From Clostridia bacterium (GTDB lineage: Bacteria; Bacillota; DSM-521; Neomoorellales; SLTJ01), in contig JANLFO010000006.1 of NCBI GenBank assembly GCA_024653205.1, forward strand, positions 1-59,673: a DNA stretch of 59,673 nucleotides, read 5' to 3'. The notes beneath the pieces were generated by a model. It was given only the letters and a program-made list of their open reading frames with translations. It searched no databases and was not told the origin of the DNA. Position numbers and translations under genes: made by a program. Within the stretch, counting starts at the first letter, position 1; the number at the start of each line of letters is the position of its first letter. Shown here one piece after another: positions 1 through 59,673 of the stretch.

Positions 1-476
1 AGAACCAGGGAAAAGTCCTCGTCCGCCTGGCTCCGCAAACCATCGAGCGGGTCAAGAATAAAATCCGGGAATTCACTTCCCGGAGCAAACCCGTTAGCAT
101 GGAAGAGCGAATTAAGCGGATTAACGCCTATATGGGCGGCTGGATGGGATATTTCGCCCTGGCTGAAACACCCAGCGTCTTTGAGAGCATCGAAGGCTGG
201 ATGAGACGCCGCCTGCGGATGTGCCTCTGGAAGCAGTGGAAGCGAGTCCGCACCCGCTACCGCGAACTGCGCGCTTTGGGCCTACCAGAAGAGGTGGTTC
301 ACCACTTCGCCAACGCCCGTAAAGGGCCGTGGCGGATGTCCCATGGGCCGATGAATAGAGCCCTGGGCAACACCTACTGGGAAGCCCGGGGCCTGATGAG
401 TTTGACCGCACGTTACCATAACATTCGTCAAGCTTGGCGAACCGCCCGGTGCGGACCCGCATGCCGGGTGGTGTGA
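1..476 (+). CDS. ltrA: Group II intron reverse transcriptase/maturase, C-terminal part
   Basis: The reading frame is open from base 3 and lacks its start, which lies left of the window. It ends at TGA 474-476. The visible ~157 residues match the C-terminal maturase (GIIM) region of group II intron proteins: an RxNxYxxGWxxYF stretch (RINAYMGGWMGYF) followed by a basic WMRRRLRMCLWKQWKR segment and the terminal LTARYHNIRQAW block. This region binds intron RNA to aid splicing and retrohoming. As usual for this class, the end of the frame runs into domain V of the intron RNA. The reverse transcriptase domain itself is not visible, so it cannot be said whether the protein is intact. Confidence 0.93.
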   Translation, partial: NQGKVLVRLAPQTIERVKNKIREFTSRSKPVSMEERIKRINAYMGGWMGYFALAETPSVFESIEGWMRRRLRMCLWKQWKRVRTRYRELRALGLPEEVVHHFANARKGPWRMSHGPMNRALGNTYWEARGLMSLTARYHNIRQAWRTARCGPACRVV

Positions 477-510
477 GAGGACGGGGGCTAGCCGCCCCCT
501 CCTACTCGAT
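439..510 (+). ncRNA. Group II intron domains V and VI
   Basis: Bases 441-449 pair with 464-472 and an inner UGCG/CGCA stem closes a small loop, giving the domain V hairpin. It is followed by a GGGGGCTAG/CCGCCCCC hairpin as domain VI and the terminal CTACTCGAT. The pattern is the standard 3' end of bacterial group II introns. Confidence 0.82.
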
Positions 511-724
511 TGGGAGCCAGTTGTTGGACTTTGGCATCATAAACGAAGTTGCCGGCCAAAAGAGCAAAAGAGAGTGAAAAATCGCTTTGGATCGTTAACA
601 GGCTACTGTCAAAACCAGAATGGCGGCAAAGTTGACGCTTGATATCTCGTCCCCAGATGTGATAGAAGTTATTAGTGATATCTTTAACAAAATCTTAATC
701 CCTCTTTATTAGAGGAAGGAGGTC

Positions 725-1825
725 TTGTCGGCGGTGTCCTGGTTCAGACGGGTGTCCAGAGGTAAGGTGCCGACGTGGTGCGTTGTCGTGCTGTTTGCCT
801 TAGCCTTCTCCATCGCCGGCTGCGCCCAGAAGGAAGCGGCCACCCCGCCGGCCGGTGGCGAGGCGCAGCCCGCCAAAACCGTGGACCTGAAGCTCGCACA
901 CTTCATGCCTCCTGCGCATCCCTTGCACACCGAGGTACTGGAACCTTGGGCCAAGGAAGTGGCGGAAAAGACGAACGGGCGGGTGAAGATTTACGTCTAT
1001 CCGGCCAACGAACTGGTAGGCGCGACCGAGAATGTGGATGCTACCCTGTCCGGGGCAGTAGACATCGGGCTGGTGTTGCCGGCCTACACCCCGGGAAGGT
1101 TCCCCCTCACCAGCATCCTCGAATTCCCCTTCCTCTTCAAGTCGCCGCTGCAGTCCAACCTCGTGGCCTGGGAATTAATGCAGACCCAGCCCGGGCTTCA
1201 GCAAGAGTACAAGGATTTCAAGGTGCTCTGGTACGGCACCACCGATCTGGGGCACTTCCTGGTGAACAAGCCGGTAAAAACCCTGGCCGACCTCAAAGGA
1301 CTGCGCATCCGCGCTCCCAGCACCATCTATAACGACGTCCTGGCCGCCCTGGGTGCGGTGCCGGTGACCATGCCGGTATCGGACGCCTATGATGCCTTGG
1401 GTAAGGGCATAGTCGACGGCACGGTGTTGCCCGCTTCCACTCTGTACTCCTTCAAGCTGAAGGAAGTAATCAAGTACGTAGTGGAGATGAACATGTACGC
1501 CACCCCGCTGCACATGGTGATGAACCAGAACTCCTGGAACAAGCTGTCGCCGGAGGACCAGGCGGTGATGACCGAGACGCTCAAGAGCTTCCCGGAGAAG
1601 ATCGGCCGGCTTTACGTGGCCGAGGACGAACACGGCCGCAAGGTAGCCCAGGAATCGAATATTGCCCTTAGCTCCCTGCCGCCGGAGGAAATGCAGAAGT
1701 TCCACGCGGCCATAGATCCCCTGATTGAAAAGTGGCTGAGCGATATGGAAGCCAAAGGCCTGCCGGCGCGGCAGGTCTACGAGGCGGCCAAGAGCCTGGC
1801 GGCCAAGTACGAAAACGTAAAGTAG
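725..1825 (+). CDS. dctP: TRAP transporter substrate-binding lipoprotein (DctP family)
   Basis: This 366-residue protein is the extracytoplasmic solute receptor of a tripartite ATP-independent periplasmic (TRAP) transporter, which binds carboxylate-type substrates and hands them to the DctQ/DctM membrane pair. The start is TTG 725, behind a strong AGGAAGGAGG. An N-terminal hydrophobic segment ends in a lipobox (SIAGC, Cys33), so it should be a membrane-tethered lipoprotein, as expected in a monoderm. The body carries the family's LKLAHFMPPAHPLH start, the GLRIRAPST arginine motif that contacts the substrate carboxylate, and conserved LPASTLYSFKLKEV. The dctQ and dctM genes follow directly. 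Substrate cannot be told from sequence. Confidence 0.94.
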   Translation: MSAVSWFRRVSRGKVPTWCVVVLFALAFSIAGCAQKEAATPPAGGEAQPAKTVDLKLAHFMPPAHPLHTEVLEPWAKEVAEKTNGRVKIYVYPANELVGATENVDATLSGAVDIGLVLPAYTPGRFPLTSILEFPFLFKSPLQSNLVAWELMQTQPGLQQEYKDFKVLWYGTTDLGHFLVNKPVKTLADLKGLRIRAPSTIYNDVLAALGAVPVTMPVSDAYDALGKGIVDGTVLPASTLYSFKLKEVIKYVVEMNMYATPLHMVMNQNSWNKLSPEDQAVMTETLKSFPEKIGRLYVAEDEHGRKVAQESNIALSSLPPEEMQKFHAAIDPLIEKWLSDMEAKGLPARQVYEAAKSLAAKYENVK

Positions 1826-1993
1826 GGTGGAACGGATCGGCACGACACCCGCCTCCGCAGTGTGCGGGTAGGTGTTGTTAGGGCGCGGAAGTTGGACTGT
1901 GCTGCCGGCCCGGGGCAGGTAGGAGGGGCCAGAGCCTTGCCTGCGGCCCCGGGCCGGGAATCTGGTGATTCCAGAGAGGAGGGTCGTCCCAAG

Positions 1994-2500
1994 GTGGGGC
2001 GCTTTAAGCGGGTGGTTGACCTGTGTACCCACGGGGCCCTGTGGGTCAGTGCGGTGGCCGCCGGGGCCATCATGTTTCTGACGGTGGGAGATGTCCTGGG
2101 CCGCTTTCTGTTCAATCGGCCCATTACCGGTACCTTCGAGCTGACCGAGGTGCTGCTGGCCGTGGCCGTGTTTACCTCTCTGGCCTACGGCCAGGCAGAG
2201 AAGGTTTATGTTACCATCACCTTCCTATTCGAGCGGTTTCCGAGCCTCGTACGCCGGCTGATCGACTTCCTGCTGTATGTGGTGTCGGTACCCGCCTTTT
2301 TCCTCTGTTTCTGGGAACTGCTGGCCTACGCGCAGCGCCTGGCACAGACCGGCCAGTACACTACCGTGCTGCGTCAGCCGCTGTTTCCCTGGGTACTGGC
2401 CACGGCAGCCGGAGCCCTGGTGTTCTGCCTGAGCCTGACCTGGGACCTGGTGCAGGCGGCCAGAAGATTGGGTAAGGGAGAGATCGAGGTTGAGTCCTGA
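1994..2500 (+). CDS. dctQ: TRAP transporter small membrane subunit (DctQ family)
   Basis: About 168 residues with four predicted membrane helices, matching the small DctQ subunit that partners with DctM. The family signature is visible: VLGRFLFNRPITGTFELTE followed by a GQAEKVYVTI segment. The frame is open further upstream (from about 1862), but GTG 1994 is preferred because AGAGGAGGG lies ten bases before it and the protein then begins at the expected distance from the first helix. It overlaps the start of dctM by eleven bases, suggesting translational coupling. Confidence 0.9.
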   Translation: MGRFKRVVDLCTHGALWVSAVAAGAIMFLTVGDVLGRFLFNRPITGTFELTEVLLAVAVFTSLAYGQAEKVYVTITFLFERFPSLVRRLIDFLLYVVSVPAFFLCFWELLAYAQRLAQTGQYTTVLRQPLFPWVLATAAGALVFCLSLTWDLVQAARRLGKGEIEVES

Positions 2501-3785
2501 ACTGGTCGGTGCGCTAGGTTTCGTCGCCTTACTGTTCCTTATCCTGGTCTTGCGCTTTCCCATCGCCTTTGCCCTGTTGTTCGTCGGAGTAACCGGTTAC
2601 GCCTACCTTACCGGGCCGGATATAGCCCTGGCCAAGCTGGGCACGGACGTGTTCGGAACCGCCAAGGGCTACAGCCTCAGCGTTATCCCCATGTTCGTCT
2701 TGATGGGGCTGTTCCTGGGTACCACCGGCGTGGGGAAGGACCTTTTTCGCGCCTTCAACGCGTGGTTCGGGCACATCCGCGGCGGTCTGGCCGTGGCCAC
2801 GGTAGGAGCCTGCTCCGCCTTTGCGGCGGTATGCGGCTCGAGCATCGCCAGCGCCGCCACCATGGCCACGGTGGCGGTTCCGCCGATGCTGGCCCACAAG
2901 TACAGGGAGGACTACGCCGCCGGTACGGTGGCTTCTGCCAGCACTTTGGGAATCCTGATCCCGCCCAGCACGGTGATGGTGATTTACGGCGTCATTACCC
3001 AGGAGCCCATCGGCAAGCTGCTCATTGCCGAGATCATACCCGGGCTGATCGCCGCCGGCCTGCTCGGCCTGGTGGCCTGGTCATGGGCCAAGCTAAACCC
3101 CGCGGTGGCCCCGGAAGCGTACCGCAGCACCTGGCAGGAGAAGCTCGCGGTCACCAAACTGGTATGGCCCATCCCGGCCATTTTCCTGCTGATGTTCGGG
3201 GGTATCTACGGCGGCGTCTTTACCCCTACGGAAGCCGGGGCCATGGGAGCCTTTCTCTCCCTGCTCTACTTCCTTTTCACGCGGCGGATGAATTGGCGCA
3301 GCTTCATAGAAGCCTTCAGAGAAACCGTCAAGGTCGTAGCCATGCTGATGCTGGTAATCGTCGGCGGGGTCATCTTCGGCCACTTCATGTCCATCAGCCA
3401 TCTCCCGCTCTTGATCAAGGAGGCGTTGGCGGGAGTGAGCCCTACCTTGCTCCTGTTACTGGTGTTTATCATTTACTTCGCCGCCGGTTTCGTGATGGAC
3501 GAGATGGCTATTCTGATAATATTTACCAACCTGTTCTACCCGCTGCTTACCGGTGCCGGCTACAGCGGCATCTGGTTCGGGGTTGTTTCCATACTCTTTG
3601 CCCTTTTGGCCTTCCTCACTCCTCCGGTAGGCATAATCTCCTTGGTAACCGCGGCGATTACCAAGATGAGGTCGGAGACGGTCTTCAAGGGGACTACACC
3701 CTATTGGCTGGCCCTCATCGGCGCCACTATTCTGATCATGGTCTTCCCGGAATTGGCCACCTTCCTGCCCGATCTCATGCGCTAG
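2490..3785 (+). CDS. dctM: TRAP transporter large permease subunit (DctM family)
   Basis: A 431-residue, very hydrophobic protein of the ion-transporter superfamily type, the sodium- or proton-coupled permease of the TRAP system. Typical motifs are present: the CGSSIASAATMATVAVPPM segment, GILIPPSTVMVIYG and the C-terminal LTPPVGI loop. Starts at TTG 2490 inside the end of dctQ. A strong hairpin terminator follows twelve bases after the stop, closing a dctPQM operon. Confidence 0.95.
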   Translation: MSPELVGALGFVALLFLILVLRFPIAFALLFVGVTGYAYLTGPDIALAKLGTDVFGTAKGYSLSVIPMFVLMGLFLGTTGVGKDLFRAFNAWFGHIRGGLAVATVGACSAFAAVCGSSIASAATMATVAVPPMLAHKYREDYAAGTVASASTLGILIPPSTVMVIYGVITQEPIGKLLIAEIIPGLIAAGLLGLVAWSWAKLNPAVAPEAYRSTWQEKLAVTKLVWPIPAIFLLMFGGIYGGVFTPTEAGAMGAFLSLLYFLFTRRMNWRSFIEAFRETVKVVAMLMLVIVGGVIFGHFMSISHLPLLIKEALAGVSPTLLLLLVFIIYFAAGFVMDEMAILIIFTNLFYPLLTGAGYSGIWFGVVSILFALLAFLTPPVGIISLVTAAITKMRSETVFKGTTPYWLALIGATILIMVFPELATFLPDLMR

Positions 3786-3799
3786 TACCGCCACGGTCG

Positions 3800-3837
3800 A
3801 AAGCCCAGGCCGCGCTTTTTTGGGCGGCCTGGGCTTT
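3800..3837 (+). terminator. Rho-independent terminator of dctPQM
   Basis: The arms AAAGCCCAGGCCGC and GCGGCCTGGGCTTT form a 14-bp hairpin just after the dctM stop codon. The loop contains a T-run, and the run after the stem is short, so it may act in both directions. Confidence 0.8.
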
Positions 3838-3853
3838 GTCTGGCGTCGATTGG

Positions 3854-4241
3854 CTAGCGGGCGTGCTCGCGCACGGGATCAAAGCGGTCGAAGTATATGT
3901 TTTTCCCGGTGGCCGACAGGGGAATGCCTACGGCAATCTCGGCCTCTATGAGGCCCAGCTTGCGGGCGGCCACCCCTATAGTGTACATAATGCGGTTATC
4001 CACGTTGTGCAGGCTCGCGGTCTTGACCGCCGAGCCCACCGCAATTCCCAGATCTACCAGCCGCCAGGCGCACGTGGGACCGGCGAAGTGGCCTGCCTCC
4101 CGGTGGCGGTAGTTCCCGGCACTGTGCGTGCCCGCAGGCGCCGCACTCCAGCCCTGCCGTGCGGACGCCCTTCAGGCCTACCAGCAGAACGGCCGCCGAG
4201 CGCCGGACTTCGTCCCCGTTGAGGGCAAACACGTTTATCAT
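3854..4241 (-). pseudogene. Degraded DUF2148 ferredoxin-domain gene
   Basis: Two minus-strand frames together read as a DUF2148 protein, a small Cys-rich iron-sulfur family of anaerobes. The first frame (4241 downward) has RRSAAVLLVGLKG then LECGACGHAQCREL. The second (ending at 3854) has EAGHFAGPTCAW, then IAVGSAVKTASLHNVDNRIM and the terminal GIPLSATGKNIYFDR. The frame change lies between about 4087 and 4125. The usual first ~60 residues of the family (GEEAEREAL...) are also missing upstream, where no matching frame exists. Two independent lesions argue for a real pseudogene, not a base-calling error. It lies convergent to dctM. Confidence 0.78.
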
Positions 4242-4389
4242 ACCCTTATTTTACCTGCCGGGGCAGGGGAATGGCCACTGCCGCCTGCGGTCGCGAAAGG
4301 GCGCGGGTGCCTCCAGCCGAGCGGCGGTGCCTTTTGCCGTCCGTAGCGCTTTCCTGCCGCACGCCGGGTCACCCGGTGGACTCTGCGGG

Positions 4390-4418
4390 TTGACAGGGAG
4401 GATTAGGATACTTATAGT
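4390..4418 (+). promoter_or_regulatory. Sigma-A promoter of marR-MATE
   Basis: A perfect -35 box TTGACA (4390-4395) and TATAGT (4413-4418) are separated by 17 bases, 37 bases upstream of the MarR start. The position is right for autoregulation by the MarR protein. Confidence 0.8.
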
Positions 4419-4454
4419 AAGAAATCGAACCTTATCCGGAAGGAAGGATTCCCT

Positions 4455-4898
4455 ATGGAGGCAGAGGCGGCGCGCCGCTTACACCGCCTGCTGGTGGAGC
4501 TAATGGCCCTGGGCCACCAGAAGTTCTTCCGGGCGTGGCACAAATACGATGCCGCCGGCGGGCTGAAGAAGAACCAGATGAAGCTGGTAGCGCTTCTTTT
4601 TCACGAGGGCGTCCGCACGGCCACGGAGCTGAGCTCCAAGCTCGACCTGGAAAAAGGCAGCCTGACCAGCTTATTGGATTCTTTAGAACAAAGGGGTTTG
4701 ATCCGGCGCAGCATAAACCCTCGAGACCGCCGTCAGACCCTGGTATCCCTCACGGTTGAGGGAAGGAGACATATGGAAAAGACGATCGAGGCCCACCAGG
4801 CCATCCTGATGCAGAATCTAAAGGATGCGGACGCGGCCGAAATAGAGCGGCTTATAGCCAGCCTGGAAGTGGCGGTAGGGATCATGAGGAAACTCTAG
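4455..4898 (+). CDS. MarR-family transcriptional regulator
   Basis: A 147-residue winged-helix regulator. The recognition-helix region is ATELSSKLDLEKGSLTSLLDSLEQRGLIRR and the wing has the family signature NPRDRRQTLVSLT. Start ATG 4455 follows GGAAGGA. It lies thirteen bases ahead of a MATE exporter, the common arrangement in which the MarR dimer represses the pump until a toxic ligand binds. Binding partner and ligand are inferred only from the arrangement. Confidence 0.92.
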   Translation: MEAEAARRLHRLLVELMALGHQKFFRAWHKYDAAGGLKKNQMKLVALLFHEGVRTATELSSKLDLEKGSLTSLLDSLEQRGLIRRSINPRDRRQTLVSLTVEGRRHMEKTIEAHQAILMQNLKDADAAEIERLIASLEVAVGIMRKL

Positions 4899-4911
4899 AG
4901 ACAGGGGGTGG

Positions 4912-6303
4912 GTGTGGGTGAACCGGTCCGACCGATTGGGGCGGGGGCGCCCGGGGCGGCTGCTGGTCGAGTTTTCCTTGCCCGCCATAGCCTCCATGCT
5001 GGTGAACGCCCTATATAATGTTGTCGATCGGATGTTTGTGGGGCAGGCCGTGGGTTCGCTGGCCATTGCCGGGATAACCGTGGGCTTCCCCATAATGATC
5101 ATCTCCATGGCGATTTCCGCCCTTATCAGCTTGGGAGCGACCGCCTCCATATCCTTGAGGCTGGGAGAAGGTAAAAAAGAGGCGGCGGAACTCATCGCCG
5201 GCAACGCCCTGGTGCTATTGCTGGCGGCCGGAGCGGGGCTGTCGCTCTTTGGGCTGAGGTACCTGGAGCCAATACTGGCCGCCTTCGGGGCCGGCCCGGC
5301 CATAATGCCCTATGCCGCGGAATACATGCGAGTCATTCTGGCCGGAAATGCATTGATGAGCGTGGGCTTCGGCCTGAGTCATATGATCCGTGCCGAGGGC
5401 AATCCGTCCGTGCCCATGCTTATAACCATGGTGGCCACGGGAACCAACATATTCCTGGACTGGCTCACGGTGTTCCCCTTGGGAATGGGGGTTCGGGGGG
5501 CTGCCCTGGCCACGGTGATTTCTCAGGGTATAGGAGCGGCGATCGCGTTGGGCTATTACCTGCGCGGGAGAAGCCTGCTAAAGCTCCGCCTGCCCAACCT
5601 GCGCCTCCGGATGGGGGTATGCCTGGGCATAGCCTCCCTGGGAATTCCCCAGTTCGTGATGCAGGGGATCAACAGCGTGCAGCAGGTGATCTTAAACCGT
5701 AGCCTGGCCTACTACGGCGGCGACCTGGCCATCGCCGCCATGGGGATAGTCTTCAGCCTGGGCACCTTCCTCCTCATGCCGGTGATCGGTGTGGCGCAGG
5801 GGGCCCAGCCCATTGTCGGTTACAACTACGGCGCCGGCCACTTCGGCCGGGTACGGGAAACCCTGAAACTGGCCATCCTGGGAGCCACGGGGGTGGTGTT
5901 TGCGGGTTTCCTGGTGACCAGAATTTGGCCGGAGGAGTTGCTCTCCCTGTTCAGTCGCGATGACCCGGAACTGGTACGTCTGGGCGCCCACGTGCTGTGG
6001 TGGTTCTTCCTGCTGGTTCCCACCGCGGGCTTCCAGGTCATAAGTGCGGGATACTTTCAAGCCGTGGGAAAGCCGGTCCATTCCACCCTGCTGACCCTGT
6101 CCCGCCAGGTACTTCTGTTCATTCCCCTGCTCCTGATCTTACCTCGGATCTGGGGGCTGGAGGGCATATGGCGCGTGGCCCCGCTGGCCGATATCGGCTC
6201 GGCCATCATAACCGCCGTGTTCATTTTGCGCGAACTGCGAAGGCTGGCGGAGGGCAGGATGCCGCTTCTGGAACTGGCGAACTCGCCGGCAGACCGAGGC
6301 TAA
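4912..6303 (+). CDS. MATE-family multidrug/cation antiporter
   Basis: A 463-residue protein with about twelve membrane helices in two similar halves, as in MATE exporters that use a sodium or proton gradient to expel organic cations. The N-terminal half has the family stretch ALYNVVDRMFVGQAVGSLAIAG, and the second half has GVAQGAQPIVGYNYGAG. Length fits the family (about 450). Start GTG 4912 is preceded by ACAGGGGG; GTG 4918 is an alternative. Expressed with the MarR gene upstream. Confidence 0.93.
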   Translation: MWVNRSDRLGRGRPGRLLVEFSLPAIASMLVNALYNVVDRMFVGQAVGSLAIAGITVGFPIMIISMAISALISLGATASISLRLGEGKKEAAELIAGNALVLLLAAGAGLSLFGLRYLEPILAAFGAGPAIMPYAAEYMRVILAGNALMSVGFGLSHMIRAEGNPSVPMLITMVATGTNIFLDWLTVFPLGMGVRGAALATVISQGIGAAIALGYYLRGRSLLKLRLPNLRLRMGVCLGIASLGIPQFVMQGINSVQQVILNRSLAYYGGDLAIAAMGIVFSLGTFLLMPVIGVAQGAQPIVGYNYGAGHFGRVRETLKLAILGATGVVFAGFLVTRIWPEELLSLFSRDDPELVRLGAHVLWWFFLLVPTAGFQVISAGYFQAVGKPVHSTLLTLSRQVLLFIPLLLILPRIWGLEGIWRVAPLADIGSAIITAVFILRELRRLAEGRMPLLELANSPADRG

Positions 6304-6376
6304 TCCGTGGGTGGGCCGACCTGTGCCCTCGCCGGCGCCATTGACGGGTTCCTGGATACATCAGCGGAGCGGGGGA

Positions 6377-6406
6377 TTGGCAGGGGCAGGGCCCAGGGGC
6401 TATAAT
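6377..6406 (+). promoter_or_regulatory. Promoter of the SCIFF operon
   Basis: TTGGCA (6377-6382) and a perfect TATAAT (6401-6406) lie 18 bases apart, about 50 bases before the SCIFF start codon. Confidence 0.7.
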
Positions 6407-6459
6407 TATGGGCGTACGGTAGATTAAAGCACTGCCTGGGAAAGGGATGAGGAGCTTCC

Positions 6460-6624
6460 ATGAAGCATGTGCGTCTGCTGGTAAAGCCCTTACTGGCCAA
6501 CCCGGTGTTGCCGGACTGCCAGCGCTGCGGGGTGTCCTGCCAGTCGGCCTGTAAGACCTCGCTCACCGTTGGTAACCAGATGTGTGCCGCTCCGGAGAGA
6601 CAGAAGCCGAGCCATGAAGGCTAG
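6460..6624 (+). CDS. scfA: SCIFF-type ribosomal peptide precursor with five cysteines
   Basis: A 54-residue peptide, too small for most gene finders. It begins MKHVRLL and contains the SCIFF core CQSACKTS...TVGNQ, preceded by the Cys-rich CQRCGVSC. SCIFF (six cysteines in forty-five) is a near-universal Clostridia peptide that receives a Cys-to-Thr thioether from the radical-SAM enzyme encoded next door. Start ATG 6460 follows GGGATGAGGAG. Cysteines are at 20, 23, 27, 31 and 42; the usual fifth cysteine is Leu35 here. The pair known in a homologue to be crosslinked (Cys32 and Thr37 there) corresponds to Cys31 and Thr36, and both are kept. Its stop overlaps the maturase start by eleven bases. 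The C-terminal tail is longer than usual. Confidence 0.9.
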   Translation: MKHVRLLVKPLLANPVLPDCQRCGVSCQSACKTSLTVGNQMCAAPERQKPSHEG

Positions 6625-8077
6625 CGAGGGAAGCTGGTGGGAACGGCTGGCCCGGCGCGAGGACGTGCATTGGTTCCGGTACCGCGACCGGGCCTTTCTC
6701 TTGGACGCCAATACGGCGGCGGTTTACGAGCTCGACGCTCTGGCCTTCGACCTGCTGGAAGCCCTGACCGCCGGAAGAGGAGCCGGGGTGGCGCGGCAGG
6801 AGGTGGCTGCCCGCCGTTCGGCCGCGGAAGTGGAAGAGGCCTGGGCGGAACTCGAGCAGTTTCACCGCCGGGGCTGGCTTCTGGGCCCAGATCCGCTGGC
6901 GCGCCTGAGTTGCGGAGAGGCGGAGCGAGAAGCCCTGTTCGCCCCTGCCTGGACCAAGGCGCTCTGCCTGAACGTGGCCCATGCCTGCAATCTTCGCTGT
7001 ACTTACTGCTTCGCCGGCCAGGGGCGCTTCGGCGGTGAGGCAGAGCTCATGCCGCCGGAAATAGCGCTTGCGGCGGTGGATTATCTTCTTTCCCAGTCCC
7101 CCCCGGGGGCAGATCTGGAAGTCGATTTCTTCGGCGGCGAACCCCTGCTGAACTTCCCGGTGGTGCGGAAGGCAATCGAATACGGCGAGGTGGCGGCCCG
7201 GGCGCAGGGAAAGAACCTGCACTTCACCCTTACCACCAACGCCCTGGGACTCGACCGGGCAAAGCTCGAATTCCTGAACCGCCACCGGGTCCAGCTCATC
7301 CTGAGCCTTGACGGAAGGCAGGAAGTGCACGACCGTTTCCGCCGCCTGCCTGACGGCCGGGGAAGTTACGCCTACGTCGTGCCGCGCATTCTGGAGGCGG
7401 TGTCCTCGCGAGGCGGCCCTGATCCTTCTCCGGACTACTACATCCGGGGTACCTTTACCCGCTTCAACCCGGACTTCTCGCGGGATGCCGCCCATCTCCT
7501 GGAGCTGGGATTGCGCCGCATCTCGTTGGAGCCGGTGGTGGCCCCTCCGGAGGAGGATTACGCCCTGAGGCCGGAGGATTATCCCATCCTGGTCAGCGAA
7601 TACGACCGTTTGGTAGAATTATGCCTGGCGGAACAGAGCCAAGGCCGCGAGTTCTTGTTCTTCCACTTTCAGGTTGATCTGGAACCCGGGCTTTGCCTGC
7701 CCAAACGCCTCCGGGGTTGCGGTGCCGGCCATCAGTATTTGGCGGTTAGCCCTTCCGGAAACCTCTATCCTTGCCACCAATTTGTGGGCCAGGCTGAGTT
7801 TCTCCTGGGCGATCTGGCCCGGGGGGTGGTGAACCGGGAGCTTCAAGCCCGGTTTGCAGGCCTCAACGTTCTGAGCCGGGAGGAATGCCGTTCCTGCTGG
7901 GCCCGCTATTTCTGCGGAGGAGGATGTCACGCGGCCAGCTGGCTGTATTACGGCGACTTGCAAAAACCGCACCCGTTGAGCTGCGAACTGGTGAGGAAAC
8001 GGCTGGAATGCGCCCTGTACCTTCAATGCGTGGGCAAAAACGCCGGACGGGCCGACTTTACAGCCCGGGAGGGCTAA
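6614..8077 (+). CDS. scfB: SCIFF thioether maturase, radical SAM/SPASM
   Basis: A 487-residue radical S-adenosylmethionine enzyme that installs a thioether in the SCIFF peptide. A peptide-binding N-terminal domain comes first, then the SAM cluster motif C125-x3-C129-x2-C132 (CNLRCTYC), the FFGGEPLLN SAM-binding motif and a C-terminal SPASM region with two auxiliary Fe4S4 clusters (CGAGHQYLAVSPSGNLYPC, then CRSCWARYFCGGGC). The frame is open from 6569, but ATG 6614 is chosen since GGAGAGA precedes it and it overlaps scfA, which is the usual coupling. All expected cluster cysteines are seen. Confidence 0.93.
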   Translation: MKASEGSWWERLARREDVHWFRYRDRAFLLDANTAAVYELDALAFDLLEALTAGRGAGVARQEVAARRSAAEVEEAWAELEQFHRRGWLLGPDPLARLSCGEAEREALFAPAWTKALCLNVAHACNLRCTYCFAGQGRFGGEAELMPPEIALAAVDYLLSQSPPGADLEVDFFGGEPLLNFPVVRKAIEYGEVAARAQGKNLHFTLTTNALGLDRAKLEFLNRHRVQLILSLDGRQEVHDRFRRLPDGRGSYAYVVPRILEAVSSRGGPDPSPDYYIRGTFTRFNPDFSRDAAHLLELGLRRISLEPVVAPPEEDYALRPEDYPILVSEYDRLVELCLAEQSQGREFLFFHFQVDLEPGLCLPKRLRGCGAGHQYLAVSPSGNLYPCHQFVGQAEFLLGDLARGVVNRELQARFAGLNVLSREECRSCWARYFCGGGCHAASWLYYGDLQKPHPLSCELVRKRLECALYLQCVGKNAGRADFTAREG

Positions 8078-8085
8078 AATATAAT
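8057..8085 (+). promoter_or_regulatory. Promoter upstream of the M23 peptidase gene
   Basis: TTTACA (8057-8062) and TATAAT (8080-8085) with a 17-base spacer; the -35 box sits inside the last codons of the SCIFF maturase gene. Confidence 0.72.
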
Positions 8086-8137
8086 TTAAACGTCATTCTT
8101 TTTTGTAAGCCGCGCCACTTCGGAGGCGGGCTCTGAA

Positions 8138-9799
8138 TTGCTACTTCCGGGGGAGGGAAGGTGGTTGCGATGGAGGAGCGGACCTAGGGGGCGGTCGCGA
8201 CCCGGGAAGAGTCGCAAGGGTGCCGGAAAGACCGCTCCTCTTGTTAGGGCCGCGGGACGCAGGCCCGGCGGACGGACCGGCGAAGGCAACGGGTCAGGAA
8301 AGGGAAAATCCAAGGGGAAGAGGTCTTCCCCTCCACCTCTCGGCGGCCCGGGACAGTGGGCCCGTAAGGCAGCTTCCACCGCTCGAAACTGGGCGCACAA
8401 AGGCCGGTCGTTCTTTGCGCAGGAGGGCTGGGCAAACAGAGTCCGGGTGGGGTCGCAGCTGCTGATCAGATACCCCCGCCTCAGGATCGCTGGTGTGGCT
8501 CTGGTTGCCGCTCTTGCTCTGGTCGTGCTGGCGTCGCTCCTCACACGGCCGAATGCCGTGGCCGTGGAAGTAGCAGGGCGCACGGTAGGAGTAGTGGGCT
8601 CCGAGGCGGAGGTAAAGCAGGCCGTAGCCGAACTGGAACGGGAATTGACCGCCCAGGGCTGGGTAGAGCCGGAGAACTGCCGGGAACTTAGCCTGGTGCC
8701 GGTCAGGGTTCCGGCGGCCCAGGTAGCCGGTCCCGCCGAGCTAAAGGAGGCCCTGCGCCGGGCGCTGGCGTTTACGGTGCAAGCGGCGGCCATTCGGGTG
8801 GACGGCAAGATCGTGGCCTGGGTAAGGGACCGGCAGGTGGCGGAGAAGGTGCTGGACGAGGTCAAGGAAGCCTACCTGGCCGGCGAGGGCAAGGTGCTTG
8901 AGGTAGATACGGAAGAAGAAGTGAAGGTTGAGTCCGGTGAGGTCCTGACCAGCGAGGTCGTGGCCCCGGAAACGGCGGTACAGTTGCTACGAGAGGGGGT
9001 TCCCTATACCGCCAGGTATACGGTAGCGGCCGGCGATTCGCTGTGGAGCATAGCCCGGGCCCACGGCACCTCGGTAGAGGAATTGCGGGCGGCCAACCCC
9101 CAGCTTCAGGGCGACTTCTTGCAGATAGGGGACGAGCTGCGGCTGGTCCGGGTTGAACCGCCTCTTCACTACGTGGTTACCCGAGAGGTTCAGGAAGAAG
9201 AACGCATTCCCTACCCGGTGGAAATCCGGCAGGATAGCTCTCTGTATCGCGGGCAGGAGAAGGTGCGGCAGGAGGGCCAACCGGGTGTACGGGCGGTCAC
9301 CTACAGGGTTGTGGAGCGCAACGGGATGACCGTGTCCCGCAGCGAGGTTGACCGCCGGGTGATCCGGGAGCCGGTGGCCAAGGTGATTGCCCGGGGGACC
9401 AAGCGGCTGGTGGTGGCCTCGCGCGGCGAGGCGCCTGCTGTCCTGAGCTGGCCGGTTTCCGGTCGGATTACTTCCACCTACGGCTACCGAGGCCGCGAAT
9501 TCCACCCGGCGCTGGATATCGCCGCGCCTTCGGGAACTCCGGTACGGGCGGCGGCGGCCGGGACCGTGGTGTTCGCCGGTTACGAGGGCGGGTACGGAAG
9601 AATGATAGTGATCGACCACGGGGGCGGTCTGGTGACGCGGTACGCGCACCTGTCCAGTGTGGCGGTTGAGGTTGGGGAAGCGGTAGAGCGGGGGCAACGC
9701 ATCGGAAGCGTGGGTGAGAGCGGGCGGGCAACAGGTCCGCACCTGCATTTTGAAGTGCTGGTGGACGGCTCGCCGCGCAACCCCTATAACTACTTGTGA
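8138..9799 (+). CDS. Membrane-anchored LysM/G5/M23 peptidoglycan peptidase
   Basis: Up to 553 residues. A very basic N-terminus (to about 115) leads to one membrane helix (IAGVALVAALALVVLASLL). Outside the cell there follow a LysM domain (YTVAAGDSLWSIARAHGTS, about residues 290-335), a G5-like region (residues about 345-410) and a C-terminal M23 zinc endopeptidase domain with HPALDIAAPSGTPV, HLHFEV and the metal ligands His, Asp and His. Such enzymes cut peptide bridges in the wall; in Clostridia close relatives act in growth or sporulation. Start is TTG 8138 or, with GGGAGGGAAGG just upstream, TTG 8165. A strong terminator follows, so it is monocistronic. Confidence 0.9.
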   Translation: MLLPGEGRWLRWRSGPRGRSRPGKSRKGAGKTAPLVRAAGRRPGGRTGEGNGSGKGKSKGKRSSPPPLGGPGQWARKAASTARNWAHKGRSFFAQEGWANRVRVGSQLLIRYPRLRIAGVALVAALALVVLASLLTRPNAVAVEVAGRTVGVVGSEAEVKQAVAELERELTAQGWVEPENCRELSLVPVRVPAAQVAGPAELKEALRRALAFTVQAAAIRVDGKIVAWVRDRQVAEKVLDEVKEAYLAGEGKVLEVDTEEEVKVESGEVLTSEVVAPETAVQLLREGVPYTARYTVAAGDSLWSIARAHGTSVEELRAANPQLQGDFLQIGDELRLVRVEPPLHYVVTREVQEEERIPYPVEIRQDSSLYRGQEKVRQEGQPGVRAVTYRVVERNGMTVSRSEVDRRVIREPVAKVIARGTKRLVVASRGEAPAVLSWPVSGRITSTYGYRGREFHPALDIAAPSGTPVRAAAAGTVVFAGYEGGYGRMIVIDHGGGLVTRYAHLSSVAVEVGEAVERGQRIGSVGESGRATGPHLHFEVLVDGSPRNPYNYL

Positions 9800-9830
9800 C
9801 GGCCGGGCTGAAGACCGGATAGCCATACCG

Positions 9831-9867
9831 GACCGGGGAGGAAGCAGGTTTCCTCCCCGGTCGTTTT
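9831..9867 (+). terminator. Terminator after the M23 peptidase gene
   Basis: GACCGGGGAGGAA pairs with TTCCTCCCCGGTC across a five- to six-base loop and is followed by GTTTT. Confidence 0.9.
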
Positions 9868-10027
9868 GAAGGCGCCGTGCTCCCTCACCGAGTGTTGTGT
9901 TGCCAAGGGTACGGGACGGACGGGGAAAAGTGCCAGAGGGCGCCGGGGTTGCCCCGAAAAGGTGAGGGTGGTATTCTTGCCTCGGGGAGATCGCAAAAAC
10001 CAGACGGAGAGGCAAGAGAGGGTGCAT

Positions 10028-10948
10028 ATGGTGTACGATGTGGCGATAGTGGGCGGCGGGCCTGCCGGGCTTACGGCCGCGGTCTACGTCGCCCGGGGCG
10101 GCTGGAAAACCGTAGTTTTTGAAGCCCAGCTTCCGGGAGGACAGGCGGCGCTGACCGATACCATTGAGAACTATCCCGGCTTTCCCGAAGGCATAGGCGG
10201 CCAGGAACTGATGGACAAGTTCCTGGAACAGGCCCGGCGATTCGGCGCCGAAATCCGCCTGGAGGCGGTGGACCGGGTAAGCCTTGGCACCTCACCCAAG
10301 ACGCTCTGGACCTCCGGCGGTGAATACCGGGCGCGGGCGCTCATAGTGGCTACCGGAGGGCGGCAGCGCCGGCTGGGCGTGCCCGGCGAGGAGGAGTTGC
10401 TCGGCCGCGGGGTTTCCTTCTGCGCCACCTGTGACGGGGCCTTCTTCCGGGATCAGAAGGTGGCGGTGGTCGGCGGGGGCGACGCGGCGGTCAAGGAGGC
10501 GCTACTCCTGACGCGGTGGGCGCGGGAGGTAGTGCTGATCCACCGCCGGGACCGTTTGGCGGCCGGCCGCGCGCTTCAGGAACGGGCGCGGGCGAACAAC
10601 AAGCTGCGCTTTATCTGGAATGCGGTGGTAGGGAGGATTCTTGGGAAGGACCGGGTGGAGGGCCTGGAGTTGCTGGAGGTGAGGAGCGGGCGGCGGTTCG
10701 AAGAATCGGTGGACGGCGTGTTCGTCTTCATCGGCAGCGAACCCAACACCGCCCCTTTTGCCAACCAGGGCCTGAACTTCGACCAGAACGGTTACATCCT
10801 CACCGACGGGGAAATGAAAACCTCCCTGCCGGGGGTATTTGCCGCCGGCGACGTGCGGGCCAAGAGCTTGCGGCAGGTGGCCACCGCAGTGGGCGATGCC
10901 GCCCTGGCAGCGGCGGCGGCCGAGCACTATCTGTCGGAGGGGTCCTAA
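10028..10948 (+). CDS. trxB: Thioredoxin reductase (FAD, NADPH-type fold)
   Basis: A 306-residue flavoprotein of the low-molecular-weight thioredoxin reductase family. The FAD site [17 protein letters not shown] is at the N-terminus, the redox pair Cys132-Ala-Thr-Cys135 lies in FCATCDG, a second dinucleotide motif [12 protein letters not shown] follows, and FAAGDV closes the FAD domain. The HRRDR pair that marks NADPH preference in this family is present. ATG 10028 is chosen because GAGAGGG precedes it and it starts three residues before the FAD fold; the open frame upstream is not conserved. No thioredoxin gene is adjacent; a small thioredoxin lies at 34232. Confidence 0.93.
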
Positions 10949-10979
10949 TAAAACGGGCCCCCCGGGAAGGGGAGGCCCC
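10946..10979 (-). terminator. Terminator of the cortex hydrolase gene
   Basis: On the minus strand GGGCC-T-CCCC and GGGGGGCCC form a hairpin followed by GTTTTATT. It overlaps the stop codon of trxB, which converges on it. Confidence 0.72.
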
Positions 10980-11004
10980 CAAAAGGGTGCTAGCCCGATT
11001 TTGC

Positions 11005-11763
11005 TTAGGAGGCGAATAGGTGGCGGCCGATCGCCCTTACCACCGGCCGGGTGCGGATCCAATTGGAGCGGGATGCAGTCTTGGGATTGTAGAAGTATAG
11101 GGAGCCGCCGGTGGGATCGTAGCCGCTAAGTGCCAGGCGAGCTGCCGTATAGGCGCTCTGCACCGGCTCACGGTATATGGACCCGTCGGCCACTACCGTG
11201 AACTGGCCGGGCTGAAAGATTACGTCGGTAATGGTGTCGGGGAAGCGAGGACTCTTTACCCGGTTCAGAACCACGGCGCCTACGGCGATCTGCCCCAGCA
11301 GGGGCTCGCCCTTGGCCTCGGCCGATATCACCCGCACCAGCCAGTAAAAGTCGGGGTCGTTAATCCCGGTTGTCTCCTTCGGAGGAGGCAGGCGCAGGCG
11401 CTGGCCGGGATAGATGCGGTTCGTGGCCAGCCGGTTGGCGTCCTTCAGGGCTTGTACCGTGGTTCCGTAGCGGCGGGCAATGTGCCACAGGGTGTCGCCG
11501 CGCCGTACCACGTACAACCTCGCGTTTTCCGACCGCTCTTCGGCCTCGGCAGGTAACTTGAGTTCCTGACCGGGGCGGATGAGGTTGGCGCTTAAACCGT
11601 TCAGCTCCTTAAGAGTTTGGACTTCGGTACCGTACTTCCGGGCAATTTCCCAGAGGGTGTCGCCGGGTCGCACGGTGTATAGGCCCTGTGCCGCAGTGGC
11701 CGGCAGGGAAATCAAAAAAGTGCCCGCCAGTACGATGGCCAGGGCCCACCTACATCGGCTCAT
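11005..11763 (-). CDS. sleB: LysM-LysM-SleB/CwlJ-type cell wall (spore cortex) hydrolase
   Basis: About 252 residues: signal peptide, two LysM peptidoglycan-binding modules (YTVRPGDTLWEIARKYGTE and YVVRRGDTLWHIARRYGTT) and a C-terminal hydrolase_2 domain (residues about 140-250) with LVRVISAEAKGEP, VGAVVLNRVKSPRFPDT and FQPGQFTVVADG. The domain has lytic transglycosylase-like activity on spore cortex muramic-delta-lactam in SleB and CwlJ. ATG 11763 is preferred since GAGGTGATGG sits eight bases upstream; ATG 11778 in the same frame lies too near its own ribosome site. Alternative role: vegetative wall turnover. Confidence 0.88.
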   Translation of the reverse strand: MSRCRWALAIVLAGTFLISLPATAAQGLYTVRPGDTLWEIARKYGTEVQTLKELNGLSANLIRPGQELKLPAEAEERSENARLYVVRRGDTLWHIARRYGTTVQALKDANRLATNRIYPGQRLRLPPPKETTGINDPDFYWLVRVISAEAKGEPLLGQIAVGAVVLNRVKSPRFPDTITDVIFQPGQFTVVADGSIYREPVQSAYTAARLALSGYDPTGGSLYFYNPKTASRSNWIRTRPVVRAIGRHLFAS

Positions 11764-11983
11764 AAAGTTTTCCATCACCTCAGGACCATATTCTTGCCGG
11801 AAAGGTCAATGCCTATACCTCCCGGCGGGACCCCGCCCGAGAGCGCACCTGCGGCGCAATGCGCCCCGGTCACCCGGCCCGGAGCCTCGCTCCCGCCGGG
11901 GTTGCGCTCCGGGATGCCGAGATGCCCGGCGGGGCGACAACTGTGGCAGGAGCACGGACGGAATTCGAGGACGGGATTCGGGT

Positions 11984-13069
11984 ATGGCCTGCGTTTTCTG
12001 GGGAAAGGGGTTGGGTGAGCTAAGGCCGGCCGCCGTGCGGCGGGTCCGGGGAGAAAAGGCGGAGTTCTTCCGGGTGCTGGAATGGGAGTCCGGGCCGGTC
12101 CTGGCCGCCTTCTCGACCCGGCGGGGCGGGGTAAGCCGGGGGCCGTATGCCGAGCTTAACCTGGGTCTTACCACCGACGACCGACCGGAGGCGGTGTGGG
12201 AGAACCGCCGGCGCCTCTCCCGGGACCTGGGGGTAGGGCCGGAGAATTGGACCTGGGTCCGCCAGGTTCACGGCGCCGAAGTGGTGATGGTTGATGGGTG
12301 GGAGATTGGGGAGGGAAGCGAGCGGGGAGCGGAGCTCGGCGCGGCCGACGCCCTGATAACCTCCGCGGCCGGGCCGGTGTTGACCGCCTACTTTGCCGAC
12401 TGCGTTCCTCTGCTGTTTTACTGCCCCCGCCCGGCGGCGGTGGGGGTAGCCCACGCCGGGTGGCGGGGAACGGCGGCCGGAGTGGCGGTGGCCACGGTCG
12501 AGCGGCTGAAAGCAGCCCTCGGCGTGAGGATTTCCGCCCTGCGCGTGGTGGTGGGCCCGCACATACGGCCCTGCTGTTATCAGGTGGGGGAAGAAGTAGT
12601 GGCCGCCCTGAGGCAGAGGTTAGGCCCGGATACCCGCACCTGGGCGGTGCGGGATGACGATCGGTGGCGGGTGGATTTGGGCGCGGCCAACGTGCAGCTG
12701 CTCTTGCAGGCCGGCCTGCGCCGGGAGCAGATAAGCCGGTTCGCACCCTGCACCTCCTGCCACCGGTACTGGTTCTATAGTTTTCGGCGCGACCGGGGCG
12801 TAACCGGCCGCTTTGCCGCCGTCATAAGCCTTACGGAAGGGCGTTACGGGAGAGGAAAAGGGGGAGAAGCTATTGGCCTGGCCTTCGGTAGTGGGAGGGC
12901 TACTGCTGGCCACAGCGGCATTGTGGGCGGTCCGGCAGGCCGTGCTGGCCCGGGGGGCCTATCCCAACCGCCTGCAGGCGGTCCTCTACGGTTGGTTTCG
13001 GCGTCTCTATCGGTGGGAGGCGGCGAGGGAGACGGCCCACTGGCCAGCCCTGACCGGAGAGGGATTTGA
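11984..13069 (+). CDS. pgeF: Peptidoglycan editing factor PgeF with run-on C-terminus
   Basis: The first ~285 residues are a typical PgeF/YfiH (purine-nucleoside phosphorylase-like, multicopper-oxidase-fold lookalike) protein that removes L-Ser-containing muropeptide precursors. Visible motifs are FSTRRGGVSRGPYAELNLG, VRQVHGAEV, YFADCVPLLFY, VGVAHAGWRGTAAG and CTSC; the zinc-binding His, Cys and His are all there. The family normally ends just after RFAAVISL (about 12835). Here no stop occurs until 13069, so some 75 extra residues overlap the next gene in another frame. ATG 11984 lacks a good ribosome site; TTG or GTG codons slightly downstream are possible starts. Confidence 0.85.
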   Translation: MACVFWGKGLGELRPAAVRRVRGEKAEFFRVLEWESGPVLAAFSTRRGGVSRGPYAELNLGLTTDDRPEAVWENRRRLSRDLGVGPENWTWVRQVHGAEVVMVDGWEIGEGSERGAELGAADALITSAAGPVLTAYFADCVPLLFYCPRPAAVGVAHAGWRGTAAGVAVATVERLKAALGVRISALRVVVGPHIRPCCYQVGEEVVAALRQRLGPDTRTWAVRDDDRWRVDLGAANVQLLLQAGLRREQISRFAPCTSCHRYWFYSFRRDRGVTGRFAAVISLTEGRYGRGKGGEAIGLAFGSGRATAGHSGIVGGPAGRAGPGGLSQPPAGGPLRLVSASLSVGGGEGDGPLASPDRRGI

Positions 13070-13742
13070 ACTGCGTTACGAGCCTGGCACCGATCCGTCC
13101 CTTGCCCGGCTGGTCTTGGCCACCGCCGAAGAGCAGTACGGTTTGGTAAGGGACTTCCTGAAGGTACGGGAGGACTTGCCCATCCTTCTGCTCGTCCATC
13201 GTGACCGGGAGAGCTTGCGCGAAGGCTTGGGTTGGGGCCCGGAGGACGGCGCCATGGGCGTTTACTGGGCCGGGGTAATACGGATCCTTTCCCCTTCGGC
13301 CTGGCTCCGGGTTGAAGACCCGCAGCAAAGGGCCCTGGCCTTTCGCCGAGAAGGGCCGGTAGCCCACGAACTGGCCCACCTCTTGATTGACTGTCGTACC
13401 GGAGGCAACTGCCCGCGCTGGCTCGGCGAAGGCCTGGCGCAGCAGGCCGAGCGAATCGTAACCGGTGCGGAGGTTAGGCTTGACGAGATCGCGGCTCCCG
13501 GATCGGGGTGGTACGCCTTGCCGGCCTTGGACGAAGACTTCGATCGCCTGCCGGACCAGGAACTGGCCTACCGGCAGTCCCTGGGTCTGGTGGAGTACCT
13601 GACGAGAAATTTCGGGGCAGAAACAATCCGGGGTCTATTGGCGGCCCTGGGGCGGGGGGAAACCTTTTCCCAGGCCTTGCGCGCCGGCTTGGGGTTGGAA
13701 CCCGGGGAACTGGAGACGGGCTTCAAACGGTGGGCAGGGTAA
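12873..13742 (+). CDS. Membrane-anchored MA-clan (gluzincin) metallopeptidase
   Basis: A 289-residue protein with an N-terminal membrane helix (VVGGLLLATAALWAV) and an extracytoplasmic domain containing VAHELAHLLID, the HExxH-like zinc motif (here HELAH) of MA-clan peptidases, then LGEGLAQQAE with the downstream Glu expected of the family. It corresponds to the peptidase MA-like domain proteins found in many Clostridia; substrate unknown. Start TTG 12873 follows GGGGGAG, and the gene begins 197 bases before the pgeF frame ends, so the two are tightly coupled. Confidence 0.82.
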   Translation: MAWPSVVGGLLLATAALWAVRQAVLARGAYPNRLQAVLYGWFRRLYRWEAARETAHWPALTGEGFELRYEPGTDPSLARLVLATAEEQYGLVRDFLKVREDLPILLLVHRDRESLREGLGWGPEDGAMGVYWAGVIRILSPSAWLRVEDPQQRALAFRREGPVAHELAHLLIDCRTGGNCPRWLGEGLAQQAERIVTGAEVRLDEIAAPGSGWYALPALDEDFDRLPDQELAYRQSLGLVEYLTRNFGAETIRGLLAALGRGETFSQALRAGLGLEPGELETGFKRWAG

Positions 13743-13819
13743 CAGAAATTGCTAGCTATACTTTGAGTACGGCCGTCCCAAGTTAAAGGTGTGAGATGAC
13801 CGGCTTGGGAGGTGAAAAT

Positions 13820-14110
13820 GTGAGCGATCCCAGGATTTCCGTAGAGCCCGTACCGGTTCGCCGGGGGCAGTACGTGAGCATCAGTTACAAGGGGCTGCTG
13901 GTCAACAGCGGGGCGGACAACGTCTGGCTGCACTACGGCTTTGACGGGTGGAGGAACGTAGGGACCACGGCCATGGCCTGGCAGCCCGACGGAACTTGCC
14001 GGGCGAACGTCCTGGTTCAGGGTGATCGGGAGATCAACTTCTGCTTCAAGGATAGTGCCAATAACTGGGACAACAACAGCGGGATGAACTGGAAGATTGA
14101 CGTACTCTAG
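13820..14110 (+). CDS. Small carbohydrate-binding-like protein (CBM25/starch-binding fold)
   Basis: A 96-residue protein consisting of one beta-sandwich module. NVWLHYGFDGW near the middle and INFCFKDSANNWDNNSG at the end match CBM25-type starch-binding modules, including the aromatic ligand-platform residues. There is no signal peptide and no attached catalytic domain, so it is likely cytoplasmic, perhaps binding intracellular glycogen. GTG 13820 is chosen because GGGAGGTG lies six bases before it; ATG 13796 in the same frame has no ribosome site. Confidence 0.72.
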   Translation: MSDPRISVEPVPVRRGQYVSISYKGLLVNSGADNVWLHYGFDGWRNVGTTAMAWQPDGTCRANVLVQGDREINFCFKDSANNWDNNSGMNWKIDVL

Positions 14111-14217
14111 GTTATCGATTTGGAGTCTGCGGGCTAGTGGGCATAGGGGCGGCCGGAAGCGCCGCCTCTTTCTTTCCAAACCACCGCCCATGGTGTACAA
14201 TGGGCGGGGGTGAAAAC

Positions 14218-14727
14218 ATGGAACTTCTGTGGGCTCCCTGGCGGGGGGAATACGTGGGCAAGGAGCAGCCGCCAGGCTGCATTCTCTGCCAGAAACCCCG
14301 GGAAGGGAACGATGCCGCCAACTACCTTCTTGCCCGCGGCGACCACGCATATGTGCTCCTGAACCTTTACCCCTACAACAACGGGCACCTGATGGTGGCG
14401 CCTTACCGGCACGTGGGGGAACTGGAAGAACTTCTTCCCCAGGAATGGCAAGAAACGGTCAGCTTTCTCACCCGGGCGGTGGCGGCCCTCAAGGAGGCCT
14501 ACCGTCCGCACGGATTCAACCTGGGGGTTAACCTGGGGCGGGTGGCCGGAGCCGGAGTGCCCGGACACCTGCACTGGCACGTAGTGCCGCGCTGGGAAGG
14601 TGACGCGAATTTCATGCCGGTAATCGGCCGGACCAGGGTGCTGCCCGAATTCCTGGAGACCACTTATGCCCGTCTGCGCCCGATATGGGAGCGCCTGGCG
14701 AGGGCTCAGGAACCCGAAATACGCTGA
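14218..14727 (+). CDS. HIT-family nucleotide hydrolase or Ap4A phosphorylase-like protein
   Basis: A 169-residue histidine-triad protein. The catalytic motif HLHWHVV (His-x-His-x-His-x-x) is present with the upstream zinc-type pair CILCQK, and NLYPYNNGHLMVAPYRHV is the usual nucleotide-binding block. Such proteins hydrolyse or phosphorolyse dinucleoside polyphosphates or adenylated amines. ATG 14218 follows GGGCGGGGG. Independent gene, followed by the promoter of the isc block. Confidence 0.92.
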   Translation: MELLWAPWRGEYVGKEQPPGCILCQKPREGNDAANYLLARGDHAYVLLNLYPYNNGHLMVAPYRHVGELEELLPQEWQETVSFLTRAVAALKEAYRPHGFNLGVNLGRVAGAGVPGHLHWHVVPRWEGDANFMPVIGRTRVLPEFLETTYARLRPIWERLARAQEPEIR

Positions 14728-14732
14728 GTCGT

Positions 14733-14770
14733 CCGGTTTTGGGCGGCAGTTCTGGTTTCACCGAGCCCGT
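14733..14770 (+). repeat. Dispersed intergenic repeat, copy 1 (short)
   Basis: CCGGTTTTGGGCGGCAGTTC followed by TGGTTTCACCGAG matches the start of the longer elements at 27038 and 33831. Only the first ~38 bases are shared here. Confidence 0.6.
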
Positions 14771-14798
14771 TAATGAATTTGCTGGTGTTAGCAAAAAC

Positions 14799-14827
14799 TT
14801 GACCAAACTGATAAACTTAGTTATAAT
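14799..14827 (+). promoter_or_regulatory. Promoter of the iscR-iscU block
   Basis: TTGACC (14799-14804) and a perfect TATAAT (14822-14827), spacer 17 bases, 21 bases ahead of the regulator's start codon. The AT-rich spacer (AAACTGATAAACTTAGT) is a likely site for Rrf2-type autorepression, though no operator could be defined with certainty. Confidence 0.82.
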
Positions 14828-14847
14828 GAAGGCGTGGGGTGTTCGGC

Positions 14848-15294
14848 ATGCTAAAGCTTTCCACGAAGAGCCGGTACGGGTTGAGGGCGGTGTACGATCT
14901 GGCCCGCCGTTACGGAGAAGGGCCCGTCCGTTTGAAGGACGTGGCCGAAAGTCAGGGTCTGTCGGAACAGTATCTCGAACAGCTTTTTCTGGGCCTGCGC
15001 CGGTACGGCCTGGTGAGAAGCGTACGCGGCTCCCGTGGAGGTTACATGCTGGGCCGACCGCCGGGAGAGATCACGGTGGGGGACGTGGTTAGGGCCCTGG
15101 AGGGCCCCATTGCTCCCGTAGACTGCGTGAGCGAGGAGCAGCCGGAGGACTGTCAGCGGGCCGACTATTGCGTAGCCCGGCTGATCTGGGCCCGCCTTCG
15201 GGGTGCCATTGCGGAGGTCCTGGATTCGGTCACTTTAGCGGATATGTGTGCCTCAACTGAAGGGGCCAAATCCGAGGAGGAGCGTAGGTACTGA
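14848..15294 (+). CDS. iscR: Rrf2-family iron-sulfur regulator (IscR-like)
   Basis: A 148-residue winged-helix protein. The family start MLKLSTKSRYGLRAVYDLA, the LSEQYLEQLF recognition helix and the SVRGSRGGYMLGR wing are all present. Three cysteines (in PVDCVSEEQPEDCQRADYCV) are spaced as in IscR, where they hold an Fe2S2 cluster that senses Fe-S demand. ATG 14848 follows GGGGTG; the gene is directly ahead of iscU, with an intergenic gap of one base. Confidence 0.93.
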   Translation: MLKLSTKSRYGLRAVYDLARRYGEGPVRLKDVAESQGLSEQYLEQLFLGLRRYGLVRSVRGSRGGYMLGRPPGEITVGDVVRALEGPIAPVDCVSEEQPEDCQRADYCVARLIWARLRGAIAEVLDSVTLADMCASTEGAKSEEERRY

Positions 15295-15295
15295 C

Positions 15296-15664
15296 ATGCA
15301 GTACTCGGAGAAAGTAATGGATCATTTTCTAAACCCGCGCAACGTCGGCGAAGTAGAGGGCGCCAACGGTGTAGGGCAGGTGGGAAACCCGGTATGCGGA
15401 GACGTGATGCGAATCTCAATACGGGTAGAAAACGGAGTAATCGCGGAGATCCGGTTCAGGACTTTCGGCTGTGCCGCCGCCATTGCCACCAGCAGCATGG
15501 TTACGGAAATGGTGAAAGGTAAGGCGATCGAGGAGGCCCTGCAAATCAGCAATCGGGCGGTAGCCCAAGCCCTGGGCGGATTGCCAGCCGAGAAGATGCA
15601 CTGCTCCAATCTCGCCGCCGATGCCTTGAAAAAGGCCATCGAGGATTATCTGTCCCGTCACTAG
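15296..15664 (+). CDS. iscU: Iron-sulfur cluster scaffold IscU/NifU N-domain
   Basis: A 122-residue IscU-type scaffold on which Fe-S clusters are assembled from cysteine-desulfurase sulfur. The three ligand cysteines are Cys34 (GNPVCGD, with the conserved following Asp), Cys59 (FGCAA) and Cys103 (HCSN). The LPPVK-type chaperone motif of the proteobacterial IscU is replaced by LPAEKMHCS, as is common in Firmicutes. ATG 15296 follows GAGGAGGAG. The desulfurase partner at 16085 is separated from it by a small sulfur-carrier gene. Confidence 0.95.
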   Translation: MQYSEKVMDHFLNPRNVGEVEGANGVGQVGNPVCGDVMRISIRVENGVIAEIRFRTFGCAAAIATSSMVTEMVKGKAIEEALQISNRAVAQALGGLPAEKMHCSNLAADALKKAIEDYLSRH

Positions 15665-15753
15665 CCCTGGCATCACAGACGCAAGAACCATGAGCCGGTA
15701 AGTGCTGACGAAGAGTCTACTAAAATGATCATAATACTTAAGGAGGGATAATC

Positions 15754-16029
15754 TTGCGGGTGCAAGTAATCGTGCATCCCCTGTTCCAACCCCTAACGGA
15801 TGGTCAGGAAACCGTGGAGGTGGAGGGGCGGAAGGTTAAAGAATGTTTGGCCGCCCTGGTCCGGCGTTATCCGACCATGAAAGAAGCCTTGTTTGACCGG
15901 CGCGGGGGGCTGCGGAACTGGGTAGAGATCTACTGCAACGACAAGAGCACCTATCCCGAAGAACTCGATTACGCGGTGGCCGACGGCGATCAACTGCGGA
16001 TCATTCCGGTGGCCATCGGGGGTGGTTAA
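15754..16029 (+). CDS. MoaD/ThiS-like ubiquitin-fold sulfur carrier
   Basis: A 91-residue beta-grasp protein ending in VAIGGG, the di-glycine tail that is adenylated by an E1 enzyme and turned into a thiocarboxylate. VADGDQLRIIPVAIGGG is the classical C-terminal block of MoaD/ThiS proteins. TTG 15754 is the start, six bases after AAGGAGGG. The E1-like partner lies at 17312 and cysteine desulfurases on both sides could supply sulfur. Whether it serves molybdopterin, thiazole, thiolated tRNA or cysteine synthesis cannot be told from its sequence. Confidence 0.9.
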   Translation: MRVQVIVHPLFQPLTDGQETVEVEGRKVKECLAALVRRYPTMKEALFDRRGGLRNWVEIYCNDKSTYPEELDYAVADGDQLRIIPVAIGGG

Positions 16030-16084
16030 TGGGTTTGTGGGGGATTGCGGGCGGATCTAAGGCGAGATCGGGAGGCAATCATCC

Positions 16085-17242
16085 ATGCGCAGAGTCTACC
16101 TTGACCATAGTGCTACCACGCCGGTACGACCGGAAGTCGTAGAAGCCATGCTTCCGTACCTGAGGGAGGCCTACGGCAATCCTTCCAGCCTCCACCAGTG
16201 GGGGCAAGAGGCCAAGAAGGCCGTGGAGCAGGCGCGGGAGGAAGTGGCCCGGCTTGTCTCCGCCAGACCAGAGGAGATAGTGTTTACCAGCGGTGGTACG
16301 GAAGCAAATAACCTGGCCATCATCGGGGCGGCATACGCCAATTCAGCAAAAGGCAGGCACATTATCACTTCCGGTATCGAGCACCACTCGGTCCTGGATA
16401 CTATGCGGTATCTGGAAAAGCAGGGCTTCAAGGTTAACTACTTGCCGGTCACGGGGGAAGGCCTGGTCCGCGTGGAGGAAGTGGCCGCCGCCATTAGTCC
16501 GGAAACCATCCTGATCAGCATCATGCATGCCAACAACGAAGTGGGGACTGTCCAGCCCATAGCCGCGATCGGACGACTGGCCAGGGAAAGAGGCATTATC
16601 TTCCATACCGATGCCGTGCAAACCGCCGGAAAAATCCCGGTTAACGTAGAGGAACTGGGAGTAGACCTGTTGAGCCTGTCGGCGCACAAGATCTACGGCC
16701 CCAAGGGGGTGGGCGCCCTTTACGTCCGGAAGGGGAGACGCTTGAACTCCCTTCTCCACGGTGGGGGTCAGGAACGGAACCGGCGGCCGGGCACGGAGAA
16801 CGTTCCCGGGATTGTAGGTTTCGGAAGAGCCGCCGCCCTGGCCAAGCAGGAATTAGCTGCCGAGGGCAAGCGGCTCTCCGCCCTTCGGGACCGGCTCTTA
16901 GAAGGCGTTGCAGAGCGTATCCCCGAGGTGGTAATCACCGGCCACCGTGAGAGGCGATTGCCCAACCACGCCAGCGTCTGTGTGAAGTATGTTGAGGGCG
17001 AATCCTTGCTGCTGAGCCTTGACCTCCAGGGGGTGGCCGCCTCCAGCGGCTCGGCCTGCACTTCGGGTTCCCTCGAGCCCTCTCACGTGCTTCTGGCCAT
17101 GGGACTGCCGCCCGAGATCGCCCAGGGTTCCTTACGCCTGACGCTCGGCCGCGATAACCAGGAGACGGACGTGGAGTACGTCTTGAAGATTCTGCCCCCC
17201 ATAGTCGAACGCTTGCGCGCCATGTCGCCCCTTCGGTACTAG
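16085..17242 (+). CDS. iscS: Cysteine desulfurase, IscS/NifS type
   Basis: A 385-residue class-V pyridoxal-phosphate enzyme that takes sulfur from cysteine as a persulfide. YLDHSATTPVRPEVVEAM opens the protein, Lys202 in SAHKIYGPKG binds the cofactor and Cys325 in SGSACTSGSLEPSHV, on a long flexible loop, is the persulfide carrier; the loop length marks group I (IscS/NifS). Encoded with IscU and IscR upstream and the E1-like enzyme downstream, so it likely feeds both Fe-S assembly and the carrier protein. Start ATG 16085 is preceded by GGGAGG. Confidence 0.95.
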   Translation: MRRVYLDHSATTPVRPEVVEAMLPYLREAYGNPSSLHQWGQEAKKAVEQAREEVARLVSARPEEIVFTSGGTEANNLAIIGAAYANSAKGRHIITSGIEHHSVLDTMRYLEKQGFKVNYLPVTGEGLVRVEEVAAAISPETILISIMHANNEVGTVQPIAAIGRLARERGIIFHTDAVQTAGKIPVNVEELGVDLLSLSAHKIYGPKGVGALYVRKGRRLNSLLHGGGQERNRRPGTENVPGIVGFGRAAALAKQELAAEGKRLSALRDRLLEGVAERIPEVVITGHRERRLPNHASVCVKYVEGESLLLSLDLQGVAASSGSACTSGSLEPSHVLLAMGLPPEIAQGSLRLTLGRDNQETDVEYVLKILPPIVERLRAMSPLRY

Positions 17243-17311
17243 GCGACGACTGTACCCCGCTTCAAGCGTGGGCGCCTTCAGATCACCTGCATTTGGGGAG
17301 GAAAAGGAGCC

Positions 17312-18334
17312 ATGGAGCAAACCAGGGAGCGGTACTCCCGGCAAATTCTCTTTCCGCCGATCGGTCCTCGCGGCCAGGAAAAGCTGGCAAAGAGTAAGGT
17401 GTTGATCGTCGGTCTCGGCGCGCTTGGCAGCACTCTGGCCAACAATCTGGCCCGGGCCGGCATAGGAAGCCTGCGGCTTGTCGACCGGGACTTTGTTGAG
17501 GAGTCTAACCTGCAGCGCCAAATCCTTTTTGACGAGCAGGATGCCGCCCTGGCCTTGCCTAAAGCGGTGGCCGCGGCCAACAAGCTGAGACAGATTAACT
17601 CCCAAATCCATTGTGAAGCCGTGGTCGAGGACGTAAACTTCACCAACATAGAAAAGCTTATGGCGGGGATGGACCTCGTTCTTGACGGCACGGACAACCT
17701 CGAGATCCGCTATCTAATTAACGAGGCCTGCGTAAAGCTTAATACTCCTTGGGTTTACGGCGCCTGCGTCGGCAGCACGGGCATGACCATGACCGTTATC
17801 CCCCGGGAAACGCCCTGTCTGGAGTGCGTGTTCCCTTCCAGCACCGTCCACCCGGGAGAAACGTGCGATACCGCCGGCATTATCAATCCCGTGCCCAATG
17901 TGATCGCCTCGCTGCAGACGGCCGAAGCGCTTAAGCTACTTACCGGCGCCAGGGACGCTGTGAACCGTGAACTGATTATACTTGACTTGTGGGAGAACTC
18001 CTATATCACTTCGTCTCCAGCCAGGAATCCTGCCTGTTCGGTCTGCGTCCAGGGCAGTTTCCGCTATCTGGCCGGCGAAGTTGGTCTGCGGACGACCAAC
18101 CTTTGCGGCCGCAACGCGGTTCAGGTGGTTCCCGACCGCCCGGCGGCGGTGGATCTCGCCGCCCTGGCGGAAAAGCTTCAACCGCTGGGCGAGGTTTCCT
18201 CTAATGGGTTTCTGGTGACTTTTCGAACCGCCAATCACCAGTTGGTCGTTTTCGGCGACGGCCGGGCCATAGTCAAAGGCACGGACGATGTTATGGTGGC
18301 CAAGACGCTCTACGCCCGCTTTGTCGGCGCCTAA
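17312..18334 (+). CDS. ThiF/MoeB/HesA-type E1-like adenylyltransferase
   Basis: A 340-residue enzyme that adenylates the C-terminal glycine of a MoaD/ThiS carrier. An N-terminal RYSRQILFPPIG leads to the ATP site IVGLGALGSTLANNLARAG; DRDFVEESNLQRQ is the E1 signature. Two Cys-x2-Cys pairs (CLEC and CSVC) form the structural zinc site, and Cys in GETCDTAG is the usual catalytic position. The last ~80 residues form a separate module, absent from short ThiF proteins, that resembles a small ubiquitin-like or sulfur-relay appendage but could not be named. ATG 17312 follows GGGGAGG. Confidence 0.9.
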   Translation: MEQTRERYSRQILFPPIGPRGQEKLAKSKVLIVGLGALGSTLANNLARAGIGSLRLVDRDFVEESNLQRQILFDEQDAALALPKAVAAANKLRQINSQIHCEAVVEDVNFTNIEKLMAGMDLVLDGTDNLEIRYLINEACVKLNTPWVYGACVGSTGMTMTVIPRETPCLECVFPSSTVHPGETCDTAGIINPVPNVIASLQTAEALKLLTGARDAVNRELIILDLWENSYITSSPARNPACSVCVQGSFRYLAGEVGLRTTNLCGRNAVQVVPDRPAAVDLAALAEKLQPLGEVSSNGFLVTFRTANHQLVVFGDGRAIVKGTDDVMVAKTLYARFVGA

Positions 18335-18346
18335 GAGGTGAGCAAG

Positions 18347-19489
18347 ATGATCTATCTGGATAATGCGGCTACCTCCTGGCCAAAGCCGGAAGAAGTTTAC
18401 ACGGTGATGGAACGGTTTCTGCGCGAGGCGGGGGCCAATCCGGGACGGGCGGGTCACCGTATGGCGAGGGAGGCGGAAAGGGTAGTTCTGGAAACCAGAA
18501 CTCGCATAGCGCGTTTCTTCGGCGCACCGGCCCCCGAACGGGTGGTCTTCACCCTCAACGCCACCGATTCCCTCAACATGGCTCTCAAGGGATTGCTCCA
18601 ACCAGGTGATCACGTGCTTACGAGCTGCCTGGAGCATAATTCCGTGGCCAGGCCTCTTAATCGCCTGGCCGGGCTGGGGGTAGAGTTCACCCGGGTGGGC
18701 GTTGATTCTGAAGGTGTTGTCGACCTTGAAGCCTTACGCCGATCCATCAAGCCCAATACCCGGCTTATTGTGGTCCAGCATGCCTCCAACGTACTGGGAA
18801 CCATCCAACCCCTGGGTGAGATTAGCGGGATAGCTAAGGAGAACGGCTTGCTATTGCTGGTCGATGCCGCCCAGAGCGCCGGCCACCTTCCCATAGACGT
18901 AGAGAAAGACGGGATCGACCTGCTCGCCTGTTCCGGCCACAAAGGCCTGCTGGGCCCGCCCGGGGTGGGCATCCTGGTGCTCAAGGACGAAATCCCGCTC
19001 TCGCCCTGGCGGGAAGGGGGCACCGGTAGCCGCTCCGAGAGCCCGGTACAGCCCGAGGCCTACCCGGATCGTCTGGAGAGCGGCACTGCGAACACGGTGG
19101 GCATAGCCGCCCTGGGAGCGGGGGTGGCATTCCTGGAAAGGGTGGGATTGGCCCAGGTCCGGCGGCATGAGGAGACGCTGGTGGGCCGCCTGCTGGAGGG
19201 ACTGGGGTCTATCCCCGGGGTTAAGCTCTACGGACCGGCGGAAGCGTGCCGGCGCACCGGAGTAGTGAGTTTTAACCTTGCTCACTGGGATCCCGCGGAC
19301 GCGGGCGCGGTCTTGGACCACGTTTACGGTATTGCGGTGCGGACTGGGCTGCACTGCTCTCCCTGGGCGCACCAGGCCATAGGGACTTTCCCTGCGGGTT
19401 GCATTCGCTTTAGCCCGGGTTACTTCAACACCCTTGAGGAAATCGAGCAGGCGGTGGCCGCGGTAAGGGATTTGGCAGCATCTGCATAG
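18347..19489 (+). CDS. Second cysteine desulfurase-like class-V aminotransferase
   Basis: A 380-residue enzyme of the cysteine desulfurase/selenocysteine lyase group (am_tr_V_EF2568 type). YLDNAATSWPKPEEV is at the start, the cofactor lysine is in SGHKGLLGPPG and the C-terminal GLHCSPWAH carries the likely persulfide cysteine on a short loop, as in SufS/CsdB-like group II enzymes. ATG 18347 is chosen since AAGAGGTG lies six bases before it. It differs clearly from the IscS at 16085, so the block contains two desulfurases of different groups. A selenocysteine lyase role is possible, given the selenoprotein at 34588. Confidence 0.9.
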   Translation: MIYLDNAATSWPKPEEVYTVMERFLREAGANPGRAGHRMAREAERVVLETRTRIARFFGAPAPERVVFTLNATDSLNMALKGLLQPGDHVLTSCLEHNSVARPLNRLAGLGVEFTRVGVDSEGVVDLEALRRSIKPNTRLIVVQHASNVLGTIQPLGEISGIAKENGLLLLVDAAQSAGHLPIDVEKDGIDLLACSGHKGLLGPPGVGILVLKDEIPLSPWREGGTGSRSESPVQPEAYPDRLESGTANTVGIAALGAGVAFLERVGLAQVRRHEETLVGRLLEGLGSIPGVKLYGPAEACRRTGVVSFNLAHWDPADAGAVLDHVYGIAVRTGLHCSPWAHQAIGTFPAGCIRFSPGYFNTLEEIEQAVAAVRDLAASA

Positions 19490-19669
19490 GTGTTCCCCGC
19501 AGGGTGGAACCGATCAACTTGGATTGGGTTCAGACTGCCCCGGCAGGACGGGAAGGCGCCTGTGCTGGGGTCTATAAGGAAGTGAAGGGGGAGGGAGTAG
19601 CCGGCGTGGCCGAGAGCGAGGGATAGGCGCCGTTCACCCCTAAACGGAGAGGGAGGGCAGACCAGAAGG

Positions 19670-20641
19670 ATGAGGTATAAGGGGATCGAGCTGCCGGAAA
19701 TCACCCGGGGCATCGCCAGGGACAGCACCGAGCTCATCGGAAATACTCCCTTGGTCAGGCTGAACCGGATTACGGCCGGATCAAAGGCGCAGGTATTGGC
19801 GAAGTTGGAATCCTTCAATCCCCTCGGAAGCGTTAAGGACCGCATCGGCGTGGCCATGATCCTGGATGCAGAAGAGAAAGGTCTGATCGATAAGGACACG
19901 GTGATCATCGAGCCGACCAGCGGCAATACCGGCATAGCCCTGGCCTTTGTGTGCGCGGCGAGAGGATACCGCCTGATTCTGACCATGCCCGATACTATGT
20001 CGCTGGAGCGTCGGCAGCTTTTGGCCGTTCTGGGGGCAGAACTGGTATTGACGCCCGGAGCGGAGGGAATGAAAGGGGCGGTAAGAAAGGCGGAAGAATT
20101 GACGCGCGCGACCCCCAATTCCTTTATGCCGCAGCAATTCCGCAACCCCGCCAACCCGGAGATCCACCGGTTGACTACGGCGGAAGAGATCTGGCGCGAC
20201 ACCCAGGGGCAGGTGGACATCCTGGTGGCCGGGGTGGGGACGGGAGGAACGCTTACCGGCGTGGCGGAAGTTATCAAGAGCCGCAAGCCGGGATTTCGCG
20301 CCATCGCCGTGGAACCGGCAGATTCCCCCGTGCTCTCCGGCGGCCGGCCGGGACCGCACAAGATCCAGGGCATCGGTGCCGGCTTTGTGCCCGAAGTACT
20401 GCGGGTAGAGCTTGTTGACGAAATCATTCGGGTCCGCCACGAGGATGCGGGCCTGATGGCCAGGCGCCTGGCACGAGAAGAAGGAATTCTGGCGGGCATA
20501 TCTTCGGGTGCTGCCGCCTGGGCCGCCTTGCAGGTGGCAGAGAGGCCCGAAAACGAGGGCAAATTGATTGTGGTTGTTCTGCCCGATACCGGGGAGCGTT
20601 ACCTCAGCACCTGGCTTTTTAGGGATAGCCAGACGGGATAA
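19670..20641 (+). CDS. cysK: Cysteine synthase A (O-acetylserine sulfhydrylase), copy 1
   Basis: A 323-residue beta-family pyridoxal-phosphate enzyme. [13 protein letters not shown], the cofactor lysine in [11 protein letters not shown], the [12 protein letters not shown] phosphate-binding loop and [13 protein letters not shown] are all present, and the C-terminal [10 protein letters not shown] is the family end. About 18 extra residues precede LIGNTPL compared with the copy at 39261. It lies at the end of the sulfur block, where a carrier-bound thiocarboxylate could in principle serve as sulfur donor. A 180-base leader precedes it. Confidence 0.94.
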
Positions 20642-20708
20642 ATGCACCACTAATCTTGGGGACAGCAGGCTGATCCTCACGGCAATTGTTTATGAGGTGA
20701 TTGGGAAG

Positions 20709-21527
20709 ATGAACAGGGAAACCATTGGCCTATCGGATATGAGAGGTCTAGAGGAAGTAACATGCGCCCGCTTTTCGGAGGAGGGATGGGTTACAGGTTC
20801 AGTTCACGTCCCTTACGAGATGGAGCTGACACTCTATGTAAATCAGCAGGAACTCGTTACCGTCCTATGCACTCCAACCAAACTCAATTGCCTCGTCCTT
20901 GGATTCCTTTACAACGAAGGAATCATCTCCGGCATTGAGGACGTGGCAACCATGCGGGTATGTGAGGACGAATCTCTGGCCGATGTAAGACTGAAGAACC
21001 CCGAGCAAAAGTTGCCCACCCGGCGGACCCTCTCCACGGGGTGCGGTGGCGGTGCAGTTTTCAAGACTCCTGGGCAGGAGGTCGATTCGGAGCTTGTGGT
21101 TTCACCAACGGAAGTGTTATTACTGATGAGAGAGTTCCTGAAGCAAATGGAGCTCTACCGGGCAGGTGGCGGGGTGCACACTTCAGCGCTGGCCGACGGA
21201 AAAAGCCTGCTGGTTGTGGCCGAGGATATCGGCCGACACAACACTTTGGATAGAATCCAGGGCGAGTGTATGTTGAGGGGGCTATCAACCGCAGATCGGC
21301 TACTTCTGACCACCGGTCGCATTTCATCGGAGATGGTGCTCAAGGCGGCGAAGATGCGTGTCCCCGTTGTTGTTTCACTGCGTACGCCCACAGGGAGGGC
21401 GGTTTCACTGGCTTGGGGTCTGGGTATCGCTCTTGTGGGTCGTACACGCGGTAAACGTCTATCCGCCTATTCCCATCCGGAACGACTTGGCTGCCCGATC
21501 GCTGGGGAACAGGCCTGCATTCCATGA
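20709..21527 (+). CDS. fdhD: Formate dehydrogenase accessory sulfurtransferase FdhD
   Basis: A 272-residue FdhD protein, which moves sulfur from a cysteine desulfurase to the molybdenum cofactor of formate dehydrogenase. STGCGGGAVF carries the loop cysteine; the second cysteine of the E. coli CxxC is absent, as in many Firmicutes. GGVHTSALAD, VAEDIGRHNTLDRI and TTGRISSEMVLKAA are typical. ATG 20709 follows GAGGTG at nine bases. Codon usage is visibly less GC-rich than in its neighbours. The neighbouring desulfurases are its likely sulfur source; no formate dehydrogenase gene is in the window. Confidence 0.94.
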   Translation: MNRETIGLSDMRGLEEVTCARFSEEGWVTGSVHVPYEMELTLYVNQQELVTVLCTPTKLNCLVLGFLYNEGIISGIEDVATMRVCEDESLADVRLKNPEQKLPTRRTLSTGCGGGAVFKTPGQEVDSELVVSPTEVLLLMREFLKQMELYRAGGGVHTSALADGKSLLVVAEDIGRHNTLDRIQGECMLRGLSTADRLLLTTGRISSEMVLKAAKMRVPVVVSLRTPTGRAVSLAWGLGIALVGRTRGKRLSAYSHPERLGCPIAGEQACIP

Positions 21528-21612
21528 CTGACGCGCGGTTGGCAAGCCGGTCCGCCGTTTGGCTGCGGGCGGCAATCAGGGATTATCGAGGCACGCGGGT
21601 GGTGGACAGTTA

Positions 21613-22698
21613 ATGGAGGAACGCCGCAAGGTGATGGTGGCCATGAGCGGCGGAGTAGACAGCGCGGTAGCCGCCGCTTTGCTGAAGGAACAGGGGTTCG
21701 AGGTGGTGGGGGCAACCATGGAAATCTGGCCGGTGGATGCACCCCTGCCTCCCGGGGAAACCGGTTGCTGCTCCCTGGCTGCGGTCGAGGACGCTCGGAG
21801 CGTGGCCCGGGTGTTGGGGATCCCCCATTACGTGCTGAACCTCCGCTCGGTGTTTGAGCAAGAGGTGATCGATTACTTTGTCCGCGAGTACCTGGCCGGC
21901 CGCACCCCCAATCCCTGTATTGCCTGCAACCGAAAAGTAAAGTTTCAGGCCCTCCTGAGCAAGGCGCGGGCCCTGGGCCTGGATTACGTAGCTACGGGCC
22001 ACTACGCCCGCCGGGAGTACGACCCGGACCGCGGTCGCTACTTGTTACGGCGGGCCAGGGACAAGCGCAAGGACCAGACCTACGTCCTCTACACCTTTAC
22101 CCAGGAGCAGCTGGCCCATACCCTGCTTCCGCTGGGCGAGCTTACCAAGGAAGAAGTTCGCACTAAAGCCAGGGCCTTAGGCTTGCGGGTGGCGGACAAA
22201 CCGGAAAGCCAGGAAATCTGTTTCGTCACCGTAGGAGACTACCGCCAGTTCATCCGCGCCCGGGCTCCCGAGGCGCTGAAGCCGGGACCGATAGTAGACT
22301 GCCGAGGAAAAGTGGTGGGCCAACATCGGGGTCTGGCCAACTATACCATTGGCCAGCGGAGGGGCCTGGGCCTGGCCCTGGGCTACCCGGCCTACGTTCT
22401 CGAGTTGGACCGGGAGCGCAACGCCCTGATAGTGGGGCCGGCCGAGCTGGCCTACCGCCGGGCGCTTACCGCCAGCGACAACAACTTTATCCCCTTTGAT
22501 CTCCCCCCGCCGGCGCTGGAAATCGAGGCTAAGGTGCGCCATATGGCTCCCCCGGCCCGAGCCCGGTTAGAGTCCCACGGGGGAGCAACCAGGGTGGAGT
22601 TTGCCGAGCCCCAGTGGGCTATTACTCCCGGTCAGGCCGTAGTCTATTATCAAGAGGACTTGGTAGTGGGCGGCGGCACCATCGAACGGGTCCTGTAA
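21613..22698 (+). CDS. mnmA: tRNA 2-thiouridylase MnmA
   Basis: A 361-residue enzyme that adenylates and thiolates U34 of glutamate, lysine and glutamine tRNAs, using sulfur from a desulfurase. The PP-loop motif [15 protein letters not shown] is near the N-terminus, the two catalytic cysteines sit in [12 protein letters not shown] and ESQEICFV, and the C-terminal RNA-binding barrel follows. ATG 21613 has a weak ribosome site but is the only start that gives the family length. Being the last gene of the sulfur block, it may share the IscS persulfide pool. Confidence 0.95.
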
Positions 22699-22874
22699 AG
22701 GATGCTTTGGCAGGGCAGAACGGGTGGTCTGGGCGATTACCCCGCTCACTCTCGGCCCGGTTACTTTACCCTCTTCACGGTCACGCCCTGGAGTTCTGCC
22801 AGGGCTTGGCGCGGGCCCTGGGCGAAGGACCCAAGCACAAGAAGGTGGGCCTGTTCATTAGTGTTTTGCATAGG

Positions 22875-22903
22875 TTTACTTTTCCGGCCGGCCGTGCTAC
22901 AAT
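22875..22903 (+). promoter_or_regulatory. Promoter of the thi4 leader
   Basis: TTTACT (22875-22880) and TACAAT (22898-22903) with 17 bases between them, placed so that transcription would begin immediately upstream of the TPP aptamer. Confidence 0.7.
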
Positions 22904-22910
22904 GAACGTG

Positions 22911-23001
22911 CAACCGCTGGGGGAGCCCTTGCGGGCTGAGAAAGTGCCTTGGCACTGACCCCTGGAACCTGACCTGGGTAATGCCAGCGTAGGGAAAGCG
23001 G
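22911..23001 (+). promoter_or_regulatory. TPP riboswitch (THI element)
   Basis: The invariant aptamer parts are present in order: GGGGGAGCCC, GGGCTGAGA, CTGACCCC, GGAACCTGACCTGGGTAATG and CCAGCGTAGGGAA. Together with the hairpin at 23011 it should reduce transcription when thiamin pyrophosphate is plentiful. Confidence 0.97.
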
Positions 23002-23010
23002 TAAATCGCA

Positions 23011-23045
23011 GCCGCTCTCTACCGGAGCGGCCTAATTCGTTTTTG
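23011..23045 (+). terminator. Riboswitch-controlled terminator before thi4
   Basis: GCCGCTC and GAGCGGC form a hairpin with loop TCTACCG, followed by TAATTCGTTTTT, just after the TPP aptamer and before the thi4 ribosome site (GGGGAGG). Confidence 0.85.
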
Positions 23046-23059
23046 GGGAGGATAATCTC

Positions 23060-23848
23060 ATGCCTATTTTCGAGGCGGTAAGCGAAAAGGATGTCACCCG
23101 GGCCATTGTAGGCGGTTACCTGCAGCAGTTCCAGGAGTACGCGGAAAGCGACGTTATTATCGTGGGAGCGGGACCGAGCGGCCTGATGGCCGGTCGGGAA
23201 TTGGCCCGCCAAGGCTGCAAGGTGCTGCTGGTGGAGCGTAACAATTACCTGGGCGGTGGCTTCTGGATCGGCGGCTACCTCATGAACAAGGTCACCCTGC
23301 GGGCCCCGGCCCACCGCCTGCTCGACGAGCTGGGAGTGCCCTACCAGGAGGCGGTGCGCGGTCTTTACGTCGCCGACGGGCCGCATGCCTGTTCCAAGCT
23401 TATCGCCGCCGCCTGCGATGCCGGGGTGAAGGTGGCCAACATGACCCTGTTTGACGACCTGGTGGTGCGGGAGAACGGCCGCATCGGCGGGGTGGTGATC
23501 AACTGGACGCCCATCAGTGCCCTGCCGCGGGAAATCACCTGCGTGGACCCGGTGGCCCTGGAGGCCAGGGTGGTCATAGACGCCACGGGCCACGACGCCG
23601 TGGTGGTGAAAAAGGCGGAGGAGCGGGGCATGATCAAGACCGTGGGCTTCGGCGCCATGTGGGTGGACCGCTCCGAGGACCTAATAGTGGAACACACGGG
23701 CGAGGTGCTCCCCGGCTTGGTGGTTTCGGGCATGGCGGTTTCCACCACCTTCGGTCTTCCCCGCATGGGCCCCACCTTCGGCGCCATGCTGCTTTCCGGG
23801 CAGAAAGCCGCCCGGGTGGTGCAGGAGGTTCTGGCCCGGAAGAGTTGA
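23060..23848 (+). CDS. thi4: Thiazole synthase Thi4 family, carrying the active-site-like cysteine
   Basis: A 262-residue homologue of Thi4, which makes the ADP-thiazole precursor of thiamin from NAD and glycine. The dinucleotide site [13 protein letters not shown] is at residues 33-45; [15 protein letters not shown] and ATGHDAVVV are family blocks. In yeast the sulfur donor is Cys205, just before a conserved xDP; archaeal and many bacterial enzymes have His there and use sulfide. Here residue 161 is Cys (ITCVDP). So the enzyme could be either a suicidal sulfur donor or a sulfide user with a retained Cys. Controlled by the TPP riboswitch. Confidence 0.93.
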
Positions 23849-23854
23849 GCTGCG

Positions 23855-24679
23855 ATGCGCATCCTGCTTTACGCCGAACCGCGGGTAGAGAACCTTAGAG
23901 AAGAAGAGCTGGCCGCCTACCTGGCCGCCCTCTGTCCCTGGGCGAAAGTAGAGTTGCGGCCGGAATTCGTCCGTTACTGGCTGGAAAGGCTGCCGAAGAC
24001 AGACAGGGAGGCGCGACTGGAAGATCTGGCCTCGGCCTGGGCCGAGGCCAGGTTGGGTCCTTCCGGCCGCCGGCGCCAACCGCCCCTGCCTCCGGAAACA
24101 GCCTACGAGCGGCGCCGCCTTACCGATCCGGCCGGCCGGGCGATGGGGATTCTTTACGAGGGTTTGAGGGTCATGGCCGTCCTTCGGGCGCTGATCGCGC
24201 CCGAGGAGCGTACCCGGAAGCACCTACACCTGGTACTGACCAATCAGCTGCTGGCCACCCCGGATCCCGGCGGCCGGTATCACTGCCGGGTAGTGCTTTT
24301 CGGTTACCCCTGCATTGTTTCCACTTCCGGAGCCGTAGAGGGCCCGGCCAAGCCGCGGGCGTATTATCTGGCCAGGCAGCAAGGTTACTTGCTGGGTTTG
24401 GCCGGCGCGGAATTGGCCGCCTACGCGGCTCTGGATCCTCAGAGTTACCTCGACTACGACGATCCCCGCCTCACGGAAGTCCTAAAAGGGTTTCTGGCCC
24501 AGGCCGTGGCCTACCGCCTGCGGGGCGATCCCTTCTGCTCTGACCTTTATTGCCGGCTGTTTAACCCCCACTGGCAGGAGGAAATGCTCCGCTCCCAGCT
24601 TCCAGGCCCTTACGAGTTTTGCCCGACCTGCCGCAAGCTCTTCCTTTCCGGCCCGGGAGACGAAAACGGCCCCGGGTGA
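23855..24679 (+). CDS. Conserved protein resembling DUF6775 putative metallopeptidases
   Basis: A 274-residue soluble protein six bases after thi4 and thus under the same TPP control. Recognisable blocks are HLHLVLTNQLLAT, GRYHCRVVLFGYPCIVSTSG, EGPAKPRAYY, DYDDPRLTEVLKGF and a C-terminal CPTC pair after LFNPHWQEEML. To my recollection these match the DUF6775 family, described as a putative metallopeptidase. The zinc-binding arrangement is not obvious, and the role in thiamin metabolism is inferred only from the operon. The stop codon lies within a terminator hairpin for the gene on the opposite strand. Confidence 0.62.
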   Translation: MRILLYAEPRVENLREEELAAYLAALCPWAKVELRPEFVRYWLERLPKTDREARLEDLASAWAEARLGPSGRRRQPPLPPETAYERRRLTDPAGRAMGILYEGLRVMAVLRALIAPEERTRKHLHLVLTNQLLATPDPGGRYHCRVVLFGYPCIVSTSGAVEGPAKPRAYYLARQQGYLLGLAGAELAAYAALDPQSYLDYDDPRLTEVLKGFLAQAVAYRLRGDPFCSDLYCRLFNPHWQEEMLRSQLPGPYEFCPTCRKLFLSGPGDENGPG

Positions 24680-24700
24680 GATCATCCTTTCCCGGGGCCG
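24665..24700 (-). terminator. Terminator of the nfu gene
   Basis: On the minus strand CGGCCCCGGG and CCCGGGGCCG form a 10-bp hairpin followed by TTTTCG. It overlaps the end of the converging gene at 23855. Confidence 0.75.
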
Positions 24701-24709
24701 CCTCGCATC

Positions 24710-24931
24710 TCAGATGGCCACTACCTGCGTTACCTCCGGAACCTCCCGCCTGAGGGTGCGCTCGATACCTTGCTTCAGGGTCAGGGTAGCCATGGGACAC
24801 CCGCCGCAGGCACCGGTGAGACGAACGGTAACCACTCCGTTGTCGTTGACGCCGACCAGTTCCACGTCGCCGCCGTCGGCCTGGAGCGAGGGCCGGATTT
24901 TCGCCAACGCGGCTTCCACTTTCTCCTTCAT
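24710..24931 (-). CDS. nfu: Nfu-type iron-sulfur carrier (NifU C-terminal domain)
   Basis: A 73-residue protein made of one Nfu domain, which holds a bridging Fe4S4 cluster between two monomers and delivers it to target proteins. The cluster motif is GACGGCPMA (Cys-x2-Cys). [11 protein letters not shown] is the family start block. ATG 24931 is preferred over the open frame to 24979 because GGTGGAGAAG precedes it and the family begins there. It stands alone on the minus strand, away from iscU. Confidence 0.94.
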
Positions 24932-25094
24932 CAGGCTTCTCCACCACCTTTCCAGAGCCTTGCTCCTATTGTACCACAAACCGTCTTTGGGGGAGAAAAA
25001 ATTGGGGCCGCGGAAGGAGTTGGGGCCTGCCCGGACAAAAAGAATCTAGGCGCGAGGCCTTCGTTCCGACTAACCGAATAGGAGGCGGTGGTTA

Positions 25095-25958
25095 ATGGGG
25101 GTGCTAGGAGTAGGCATCGTCGGCGGCGGCCACGGGGGTCGAGCAATACTGCAGGCCCTGCAGGGCATGGCCGATGTGCGCGTGGTAGGGATTGCGGACA
25201 TCAACCCGGAGGCGCCGGGATTGATTCTGGCACGACAGATGGGCCTGGCGGTGTTCGAGGATTTTCATTCTCTTTTGGCCCAGCCCGGCCTGGAAGTAGT
25301 CTTTGAGGTTACCGGCCGGGAACAAGTGCTTTCTCTGGTGAAACAGGACTGCCCGCCGGATGTGACCCTGGTAGACGCTCGGGCGGCCTGGCTCATGAGC
25401 ACCCTGGTGGAGGCGCGGGAGAGAATGCTGGTGGAGCTGGAGGGCCGGGCGCGAGAGCTGGCAAATACCGCCCAGTCTTTGTCCCAGGCGGTAGAGCAGT
25501 TGGTAGCCGCCACCGAGGAGATGGCCGCCGGAGCGGAGAGCCTGGCCCGGCAGAGCGAACAGCTCAACGAGACCGCCAACCAGGCACGCAACCACCTTAA
25601 GGAGACAGACAAGATCCTGAACTTCATCCGTATGGTGGCCGAACAAACCAAGCTTCTGGGGTTGAACGCGGCCATCGAGGCGGCGCGGGCGGGAGAGCAC
25701 GGCCGAGGCTTTACCGTGGTGGCCCAAGAAGTGCGTAAGCTGGCGGAAAATAGCACCGCTTCGGCCGATCAGATCGGCAGCATCCTGCAGAATATAGAGG
25801 GGTCGGTGGTAGGCATTCTCCGGGCCGCAGAAGAGATGTCCCAGGTGATCCAGAGGCAGGCCGCGGTAACCCGCCAGGTAGCCGCCAACACCCAGCAGCT
25901 AGGCGGCACCGCCGAGGGGCTTTCCCGCCTGGCGGAGCATCTGGCAAGCTTAAGCTAA
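25095..25958 (+). CDS. Soluble methyl-accepting-type transducer with oxidoreductase-like N-terminus
   Basis: A 287-residue fusion. Residues 1-110 look like a Rossmann-fold NAD(P)-binding domain of the GFO/IDH type: [15 protein letters not shown], then [14 protein letters not shown] and VVFEVTG. Residues about 115-287 are the coiled-coil signalling domain of chemotaxis receptors; the hairpin tip region reads [20 protein letters not shown] followed by [16 protein letters not shown], which is the CheA/CheW contact. No membrane helix is present, so it is cytoplasmic. It could report a pyridine-nucleotide or substrate state to the CheA array. ATG 25095 follows AGGAGG. It ends four bases into the converging bpsA. 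Confidence 0.88.
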
Positions 25959-26956
25959 TCCCGGTATAGAGCTGCGCCCAGGTACACCGGGCCCTGGTAT
26001 TGAGGTCGGGGAGTATCGGTCACCTCCAGCCGGATCAGGGCGGAAAGGTACCAAGGCCCGGAAGGAGGACGGTCGGGTAGGAAGGCCCGGGCCTGAGGAT
26101 ACTCTTCGGCCACGAAGGAGGTGTTTTCCAACTCATAGCGGTGGAAGGCGGGGAGCAGGTCCGTGGGGGTGAGCCCCATGTCCAGCAGGGCCCGGAGCCA
26201 GCCGTGCCACTTCACGAGATCGGTTTCCAGCCTGGTGAGGCCGAAGTACACGGCCGCGCCCGGGCCGGTCAAGGCCTCGGCGCAGCGGGAGAGGAACAGG
26301 AGAAACCCCTGACGGGTTTCCACCGGGTCGGTTAGCACGGCGTCGAAGCGCCGGCAGTAATTCTCCGGCAAGGGTTCCTGGACGTCGTACGTCTCGGCGC
26401 GGAAGTTGGCCCACCCGCGGCTCCGGGCGGTGCGGTTCAGGAATTCCACCAGGCGGGAGTCGATCTCCAGCACGCGGATTTCTCCGGCCAGCCCGGTGAG
26501 TCCGGCGGCCAGGCTGGTGAGATCGTCATCCCCCAGGAAAAGCAGGCTCCGACCTTCCAGGTCTGCCCTTCGATACATGAACAGCACCCGGGCCAGGGCG
26601 TCACGGGCGCCGATGTAGCCCTGGTCAAAGTTCAGGGACGGCGCCGGCCGGGAGGCGGCGAGCGCCTCCCATTCGGGCAAGACCCGTGCGAACAGGCCGC
26701 GGGGCACCATGCCTTTTCCCTCACAGGCGGGGCATTCCCATTCCTGGCGGGGGAGCAGGCCGGAGGCCTGCCGGCGGCCTTCCGGGCTCAAGGCGAGGGC
26801 CCCGTCGGTTGTGTATTCGAGCAGCCCCTGACGGGCCATCTCCTCCAAGGTGCCGGCAAAAGCGGCCAGATCCCCGTCCTGGAGGCTGACCAACTGCCAG
26901 AAGGTCGCGGGGCCGTGCAGCAAGGCGCGGAGGATTTGCCGACGCAGGCGCTCCAA
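25955..26956 (-). CDS. bpsA: Branched-chain polyamine synthase BpsA
   Basis: A 333-residue aminopropyltransferase that adds propylamine groups to spermidine to give N4-bis(aminopropyl)spermidine, a polyamine of thermophiles. A small winged-helix N-terminal domain is followed by a Cys-pair stretch ([10 protein letters not shown]), the catalytic GDDDLTSLA motif with its three acidic residues and TDPVETRQG (usually DPPET). TTG 26956 is the start, with GGGAGGGAGGGGGT just upstream. The family is archaeal and thermophilic-bacterial, which supports a thermophilic host. A good promoter lies at 26985-27014. Confidence 0.9.
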
Positions 26957-26984
26957 GGTTACCCCCTCCCTCCCACCTTCACTG

Positions 26985-27014
26985 TTTATAACAGAGGCGG
27001 GTTTGCACTGTCAA
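26985..27014 (-). promoter_or_regulatory. Promoter of bpsA
   Basis: On the minus strand a perfect TTGACA (27014-27009) and TATAAA (26990-26985) lie 18 bases apart, 29 bases upstream of the TTG start. Confidence 0.78.
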
Positions 27015-27037
27015 GAAAGCAAGACACTGAGTTATCC

Positions 27038-27121
27038 CCGGTTTTCCGGCGGCAGTCCTGGTTTCGCCGAGTGCCTAAAGCGTGCCGGGTACCGAACTTC
27101 GGTGAGAGCGAGGGCGGAGGC
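27038..27121 (+). repeat. Dispersed intergenic repeat, copy 2
   Basis: About 80 bases match the element at 33831: GGCGGCAGTCCTGGTTTCGC, then GTGCCGGGTACCGAACTTCG and GAGCGAGGGCGGAGG. It lies in the gap between bpsA and murA. Confidence 0.65.
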
Positions 27122-27229
27122 GGGCCGAAGGCCACGGACGGCCCGAAGCCGAGCCGTATTACATGCCGGTGCTTTTCGCGGGTGGCCCTTGCGGAAAGAG
27201 GGCAACGGGGTCTTGCAAAGGGGTGGTAA

Positions 27230-28486
27230 GTGGTGCGTTGCAGGATAGAAGGCGGTCAGCCTTTACAGGGGGTAGTGCGGGTCAGCGGAAGCAAGAACGC
27301 CGCCCTGGCGATTATTGCCGCTGCCTGCCTGGCACCGGGGATGACCCGTCTGGAGAACGTACCGGCCATCCGGGACGTGGAAGTCATGATAGCCATATTA
27401 CAGGCCCTGGGCGTGGAAGCCCAATGGGTAGGAGCCGGATGCCTTTCTCTGCGTGTGCCCTCGGGGCTGGGCACCGAGGTTCCTCTGCCCGAGGCCAAGC
27501 AGATACGGGCTTCAAGCCTTTTCCTGGGAGCGCTGGCGGCCGCCCGGGGCCAGGCCGAGGTGCCCTTCCCCGGAGGTTGTAACCTCGGCCCGCGCCCGCT
27601 GGACCTTCACCTTAAGGGGCTGGCCGCCTTGGGGGTAAGGCTAGAGGTAGAGCACGGGGTCATACGGGCCACGGCTTCGGAAATGACCGGGGCGCGGATT
27701 TATCTCGACTTTCCCAGCGTGGGGGCCACGGAAAACCTGATGATGGCCGCCTGCCAGGCGCGGGGGGCCACGGTGATCGAGAATGCGGCCAAGGAGCCGG
27801 AAATAGTTGATCTGGCCAATTTCCTGAACTCCATGGGAGCAAGGATCCGCGGGGCGGGCACCGACGTGATTCGGGTGGAGGGCCCTACGGAGTGGCGGCC
27901 GAGTTCCTATGCGGTTATTCCGGACCGGATCGAGGCCGGCACCTTCCTTATCCTGGGGGCAATGGGCGGCGGCCCCTTACGGGTAGAGAACGTCATCCCC
28001 ACTCACCTGCAGTCGGTGGTGGCCAAGCTACGGGAAGCCGGAGCCACGGTGGAAGAGAAAGAAGGGGGACTGGAGGTGGCCCGGCAGGGACCGCTGAGCG
28101 CCGTGAACGTGAAGACCATGCCCTATCCGGGCTTTCCTACCGACCTGCAGCCGCCTATGCTGGTGCTCCTCTCCCAGGCCGAAGGAACCAGTGTGGTGGT
28201 GGAGACGGTTTTCGACACCCGCTTTCAGGTGGTGCAGGAACTACAGCGTATGGGGGCCAATATACGTGTGGAGGGGTCCACGGCGGTGGTGGTGGGCAGA
28301 AGTCTCCTGCAGGGCGCGGAAGTGCATGTGCCCGACCTGCGGGCCGGCGCGGCCCTCACCCTGGCCGGGCTTCTGGCCCGGGGAGTGACAACCCTCACAG
28401 GAGCCTCTTGTCTGGAAAGAGGCTACGAACAGTGGTGGTCCAAGTTGGCCGGCATCGGTGCCCGTTTGGAGCTGCTTACCTCCTGA
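27230..28486 (+). CDS. murA: UDP-N-acetylglucosamine enolpyruvyl transferase MurA
   Basis: A 418-residue enzyme for the first committed step of peptidoglycan synthesis, transferring enolpyruvate from PEP to UDP-GlcNAc. SGSKNAALAIIAA is the conserved N-terminal motif; Cys117 in PGGCNLGPRPLD is the catalytic cysteine targeted by fosfomycin, so the enzyme should be sensitive. FPTDLQPPM and LRAGAALTLAGL are family blocks. GTG 27230 follows AAAGGGGTGG. The protein differs in length only slightly from the E. coli one (419). Confidence 0.96.
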   Translation: MVRCRIEGGQPLQGVVRVSGSKNAALAIIAAACLAPGMTRLENVPAIRDVEVMIAILQALGVEAQWVGAGCLSLRVPSGLGTEVPLPEAKQIRASSLFLGALAAARGQAEVPFPGGCNLGPRPLDLHLKGLAALGVRLEVEHGVIRATASEMTGARIYLDFPSVGATENLMMAACQARGATVIENAAKEPEIVDLANFLNSMGARIRGAGTDVIRVEGPTEWRPSSYAVIPDRIEAGTFLILGAMGGGPLRVENVIPTHLQSVVAKLREAGATVEEKEGGLEVARQGPLSAVNVKTMPYPGFPTDLQPPMLVLLSQAEGTSVVVETVFDTRFQVVQELQRMGANIRVEGSTAVVVGRSLLQGAEVHVPDLRAGAALTLAGLLARGVTTLTGASCLERGYEQWWSKLAGIGARLELLTS

Positions 28487-28544
28487 AAGGGTACATGCCC
28501 TTGGCTCGCGCGGGGAAAGCTAGGGATCGGAGGCGTAACCCACC

Positions 28545-29738
28545 ATGGATAATTTCCGATCGGCTTTCCCCCGCCGCCGGACGGCGCTCTTAAGTTACCT
28601 GGTCATTGCGCTGGTGGCCGCCGTGGCCGGCGCGGTATTTGCCTTGGCTCTAACCCCTTACCTTGGTCCGGCGCTGCTGGGACGGGCACCGACCGGAGAA
28701 AATTCTCCTTCTACCCGGGATGACACATCCGGATACGAACCGGTGGCTCTTCCCAATTCGGCCCTGCAGTCTCCGGCGGTGACCATAGCCGAGCGGGTGG
28801 GGCCCACGGTGGTAGGGGTCACCAATCTTAAGGGGTACGACCTATATCGCCGGCCGGTAGTGGTCAGCGGTTCGGGCACGGTAATAGACGGGCAGAAGGG
28901 CTACATCGTCACCAATTACCACGTAGTGGAAGGCTTCCGCGGCCTATTGATAACCGTGGACGGCGGGCGCGAATACGAGGCCCGCCTGGTGGGAGGGGAT
29001 CCGCAGACCGATTTGGCCGTACTCCAAGCTCGGGCGCCCGGGCTGCGGAGCGCGACCTTGGGCGATTCCGGCCGCCTTCGGGTGGGAGAAATGGTGGCGG
29101 CGGTGGGTAATCCTCTGGGGAGACAGTTTGCCCGTTCGGTCACCGTAGGGGTGGTGAGCGCCTTGGATCGCGATATTTCCGTGGAGAGCCGGCCCGGGGA
29201 GGAAATCACCCTGCGCGTGATCCAGACCGACGCCGCCATCAATCCGGGCAATAGCGGCGGCCCCTTGGTGAATGCCCGCGGAGAGGTGATCGGGATCACC
29301 AGCGTGAAGATCGCCGCGCCGGCGGTAGAGGGAATGGGCTTCGCCATACCCATCAACGACGCGCGGCCGGTGATCGGGCGGCTCATCCGCGACGGCAAGG
29401 TGCGGCGGGTCTCCCTGGGCCTGAGCTGCACCGCGGTTAGCTCCGGAGTGGCCAAGTGGTACGACCTGGAACGGGGCCTAATGATAAAGGGAGTGCTGCC
29501 GGAGGGGCCGGCGGACCGGGCGGGCTTAAGACCCGGAGACGTAATTGTAAGCGTAGAGGGCCGGCCGGTGTGGCGACCGGGGGACCTGGAGGAGGTACTG
29601 GCTGCTAAAGAGGCCGGGCAACGAATTCGGGTGCGGGTGGCAAGAGGCGGGCGACAGGAGGAGGTCACGCTGGAGGTAAGTGAAGTAGAAACCGGGGCAG
29701 GGGGAGCAACGCGGCAGGGCCGACCGGGGATCTACTAG
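28545..29738 (+). CDS. htrA: HtrA/DegP-type membrane-anchored serine protease
   Basis: A 397-residue S1C protease. One N-terminal membrane helix (YLVIALVAAVAGAVFALAL) anchors it; the trypsin-like domain holds the triad His (TNYHVVEG), Asp (DPQTDLAVLQ) and Ser (NPGNSGGPLV), and one PDZ domain (residues about 290-385) with GLRPGDVIVSVEGRPV ends the protein. Such proteases degrade or refold misfolded envelope proteins in monoderms. Start ATG 28545 with GGAGG eleven bases upstream. Located downstream of murA with 58 bases between. Confidence 0.94.
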   Translation: MDNFRSAFPRRRTALLSYLVIALVAAVAGAVFALALTPYLGPALLGRAPTGENSPSTRDDTSGYEPVALPNSALQSPAVTIAERVGPTVVGVTNLKGYDLYRRPVVVSGSGTVIDGQKGYIVTNYHVVEGFRGLLITVDGGREYEARLVGGDPQTDLAVLQARAPGLRSATLGDSGRLRVGEMVAAVGNPLGRQFARSVTVGVVSALDRDISVESRPGEEITLRVIQTDAAINPGNSGGPLVNARGEVIGITSVKIAAPAVEGMGFAIPINDARPVIGRLIRDGKVRRVSLGLSCTAVSSGVAKWYDLERGLMIKGVLPEGPADRAGLRPGDVIVSVEGRPVWRPGDLEEVLAAKEAGQRIRVRVARGGRQEEVTLEVSEVETGAGGATRQGRPGIY

Positions 29739-29800
29739 CTATGGGGAAACCAGGAGACAAGGAACTTTGCCCATCGAGGAGGCCGTAAAGGGGGAGGTAC

Positions 29801-32356
29801 TTGCTGGCCAAGCTAACGGACCGGGCTCATACGGACAAGTTATTGACACCCGCAGCCCTGGCAGCCGATTTCGGTGCCGGCTCTCCGGTGGCGCAAGAGG
29901 CGTTAAAGAGTCTTTATCGGGCGCTGGTCAGCAGTTCTTCTCCCGCGGTTAAGAGGAGCTTCGAGCAATGGGTTAAGCAGTTCGGCGCCGCCGGCGCTTT
30001 TCCGGAGAGGTTAAAAGGCACGGCCCTCGCTCGGCTCGGCCGTAGGCTAGGCCTAGAGGAAGGGCCTGAGCACCCTTCGGCGTTTCTCTTTGCCCTTCAC
30101 ACTTACTTTGCCGCCTTGGCCGAGTTTCTGGCCGTGCAGGCGGCCACTTGCTTTGCCTTCCCTCACCTGGGCCGGGAACCAGTGGAGGCGGCGGGTTGCT
30201 CGCCCCAAGCCCTACTGGCCTATCTTCGGAAAAACCTCGTCGAGGGCGGAGTCTTCCGCGCCTTCCGCCTCAAGGTTTTTCCGGACGGCCACCCTTTCCA
30301 TTGGTACCTGGAGGTATGGGATGAGGCGCTCGCCTCTGCCCTGGGCCGGATGCTGGACAGGTTGGCCGGCTACTCCTTGGTTTCCCCGGAGACGGCATCG
30401 CAAGGCCCTCGGGACTTCCTCAAGAGGCTTTATCAGCAACTCGTGCCCTCTGCCATCCGCCATGGCCTGGGCGAGTACTATACTCCGGACTGGCTGGCCT
30501 GCCGTCTTCTGGAGCGCCTGGAGGAAGGCAGCGCCTCCGGCCTCACGGACAAACGATTTCTTGACCCATGCTGCGGTTCCGGTACGTTTCTGGTACTGCT
30601 GATTTGCCGTCTACGGGAGCAGGCGCTAAAAAGTAACCTTTCCCCGGGTGAACTCCTGCAAACCATCCTTCGGAACGTGGTGGGCTTGGACCTCAACCCC
30701 CTGGCGGTGATCTCCGCCCGCGCCAACTACCTTTTGGCCGTGGCCGACCTTCTGCCCTGCCGCCGGGAAGAGGTGGAGATCCCCGTCTATCGGGTAGACG
30801 CTATACTCCCCCCTACTCGGCCAAATTCCTCGGGAAGCAAGCGAGCCGCTACTTCCTCGTTGCCTTGGTTGGCGGAGGGCCGGTTCGATTACGTGGTAGG
30901 CAACCCTCCCTGGGTAAACTGGGAGAGCCTGCCCGAAGACTATCGGGCGGCTACCCGGCCCCTGTGGGAGTACTACGGCCTCTTTCCCCACGGCGGTATG
31001 GACGCCATCCTGGGGAAAGGCAAAAAGGATCTCTCCATGCTCCTCACCTACGTGGCCCTGGACCGCTACCTTAAGCCCGGGGGAAAGCTGGGCTTTATCA
31101 TTACCCAGTCGGCCTTTAAGACCTCCGGGGCCGGACAGGGCTTTCGCCGCCTCACCCTGCCGGACGGAACCCCGGTAAGGGTGCAGGCGGTAGAGGATCT
31201 CACCGAGCTCCGCCCTTTTGAGGGTGCGAATAACCGTACTTGCCTGATGCTCCTGGAGAAAGGCCGGCCTAACCGTTACCCCGTGCCCTACTACTACTGG
31301 CAGAAGGTTGGCCCGGCAGAACCGGCGGAGGAGTTGACTCTGGAGGAGGTATTAGGCTGGGTCCGGGTGCACCGGCTCGAGGCCGAGCCGGTAGCCGCGG
31401 AGGACCCCACTTCGGCCTGGATCACCGGGAGCCGGGGCGCGGTGCGGGCCTTGCGCAAGATCCTGGGGCCCTCGGCCTACCGGGCCCACGAAGGCCTTAA
31501 TACCGGTGGGGCCAACGGGGTCTACTGGGTGGAGGTGGTGGCCCCCGGACCGGACGGGCTGGTGAGGATAACCAACGTTACCCGCGGGGCCAAACGTCGG
31601 GTGGAGAGGATCACCACCGTCGTGGAGGGTGAACTGCTCTGTCCCCTCCTGCGGGCCGCGGAGGTGGAGCGTTGGCGGGCCGCACCTTCGGCCTATGTCC
31701 TGGTAGTCCAAGACCCGGTGCGGCGCCGGGGTCTTCCCGAGGAGGAGATGCTCCGCCGCTACCCTCGCGCCTATGCCTACCTTAAGCGCTTTGAGGCGGT
31801 GCTGCGGCGGCGGGCGGCCTTCTGGCGTTACTTTACCCGCAAGGAAGGAGATAGGGTAGTGGAAACCGGGCCGTTCTACTCCCTGTTCGACGTGGGGACC
31901 TACACCTTCGCCCCCTATAAAGTAGTCTGGCCGAGAATCGCCTCGGAAATCCGGGCGGCGGTGGTTGCCCCCGAGGAAAGTAAGCCCGTGATTCCCCAGG
32001 AAACGGTAACCTTTGTATCCACCGAGGACCTCGAGGAGGCCCACTACCTTTGCGCCCTCCTTAACTCCTCGCTTTTCAACCTTGCCGCTCGGGCCCATTC
32101 CCAAAGAGGAGGGAAAAGCTTCGGCTCCGGACATCTCTTGACCCACATCCGGGTGCCGAAGTTCGACCGGGCGTCCGCGGTGCACCGGGGCCTGGCGGAG
32201 CTTTCCCGGCGGGCCCATGTCCTAAGGGCGCGGGGCGACTCCCGGGGGCTGGCCGGGGTGGAGGCGGAGATCGACCGGCTTACGGAGGAGCTTTGGGGCT
32301 TGAACCCGGCCGAGTTGGAGGAAATCCGGGCCGGAAGCAATGCCAGCCGGCAATAG
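29801..32356 (+). CDS. Orphan N6-adenine DNA methyltransferase, type IIG/Eco57I-like
   Basis: An 851-residue protein. An N-terminal helical region (residues 1-240) of unknown function is followed by the class-I methyltransferase core: motif I is DPCCGSGTF (from Asp255) and the catalytic motif IV is NPPW (from Asn368), typical of gamma-type N6-adenine methylases. The remaining ~450 residues contain the long target-recognition part. No nuclease motif of the PD-(D/E)xK kind is evident at the N-terminus and no restriction gene is adjacent, so it looks like a solitary methylase or one whose nuclease is divergent. Start TTG 29801 is preceded by GGGGGAGGT at a short distance. Confidence 0.85.
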   Translation: MLAKLTDRAHTDKLLTPAALAADFGAGSPVAQEALKSLYRALVSSSSPAVKRSFEQWVKQFGAAGAFPERLKGTALARLGRRLGLEEGPEHPSAFLFALHTYFAALAEFLAVQAATCFAFPHLGREPVEAAGCSPQALLAYLRKNLVEGGVFRAFRLKVFPDGHPFHWYLEVWDEALASALGRMLDRLAGYSLVSPETASQGPRDFLKRLYQQLVPSAIRHGLGEYYTPDWLACRLLERLEEGSASGLTDKRFLDPCCGSGTFLVLLICRLREQALKSNLSPGELLQTILRNVVGLDLNPLAVISARANYLLAVADLLPCRREEVEIPVYRVDAILPPTRPNSSGSKRAATSSLPWLAEGRFDYVVGNPPWVNWESLPEDYRAATRPLWEYYGLFPHGGMDAILGKGKKDLSMLLTYVALDRYLKPGGKLGFIITQSAFKTSGAGQGFRRLTLPDGTPVRVQAVEDLTELRPFEGANNRTCLMLLEKGRPNRYPVPYYYWQKVGPAEPAEELTLEEVLGWVRVHRLEAEPVAAEDPTSAWITGSRGAVRALRKILGPSAYRAHEGLNTGGANGVYWVEVVAPGPDGLVRITNVTRGAKRRVERITTVVEGELLCPLLRAAEVERWRAAPSAYVLVVQDPVRRRGLPEEEMLRRYPRAYAYLKRFEAVLRRRAAFWRYFTRKEGDRVVETGPFYSLFDVGTYTFAPYKVVWPRIASEIRAAVVAPEESKPVIPQETVTFVSTEDLEEAHYLCALLNSSLFNLAARAHSQRGGKSFGSGHLLTHIRVPKFDRASAVHRGLAELSRRAHVLRARGDSRGLAGVEAEIDRLTEELWGLNPAELEEIRAGSNASRQ

Positions 32357-32551
32357 GAAGCCCCTCGCCTCCCTGCCCATCGGGCCATGGGGGCCGAATT
32401 AACCCCGGCTCCGCCGGTGGTCTTGGCTCAACGGGATGGCGAAAGTATCACCCGGGCGTCAGGTTGCCGTTGAAACTCACGAATCGAAGGGACAACCAAA
32501 CGTGTCGGTAAAGCCCGGTAGGGATCAGCCGGAGTTAGGGGGGAGAACGGG

Positions 32552-33742
32552 ATGCCGTCGGTGCGGCGCGATCAAAGAGTGGCCATGCGCTTTATCTTCT
32601 TGATGGGTCTGGTCAGCCTGTTGGCGGACATGACCTACGAGGGCGGCCACAGCATTACCGGGCCTTTTCTCTCCATACTCGGTGCCGGCCCGGCCGCCAT
32701 CGGCTTGGTGAGCGGGCTGGGGGAGTTTGTGGGCTACGCCTTGCGTCTCCTGTCGGGGTACCTGGCCGACCGGACCCGGCAGTACTGGCCGATGACCATT
32801 CTGGGCTACGGACTTAACCTGGTGGCCGTGCCGCTGCTGGGCCTGGTCGGCCGCTGGGAGGTGGCCGCCGGTTTGGTGGTGGCGGAGCGGCTCGGCAAAG
32901 CCCTGCGCACCCCGGCGCGGGACGTCATGCTTTCTTACGCCACGCGCCGGGTCGGTACCGGCTGGGGCTTCGGCTTGCACGAACTCATGGATCAAATTGG
33001 GGCGGTGACCGGCCCCCTGCTGGTCGCTTCCGTGCTCTACTTTCGGGCTGCCGCCTACCGGGCGGCCTTCCTGACCCTGTTGGCTCCGGCCGGGGCGGCC
33101 CTGGCGGTTCTGCTCCTTTCCCGGGCCCTATATCCCGACCCGCGGGGGCTGGAACCCGAAGCCGCGACAGACGGCGATAACAGGGCGGAAAGAAGAGTGC
33201 CGACGGTCCTGTGGTTCTATCTGCTCTTCACGGGCTTTAGCATTGCCGGTTACGCCCATTTTCAGTTGGTCTCCTATCACTTTAAGGTTCAGGCCGTGGT
33301 ACCGGAGGCGCAAATACCCCTGCTTTTCGCCCTGGCCATGGGAGTGGATGCCCTGGTGGCCCTGCCCGTCGGTCGCCTGTTTGACCGAAGGGGCCTTGCC
33401 ACTCTGGTCTTGCTGCCGCTCTTCACCCTGCCCGTTCCCTTCCTGGTTTTCTCCTCCTCCTACGCGCTGGTTCTGCCGGGCGTGGTTCTTTGGGGCGCGG
33501 CTATGGGGGTTCAGGAAACCGTGATGCGGGCCGCTCTCGCAGAAATCGTACCTCCCGAGCGGCGGGGCCTGGCCTACGGCCTGTTCAACGCCGTTTACGG
33601 CCTGTCCTGGTTCCTCGGCAGTACCGCCCTGGGAGTCGCCTACGGTCTGGGTGCGCCCTACGTGATGCTCCTGGCCGGAGCCCTAGAAGTGCTTTCCCTG
33701 CCCTTTCTTTATCTACTTAGCTCGTCCCTGCGTCGGGAGTAG
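32552..33742 (+). CDS. Major facilitator superfamily permease
   Basis: A 396-residue protein with about twelve membrane helices. The loop GYLADRTRQYWPMT matches the MFS motif between helices 2 and 3, and LPVGRLFDRRGLATL is the equivalent loop in the second half. FEVATLVS-like residues of any particular subfamily could not be recognised, so the substrate is unknown. Start ATG 32552 with GGGGGGAGAA upstream. It stands alone, between the methyltransferase and the arsenic-type island. Confidence 0.9.
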   Translation: MPSVRRDQRVAMRFIFLMGLVSLLADMTYEGGHSITGPFLSILGAGPAAIGLVSGLGEFVGYALRLLSGYLADRTRQYWPMTILGYGLNLVAVPLLGLVGRWEVAAGLVVAERLGKALRTPARDVMLSYATRRVGTGWGFGLHELMDQIGAVTGPLLVASVLYFRAAAYRAAFLTLLAPAGAALAVLLLSRALYPDPRGLEPEAATDGDNRAERRVPTVLWFYLLFTGFSIAGYAHFQLVSYHFKVQAVVPEAQIPLLFALAMGVDALVALPVGRLFDRRGLATLVLLPLFTLPVPFLVFSSSYALVLPGVVLWGAAMGVQETVMRAALAEIVPPERRGLAYGLFNAVYGLSWFLGSTALGVAYGLGAPYVMLLAGALEVLSLPFLYLLSSSLRRE

Positions 33743-34091
33743 TGAGCAGGGCTGCCTGGGACTGCCCAGGGCAAAGTGCCCAAGCAGCATGGCGATAACT
33801 CGAGGGCAGTTCGCCCCTGGCGGATCCCCAGGTTGCCCTCGCGGCGGTCCTGGTTCCACCGAGCACTTAAAGGCTTGCCGGGTACCGAACTCGCGGAGGG
33901 CGAGGGTGGAGGACTGGCGCCTGGGTCTCTGGCTGGCCGAGGCCGAGCTGGCGCCACGGATGGGTTCCGACTGGGTGCCTGCGCGGTAAGCCTTCCCGCG
34001 CCGTAGTTCGGTCGACGGGCGACCGGTACGAGGGGAAGCCACCCAGGGCTGCCGGCAGGGCAAACTGGGGATTCGCCGGGTGCGGCCGGGG
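33743..34091. other. Non-coding gap with a dispersed repeat
   Basis: About 350 bases between the MFS gene and the promoter of the island. It holds the repeat copy at 33831-33912 and an AGCATGGCGAT stretch near 33788 that recurs near 39108. No gene with family features was found in any frame. Confidence 0.6.
33831..33912 (+). repeat. Dispersed intergenic repeat, copy 3
   Basis: GCGGCGGTCCTGGTTCCACC then CTTGCCGGGTACCGAACTCG and GAGGGCGAGGGTGGAGG line up with the element at 27038 over some 75 bases with scattered substitutions. Confidence 0.65.
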
Positions 34092-34121
34092 TTGACAGGA
34101 CCTGGCCCTGGCAGATAGAAT
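34092..34121 (+). promoter_or_regulatory. Promoter of the arsenic-type island
   Basis: A perfect TTGACA (34092-34097) and TAGAAT (34116-34121), 18 bases apart, upstream of the small thioredoxin gene. An AT-rich stretch (ATATAGTTATAAAG) follows at about 34147 and might hold a regulator site. Confidence 0.7.
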
Positions 34122-34231
34122 GGGAAACGACGAGTAGTACATGTCTATATAGTTATAAAGCCATAGATCTTTGCGAAGCTCCTTATTCGTCCCGAGGGCG
34201 AATTTGTGGGGTCAAGGAGGAGGCGCCAAGC

Positions 34232-34474
34232 GTGGAGATTAAGGTATTGGGACCGGGCTGCAAGAACTGTCAGGCGGTGGAGGCCAGGGTGAAGGAAGTG
34301 CTGGCCGAACTGGGAATCAGCGCCGAGGTGCACAAAGTCACCGATCTGCGGGAGATCATGGAGTACGACATATTGACGACGCCCGGGCTGGTGATCAACG
34401 GCAAGGTCAAGGTCTTCGGCCGGGTGCCCAGCCACGACGAGATTCGGGAGTGGATAGCCGCCGAGCAGCAGTAA
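34232..34474 (+). CDS. Small redox-active thioredoxin-like protein
   Basis: An 80-residue thioredoxin-fold protein of the MTH895/TM0996 type. The redox motif is Cys10-Lys-Asn-Cys13 in GPGCKNCQ, and TTPGLVING carries the cis-proline. GTG 34232 follows AAGGAGGAGG. In other genomes these proteins often sit beside arsenite exporters and permeases, as here, and may supply electrons to arsenate reduction or to the selenoprotein that follows. There are no other thioredoxins in the window. Confidence 0.9.
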   Translation: MEIKVLGPGCKNCQAVEARVKEVLAELGISAEVHKVTDLREIMEYDILTTPGLVINGKVKVFGRVPSHDEIREWIAAEQQ

Positions 34475-34587
34475 CGAGGCAAGAAGGGTAGGCGCTGGAT
34501 TTGCTTTGCAAGGGAGAGCGGCACCTCGGGGCACGTGGGCAAGGAAGATAGGCTACAGAGCTCCCTGGGCGAGGAGGCGGATTTGTC

Positions 34588-35472
34588 GTGGCAAAAGTAA
34601 AGATCGTCTACTGCCGGGTTTGAGGCTACGCCGAACACGCCGCCAGGATGGCGGCAGCCATTGAGTCCACCCTGGGTCTAGAAGTGCAACTGGTGGAAGG
34701 TAAGGGCGGCATCTTCGAAGTATGGTGGGAGGACACCCAGATTTACAGTAACGCCGGCCGGTGCGGCCTGCTCCCGGAGGCGGAGGAACTGCTGGAGAGC
34801 CTGGAAGCCCACCTAGATACCTGCGGGCGGGCGGCTTCGGCAGGGGAGGCGGGTCCGTCGCCGGGCGGCCAGGGGGCGGAGCCCTGCTGCCAAGGGAGCT
34901 TGAGCGCCCTGGCGGCCGGCGGGTGTTGCGGCCCTACCGCCACCGGAGGTTGCGACGCGGTCGCCACCCGGGAGGCAGGCCCCAGGCGTCTGCGGGTGGA
35001 GTTCCTTTACCTGGACCGGGAGCAATGCTCGCGCTGCCGCGAAACGGAGCGGGTGCTGGAGGAGGCCCTGGGCGAGGTGGGGCCAGTCCTGCGCACCACG
35101 GGGATAGAGTTGGAGGTGCACAAGGTCCATGTTCAGACCGAGGAGCAAGCCCGGCGGCTGGGGCTGGTCAGTTCCCCCTCCATCCGGGTGAACGGCCGCG
35201 ACCTCGTGGGGGAGTTGCGGGAGAGCCGGTGCGATTGCTGTAGCGACCTCTGCGGCGACGAGGTAGATTGCCGGGTCTGGATTTACCAAGGAAAGGAGTA
35301 CGATGTTCCGCCTAAAGCCCTGTTGGTGGAGGCCCTGCTGCGGGCGGTCTACGGCGGCGAACCGGCCGGACCGCCTCCGGCGCCGGGGAAACTCCCGGAT
35401 AACCTGCGCCGTTTCTTCCGCGGCCGTCGGGCAAGCGGTCAGGCGAGCGGCGGGGCTTGCGGCTGCGAATAA
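34588..35472 (+). CDS. Rdx (SelW/SelT-like)-DUF2703 fusion selenoprotein, Sec at UGA 34621
   Basis: Read through an in-frame TGA (34621-34623), GTG 34588 to 35472 gives 294 residues. Residues 1-78 are a SelW/SelT/SelH-type Rdx domain: KVKIVYCRV-U-GYAEHAARM, with the redox motif Cys9-Arg-Val-Sec12, then GIFEVWWEDTQIYSN. A Cys-rich linker (CCQ, CCGPT) follows. Residues about 133-255 are a DUF2703 domain with CSRC, RLGLVSSPSIRVNG and CDCCSDLCGDEVDC; the tail ends CGCE. A hairpin with loop AGGAU lies 15 bases after the UGA, where bacterial SECIS elements occur. GAGGAGG precedes the GTG. Conventional callers would start at ATG 34648 and lose the redox site. The island suggests a role in arsenic or metal redox chemistry; no function is known for this fusion. 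Confidence 0.85.
34639..34655 (+). promoter_or_regulatory. SECIS-like hairpin after the selenocysteine codon
   Basis: GCCGCC (34639-34644) and GGCGGC (34650-34655) form a perfect stem with loop AGGAU, beginning 15 bases after the UGA. An outer GGCU/AGCC pairing (34624-34627 with 34656-34659) may extend it. A GG in the apical loop is what bacterial SelB recognises. Confidence 0.7.
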
Positions 35473-35487
35473 GGGGGGTGGGTATGG

Positions 35488-36576
35488 GTGGGCGAAGCGA
35501 CGATTGCCAGGCTTTCCCTCTTAGACCGTTTGCTGACTCTGTGGATCTTCTTGGCCATGGTGTTAGGCGTGGGGCTGGGTTACGTTTTCCCGGGGCTGGC
35601 CGATTTCCTGGACCGGCTGTCCATAGGCACCACCTCCATTCCCATCGCCATCGGCCTCATCGTTATGATGTATCCCCCCCTGGCCAAGGTGAACTACCGC
35701 GAGCTGGGCAAAGTCTTCCGTAACCGCAAGGTGCTGGCCCTTTCCCTGGTGCAGAACTGGATCATCGGCCCCATTCTCATGTTCATCCTGGCGATAGTCT
35801 TTTTGCATAACTATCCCGAGTACATGGTAGGGCTCATCCTCATCGGGCTGGCGCGCTGCATCGCCATGGTAATCGTCTGGAACAGTCTGGCGCGCGGAAA
35901 TACCGAGTACGCCGCCGCCCTGGTGGCCTTCAATTCCATCTTTCAGGTGATCTTTTACTCTATCTACGCCTACATCTTCATTACCGTCCTGCCTACCTGG
36001 ATCGGCCTGGCCGGCATGGAGGTGCACGTAACCATAGCTGAGGTGGCCACCAGCGTGTTGATCTACCTGGGCATTCCCTTTGCCGCGGGGCTTTTGACCC
36101 GGCTGTTCCTGGAGCCGGCCAAGGGGAGGGAGTGGTATGAGAAGCGCTTCGTGCCCAAGATCAGCCCCCTGGCCCTCATCGCCCTGCTCTTTACCATCGT
36201 GGTAATGTTTTCCCTCAAGGGCGAGTACATCGTGAAGCTTCCCCTGGACGTGGGGCGGGTGGCCCTGCCGCTTCTCGTCTACTTTGTGGTCATGTTCCTG
36301 GCGTCTTTCTTCCTTAGCCTGCGCCTGGGCGTGAACTATGCCCAGACCGCGAGCCTCTCTTTCACCGCCGCCAGCAACAACTTCGAGCTGGCCATTGCCG
36401 TGGCGGTGGCGGTCTTCGGCATCGAATCCGGGCAGGCCTTTGCGGCGGTGATCGGGCCGCTGATCGAGGTGCCGGTGATGATCAGCCTGGTTAACGTGGC
36501 CCTGGCCTTTTCTCGAAGGTATTACACTCCGGAGGGGCTGCCCAAGCTGCGGCCGGTGGCGGCAAGGTCAAGCTGA
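35488..36576 (+). CDS. arsB: ACR3-family arsenite efflux permease
   Basis: A 362-residue protein with about ten membrane helices. [17 protein letters not shown] contains the conserved Cys of ACR3 transporters and [31 protein letters not shown] and [13 protein letters not shown] are family blocks. ACR3 exports arsenite, driven by the proton motive force. Start GTG 35488; the gene follows fifteen bases after the selenoprotein, on the same strand. The name arsB is often used for ACR3 genes; acr3 is equally correct. Confidence 0.95.
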
Positions 36577-36704
36577 AGCGGGGGGGCAGAGGGCCCGAAC
36601 CGGGCCTTCGGGCAGCTCGGGCATGTCTTCCGTGGAATTCTCGGTGGGCACGCCCTCTAGCCTGGGAGCCCGACTCGGGCCTCGGGTGCCAAAGTATTAA
36701 ATAG

Positions 36705-36734
36705 TTGACGATGGGCGGAAGCTTGTACGCTAAT
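36705..36734 (+). promoter_or_regulatory. Promoter of arsR
   Basis: TTGACG (36705-36710) and GCTAAT (36729-36734) are 18 bases apart, 22 bases before the ArsR start codon. This lets arsR be expressed separately from the upstream genes. Confidence 0.55.
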
Positions 36735-36756
36735 TCTTTTTGGGAGAGAGGGGCCC

Positions 36757-37083
36757 ATGCCGATTAATGAGCGTACCTTGCAGTTACAGGCCGATCTTCT
36801 GAAGGCGCTGGCCCATCCCACGCGCCTGCGCATCCTGGAGTACCTGCGCGACGGTGAGCGCTGCGTCTGCGAGATTACCGAGCAGCTTGAACTGGAGCAG
36901 GCCAACGTTTCGCAGCACCTGGCAGTGCTCAAGCGCCAGGACTTGGTGAGCTCGCGCAAAGACGGCCTGCGCGTGCTTTACCGCATCAACTACCCGGAAA
37001 TCTACGAGCTTCTGCAGACTGCCAAGCGTATACTTCACCTGCAGGCCAAGGCGACGGTTGCCATTCTGGAAGAAATAGATTAA
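36757..37083 (+). CDS. arsR: ArsR/SmtB-family metalloregulator
   Basis: A 108-residue winged-helix repressor. LKALAHPTRLRILEYL is the family start; the sensor motif is Glu-Arg-Cys36-Val-Cys38-Glu-Ile in GERCVCEIT, the alpha-3 cysteine site of arsenite sensors, and EQANVSQHLAVLKRQDLV is the recognition helix. Arsenite binding would release it from DNA. ATG 36757 follows GGGAGAGAGG. Between the ACR3 gene and the ArsP-type permease gene, in the same direction. Confidence 0.95.
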   Translation: MPINERTLQLQADLLKALAHPTRLRILEYLRDGERCVCEITEQLELEQANVSQHLAVLKRQDLVSSRKDGLRVLYRINYPEIYELLQTAKRILHLQAKATVAILEEID

Positions 37084-37336
37084 GTAGATAAGATTAAGGT
37101 CGGACAGGGCTCTAGTTCTGCCGTAGAAGGCTCAACACTAGGCAGGTAGAGGTCATAGTCATAGGGCGGGAGGTTGACGAAAGAGGAAGCTATCGTAGGG
37201 CGCGGTATATAAGTAGATACGAATATAGCAGTCTTGCTAAAGGGCGTTTCTAGGTAGAGGCACACCTGGTATAGGCGAACACGGCACTACCAGATGAGAC
37301 GCACATTCTTGTCACTTCCTAAGGAGGCCTGGGAAA

Positions 37337-38386
37337 ATGGCGATAGTATTGGAAATGCTTAGGAGTGGCGTTGCGGAGCTGGGCGAGTACCTTTCTGCCC
37401 ACGTTCTGGGCTGTTTGGTTCCCGCCTTCTTCATTGCCGGGGGGATCGCCGCTCTGGTGAGTACCGGCGCGGTGCTGAAGTACTTCGGACCTACTGCCAA
37501 GAAGTACGTCTCCTACGGGGTAGCCTCGGTTTCGGGAACAGTGTTGGCGGTGTGTTCCTGCACCATTCTGCCCCTTTTCGGCGGGATCTATCGGAAAGGA
37601 GCCGGTCTGGGTCCGGCCATTACCTTTCTTTATTCCGGGCCGGCCATCAATCTTCTGGCCATCGTGCTTACCGCCCGGGCCATAGGCCTTTCCATGGGCG
37701 TGGCCCGGGGAGCCGGGGCCATCGCGCTTTCTATAATCATCGGCCTGGCCATGGCCGCCGCCTTCCGGCGGGAGGAACTGGCCAAGGTGGCCAAGCAATC
37801 GGTCTTCGGCGTGGAGGCGGTGAGCAAGAGCCCCTGGCTCTATCTCTCCTTCTTCGGGGTGTTGGTGGCCATCCTGCTGGTAGGTACTTCCAAGGCTCCG
37901 GGGTGGGGGAAGGTGGCGGTGGTGATCGCCCTGGCCAATACCCTGGCATTGATTGCCTCGCAGTGGCTCGCGCCGGAGGAGGTCAAGACCTGGTTCGGGG
38001 AAACCGCCAAGCTGGCCCGGCAGATCTTTCCGGTGCTCCTTGTCGGGGTGTTTGTGGCCGGCATGATCAAGGCGGTGCTGCCGCCGGAGTGCGTGGTGGC
38101 CTACGTGGGCGGCAATACTTTGTCCGCCAACCTGCTGGCCGCGGTGGCAGGGGCGCTAATGTACTTCTCCACCCTGACCGAGGTGCCGATCATCAAGGCC
38201 CTTACCGACCTGGGCATGGCCAAGGGGCCGGCCCTGGCCCTGTTGCTTTCCGGGCCGGCGGTAAGCCTGCCCAACATGTTGGTGGTGGGGCGGATCATGG
38301 GGGCCAGGAAGACCGTACTCTACGTGGCTCTGGTAGTGGGGCTCTCCACCCTGCTGGGCCTGTGCTACGGCGCCATTGCCGGTTAG
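37337..38386 (+). CDS. arsP: ArsP-type (DUF318) permease
   Basis: A 349-residue membrane protein with about ten helices. The conserved CSCTILPLFGGIYRKGAGLG motif, YSGPAINLLAIVL and, in the second half, LMYFSTLTEVPIIKAL and SGPAVSLPNML identify the DUF318 permease family. In Campylobacter ArsP exports trivalent organoarsenicals; others in the family have unassigned substrates. ATG 37337 follows CCTAAGGAGG. A 253-base gap with several GTAGA motifs separates it from arsR; no gene was seen in it. Confidence 0.82.
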   Translation: MAIVLEMLRSGVAELGEYLSAHVLGCLVPAFFIAGGIAALVSTGAVLKYFGPTAKKYVSYGVASVSGTVLAVCSCTILPLFGGIYRKGAGLGPAITFLYSGPAINLLAIVLTARAIGLSMGVARGAGAIALSIIIGLAMAAAFRREELAKVAKQSVFGVEAVSKSPWLYLSFFGVLVAILLVGTSKAPGWGKVAVVIALANTLALIASQWLAPEEVKTWFGETAKLARQIFPVLLVGVFVAGMIKAVLPPECVVAYVGGNTLSANLLAAVAGALMYFSTLTEVPIIKALTDLGMAKGPALALLLSGPAVSLPNMLVVGRIMGARKTVLYVALVVGLSTLLGLCYGAIAG

Positions 38387-38543
38387 TGCCTGCGCCACCT
38401 ATGTCTAAGCTAACGGAAGGGAGGCGAGCCGGTCGCAGCTACACCTCGGTTCGGGTGGGCTGGTCAGCGGGGAGGATGTAGGTGTTCAGGCGTAATGTAG
38501 GTTCTAGGGCGTAAGTTCATAGGGCTGAGAAAGGGGGCAGACG

Positions 38544-38780
38544 GTGCGGAAACTGGCTCAAAAGATGCGAAGTATTCTCGGGCTGGGCACGCAACCGGTG
38601 GCGGTCAACTTCTACCGGGCCCAGGAGGCGCTGACGCAGGAGCGCACGCCCGAGAAGCTCAGGTACTGCCAGGCGCTTATGAAGGCGCGGGAAGGAGAGA
38701 GGGTGATACTCACACTGGACAACCTCTCCTGCCCGGCGGCGTTCGGCTTCCGGCCCTTGCCGGAAAAGATCGCCTCCTGA
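38544..38780 (+). pseudogene. Truncated DUF169 gene
   Basis: The first 78 residues of a DUF169 protein (usual length about 210-260): GLGTQPVAVNFYRAQEAL, RYCQALMKAREGERV and SCPAAFGFRPLPEKIAS. A TGA occurs where the family has glycine (EKIAS-stop-EML), and the reading only continues plausibly for six or so codons before homology is lost. GTG 38544 follows AAAGGGGG. It converges on the VapC remnant, so both seem to have lost their ends in one rearrangement. Confidence 0.75.
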
Positions 38781-38799
38781 GAAATGCTGGTGGCCTGGA

Positions 38800-38922
38800 G
38801 CAGCGGGAAAGCGCCACTTCCTCGGTCGCGGCTTTTGCCAGCAGCCCTTCCACCTCGGCGGCCCCGGCCTCATCCTGGAAGTAGGCGAGTACCGCGTAGC
38901 TATCGAGCACGTAATTCTTCAC
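38800..38922 (-). pseudogene. vapC: Truncated PIN-domain toxin VapC
   Basis: The first ~40 residues of a PIN-domain RNase: KNYVLDSYAVLAYFQDEAG with the first catalytic Asp, then AAEVEGLLAKA. Homology stops near 38800, at the DUF169 remnant. GTG 38922 overlaps the end of the antitoxin frame. Confidence 0.75.
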
Positions 38923-39053
38923 GGGCCGTCTCCTCCCGGCGCGCTTCCCTTAAGCCTTCTACCAGGGGACAGCCCTTCAGAGCCCCCCGGAAGGCCTTAA
39001 CAGGATCATTGAGTATAACCTGCGTTGGGGGAGACCACAAGCAGGCCCACTGC
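38905..39053 (-). pseudogene. vapB: C-terminal remnant of a VapB-like antitoxin
   Basis: A minus-strand frame with no start ends in DPVKAFRGALKGCPLVEGLR followed by EARREETAREELRAR and stop, the usual tail of AbrB-type VapB antitoxins, overlapping the VapC start. The DNA-binding N-terminus is absent; a TAG lies just upstream in frame. Confidence 0.55.
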
Positions 39054-39260
39054 TAAATAAATGTTTAGCCCTGTCCAGCATCCGGGGCGAACTGGATCGG
39101 CTGGTAAGCATGGCGATTGCTCGGAGGGTGGCAGGTAGCCTACCCGATCTGGTATAAAGGGAAGGTAGGGTAAAGTCGGGCCGGGTCGCCGGTGAGGCTG
39201 CGGGCCCGGGGGATCCGCGGGCCTATAGGGGCCGAGAGGCAGGGCAGGAGGGACCAAAGC

Positions 39261-40178
39261 ATGCGCCGCATAGGCGTCGGAGTACTGGAGCTTATCGGTC
39301 GTACCCCGCTGGTACGTCTGAACCGGCTGGCCCCGCCGGGAGTTACGGTTTGCGGTAAGCTGGAGGCAGTCAATCCCGGAGGCAGCATCAAGGACCGCAT
39401 CGCCCTGGCCATGATTGAGGCCGCCGAACGCGAGGGGCGGCTTGGACCGGGAACGGTGATCATCGAGCCCACCAGCGGTAACACGGGCATCGGCCTGGCC
39501 CTGGTGGCGGCAGTAAAGGGCTACCGCCTCATACTTACCATGCCCGAGAACATGAGCCTGGAGAGGCGCAGCTTGCTCAAGGCCTTCGGCGCCGAGTTGG
39601 TTTTGACCCCGGCGGCAAAAGGCATGAAAGGAGCCATAGACAGAGCCGAAGAGCTGGCCCGGGCATTTCCCCGCAGCTTCATTCCCAACCAATTCGCCAA
39701 TCCCGCCAATCCGGACATTCACCGGCGCACCACCGCCGAAGAGATCTGGCAGGACACCGAGGGCCAGGTGGACATTCTGGTGGCCGGGGTGGGTACAGGG
39801 GGGACGTTGACCGGAGTGGGCGAGGTGCTAAAAGCCCGGCGGCCCACGGTGCGGGTGGTGGCCGTAGAGCCCGCCGAGTCCGCGGTGCTTTCGGGCGGCC
39901 GGCCCGGCGTACACGGAATTCAGGGGATTGGGGCGGGCTTCGTACCGCCGGTATTGAACCGGGAGATAATCGACGAGGTTCTTCCGGTCGGCGAGGATGA
40001 GGCGCGGGAAACCACCAGGCGTTTGGCCCGGGAGGAAGGGCTTTTGGTAGGCCTATCCTCCGGGGCGGCGGTGCGCGCGGCCCTGGCGGTGGCCTCCCGG
40101 CCGGAGAACCGGGGAAAGGTGGTAGTAGTCATCCTGCCGGATACCGGAGAGCGCTACCTTTCTGCCGGAGTGTTTTAG
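39261..40178 (+). CDS. cysK: Cysteine synthase A, copy 2
   Basis: A 305-residue cysteine synthase closely similar to the copy at 19670 over its whole length. [28 protein letters not shown] (cofactor lysine), [26 protein letters not shown] and [13 protein letters not shown] are present. It lacks the short N-terminal extension of copy 1. ATG 39261 follows GGCAGGAGGG. A weak TATAAA near 39153 may belong to its promoter. The gene has no sulfur-metabolism neighbours. Both copies keep the cofactor lysine and the phosphate-binding loop, so both should be active. Confidence 0.94.
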
Positions 40179-40193
40179 GGGCCGGCCAGGCGT

Positions 40194-40213
40194 TCACAAA
40201 TTTGTGATATAAT
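40194..40213 (+). promoter_or_regulatory. Perfect inverted repeat abutting a TATAAT box
   Basis: TCACAAATTTGTGA (40194-40207) is a perfect 14-base palindrome directly followed by TATAAT (40208-40213). There is no good -35 box 17 bases upstream, so the palindrome may be an activator or repressor site for the subtilase gene at 40258. Confidence 0.65.
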
Positions 40214-40257
40214 TAGGCCGGTCCGGACAGACCCGGGATAGGAAGGGTGGGAGCCGG

Positions 40258-43200
40258 GTGAAAGATATCAGACAGGGGTGGGCCCGGCGTTCGGCGCTGA
40301 GGAGGACGCTTGGCGCCCTCGCGCTGAGCCTGACCTTCTTTCTTCTGGGCCCTCTTGTCCAGGCACCGGCGGGCGCCGCAGTCCGGGCAGGGAGGCCGGA
40401 GTTTCTCAATAACCGGGCGGCGGACGTTACCGGGGTGCGGCCGCTTCGCCTGGCCGAGGTGGCTGCTCCTAACGGCCTCACCGGCCGGGGCCAAATCCTG
40501 GGCTTGGCGGATAGCGGCCTGGACGGGGGTAGCCTCTCCGATCTTCACCCCGACCTGGTAGCCTCCGGCAGCCAGAAGTCCAAGGTGGTAAAGCTACAAT
40601 CCCTGGCGGGCAGAGCCGTGCCGGACGATCCTAACGGTCACGGCACCCACATGGCCGGCACCATGGCGGGTACGGGAACGGCTTCGCAGGGCCAATTTCG
40701 GGGTCTGGCACCGGAGGCCGGTCTTTACTTCCAGGCGCTCCTGAACACCGAAGGCGAGCTTAGCCCTCCGTCCGACCTTAAAGAACTCTTCGGCCCCGCC
40801 TACCAGGCCGGAGTCAGGGTTCACGTCAACGGCTGGGGCGGGGGGCTAAACGAGTATCGGGAAGCCACAGCCCAAATCGATGCCTTTATCCGCTCTCAGC
40901 CCGATTTTCTGCCCGTGTTCGGCGCCGGCAACGCCGGACCCGCCTTGGGTACGCTCACCAATGAGGCCAACGCCAAGAACGCCCTGATCGTAGGGGCCAG
41001 CGCCAATCCCCGGCCGGCCTTAGACCCGCAGGCGCTTGACCCCCTGCGACCGGTATCCTTTTCCAGCCGGGGGCCTACCGAAGACGGGCGCCTCAAACCG
41101 GATCTGCTGGCTCCCGGCCAAGCCATCGTTTCTACCCGTTCGCGGTTAATCGAAAGCAACTTTCCGGCTAACGAAGCCTACGCGGTGATGGGCGGCACCA
41201 GCATGGCGGCAGCGGTGGCGGGAGCCAGCCTGGGTCTGCTGCGGGAGTATCTCGAGGAGGCCCAGGGGTTGGCAGACCCTTCTGCCGCCTTGCTTAAAGC
41301 CTTGCTCATCAACGGCGCCCGGGTTACGGCCGAGGGGCCCGGTCGGGAGGGGTTCGGCGTTTTGGATCTGGCCGGAACGGTCCTAAGTCTTAAAGAGAAG
41401 ACCTTTCGGTTTCTGGAGGAAAAGACCGGTCTGGCCCGAGGCGAGAGCACTACCTACAGCTACCGGGTACAGGGCTACGGTCCCCTGAAAGTCACCCTGG
41501 CCTGGACCGATCCTCCGGGAGAGCCCGGTCGGGTTCCGGCCCTGGTGAACGACCTGGACCTGGTGGTAGAGGCGCCGGACGGTCAGGTCTACTTCGGCAA
41601 TCACTTTCTGCACCCGGGAGAAGCGGACCGGCTTAACAACGTGGAACAGGTATATTTGCCCCGCCCCCAGCGGGGTGAATACCGCATCACCGTACGGGCA
41701 GCTCGGCTTGAGGAGAACGCGGTGCCCGGGGCGGGCGAGATCCGGCAGGATTTCGCCCTGGTATGGGGACAGGCTCCTTTGAGGAGCATCCTCTCTTCCT
41801 GGGAGGCAGGGGAGATGCTGGTGCTGGCAGATGGGGAGGTGCTGCCTTGGCCCCGTCGGGGCGTGGTGGTTAAGGACGAGCAGGTGCTGCCTCTGGTCGC
41901 GGAACAACTGTTGCCGGGAGCCGACCTCTACTGGGTGGGGGGCACGGTCTACGTTTTCGCCCGTACCTGGGAGGTAGGTGCGGTTCAGGTTTCGGCCGGC
42001 CCCGGTGGCACGGTGCTGATGGAGGCCGACCCTCGCTTTCGGGATGGGGGTTACTTGCCGCACCCCCAAGCCACCGAGCCGCCGCTGGTTAACGGCAGGC
42101 CTACCCAGGACCTGAGCGAGCTTCCGGTGGGCGTACGGGTGCGCGCCAGCCTCAACCCTTCTTCCCAGCGGCTCTGGCAGATCAGGATCTCCTGGCGGGA
42201 AGAGGAGGGGTATCTGGCTCGGGTGGATCCGGAGGGAGGGAAGCTCTGGCTGCTGGGCCGGGAGGCAGCCTACTCCCTGCCCCCGGCCACGCCGGTAGGT
42301 TTCGTGGACCGGCTGGTAGACGCCTCGGCCGGAGACGCGCCCTTCGCCGTTCCCCGGGCCGCCGGCCGGGAAGACCTGACCTCGGGCCAGTTCGTCCGCC
42401 TCATGCTGGCGGACGACGGGCGCGAGGTCCTGTACCTTTCCGTGCAGCGGGACCTGGCCGTGGGCCGGTTGCGCGAAGTGCAGGCGCAAACCGGCCTGAT
42501 CGTCCTGGAATCGGGCAAGACCTATACCTACTTTCCGGGCAGCCCGGTCTACAAGGACGGCCAGGAGGCAAAGTTGGAGGACCTGAGGCCGGGCGATCAC
42601 GTCACCGCCGTGCTGCTTCCCGACGAAGGCAGGGTGATCAGTCTGTCCGCCTACAGTCGGGTGCTCTACGGCCGGGTGCTGTACGCCTCGGTCAGGCCCC
42701 CCACCGTTTACCTGGTGGACACGCTCAACCGGTTTCGCGCCCTGCCCCTGGACCGGGCCGGGATTTTTCGCTGGGGCCAGAGGGTAGATGCAGCGGCGCT
42801 CCTGCCCGGCACCTGGGTGCGTCTGGTGCTTTCTCCCGACACAGGAGAAGTGGCCCGGGTGGATGTGGCCGAAACCGTAGAGGAACGCTACGGCTACTTT
42901 GCCGGTTACGACTCCCGGGAGGGGCTGATCCGTCTGGCCGACGGCAGCCATTACCGTCTGAGTCCCTCGGCGCTCGTCAGCCGTGAGGGGTACTACCTGG
43001 GCCCCGAAGATCTGGTAGCAGGACAGAGGGTAAAGGTCTGGGTGGTGGCGGCACCTTCGCCCTGGGAGCGGGTGGTTGCCGGACTGCAGGTAGAAGACGG
43101 GGCAGGCAGCAAGCCCTTCCTGCAGGTGCGGTCAACTTCCCAGGAAGGCGGCTTCATCCTGAGCGGTACCACCACCGCCGACCGTCTATATCTGTATCGG

Positions 43201-43941
43201 GCGGACGGGACGAGACAGCAGATTCCCGTGAGTGCAGGGGGTTACTTCGCCTCCTTTTTCGGCCTGGAGGCGCCGGAAGAGACGGTACAGGTGGTGGGGC
43301 TGGATCTTGCGGACGGCGGCTGGGGCCAGCAGAAGCTGGCGGTCCGGCCGGGCTTTGCGGGATTTAAGGACCTTCGGGGACACTGGGCGGAGGCCGAGGT
43401 TCTGGCTCTGGCCCGGGCGGGCCTGGTGGGCGGCTACCCGGACGGGACCTTCCGGCCCGATCAAAGCATCACCAGAACCGAGGTGGCGGCGCTGGTAGCG
43501 CGCCTCTGCCACCTGAAGGTGGTGCCCGGGCAGAGCCCCGACTTCCGGGATGTGCCTGCCATTCCCGCCTGGGCCCGGCCCGCGGTGGCCGCCGCCCGGG
43601 AAAGGGGCCTGGTGGGCGGCTATCCGGACGGGACCTTCCGGGGCGGCGAGCCCGTAACCCGGGCGGAGTTGGCCTGCCTGCTTTTGCGGGTTGCGGATCG
43701 AGAGGGGCTATCGCCCCCGGCGGCGCCGGTAGTGCTTGCCGACGCCGACCGGGTGCCCGCCTGGGCCAGGGAAGCGGTGGGACGGGCGGCCGCCGCCGGA
43801 CTGCTCGGCGGGCGGGAAGGCGGGGTTTTTGCTCCCCGGGCGCCTGCCACCCGGGCCGAGGTGGCAGCGGCCCTGAACCGGTGCCGTCTGGTAGTCACGG
43901 CCGGTGACCCGGCGGGCGTACCGGTTCGGCCCGGTACTTGA
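40258..43941 (+). CDS. Large S-layer-anchored subtilase (S8) with three SLH domains
   Basis: A 1227-residue exported protease. A signal peptide (to about 41) precedes the S8 catalytic domain, with Asp85 (LGLADSGLDGG), His128 (NGHGTHMAGTMAG) and Ser315 (GGTSMAAAVAG). A beta-rich region of ~650 residues follows, including PSDP-like jelly-roll segment YRVQGYGPLKVTLAWTDPPG. The end carries three S-layer homology modules (from about 1040): HWAEAEVLALARAGLVGGYPDG, then WARPAVAAARERGLVGGYPDG and WAREAVGRAAAAGLLGG. They bind secondary wall polymer. GTG 40258 follows GGAAGGGTGGG. Substrate and function outside the cell are unknown. Confidence 0.92.
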   Translation: MKDIRQGWARRSALRRTLGALALSLTFFLLGPLVQAPAGAAVRAGRPEFLNNRAADVTGVRPLRLAEVAAPNGLTGRGQILGLADSGLDGGSLSDLHPDLVASGSQKSKVVKLQSLAGRAVPDDPNGHGTHMAGTMAGTGTASQGQFRGLAPEAGLYFQALLNTEGELSPPSDLKELFGPAYQAGVRVHVNGWGGGLNEYREATAQIDAFIRSQPDFLPVFGAGNAGPALGTLTNEANAKNALIVGASANPRPALDPQALDPLRPVSFSSRGPTEDGRLKPDLLAPGQAIVSTRSRLIESNFPANEAYAVMGGTSMAAAVAGASLGLLREYLEEAQGLADPSAALLKALLINGARVTAEGPGREGFGVLDLAGTVLSLKEKTFRFLEEKTGLARGESTTYSYRVQGYGPLKVTLAWTDPPGEPGRVPALVNDLDLVVEAPDGQVYFGNHFLHPGEADRLNNVEQVYLPRPQRGEYRITVRAARLEENAVPGAGEIRQDFALVWGQAPLRSILSSWEAGEMLVLADGEVLPWPRRGVVVKDEQVLPLVAEQLLPGADLYWVGGTVYVFARTWEVGAVQVSAGPGGTVLMEADPRFRDGGYLPHPQATEPPLVNGRPTQDLSELPVGVRVRASLNPSSQRLWQIRISWREEEGYLARVDPEGGKLWLLGREAAYSLPPATPVGFVDRLVDASAGDAPFAVPRAAGREDLTSGQFVRLMLADDGREVLYLSVQRDLAVGRLREVQAQTGLIVLESGKTYTYFPGSPVYKDGQEAKLEDLRPGDHVTAVLLPDEGRVISLSAYSRVLYGRVLYASVRPPTVYLVDTLNRFRALPLDRAGIFRWGQRVDAAALLPGTWVRLVLSPDTGEVARVDVAETVEERYGYFAGYDSREGLIRLADGSHYRLSPSALVSREGYYLGPEDLVAGQRVKVWVVAAPSPWERVVAGLQVEDGAGSKPFLQVRSTSQEGGFILSGTTTADRLYLYRADGTRQQIPVSAGGYFASFFGLEAPEETVQVVGLDLADGGWGQQKLAVRPGFAGFKDLRGHWAEAEVLALARAGLVGGYPDGTFRPDQSITRTEVAALVARLCHLKVVPGQSPDFRDVPAIPAWARPAVAAARERGLVGGYPDGTFRGGEPVTRAELACLLLRVADREGLSPPAAPVVLADADRVPAWAREAVGRAAAAGLLGGREGGVFAPRAPATRAEVAAALNRCRLVVTAGDPAGVPVRPGT

Positions 43942-44076
43942 GAGCCTGCCGGAGATGCAATCTGCGTGCCCAAGCCGGCGATGCCTGCGACGGAGAAACT
44001 TGCAGAGTCACCCCTCATGCCGGGTGTACGACCCGGTTCAGCCTGCCAGAGAGCTTCTCATTTCTCCAGGCGGCAA

Positions 44077-44106
44077 TTGACATGCCGGTGGGCGGCCGGA
44101 TACCAT
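44077..44106 (+). promoter_or_regulatory. Promoter of the RND pump operon
   Basis: A perfect TTGACA (44077-44082) and TACCAT (44101-44106), 18 bases apart. The operator at 44120 lies just downstream, near the expected transcription start. Confidence 0.72.
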
Positions 44107-44119
44107 TGGTTTCGGTTAC

Positions 44120-44133
44120 TGACCGACCGGTCA
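44120..44133. promoter_or_regulatory. TetR-type operator
   Basis: TGACCG-AC-CGGTCA is a perfect palindrome with a two-base centre; the half-sites TGACC/GGTCA resemble those of AcrR/TetR repressors. The TetR gene of the same operon (48518) is the likely ligand-controlled binder. Confidence 0.78.
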
Positions 44134-44158
44134 GCCGGAATTCCAGGAGGGATGGAGC

Positions 44159-45418
44159 TTGCACGTGGGGAAAGCGGAGTCGGGCCGGGCGCCCGGGCGC
44201 AAAGCTCGGCGGAGCACGGCGGTAGCGGTACTGGCGCTGGCCCTGGCCCTGGGCTCGGCGGGGTGCGGCCTGGGCGGGGGCGTTGCCACCGAAGCTGGCA
44301 AGGGCGAGGAGGCGGTGGCGGTAGAGGTGGCCACCGTAGAGCAGGGAGACCTGGTGCGGCAGGTGGAGTTCGCCGCGCAGGTGCGTGGTTCCCAGGAACT
44401 CAGCGTGGCGGCCAAGGTGCAGGGGCAGGTGCACGAGGTTCTGGTGGACATAGGTGACCGGGTGCGCGCGGGCCAGGTGCTGGCGCGCCTGGACAGCGCC
44501 GACATTGAGACTCAGCTGCGCGCTGCCGAAGCCGCGGTAACGGTGGCAGAAAGCGCTCTCGACCTGGCCAAGGCCGGGCCCTCGGAGGCGCAGCTTAGGA
44601 CCCTTCAAGCTCAGCTGGCCCAGGCAGAGGCTGACTGGAAGCGCATTGACTACTTGTACCAGGAGGGAGCGGTTTCCCAGCAGCAGTGGGAGCAGGCCCG
44701 AATGGGTTACGAAGTAGCCCAGGCTAATCTTGAAGCTGCATATCCCCGGGAAGAGCAGATAAGACAGCTTGAGGCCCAGGTGGAGCAGGCCCGGGCCCAG
44801 GCCGACGCCCTGCGTGCCCAGTTGCGTCATTACGTAATTACCTCGCCCATCGCCGGAGTGATTATCTCCCGCTCGATCGATCTGGGCAGCCTGGTCAGCC
44901 CCGGCGTACCGCTCTTTACCGTGGTGCAACTGGATCCGGCGGTGCTGGAGATAGTGGTGGGGGAGAAAGAGGTTAATTACCTTGAGGTTGGCCGGGAAGT
45001 GCAAGTGGTGGTACCCGCCCTCGGGTCAGAACCCCTGGCGGGCCGGGTGGTGGCGGTGAGCCCTGGACTTGTTTCTACCCTGGGCGGCTACCGGGTGAGG
45101 GTGGAGGTAGCGAACCCCAAGCACACCTTAAAGTCGGGCATGGCGGCCCGGGTGCGGCTGCCCCTGGATAGGCTTCCCGGTAGGCTGCTGGTGCCCTTGG
45201 GTGCCCTGGTGGACCGGGGCCACGGCACGGTGGTCTTCGTGGTGCAGGAAGGCCGGGCGGTAGAGCGGCCGGTTGAAGTGGAGGCCACCGGTGAAGGCCG
45301 GGCGGCCCTGCGCTCCGGGGTGCAAGAGGGCGAACAGATAGTGGTGCGGGGCCAGGAATTCCTGCAGAGCAATGATCCGGTGCGGGTAGTGGCCTCCGAC
45401 AGGGGGGACCAGTCTTGA
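44159..45418 (+). CDS. RND efflux adaptor lipoprotein (membrane fusion protein)
   Basis: A 419-residue periplasmic-adaptor type protein. A lipobox (GSAGC) follows the N-terminal hydrophobic segment, so it is anchored as a lipoprotein outside the membrane. VAAKVQGQVHEVLVDIGDRV is the first half of the lipoyl-like domain, a long coiled coil (residues about 120-215) follows, and SPIAGVIISRSIDLGSLV completes the lipoyl domain. The beta-barrel lies at about 250-340. TTG 44159 follows AGGAGG at eight bases. It overlaps the start of the RND transporter by four bases. Confidence 0.92.
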   Translation: MHVGKAESGRAPGRKARRSTAVAVLALALALGSAGCGLGGGVATEAGKGEEAVAVEVATVEQGDLVRQVEFAAQVRGSQELSVAAKVQGQVHEVLVDIGDRVRAGQVLARLDSADIETQLRAAEAAVTVAESALDLAKAGPSEAQLRTLQAQLAQAEADWKRIDYLYQEGAVSQQQWEQARMGYEVAQANLEAAYPREEQIRQLEAQVEQARAQADALRAQLRHYVITSPIAGVIISRSIDLGSLVSPGVPLFTVVQLDPAVLEIVVGEKEVNYLEVGREVQVVVPALGSEPLAGRVVAVSPGLVSTLGGYRVRVEVANPKHTLKSGMAARVRLPLDRLPGRLLVPLGALVDRGHGTVVFVVQEGRAVERPVEVEATGEGRAALRSGVQEGEQIVVRGQEFLQSNDPVRVVASDRGDQS

Positions 45419-48400
45419 GCTTTTTGCGCGGGGTGGTTAACCGCCCGGTAGCGGTGCTGATGGTAGTGGTGGCCCTGCTGTTGCTGGGTGCGGTATCGCT
45501 CACCGGGCTTAAACTTGACCTGCTTCCCCAGCTACAAATCCCCGTGGCCGTGGTGGCTACCAGTTACCCGGGCGCCGGTCCCGAGGAAGTGGAGAAGCTG
45601 GTGACCCGGCCCTTGGAGGAGACTCTGGGTACGGTGAACGGGGTCAAGAGCCTCTACTCCTATTCCAGCGGGGGTATTTCCCTAATCATCCTGGAGCTTG
45701 CCTGGGGTACGGACTTGGACTTTGCCGCCTTGGACATGCGGGAGAAGATCGACTTGATCCAGGGCCTATTGCCGGAAGGGGCTGAGGATCCCCAGGTGCT
45801 GAAGATGGACCCCACGCTCATGCCGGTGATGCAGCTGGCAGTGGGCGGAAGCGGGGACCTGAGGCAGCTCCGGGCGATAGCGGAGGAGCAAATCAAGAGC
45901 CGGCTGGAGAGGGTAGAAGGGGTAGCCTCCGCCGACGTGGTGGGCGGATGGACCCGGGAGATTGCGGTGCTAATAGACCCGGCCGCTCTGGCGGCCCGGG
46001 GACTCAGTATTACCCAGGTGGTGCAGTCACTTCAGGCCACGAATCTCAGCCTTTCCGGAGGTTACCTGCCGGCGGGAGAGAAGGAGTACCTGCTGAAGGT
46101 TACGGGCGAGTTCACCGGCTGGGAGGAGATCCGGGACGTTCCTTTGATTACCGGTACCGGAGCGGTGGTGCGTCTGGCGGACGTGGCCACGGTCGAGGAT
46201 ACCTTCGCCGATGTTGAGCAGGCGAGCCGCATCAACGGCCAGCCCTGCGTGGCTCTGGTAATCAACAAGCGAAGCGACGCCAACCCGGTGGAGGTGGCCC
46301 GAGGGGTGCGCGCCGCCCTGAAGGAACTGGAAGGCGAGCTGCCTCCGGGCATGCAGGTGTTTACCATCTTCGATCAGGCCCGGTACATAGAGACTGTTCT
46401 CAGCAACGTTCTTAATCAGCTGGTAGTAGGCGCCGTCCTGGCCGGCCTAATCCTTTTCTTCTTCCTGCGCAGCCTGCGCTCTACCCTGGTACTGGCTCTG
46501 GCCATGCCGGTATCCATAATTACCACCTTCGTCCTCATGCGCTTTGGTGGCCTCAATCTCAACCTCATGACCCTGGGCGGGTTGGCCCTGGGAGTAGGCA
46601 TGATGGTGGACGGCGGCATAGTGGTGCTGGAGAACATCTTTCGTCACCGCGAACAGGGCAGGCAGCCGGCGGAAGCGGCGGTGGTAGGCACCGGCGAGGT
46701 GGCAAACGCGGTAACCGCCTCGATTCTGACCAACGTGGTGGTCTTTCTTCCCATAGTATTTACCGAGGGATTGGCCCACGAATTGTTCTCCCCTCTGGCC
46801 CTCACGGTATCCTTTGCCCTCCTGGCTTCGTTGCTGGTGGCCATAACTGTGGTGCCTACCCTGGCCTCCCGGCTTTCCCCCTCTCCGGCTGTGACCACCG
46901 GCTGGATAGGTAGCCTGGGGAGGAGGCTTGAACGTTGGCAAGAGCGCTATGTCAAAGTCCTGGCCTGGGCCCTGGGACACCGCCGGCGGGTGATACTGGC
47001 CGCAGCGGTGGCAGTAGTGGTAAGCCTGGCGCTCACTCCTGTGGTTGGGGTGGAACTGCTGCCGGCCATGGATCAGAGCCTTGTCTACGTGACCGTTGAG
47101 CTGCCGCGAGGCAGTACCATGGCGGAAACCGATCGGGTAGCCCGGCGCATAGAAGAGGCGGCCCAGTCCCTTCCCGAGGTACGTACCGTAGCTACCACGC
47201 TGGGAAGCGCATATGGCCAGATGGGCGGCAGCCTGGGCGGGCGCGCGTTGGAGACCGCCACGGTCGAACTGGAACTGGTTCCGAAGAATGAACGCCGCCG
47301 CTCTGCCGAGGAAGTAGCGGAGGCGCTGCGGCGTCAGTTGGCCGACCTTGCAGGCGCCCGGATCACGGTTTCCGGCAATGCTCTCATGGGCACGGGGAGT
47401 TCCGAGTACCTGCAACCGCTGGAAATCCAGATTCGGGGAGACGACCTGGATACCTTGCGGAAAATAGCAGATCAGGTAGCGGAGCGGGTGCGATCGATAC
47501 CGGGCACGCGGGAGGTTAAGAGCTCCCTGGAGGAGGGTCGGCCAGAGGCGGTGGTCAAGGTGCGGGCGGCGGAGGCGGCCCGCTACGGCCTGACGCCGGC
47601 CCAGGTGGCATCGACCGTGCGCGCGGCGATACAGGGACAGGTGGCCACCTATTACCGGGTAGGGGGACAGGAGATTGCGGTAAGGGTGCGCCTGCCCGAA
47701 GAGGCGAGGTCGGATCTGGCTTCTCTAGAAGGCTTGCTTATTCTGACTCCCACCGGTGCACGCGTTCCCCTGAGCAGCGTGGGGGAAATAGAGATGGGGC
47801 AGGGACCCACTACCATCGTGCGTCAGGATCAATCTCGGCTGGCCACAGTAAGTGGTACCCTGGCCGCCGGATATAATCTTGGCCGCGTAACCCAGCAGGT
47901 GCATGCCGCCCTGGCGGACCTCAAGCTTCCCGCCGGCTACAGCCTGGAATTCGGCGGCCAGGTGGAGCAGTTGACCGAAGCCTTCGGGACGCTGACGGTA
48001 GCGTTCCTGATCGCCGTGGCTCTGGTATACATGGTAATGGCCGCCCAGTTCGAGTCTCTGGTTCATCCCTTTACCATCATGTTGAGCCTGCCCCTTTCCG
48101 TGGTGGGAGCGGTACTAGGATTGCTCTTAACTGGTCGCAGCTTTAACATCACCGCCTTTATGGGTATGGTAGTCCTGGCGGGAATAGTGGTCAACAACGC
48201 CATCGTGCTCATCGACTATACCAACCTCCTGCGCCGTCAGGGTATGGAGCGCGAGGAGGCTCTTCTTGTGGCGGGAGCCCGGCGTCTGCGTCCCATCCTG
48301 ATGACCGCCCTGACTACAGTACTGGGGATGCTGCCCCTGACCCTGGGTTTGGGCGAAGGCGCCGAGTACCAGGCCCCCATGGCCACCGTGATCGTGGGAG

Positions 48401-48501
48401 GGCTGCTTACCTCCACCGTGCTTACCCTGGTGGTGGTACCGGTAGCGTATAGCTGGCTCGAGGATGTGGGCGCGAGATTCAGGCGACGGCGTACGGCCTG
48501 A
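45415..48501 (+). CDS. RND efflux transporter, AcrB/HAE1 family
   Basis: A 1028-residue proton-driven exporter with twelve predicted membrane helices and two large outside loops. NRPVAVLMVVVALLLLGAVS opens it; GLALGVGMMVDGGIVVLENI in helix 4 holds the conserved acidic proton-relay residues and GMVVLAGIVVNNAIVLIDY lies in the second half. Length fits the family (1030-1050). No outer-membrane channel gene is nearby, consistent with a monoderm-type pump such as SwrC of Bacillus. TTG 45415 overlaps the adaptor stop (TTGA). Confidence 0.95.
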   Translation: MSFLRGVVNRPVAVLMVVVALLLLGAVSLTGLKLDLLPQLQIPVAVVATSYPGAGPEEVEKLVTRPLEETLGTVNGVKSLYSYSSGGISLIILELAWGTDLDFAALDMREKIDLIQGLLPEGAEDPQVLKMDPTLMPVMQLAVGGSGDLRQLRAIAEEQIKSRLERVEGVASADVVGGWTREIAVLIDPAALAARGLSITQVVQSLQATNLSLSGGYLPAGEKEYLLKVTGEFTGWEEIRDVPLITGTGAVVRLADVATVEDTFADVEQASRINGQPCVALVINKRSDANPVEVARGVRAALKELEGELPPGMQVFTIFDQARYIETVLSNVLNQLVVGAVLAGLILFFFLRSLRSTLVLALAMPVSIITTFVLMRFGGLNLNLMTLGGLALGVGMMVDGGIVVLENIFRHREQGRQPAEAAVVGTGEVANAVTASILTNVVVFLPIVFTEGLAHELFSPLALTVSFALLASLLVAITVVPTLASRLSPSPAVTTGWIGSLGRRLERWQERYVKVLAWALGHRRRVILAAAVAVVVSLALTPVVGVELLPAMDQSLVYVTVELPRGSTMAETDRVARRIEEAAQSLPEVRTVATTLGSAYGQMGGSLGGRALETATVELELVPKNERRRSAEEVAEALRRQLADLAGARITVSGNALMGTGSSEYLQPLEIQIRGDDLDTLRKIADQVAERVRSIPGTREVKSSLEEGRPEAVVKVRAAEAARYGLTPAQVASTVRAAIQGQVATYYRVGGQEIAVRVRLPEEARSDLASLEGLLILTPTGARVPLSSVGEIEMGQGPTTIVRQDQSRLATVSGTLAAGYNLGRVTQQVHAALADLKLPAGYSLEFGGQVEQLTEAFGTLTVAFLIAVALVYMVMAAQFESLVHPFTIMLSLPLSVVGAVLGLLLTGRSFNITAFMGMVVLAGIVVNNAIVLIDYTNLLRRQGMEREEALLVAGARRLRPILMTALTTVLGMLPLTLGLGEGAEYQAPMATVIVGGLLTSTVLTLVVVPVAYSWLEDVGARFRRRRTA

Positions 48502-48517
48502 CCTGGAGGTGGGTACC

Positions 48518-49123
48518 GTGGCGGCACGCAGGCCGCAGGAGGAGAGACGGCGCCAGATTCTGGAGGCGGCAGCGGAGGTTTTCGCCCGCCGCGGCTACTA
48601 CGAGGCCAAGGTGGAAGAAGTGGCCTTCCGGGCCGGGATCGGCAAGGGCACCGTGTACGAGTACTTCCGCAGCAAGCGCGAACTGTTTCAGGCCATGCTG
48701 GATCACGTGGGCGAATATCACCTGCAGGTGCTCAAGGCCAGCCTGGAGTCCGCCCACAGCAGCCAGGAAAAACTCGGGGCCGTGGCCCGGGCGCACCTGG
48801 AATTGCTGCTTGAGCACCGGGCACTGGCGCGGCTTGCCTTTTACAGTCCGGTAATCCTGGGTCCGGAGATTTGGAGCTGGGTGGAAAGACAGGAAAGGGC
48901 GCTGGTGGCGCTATTCTCGAAAATCTTCCGGGAGGGACTGGAGAGGGGCGAGCTTCGCCCCGTAGACGAACAGGTAGCAGCACGGGCCTTTATGGGCGTA
49001 CTTTGGAGCGCCGGAGGCAGCCTGATCTGCCGGCCGGGAGCGCTGCCCGGCCGGCCGCATCCGGCAGAGATGGCCATGACCCTGGTGGATCTGCTGTGGC
49101 GGGGCCTGGCCAGGCGAAGGTAG
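48518..49123 (+). CDS. TetR/AcrR-family repressor of the RND pump
   Basis: A 201-residue regulator. The DNA-binding part reads ILEAAAEVFARRGYYEAKVE then AGIGKGTVYEYFRSKRELF, the classical TetR helix-turn-helix. The C-terminal ligand domain is variable, so the inducer is unknown. GTG 48518 follows TGGAGGTGGG. It is the last gene of the adaptor-pump operon and the palindrome at 44120-44133 is its likely operator, giving feedback control. Confidence 0.93.
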   Translation: MAARRPQEERRRQILEAAAEVFARRGYYEAKVEEVAFRAGIGKGTVYEYFRSKRELFQAMLDHVGEYHLQVLKASLESAHSSQEKLGAVARAHLELLLEHRALARLAFYSPVILGPEIWSWVERQERALVALFSKIFREGLERGELRPVDEQVAARAFMGVLWSAGGSLICRPGALPGRPHPAEMAMTLVDLLWRGLARRR

Positions 49124-49144
49124 CACCGCCCGGAATCCGCGTTC

Positions 49145-50077
49145 TCAGGGACGGTCTGCCCTCCGGGCTGCAATACCAGCTTCTGGTCTCGCGGCGTCTG
49201 TGTCGGCTCCGGCCTGCATGTGCATTTCCCGGACCGAGCGCAACAGGGTTGCCGCCTCGACCGCCAGATCGGCCAGGTGGATGCAACCCCGAGGTCCTGC
49301 CAGCAGTTCGCCGATCTGGTGGCGGTCCAGAGCCAGCAGGTCAAGGCCTGCCAGTCTGCTTACCTGCACCGCCGCCAGGCCGCAGGCGGGATCCGGAGCT
49401 CGGGTGGTGTGTGCCTTAGCTCGGAGGACCATCCCACCGGGTTCCAGCTCCAGCCGTAGTATTAGCTGTTGATAGGAATCTACAAGGGTAGAAGTAACCA
49501 GGTGTTCCTCGGCGAGCCATAGGCTTGTGGTGCGGGACCGTATGAAAAAACAGCGATCGCGGCACTGGCCCGCCAGGTAGACCGGCCAGGACCGGACCTG
49601 CTCCGGCGGTAAGGCGTAGTAGACGCAGGTGCCGGAGAACGTTTCCCGAAAATAGCGCTCGTAGGCTTCGAGCGAGGCATACCCCCGCTTTACGGCTACG
49701 CAATGCTCACCCTGGAGCAGGGCCTTCACGCTTTCTAACAGCAGATCTACCCAGGTATCGAGTTGTTCCCGGCCCGCGAGCGCCCGCCGGAATTCCTTGG
49801 CCGCCCCCAGGTAGGCGGTAATGCCGCAGAGTTCCGGCACCTCCTCGGTGCCAAAGGCCTTGCCGGAGGCATCCCGGTAGACCGCCAGGGCCGCGCGCCG
49901 GATTCTAAAGTCCCGTATGCCCACCACTACGCTAACTGCCTGCTCGGACCAGGCATCCAGACGGTGCACCCGCACCTCCAGCTCCCGATCGCGCACTGCC
50001 CAGAGCCCTGCCACCAATTGTCGGTGATACACCTGCGGCTGGCCCGGCGGGGGTTCTTGGTGGTTCAGACCAGGCAT
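49145..50077 (-). CDS. Conserved protein, possibly DUF2889-like
   Basis: A soluble 310-residue protein without a signal peptide. The N-terminal half (YHRQLVAGLWAVRDRELEVRV then ALAVYRDASG) and the GCIHLADLAVEAATLL block near the C-terminus resemble DUF2889 proteins, which are of unknown role; the match is from memory and weak. A central GYASLEAYERYFRETF region and several cysteines are not explained. ATG 50077 is chosen because AAGGAGGAAG precedes it, rather than the open frame to 50128. Confidence 0.55.
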   Translation of the reverse strand: MPGLNHQEPPPGQPQVYHRQLVAGLWAVRDRELEVRVHRLDAWSEQAVSVVVGIRDFRIRRAALAVYRDASGKAFGTEEVPELCGITAYLGAAKEFRRALAGREQLDTWVDLLLESVKALLQGEHCVAVKRGYASLEAYERYFRETFSGTCVYYALPPEQVRSWPVYLAGQCRDRCFFIRSRTTSLWLAEEHLVTSTLVDSYQQLILRLELEPGGMVLRAKAHTTRAPDPACGLAAVQVSRLAGLDLLALDRHQIGELLAGPRGCIHLADLAVEAATLLRSVREMHMQAGADTDAARPEAGIAARRADRP

Positions 50078-50198
50078 CGAGCTCTTCCTCCTTGTCTGCC
50101 AAGACGGGTACCACGACGGGTTTTCCAATTCGTTGTCCGGGTGCAGGTCTCCTGCCGGGTGAACGAACTAGCTGCCACTGGCTGCCGCCCTGGTGCTC

Positions 50199-50894
50199 CT
50201 AGGGGGAAGACCTCTTGGCGGCGAAAAGCAGGTAGGAATAGATCGTGCCGGCCAGCGCCGCGGCCAGTATCCCCCCCACGGTTACGGCAAAGGCCAGCGA
50301 TCGCGGCGCCCCGAACACGGTGACCAGGCCCGCCAAACCGGCCAGCACGAATAGCCTTCCGGTGAAGCGGTGCGTCTTCGCCCATACTTCTTCGTCGGCC
50401 AGGGTCCAGGGCGTGCGCACGCCTACGAAGTAGTTGTGCCGCACCTGGCCCAGGAAGTTCCCCAGGAGCAGGAAGAGAAGGCTTATCCCCACCTGGATGA
50501 CCCGCCCCACGTCCATGGGGAAGCCCAGGGCGTAAAGGATGGTAACCAGGTATACGGCAGAGAAAAACAGCACCAGAAGCCAACGGAACCAGGTATACAC
50601 GCCGGTAAATCTACCATAATTGTTTCGCCGCGGGTCGGCCAGAGGCAGGAGCAGCATCCCCAGGTAGATGCCCGCAATCAGGGCGGGAAAGAAGAAGGCC
50701 CCCCAGGCCTTGCCTACATAGTCGTCCACCTCTCCGCGCAGGTTCCAGTGACTGGGCATGAGCTCGGGAAGCTGCGGGTAGGCCCACACGGCAAAGGCAA
50801 GCAACGCCACCAGGAGCGCCCACAGGGGCCAGTCCCGCTTTACGGTCTCCCAGGAGACGCGGTATCCCTCGCGATCATAGTGATTGATGGCCAT
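50199..50894 (-). CDS. sdpI: SdpI-family immunity/sensor membrane protein
   Basis: A 231-residue protein with about six membrane helices. LPSHWN-like residues (ELMPSHWNLRGEVDDYVG) mark the DUF1648 part and RHNYFVGVRTPWTLADEEVWAKTHRF is the SdpI signature. In Bacillus, SdpI gives immunity to the SdpC toxin and sequesters the repressor SdpR. ATG 50894 follows GGAGGGGTGATC. No SdpABC toxin genes are in the window, so it may be an orphan immunity or unrelated signalling pair. Confidence 0.88.
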   Translation of the reverse strand: MAINHYDREGYRVSWETVKRDWPLWALLVALLAFAVWAYPQLPELMPSHWNLRGEVDDYVGKAWGAFFFPALIAGIYLGMLLLPLADPRRNNYGRFTGVYTWFRWLLVLFFSAVYLVTILYALGFPMDVGRVIQVGISLLFLLLGNFLGQVRHNYFVGVRTPWTLADEEVWAKTHRFTGRLFVLAGLAGLVTVFGAPRSLAFAVTVGGILAAALAGTIYSYLLFAAKRSSP

Positions 50895-50984
50895 TTCGAT
50901 CACCCCTCCTAACCTCGGACTTGGAAGCACCCGGGCTCTTGAGCCGCCATCTCGCACACCCGCCGCGCTGCGCCCCCCGGTTTT

Positions 50985-51257
50985 CTAGTCCTTTCTATCT
51001 AACGTATCCAGCAACCAGGCCAGGGCCTCTTGAAACACGGTAGTGTTTAGAGAGTAAACGATATTTTGGCCGCGCCGTTCGTCCAGTACCAGGTTTGCCT
51101 GCTTAAGCATCCCCAGGTGATGGCTGACGCTCGGCTTGCTGATGGGAAAGTGCTCCGCGATCTCCCCGGCCGTCAGGTCACGCCGGCGCAGGAGCCTCAA
51201 GATCTCGCGGCGGGTGGGGTCGGAGAGGCACTTGAATACCAGGCTGAGCTGAACCAT
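50985..51257 (-). CDS. sdpR: SdpR-like ArsR-family repressor
   Basis: A 90-residue winged-helix protein: VFKCLSDPTRREILRLLRRR, then AGEIAEHFPISKPSVSHHLGMLK and LVLDERRGQNIVYSLN. The alpha-3 metal cysteines of ArsR are missing, and KPSVSHHL with the DPTRREIL form is typical of SdpR. ATG 51257 is preceded by AAGGGAGG; the open frame to 51338 covers the promoter and is not coding. Cotranscribed with the SdpI gene, 90 bases upstream of it. The inverted repeat at 51269 suggests autorepression. Confidence 0.9.
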   Translation of the reverse strand: MVQLSLVFKCLSDPTRREILRLLRRRDLTAGEIAEHFPISKPSVSHHLGMLKQANLVLDERRGQNIVYSLNTTVFQEALAWLLDTLDRKD

Positions 51258-51268
51258 GAAGGCCTCCC

Positions 51269-51325
51269 TTAGATACTTAGCCAAACATCTAACAATATAA
51301 TAGTACCCCTTCCTCGTGCCGTCAA
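51269..51325 (-). promoter_or_regulatory. Promoter and inverted-repeat operator of sdpRI
   Basis: On the minus strand TTGACG (51325-51320) and TATTAT (51302-51297) are 17 bases apart. Just downstream TTAGAT (plus 51269-51274) and ATCTAA (51287-51292) form an inverted repeat with a 12-base spacer, the kind of site ArsR-type dimers bind. Confidence 0.78.
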
Positions 51326-51380
51326 TAGAGATTCGCATCCCCGGTTGCCGCGCTACCGGAAGGCCTTCTCGGGACTGAGA

Positions 51381-52079
51381 CTACAGCTGCTCGCCGTCGT
51401 TGCGCACCTGCTGGTGGAAGAGGTGCTCGAGTTCGTCTTCCGGTTCGGGCGGCCGCAGGTGACTAACCACCCGGCGCACCCCCCGGGCCTTGGCGGCGGC
51501 CCGGGCCGCCGTCCGGGCTTCCTGTTTATCGTAAACGGTTCCCTTGAGCACGGCGGTGCCCGCGTGTACTTCCGCGCCCACGCGGCGACGGTCCACTCCC
51601 GGTGCGGCCGCCAACTCCTGCCGCACTTCGCGGGCCACGGCGCGATCGTCGATCGGCCCGTCCGTACTCAGGGCGATCGCACTTTCCACCTCCTGCACCC
51701 CGGGTATCTGCCGCACCAGCTCTTCCGCCCGTTGTTTTTCGGCCAGGGTGTCCACCACTCCGCTTATGATAGCGCGAGAGCCGCGGACCTCGGCCTTCAG
51801 CCCGTATCCTCGAAGGTCCTTATCGGCATCCAGGAGTTCCTGGGCGGGGTCGGCGGTGCGAGAGGTCTCCAGTTGAGCCTTTTCGTCCCATTCCGCGCGG
51901 CCGGTCTTGTAGCTCATCTGCCGCTTAACGTCCTTGCGGGTGCCTTGCCGCTTCTCGCTTTCCAGTTGTGCCTTTTGGGAGGCAGATTCTCGGCTCTGGG
52001 GCGGACCTGCCGGCCGGTGGGTGTCGGCAAGAGTCTCAGGCTCCCGGTAGTTTCCTCGGCGGCGATCCTTCTTGGACAT
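51381..52079 (-). CDS. Protein with two BON domains
   Basis: A 232-residue hydrophilic protein. A charged, probably disordered N-terminal third (KKDRRRGNYREPETLAD, repeated KAQLE segments) is followed by two BON domains: about residues 75-140 (GLKAEVRGSRAIISGVVDTL, RQIPGVQEVES) and about 145-215 (VGAEVHAGTAVLKGTVYDK, ARGVRRVVS). BON modules bind phospholipid or other envelope ligands and often stand in stress proteins. There is no signal peptide. ATG 52079 follows GAGGGAGAC. Confidence 0.85.
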   Translation of the reverse strand: MSKKDRRRGNYREPETLADTHRPAGPPQSRESASQKAQLESEKRQGTRKDVKRQMSYKTGRAEWDEKAQLETSRTADPAQELLDADKDLRGYGLKAEVRGSRAIISGVVDTLAEKQRAEELVRQIPGVQEVESAIALSTDGPIDDRAVAREVRQELAAAPGVDRRRVGAEVHAGTAVLKGTVYDKQEARTAARAAAKARGVRRVVSHLRPPEPEDELEHLFHQQVRNDGEQL

Positions 52080-52138
52080 TCTGTCTCCCTCCGCATCTCG
52101 CAGGCTCTCGGCCTTAACATGGATGCGAAGCGGGCAGG

Positions 52139-52852
52139 TTATTCTCGCCGCTCACCGGGGTGGGAGAGCGAGGGCTCGAGGTTCTGCAGGGCTGACCGAA
52201 GCGTGCGTAGCCAGGCGGGCGCGGGCAGCCGGCCCTGCCATGCCAGGTAGAGCCACAGCAGTAGGCCCGCGACGAGCAGCAGCGCGCCGGCCAGAAACCA
52301 GGGCGCCAGTCTCTGCAGGAGGGTGATAAAGCCGAGGCCGATGTAGCTCCAGGCGGTCGCCCAGGCCAGGTTAACCCCGGCCATCACCGGTACAAAGCGG
52401 GGGGCGGGCAGGCGGCTGAGCCCGGCCAGCCAGATGACCTGTCCCTGGCCCCAGTTTATCCAGCGAAACACCACTATGGCGATGAGCCCGTACCGTCGAT
52501 ACCAGCTCTCTACTTTCTCTACCTGCGGCCGTATGGGGGGAAAACGCTTCAGGATCCGGTTCAGCAGAATGCGGCCCCCGAAGTAGAAGAGGAGGTAGCC
52601 GGCCGTGTCTCCCGTCACGGTGGCGGCAAATACCAGGGTTACCGCCTCCGCCTGGTTGAGGACCCCCCTGTCTACCATCAGCCCGAGGGAGCCGAAAAGC
52701 ACCAGCATGGGCAGAGGGATGCCCATCCCTAACGCCGCGAAACCGGCAAATAGGGCGTAAGGACCAAAGCTGGCCAGAAAGTCCTCCGCCGGGGTCAGCC
52801 TCCCTTCCCGGCCGATCGCCGGTGCCTTAGTGCTTGGGGAATAGCATCTCAT
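52139..52852 (-). CDS. DedA-family (VTT/SNARE-associated) membrane protein
   Basis: A 237-residue protein with about five membrane helices. GYLLFYFGGRI with the preceding TVTGDTAG acidic residue, then FRWINWGQGQVIWLAGLSRL (family F/YxRxxPxx-like loop) match DedA proteins, which act as lipid flippases or scramblases. Starts at ATG 52852. The upstream 280 bases to the HEPN gene contain no recognisable gene. Confidence 0.85.
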   Translation of the reverse strand: MRCYSPSTKAPAIGREGRLTPAEDFLASFGPYALFAGFAALGMGIPLPMLVLFGSLGLMVDRGVLNQAEAVTLVFAATVTGDTAGYLLFYFGGRILLNRILKRFPPIRPQVEKVESWYRRYGLIAIVVFRWINWGQGQVIWLAGLSRLPAPRFVPVMAGVNLAWATAWSYIGLGFITLLQRLAPWFLAGALLLVAGLLLWLYLAWQGRLPAPAWLRTLRSALQNLEPSLSHPGERRE

Positions 52853-53131
52853 CTTACGCCGCTATTTTAGCATTGTGCCCGAAATTGACGCAAGATTTGG
52901 TGGGGCAAAGGGAGATTCGCAGGGGCCTGTGCGGCCGGTTAGACCGAAGTCGGTTCCGGCCGTAGCCGCCACGCTCAATGATGCCCACACCAAGAGATGT
53001 ACGCGATCCCGGGAGGGGGGTGCCTACTTGCAGGGAGATCCAAAGAGGGGCTTTCCTGAAACTGAAGTCACCATTGAGGGCCGGTCGCGGGAGGAGTGGA
53101 AAAAGGCAGCGCAGCGCCGCCGGGGCGGCAC

Positions 53132-53554
53132 CTAGGTTTTGCCAGCCGGGGCGATTACCGCTTCCGCCGTCTCTACCACCAGGCGGGCGTCTCGGTAGGC
53201 CCGCTCCGCGTCCCGGCGGGTGTACTCCTCGGTGGGAATGAAGTCCACGTCGCCGTAGAAGGCGAACTCGCGTTCCTTGCGCAGCCACTTGGAGATGGTC
53301 GCCAGCTTCTGGGCCCGCCGGGCCGCCACCGGCGGCAAGCGGTCTTTGAACTCCACCACCAGGCCGCCGACGTCGTGCTGCTTGGGCGGCTCCACCCCGA
53401 TCTGGCGCAGGAGGCCCTTAAGCGCCAGCTCTACCACCTCCTGGGCCTCGCGCACCACGTCGGAATAGGCCTCCTCGGCCAGTAGGACCTCGAGGACCTT
53501 TAGGCGCTTCTTGCACTTCTCCAGGTAGCTCTGGGCCAGGGTGCGGTTGGTCAT
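53132..53554 (-). CDS. HEPN-domain protein of a HEPN/MNT toxin-antitoxin pair
   Basis: A 140-residue helical protein: SYLEKCKKRLKVLEVLL, then VVREAQEVVELALKGLLRQIG and PPKQHDVGGL. The last two stretches match HEPN proteins (nucleotidyltransferase partners), the second helix pair carrying the conserved Arg and His-containing segment. HEPN partners of MNT proteins are usually RNases (toxins) silenced by adenylylation. It overlaps the MNT stop by four bases, a typical coupled order of antitoxin then toxin. Confidence 0.85.
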   Translation of the reverse strand: MTNRTLAQSYLEKCKKRLKVLEVLLAEEAYSDVVREAQEVVELALKGLLRQIGVEPPKQHDVGGLVVEFKDRLPPVAARRAQKLATISKWLRKEREFAFYGDVDFIPTEEYTRRDAERAYRDARLVVETAEAVIAPAGKT

Positions 53555-54060
53555 ATCTCGAAGACCTCCCCTGGCCTATAGTCCTCCTTGAGCAGCCAGT
53601 ACCAGGCGCCGCCCCGGCGCACCCTTTTCGCCCCCAGTTCCTTTAGTCGCTTCCGCAACCGGGCGAGATACCCGGCCAGGAAGCCGTCCCGGTCGTAGAG
53701 GAGGCGGGCGTCCTCGACCATATCCAGGAACAGGAGGCTGCCGGCCGCCACTTCCTCCGGGGTCTTGAACACCGGGTTCACCACCGTGTCCACCCCGGCG
53801 GTGGCCGCTTGGGCCAGGGCCGGCGCCAGGCGCGCCTCTACGGCGGAGAACTCCCGTACCCGGGCCAGCCGGCCCCGGGGAAGGCCGGCTGCCACCACCA
53901 GCAGGTCGATATCCGAATCGAAGCGCGGCGTCCCGCGTCCCACGGAGCCGAAGACGGCCAGAGACACCAGCCGTTCGCCGTAGACTTCACGCGCCGCCTG
54001 GACTATGGCCTCCAAAAGACGTGCAAACGTGGTTTGCAGCCTGCCGGGCACCCCTTGCAC
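53551..54060 (-). CDS. Minimal nucleotidyltransferase (MNT) antitoxin
   Basis: A 169-residue polymerase-beta-fold nucleotidyltransferase. FGSVGRGTPRFDSDIDLLVV contains the GSxxRG motif and the two catalytic aspartates. Such proteins adenylylate a conserved tyrosine of the HEPN partner to block its RNase. GTG 54060 follows GAAGGGGG. Longer than the minimal ~100-residue MNTs; the C-terminal part is unassigned. Confidence 0.87.
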   Translation of the reverse strand: MQGVPGRLQTTFARLLEAIVQAAREVYGERLVSLAVFGSVGRGTPRFDSDIDLLVVAAGLPRGRLARVREFSAVEARLAPALAQAATAGVDTVVNPVFKTPEEVAAGSLLFLDMVEDARLLYDRDGFLAGYLARLRKRLKELGAKRVRRGGAWYWLLKEDYRPGEVFEI

Positions 54061-54238
54061 CCCCCTTCATTTTAACAAAACGGGCGGGCAGGAGCCAGAC
54101 AACTTCCGCCTCAGTCTCGACGAGCATATCCGAGTCTCATTTGGCGAGGGCAGACTGCTTCGGTGCCGGCCCGAAGGGGCTCCCTGCGGAACAAGTCTAT
54201 ACGCCTTTCCGTCCAAGAACACAGAGGAAGCAATTATT

Positions 54239-54288
54239 GGGAGGTGCCGGCGGGGTGGGCAAAATGGTGAAAGCGAAGGCCGGTTCGC
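54239..54288 (+). repeat. Direct repeat unit A
   Basis: GGGAGGTGCC and, 25 bases after the first G, ATGGTGAAAGCGAAG then GGTTCGC. Shares about 50 bases with unit B, 206 bases away. Confidence 0.65.
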
Positions 54289-54444
54289 ACGCAGCGGCGG
54301 CCGTTGTTCTTTTTGTGGTTTTGGCCCGGCCCAAGTTCGGCTTCGATCCCCGGGAGGCAAGGTATTTAGTGAGCGAAACCTACCCGGAACCCCCGGCGCG
54401 ACCGCAAGCGTCAATGTGGTAGGAACCATTGTGAACAACCTGCT

Positions 54445-54494
54445 GGGAGGCGCCGCAGTGCTGGCAAAGATGGCGAGAGCGAAGGTGGGTTCGC
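54445..54494 (+). repeat. Direct repeat unit B
   Basis: GGGAGGCGCC and, at the same 25-base offset, ATGGCGAGAGCGAAG then GGTTCGC. A diverged copy of unit A. Confidence 0.65.
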
Positions 54495-54580
54495 GCCTGG
54501 GGCGGGTCGCCTGGGCGATTTCTTCCGGCGCCTGCTGTGGCGCCGCTAACCAAACACCGACTAAGGGGGCGACGGGTGCT

Positions 54581-56266
54581 GTGGCTACAAGGAGCTTTGG
54601 GTTTACCGTGGCGGCGAGAAAGGCGGCGTTAACGTTAGGGGTACTGTTAGTGTTATCCATCGTCCTTGCTTCACCCGGCGGCCCGGCGCGCGCGGCCGAT
54701 CTGGCGGCGCCGGAGGTGGGCGACCTGGCAAGGGTGGATTTTGCCCGCTCCGACACCGAGTTCCGGCCGCTCTTCCCCGATCTGGAGGAGGACCGGGAGA
54801 AGATTAAGCGCCTGCTGGAGCTCTACCGGCAGGCCCTGGCCGCCCTGGGGCCGGAATCTACTCTTGCCCAGGAACTGGGAGAGAACCAGCCCGCTCTTTG
54901 GTTCCTGAACCGGGTAAGGCTGACCCTTCGGGACGGGGGTTGCATCACCCTGATTCTCTACCAGGGGGTCATTATCTGCCCGGAAGACGGCGACCGCTGC
55001 TACCGGGTAACCGATCCCCAGGTGAGCCGGGAACTGGAAGAATTGGCCCTGAGCTACTTCGTGCCGGCCCAAGGGGTACGGGTGAGTGCCTCGCAACTGC
55101 GGATGGGCCAGCCGGTCACGGTTAGCTCGGACGTGGCCCGGGCCAAGGAAGCCCATATCCTGATTATGCCCAGCTACTCGCCTATGACCATCCCTTCGGC
55201 GCCCTACCCCTACCCGGTGCCCGAGGCCATCCTGATCGCCACCGTGCCGGTAGAGCGCGACCGCTTCACTTACACCTTTACTCTGACCGAAACCCTGGGC
55301 ACCAAATTAGACGGCTCGCCCGGCCGCCTGGGGCCCGGCGCGTGGTTGCTGGTGGTACAAAGCGGCAGCCAGACCATGGTGCCGGTCAGCATCCTGCCGG
55401 AAGAGGCCTGGGAACCGCAGGCAGTAGGGTACTGTGGCGGTCGCGTGTTCGTCTGGACCGCCGGCGAGGGGCTGCATGAGGGCCGCCGGAGTTCTCCGGC
55501 GGATCAGCCCCTGCTGATCGGGGAGGCCCGCTGGGGCAGCCCGGTTACCCACGTCAGCCCGGGCTTCCTGCGGGACTGGCTGGGGGTGGCGGTGACCGAG
55601 CTCGCGCCCGGCCGGTGGCGCCTGGGCCGGGCGGAGCTCAACCTCACCGTGGCCTTGGGCGACGATAAGGCCCGGGTCAACGGCACCATGCTCGACCTGG
55701 GAGGAACCGTGCGGCAGGTCGGCGGCACGGCGAGGCTGCCCTGGACCGAACTGGGGCGCTTCTTCGGCTACCGCGTGCAGTGGCGGGGGCCGGAAACGGC
55801 GGTCTTCCTGCGCGGCCTGGACCGGGTTCCGCCGGAGCTGGAAAGGGCGCTGGCGGCAGCGCAAGTCGGCGTCGTTCGCCGGGGCCGGGCGGTCACCCTC
55901 ACTCTGGACGGGAAAAAGCTGGACCTCGGCAACCACCAAGCCTACCTGGACCCCGGGCAGGGGCGGGTAATGGTGCCGCTCAGGGCCACGGTGGCCGCCC
56001 TGGGCGGCCGGGTGGAGTGGTTTGCGGTCCGTCCGGGCTACCGGGAGGCCGATGCGGCCGCCTCCGGGGGTCTTGCTCCTTACGGCGAGGAGGTAACCGC
56101 CTGGGTGGACGTGAGCTGCGGCCAAAGCGTCTGGCGGCTCTACCTGACCTCAGCGGAGAGTGGACCCGCCGTAGTGGTTCCCCTGCGGGAGCTGGCCGCA
56201 GCCCTGGGGTTCGATCTCCTGTGGGACGCGCCGAGGGCAACAGCGGATTTGCGCCCGGCAAGGTAG
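54581..56266 (+). CDS. Exported protein with copper-amine-oxidase-N-like repeats
   Basis: About 561 residues. A basic start and hydrophobic stretch (LTLGVLLVLSIVLASPGG then ARAADL) form a signal peptide. The middle is novel to me; the C-terminal half has two units of the copper amine oxidase N-terminal-like domain, a stalk-like module common in Clostridia: VMVPLRATVAALGGRVEW and VVVPLRELAAALGFDLLWD are its signature. No enzyme domain is visible. GTG 54581 (with AAGGGGG upstream) or GTG 54608 is the probable start; the frame runs further upstream without evidence of coding. It likely sits in the cell wall. Confidence 0.72.
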   Translation: MATRSFGFTVAARKAALTLGVLLVLSIVLASPGGPARAADLAAPEVGDLARVDFARSDTEFRPLFPDLEEDREKIKRLLELYRQALAALGPESTLAQELGENQPALWFLNRVRLTLRDGGCITLILYQGVIICPEDGDRCYRVTDPQVSRELEELALSYFVPAQGVRVSASQLRMGQPVTVSSDVARAKEAHILIMPSYSPMTIPSAPYPYPVPEAILIATVPVERDRFTYTFTLTETLGTKLDGSPGRLGPGAWLLVVQSGSQTMVPVSILPEEAWEPQAVGYCGGRVFVWTAGEGLHEGRRSSPADQPLLIGEARWGSPVTHVSPGFLRDWLGVAVTELAPGRWRLGRAELNLTVALGDDKARVNGTMLDLGGTVRQVGGTARLPWTELGRFFGYRVQWRGPETAVFLRGLDRVPPELERALAAAQVGVVRRGRAVTLTLDGKKLDLGNHQAYLDPGQGRVMVPLRATVAALGGRVEWFAVRPGYREADAAASGGLAPYGEEVTAWVDVSCGQSVWRLYLTSAESGPAVVVPLRELAAALGFDLLWDAPRATADLRPAR

Positions 56267-56304
56267 GGATCGCTCCTGGCGCCCGGGAAAATACGAAAGT
56301 CAGA

Positions 56305-58158
56305 TCAGTCCGGAGAAAGAGCGGTCTGGTAGCGCACGCTAAGCCTCCCCTCCTTATCCAGGCGCAGCTCGACGCCGGTTTCCTCCCGGTCAAAGCGGTG
56401 AGTGCAACTACCTATCTGAACCCTCGCGTTTTCCCTGGCCAGGCCGATGCGCGCGGCGGCGCTGGCCGGCAGGACTACCGTAGTCTCGATGCCGGCCGGA
56501 GAGCCCAGTTCGCCTACCGCCACGTCTCCTCCCGCCCTTATCTCGCCGCCCCGGTACGCCCCGCGGACGATCACTTTCTTTCCCGCGCGGACCGAGCAGT
56601 TGTAGCATCCCTTGCCCAAAATTCTAATGTTACCGGTGGCAACCAGGACGGACCCCAGGGCGTAGCGCAGCACCAGGTCGGCGTCGTCGCCGGGAGCGTG
56701 CCAGTAAGGCTGATCAAGGAATTCCTTTATCTTTTCTCGAAGATCCCGCAGGGTTTCCAGTTCCCTAACACTCAGAGGGGAAACGATGAAATGGCTTTCC
56801 ATCTCGCGTAGCAACGGTGCCAGGGGCTCCGGGAGCATTTCCGGCGGCAGCGCCTTTATACTCTTGTCCAGGGCCTGAACCAAGAGAGGCAGACGTTGGA
56901 ACCTCTTTTCCAGTAGGAGAAGCAGGAGCGGGCCTATGCCTGCCTTGAGGTCCGCGGTCTTGAACGCCGGGTTGGCCGTGACCTGCTCCATGGCGGCGAC
57001 TATATTGGCGACCTCGCGGTGGAGGTTTTCCAGCCGGGGGCGAATTTCGCCAAAGAAAGCCGCGTTGCCGCCGGCGACTACCGCGGAGGACAGGACGTTA
57101 CCGGCCACCACTACTGTGGCTCCACCCTCAATGGTGGCGGAAGCCACCTGCCCGAGTATCTCCACCCGCCCGGTAGCCTTCACCTCCATGCCCTCCTGCA
57201 CGCTTCCCCGGATACGCACGTCGCCCTGGAAGAAAACATTGCCACATCTGAGGTCAACGTCGCCCGGATGCTCCAGCACGGGCAATATCCCCAGCCGGAC
57301 CGCCTTGCGCAGCCGTTGAAGGTAGGGCCGTCCTGCCTGGATGGCCACGGCTTCCAGCCCGTCCGCGCTTATCTCCACACCCGGGCCCGGCAGCAACTGG
57401 AAATCCGGGGGCTCCGGCGGAGCCAGCACCGCCCCGTAAACGTCGCGTCCCGGCCGTCCGGGGCTTGGGGGTATCTTCCTGGCCAGCACGCAGCCGGGGG
57501 CCGCGGAGGTGAAGGAAAAGCGGCGGCGAAAATCCACTTTTTCCTCCGGATCGGCCTCTACCGGCACTTTCTCTGCCTGGGAAAAGAAAACTTCCAGGCG
57601 AGCCGGCTCCCCCGGAACCGGCGGCGTACCGCGGGCCACGGTGAATTCTCCTCCGTCCTCGGTTCGCGCGGCCTGCTCGCAGGCCTGCCAGTCGACGCCG
57701 TAACAGATTCCCCGGCGGCGCAGTTCCTCGAGGAGCTCCTCCAGGGTCAGCGGCGGGCTTCTTAGCTCGCGCGTATGGGGAACGATCTTAAGCTGGGCCG
57801 CCGGCGGGAGGTCGGGTATCTCCCGCCGGTATACCACCTGCGGCCGCACGACGAGCTTGGCCGCATGACCGTTGGGCGCGACCTCCAGGCGCCAGCTTCC
57901 CGGGCTTTGGTCAACCAGAGGCCGGAGTTCGATTGCGTCCTCCTGCTTCACCGGGGTGGGCCCTTCCCGGAGCACGCCGTTGACCAGCAGTTCCACCCCG
58001 TCGGCGGGCACCAGCACCGGGTAAGGACCGTCCGGCGGGTGCACCACCCGCACCTTCCCGTCCTCTACCCAGGCCAAGGGCATGGCCGATGACTCTGGTC
58101 CGGCCAAGGGAAACTGTGGCGCCTGAGGCGCTTTTGGCGTCTCGCTACTGGCCACCAC
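56305..58158 (-). CDS. fapA: FapA (DUF342) family protein
   Basis: A 617-residue FapA-like protein (flagellar assembly protein A). VNGVLREGP and PPVPGEPARLEVFF open it; PGRDVYGAVL, GNVFFQGDVRIRGSVQEGMEVKATGRVEILG and VVVAGNVLSSAVVAGG make the right-handed beta-helix typical of the family, and a helical arm and second helix repeat follow (GKGCYNCSVRAGKKVIVRG, YRGGEIRAGGDVAVGELGS). Role in motility or sporulation is only suspected. GTG 58158 overlaps the end of the STAS frame by fourteen bases. Confidence 0.9.
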   Translation of the reverse strand: MVASSETPKAPQAPQFPLAGPESSAMPLAWVEDGKVRVVHPPDGPYPVLVPADGVELLVNGVLREGPTPVKQEDAIELRPLVDQSPGSWRLEVAPNGHAAKLVVRPQVVYRREIPDLPPAAQLKIVPHTRELRSPPLTLEELLEELRRRGICYGVDWQACEQAARTEDGGEFTVARGTPPVPGEPARLEVFFSQAEKVPVEADPEEKVDFRRRFSFTSAAPGCVLARKIPPSPGRPGRDVYGAVLAPPEPPDFQLLPGPGVEISADGLEAVAIQAGRPYLQRLRKAVRLGILPVLEHPGDVDLRCGNVFFQGDVRIRGSVQEGMEVKATGRVEILGQVASATIEGGATVVVAGNVLSSAVVAGGNAAFFGEIRPRLENLHREVANIVAAMEQVTANPAFKTADLKAGIGPLLLLLLEKRFQRLPLLVQALDKSIKALPPEMLPEPLAPLLREMESHFIVSPLSVRELETLRDLREKIKEFLDQPYWHAPGDDADLVLRYALGSVLVATGNIRILGKGCYNCSVRAGKKVIVRGAYRGGEIRAGGDVAVGELGSPAGIETTVVLPASAAARIGLARENARVQIGSCTHRFDREETGVELRLDKEGRLSVRYQTALSPD

Positions 58159-58435
58159 CGGACCCTTCCTTCCTCTCCCTGGCTCTTCTTTCCATGGTCT
58201 CGAGTACGCTAAAAACCCCTATAAGGTCCAAGCTTTCCTTGATCTCCGGCGGCAGGGAGGCGAGCCGCAAGATTTGTCCCCGGGAGAAGAGGCGCTCGGC
58301 GGCGCGCAGGATGGCCCCCGCACCGGAAGAATCGAGGAATTCCAGGAGGCCTAGATCGAGTTCAACGGTAGGGGAGGGTCTACGCCGGGAAAAAGGTGCA
58401 CGGTATAGTTCTGCGATAAGGGCGCCTCGGTGCGA
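58145..58435 (-). pseudogene. C-terminal remnant of a STAS-domain protein
   Basis: The reading frame ending at 58145 gives SPTVELDLGLLEFLDSSGAG then ILRAAERLFSRGQILRL and LDLIGVFSVL, the C-terminal half of an anti-sigma-factor antagonist-like STAS domain, with the conserved Ser in LDSSG. The N-terminal half (beta strands 1-2) is missing and no start codon fits; an in-frame TGA lies close upstream. It may be a decayed gene, or its N-terminus may be on the far side of a frameshift. Confidence 0.65.
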
Positions 58436-58560
58436 AGGCCCAGCTCAATGGTGCTGAGCACGAGGATTTCGGCCGGGTAGGAACGGCCGTCGCCGGCCGT
58501 AAGTTCGATGCTTACCGGCCGCGGCAGCACGCGCCGCAGGGGCCCTCCGCAAGCATTTCC
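58351..58560 (-). pseudogene. Short PilZ-like fragment
   Basis: Another minus-strand frame here reads RRVLPRPVSIELTAGDGRSY then ILVLSTIELGLRTE, which has the look of a PilZ c-di-GMP receptor domain but lacks a full length and is frameshifted on both sides relative to the HD-GYP and STAS frames. The assignment is weak. Confidence 0.3.
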
Positions 58561-59253
58561 TCCGCTGCCCGCACCCGCTGCTGCTGCACCGCCCGCAGGT
58601 AAAGGGCCGCCGGATGAGAAAACGTGTCCAGGTACGCCAGCCACCTTTTCTCCTCTTGCAGGACCACTTTTGTGCCGGCAGCGGCAGCGTGGCTTTCGGC
58701 CAGCCAGTAGGGTTTTGCCGCCAGAGCCCGGACCAGCTTCGGGTCGAACTGGGTGCCGGCGCAGGCGCTAACCTCGGCCAGAGCCCGGCCCCAGTTCTTT
58801 TCTCGCTGGTAGGGGCGGCGGTCGGTCATGGCGGCCAGGGCATCGGCCAGGATCAGAATCCGCGCCGGCAGAGGCAACTCCGGTCCGGGGCAGCCAAGGT
58901 ATCCTTTCCCGTCCCAGCGCTCGTGGTGCAGGCGGATCAGGTCGAGGATAAGGGGGGTCCTGCTGGCCGGTGGCGGCGAGCATCGCGGCGCCCCAGGCCG
59001 GGTGCCGCTTCATCTCTTCCCACTCGGCGGCCGAAAGCGGTCCGGGCTTGTTGAGAATATGGGTGCCGATTCTTATCTTGCCCAGGTCGTGGAGCAGGGC
59101 TGCGCAAAGGAGCACTTCACAGGTGGTCGCTTCCAGCCCCAGTTCGGCGGCCATATGTAGGGCCAGGTTCGCCACGTTTAGGCTGTGGCGAAAGAGGTCC
59201 TCGCTGTGCGCCCTGATCTTTTCGAGGAAGTAGCTAACCGTTTCCCATTCCAT
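58512..59253 (-). pseudogene. HD-GYP phosphodiesterase gene interrupted by a frameshift
   Basis: ATG 59253 (after GAGGAGCGG) begins a frame with HSLNVANLALHMAAELGL, LLHDLGKIRIGTHILNKPG and EMKRHPAWGAAML, the HD part of an HD-GYP domain that hydrolyses cyclic di-GMP. It then loses its frame in a run of six G on the plus strand (58952-58957); removing one base continues it as LILDLIRLHHERWDGKGYLG then ILADALAAMTDRRPY, the GYP part. Metal-binding His and Asp are all present after correction, and the end is at 58512. A c-di-GMP riboswitch lies upstream. A sequencing error cannot be excluded. Confidence 0.8.
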
Positions 59254-59271
59254 AGAGCCGCTCCTCGCGTA

Positions 59272-59309
59272 GAAAAATACAAGCCGGCAGTTATAGGACG
59301 GCTGCCGGC
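59272..59309 (-). terminator. Terminator controlled by the c-di-GMP riboswitch
   Basis: On the minus strand GCCGGCAG and CTGCCGGC form a hairpin (plus 59283-59309), followed by TTGTATTTTT. It lies between the aptamer and the HD-GYP start codon. Confidence 0.82.
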
Positions 59310-59356
59310 AAGACTGGGGCAAGATCTAGAGCTTAATAAGAGCCGCGGCGCTTTCC

Positions 59357-59440
59357 GGCAGCCTGGCGATCATAGCCTTGTAAGGCCGTAGACCCATGGC
59401 TTTGCGTCCTGCCCTTTCGGACAGTTTGCCCTTAGCGGTA
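59357..59440 (-). promoter_or_regulatory. Cyclic di-GMP-I riboswitch (GEMM)
   Basis: Reading the minus strand, all invariant parts are present: GGGCAAA, a stem closed by a GAAA tetraloop (CTGTCC-GAAA-GGGCAG), GACGCAAAGCC, GGGTCTACGG and GGCTATGATCGCCAGGCTGCC's core GGCTATGATCGCC. Followed by a terminator and the HD-GYP gene, so c-di-GMP should control its own degradation. Confidence 0.93.
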
Positions 59441-59673
59441 GCGAGGTTAGCTTTGTCGGGGCAAAGAGTAAAAACTACGGCGGCGGGTGAAATTGTAAGC
59501 CGAACCCGAAGCGCAAGCCCCCTGCGGCGGCAGGAATCCTGGAGGGTTCGCTCCCTTTAATGGGGCTTAAGTCGGTTCGCGGGGGAGTTGTGTGGGGGCC
59601 AGGCTGGGAAACGGGCAGCGAAAGATAGGGCGCACGGGGTTGATTACCTTGGGGGGGGGGGGGGGGGGGGGGG
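59441..59673. other. Window end with a 23-base poly-G tail
   Basis: About 200 bases upstream of the riboswitch without recognisable features, ending in 23 consecutive G (59651-59673). Such tails are a known artefact of two-colour sequencing chemistry, so the contig end is doubtful. Confidence 0.7.

Follow-up and report, generated by a model that had tools for sequence, protein, structure and literature searches.

A predicted UGA-encoded selenoprotein with fused Rdx and DUF2703 domains in an arsenic operon of a Clostridia bacterium

Introduction

In an arsenic operon of a Clostridia bacterium (DSM-521; Neomoorellales; SLTJ01), the reading frame of a two-domain Rdx-DUF2703 protein is interrupted by a TGA codon, which raises the questions of whether this codon is a stop or is decoded as selenocysteine (Sec), and of what the protein would do beside an arsenite exporter. 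The whole stretch of DNA that was analysed, called the window here, comprises 59,673 nt (GCA_024653205.1, contig JANLFO010000006.1, positions 1-59,673, forward strand), and the host genome is 2.46 Mb in size and 98.8% complete. An earlier sequence-only reading of the window had proposed a selenoprotein, and its claims are taken up with the results that bear on them.

Results

With TGA read as Sec (U), the frame between positions 34588 and 35472 (+ strand) encodes 294 amino acids from a GTG start to a TAA stop and contains no other in-frame stop. The TGA (34621-34623, + strand) is codon 12 and lies in frame between VAKVKIVYCRV and GYAEHAARM, where the predicted Sec12 forms a CxxU motif (CRVU) with Cys9. 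An AGGAGG sequence at 34572-34577 (+ strand) is a likely Shine-Dalgarno sequence for GTG 34588, and none was evident upstream of ATG 34648. The sequence-only reading had held that the open frame on both sides of the TGA restores a Cys-x2-Sec Rdx motif, which the frame and the PF10262 match described below confirm, and that annotation would begin at 34648. The mechanical ORF finder did place the start at this ATG, which overlaps the hairpin loop; a record truncated there would show nothing but DUF2703 and would lose the Rdx active site.

Profile searches assigned residues 3-72 (34594-34803, + strand) to the Rdx (SelW/SelT/SelH) domain (PF10262, 49.9 bits against a gathering threshold of 22.6) and residues 135-249 (34990-35334, + strand) to the DUF2703 thioredoxin-fold domain (PF10865, 108.9 bits against 23.6). 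A low-confidence, Cys-rich linker spans residues 81-132 (34828-34983, + strand); similar CC motifs occur in the fused homologue L025, and the linker Cys motifs are missing from the fusion relatives of family f14. The DUF2703 half carries C147xxC150, S196-P197, and C215, C218, C222 and C228, and in 32 DUF2703 sequences C147, C150, C218, C228 and S196-P197 were invariant, with C215 and C222 nearly so. The best structure matches of the Rdx half were the SelW-family crystal structures 2oka, 2ojl, 2obk and 2fa8 (TM 0.77-0.85 by target), thioredoxin-family matches being weaker, and the AlphaFold model of the fusion (pLDDT 69, pTM 0.51) is unreliable in its interdomain arrangement. None of the NCBIfam models (June 2026) scored above its own cut-off on the fusion protein: TIGR02174 (CXXU_selWTH, scored with C in place of U) was marginally below at 33.6 against 34.2, NF041051 (SelTWH_Campy) reached 48.7 against 88, NF049942 (DF family (seleno)protein) reached 49.9 against 70, and no ArsD-family match was obtained in this search. 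The domain matches thus agree with the earlier description of an Rdx domain joined through a Cys-rich linker to DUF2703. The accompanying statement that no described function was known concerned the fusion; for DUF2703 itself a role has been proposed, as the arsenate-induced DUF2703 gene of a Rhodococcus ars cluster was suggested to encode the thioredoxin that acts as reductant for ArsC (PMC6514093).

A profile of the Rdx half was then compared with 398 genomes of the host phylum (Bacillota). Matches were found in 27 genomes, 25 of them with an in-frame TGA, and these counts are non-independent trials because the genomes are mutually related. The TGA occupied the CxxU column in all 24 aligned TGA homologues, which come from many families (the remaining one, L075, had no extracted sequence), and the strand before this column (KIVYC or EITYC) was conserved as protein. 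In the two homologues without TGA, the column is Cys in L079, whose genome (G361) has no selA above the cut-off (21.9 bits), and CGA (Arg) in a fused gene labelled both L058 and L025 in the same metagenome-assembled genome (L025, 5974-6927). The latter genome keeps selA, and the six-pair SECIS stem of the gene is intact, which fits the expectation for a recent UGA to CGA change. Because CGA stands at the Sec column though selA is kept, Sec may be dispensable there, or the copy may be decaying or mis-sequenced. With this one Arg exception, the column contained Sec or Cys and not random residues, the outcome that the sequence-only reading had set as its test.

A hairpin with a perfect stem and an AGGAU loop, noted earlier 15 nt past the TGA, is present at 34639-34655 (+ strand), in which GCCGCC (34639-34644) pairs with GGCGGC (34650-34655) around the loop (34645-34649). 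The single-sequence fold of the 51-nt stretch was unexceptional (z = -1.2), and therefore the hairpin was judged by covariation across homologues. Counted from the TGA, the 5-nt loop begins at +22 in the 22 extracted TGA homologues, and its second position is G in 22/22. The stem covariation over 21-22 homologues was 0.472 as against 0.159 for shuffled alignments (0/500 shuffles as high) and at most 0.135 for slid-partner controls; 94.3% of the stem cells were paired, and 15 cells showed two-sided compensatory changes. Since the stem sits within codons, a null model was used in which synonymous codons were redrawn and each protein was kept. The observed 4.73 of 5 pairs exceeded this null (3.59 +/- 0.16, maximum 4.14 in 2000 trials), as did the 17 full stems (3.1 expected, maximum 10). 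The stem was weak at the SECIS position of one TGA homologue, L076, and absent at that of the Cys homologue. An Rfam scan gave no relevant match. The window hairpin lies just past the UGA and has the small guanosine-containing loop described for bacterial SECIS elements (PMC1088965). Being conserved and covarying beyond the synonymous-codon control, it behaves as a SECIS apical hairpin, in agreement with the earlier proposal.

All four genes that the sequence-only reading had listed for a search of the genome (selA, selB, selC and selD) were present in the host. The selA gene (601 bits), selB and the tRNASec gene (76.7 bits) lie side by side on contig C18, and selD (G000:C5:66947-67873, L016) carries an in-frame TGA within LTCSAGU, at the known Sec position of SelD (the canonical CSAGU loop). 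This UGA in selD itself points, independently of the Rdx gene, to decoding of UGA as Sec in this host. Among the genomes with TGA-bearing Rdx genes, selA was above the cut-off in 25/25, against a background of 256/398. In two other genomes selA and a standalone Sec-Rdx gene are no more than about 0.7 kb apart (G401:C61:153308-155104, L073; G365:C2:19828-22123, L074).

Six further fused genes were found, five in one family (f14; G178, G032, G116, G226 and G202) and one in another (G164), and six of the seven fusions have UGA and one has CGA (Arg). All seven fused Rdx domains group in a single clade (support 100/98), in which the window gene is sister to the other six in a midpoint-rooted tree, and this monophyly fits one fusion origin in the sample. 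Among relatives of the same order, most carry an unfused DUF2703 preceded by a Cys-rich N-terminus, and a plasmid search returned two DUF2703-only matches and no fusion. The 3' ends of five f14 relatives (L057, L059, L060, L062 and L063) read TGA-Ser/Lys-TAG/TAA, where the window gene ends in ACGCE-TAA, and a CCCGC-AGTTT-GCGGG hairpin with a T-run always follows 13 nt past this C-terminal TGA. A second Sec at this codon was not counted; because the hairpin ends in a T-run, the TGA is probably a stop followed by an intrinsic terminator, which is the simplest explanation, and a 'star'-type C-terminal Sec is possible.

The neighbours named in the sequence-only reading were all found by profile match on the + strand: an MTH895/ArsE-family small thioredoxin with a CKNC motif (34232-34474; TIGR00412, 107.8 bits, cut-off 62), the arsenite efflux transporter ACR3 (35488-36576; TIGR00832, 464.6 bits, cut-off 282.8), an ArsR/SmtB-family repressor (36757-37083; NF033788, 105.9 bits, cut-off 55), and an ArsP_1 or SaoE-SO_0444-like permease (37337-38386; PF03773, 248 bits; NCBIfam SaoE and SO_0444 below cut-off). 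An arsenite efflux gene and ArsR on the same strand, the mark of an ars operon, are thus given by ACR3 and ArsR. A possible operon promoter by consensus match (TTGACA-18-TAGAAT, 11/12 consensus bases) lies at 34092-34121 (+ strand), and we infer that the neighbouring ArsR regulates the operon. An imperfect palindrome, TCTATATAGTTATAAAGCCATAGA (34144-34167), a candidate ArsR operator, is located past this site and ahead of the thioredoxin gene. Farther downstream, a DUF169 gene (38544-38780) is cut short to about 77/209 profile positions. No Trx-type ArsC was found in the operon; elsewhere in the genome, two LMWPc matches, one YwlE-like and the other weak, were considered as such a partner and rejected.

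The neighbourhoods of relatives were searched with proteins from the window and from L025/L037. Near the fusions, ACR3, ArsR, ArsD, ArsA and an ArsE thioredoxin were found in G178; ACR3, ArsR and an ArsE thioredoxin in G226; ArsA, ArsD and ArsR in G164; and ArsM, an ArsE thioredoxin and ArsR in both G116 and G202. The ACR3 proteins near fusions of other families were 80-82% identical. At G032 (L085), none of the ars genes searched for was seen, and just DUF6951 and corrinoid genes were present. Among DUF2703-only loci, ArsP-type permease, ArsE or ArsM genes lie near L090-L092 and L095, and L093, L094, L096 and L097 have no ars gene among those searched. The arsenic part of the chemistry suggested earlier is therefore matched by a context that recurs in other families; the organoarsenic part is no more than a hint, for ArsM occurs near some relatives but no organoarsenical enzyme was found in the window cluster. 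At L085, L086 and L088, genes for a B12-binding corrinoid protein and DUF6951 are directly upstream of the fusion. Two of these loci also have ArsM downstream, and a corrinoid-linked arsenic methyl chemistry is possible there.

Discussion

On the sequence evidence, UGA 34621 is very probably decoded as Sec12 by SelB-tRNASec, which would make the gene a selenoprotein gene; the insertion would be directed by the SECIS hairpin 15 nt further on. Alternatively, the TGA could be a genuine stop codon or the result of a nonsense mutation, with the functional protein beginning at ATG 34648 and lacking the Rdx active site; mechanical ORF calls begin there and one homologue has the sense codon CGA. This is highly improbable given that the TGA recurs at one column over many families, with Cys in a selA-less genome, that the hairpin covaries, that AGGAGG precedes GTG 34588, and that the strand upstream of the codon is conserved as protein.

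Conservation of the DUF2703 Cys and Ser-Pro residues, the SelW fold and the published DUF2703 roles point to a selenol/thiol relay that takes part in arsenical reduction or passes As(III) on to ACR3, an exact function to which we give about an even chance. We lean slightly towards the explanation as a whole, namely a Sec12 selenoprotein acting as a cytosolic relay of the arsenic operon. The protein would contain two thioredoxin folds one after the other: the first, at the N-terminus, is the Rdx domain with Cys9-x-x-Sec12, and the second is DUF2703, which has a CxxC of its own together with a cis-Pro-type Ser-Pro and another four conserved Cys. As the selenolate, Sec12 would attack either an arsenical or a partner protein that carries a mixed disulfide, and Cys9 would resolve the adduct, with electrons supplied by the CxxC of DUF2703 or by the neighbouring ArsE-type thioredoxin. 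The As(III) so formed would stay bound to the Cys clusters until it passes to ACR3 for export.

The main rival of the relay is an As(III) or metal chaperone without catalytic turnover, comparable to ArsD in its service to ArsA. Sec and the Cys clusters would then be soft ligands that bind As(III) (or Hg, Cu or Zn), and ACR3 or the ArsP-type permease would receive the bound ion from them. The conserved DUF2703 Cys clusters beyond CxxC, the Cys-rich linker and tail, the ArsD and ArsA genes adjoining the fusions at L084 and L089, and the reported fusion of DUF2703, a member of the thioredoxin clan, to ArsD (PMC3091736) all favour such a role. However, the CxxU and CxxC pairs, each in its own thioredoxin fold, and the conserved Ser-Pro are typical of redox proteins, and the f14 fusions lack the linker cysteines. 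Moreover, Sec is seldom kept merely for binding, and we regard the chaperone as rather unlikely. With similar reserve, we tentatively consider an uncatalogued two-domain selenoenzyme in which Sec12 itself reduces or thiolates an (organo)arsenical and DUF2703 recycles Sec12 and passes As(III) to ACR3; if this were true, arsenic resistance in these bacteria would depend on selenium supply. A general peroxide or thiol repair selenoprotein that stands beside ars genes by chance would be in keeping with the standalone Sec-Rdx proteins of many phylum genomes, but it is improbable because the ars neighbourhood recurs at fusions of several genera and at some DUF2703-only homologues.

If the role of the relay is confirmed, the fusion would represent a recurrent selenium-dependent component added to ars operons, and the function of SelW-type Rdx domains, long unexplained, would become testable within a defined pathway. 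Literature searches that paired DUF2703 and selenoproteins, Rdx and arsenic, or Sec and Acr3 yielded no account of the fusion, which Haft and Tolstoy (2025) may mention, and Table 1 of a 2026 review of 119 selenoprotein families (PMC13188914) has no Rdx/DUF2703 entry. The 'SelW-like' protein of Desulfotomaculum reducens in a 2006 list could be such a fusion under an old name.

Knowledge of bacterial Sec-Rdx (SelW-like) proteins goes back at least to 2005 (PMC1088965). The window protein shares the domain and the CxxU Sec position with SELENOW-like (SelW/Rdx, PF10262) selenoproteins, and its SECIS placement is that of the standalone Sec-Rdx genes compared; however, SELENOW-like proteins are catalogued as a single PF10262 family, whereas the window protein is an Rdx domain fused to DUF2703 in an ars operon. 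The DUF2703 protein of Rhodococcus aetherivorans BCP1 likewise has a CxxC thioredoxin-fold domain beside acr3 and arsR, but its gene is next to arsC and arsO and no Sec was reported (PMC6514093). NF049942, the hypothetical protein DF of deep-Sep (PMC12013277), is related to the DUF2703 half, although its 96-position model spans part of that half and no Rdx part. ArsD is also a thioredoxin-fold Cys protein of ars operons, but it has no Sec and serves ArsA, which the window cluster lacks. Sec has likewise been recruited to arsenic biology in ArsM, ArsM/AhpD, ArsM/DUF2284 and arsenate reductase (PMC13188914), whose families differ in being methyltransferases or ArsC-type reductases. What is new here is the domain architecture, while the Sec-Rdx kind and, from ArsM, Sec in an arsenic context are known.
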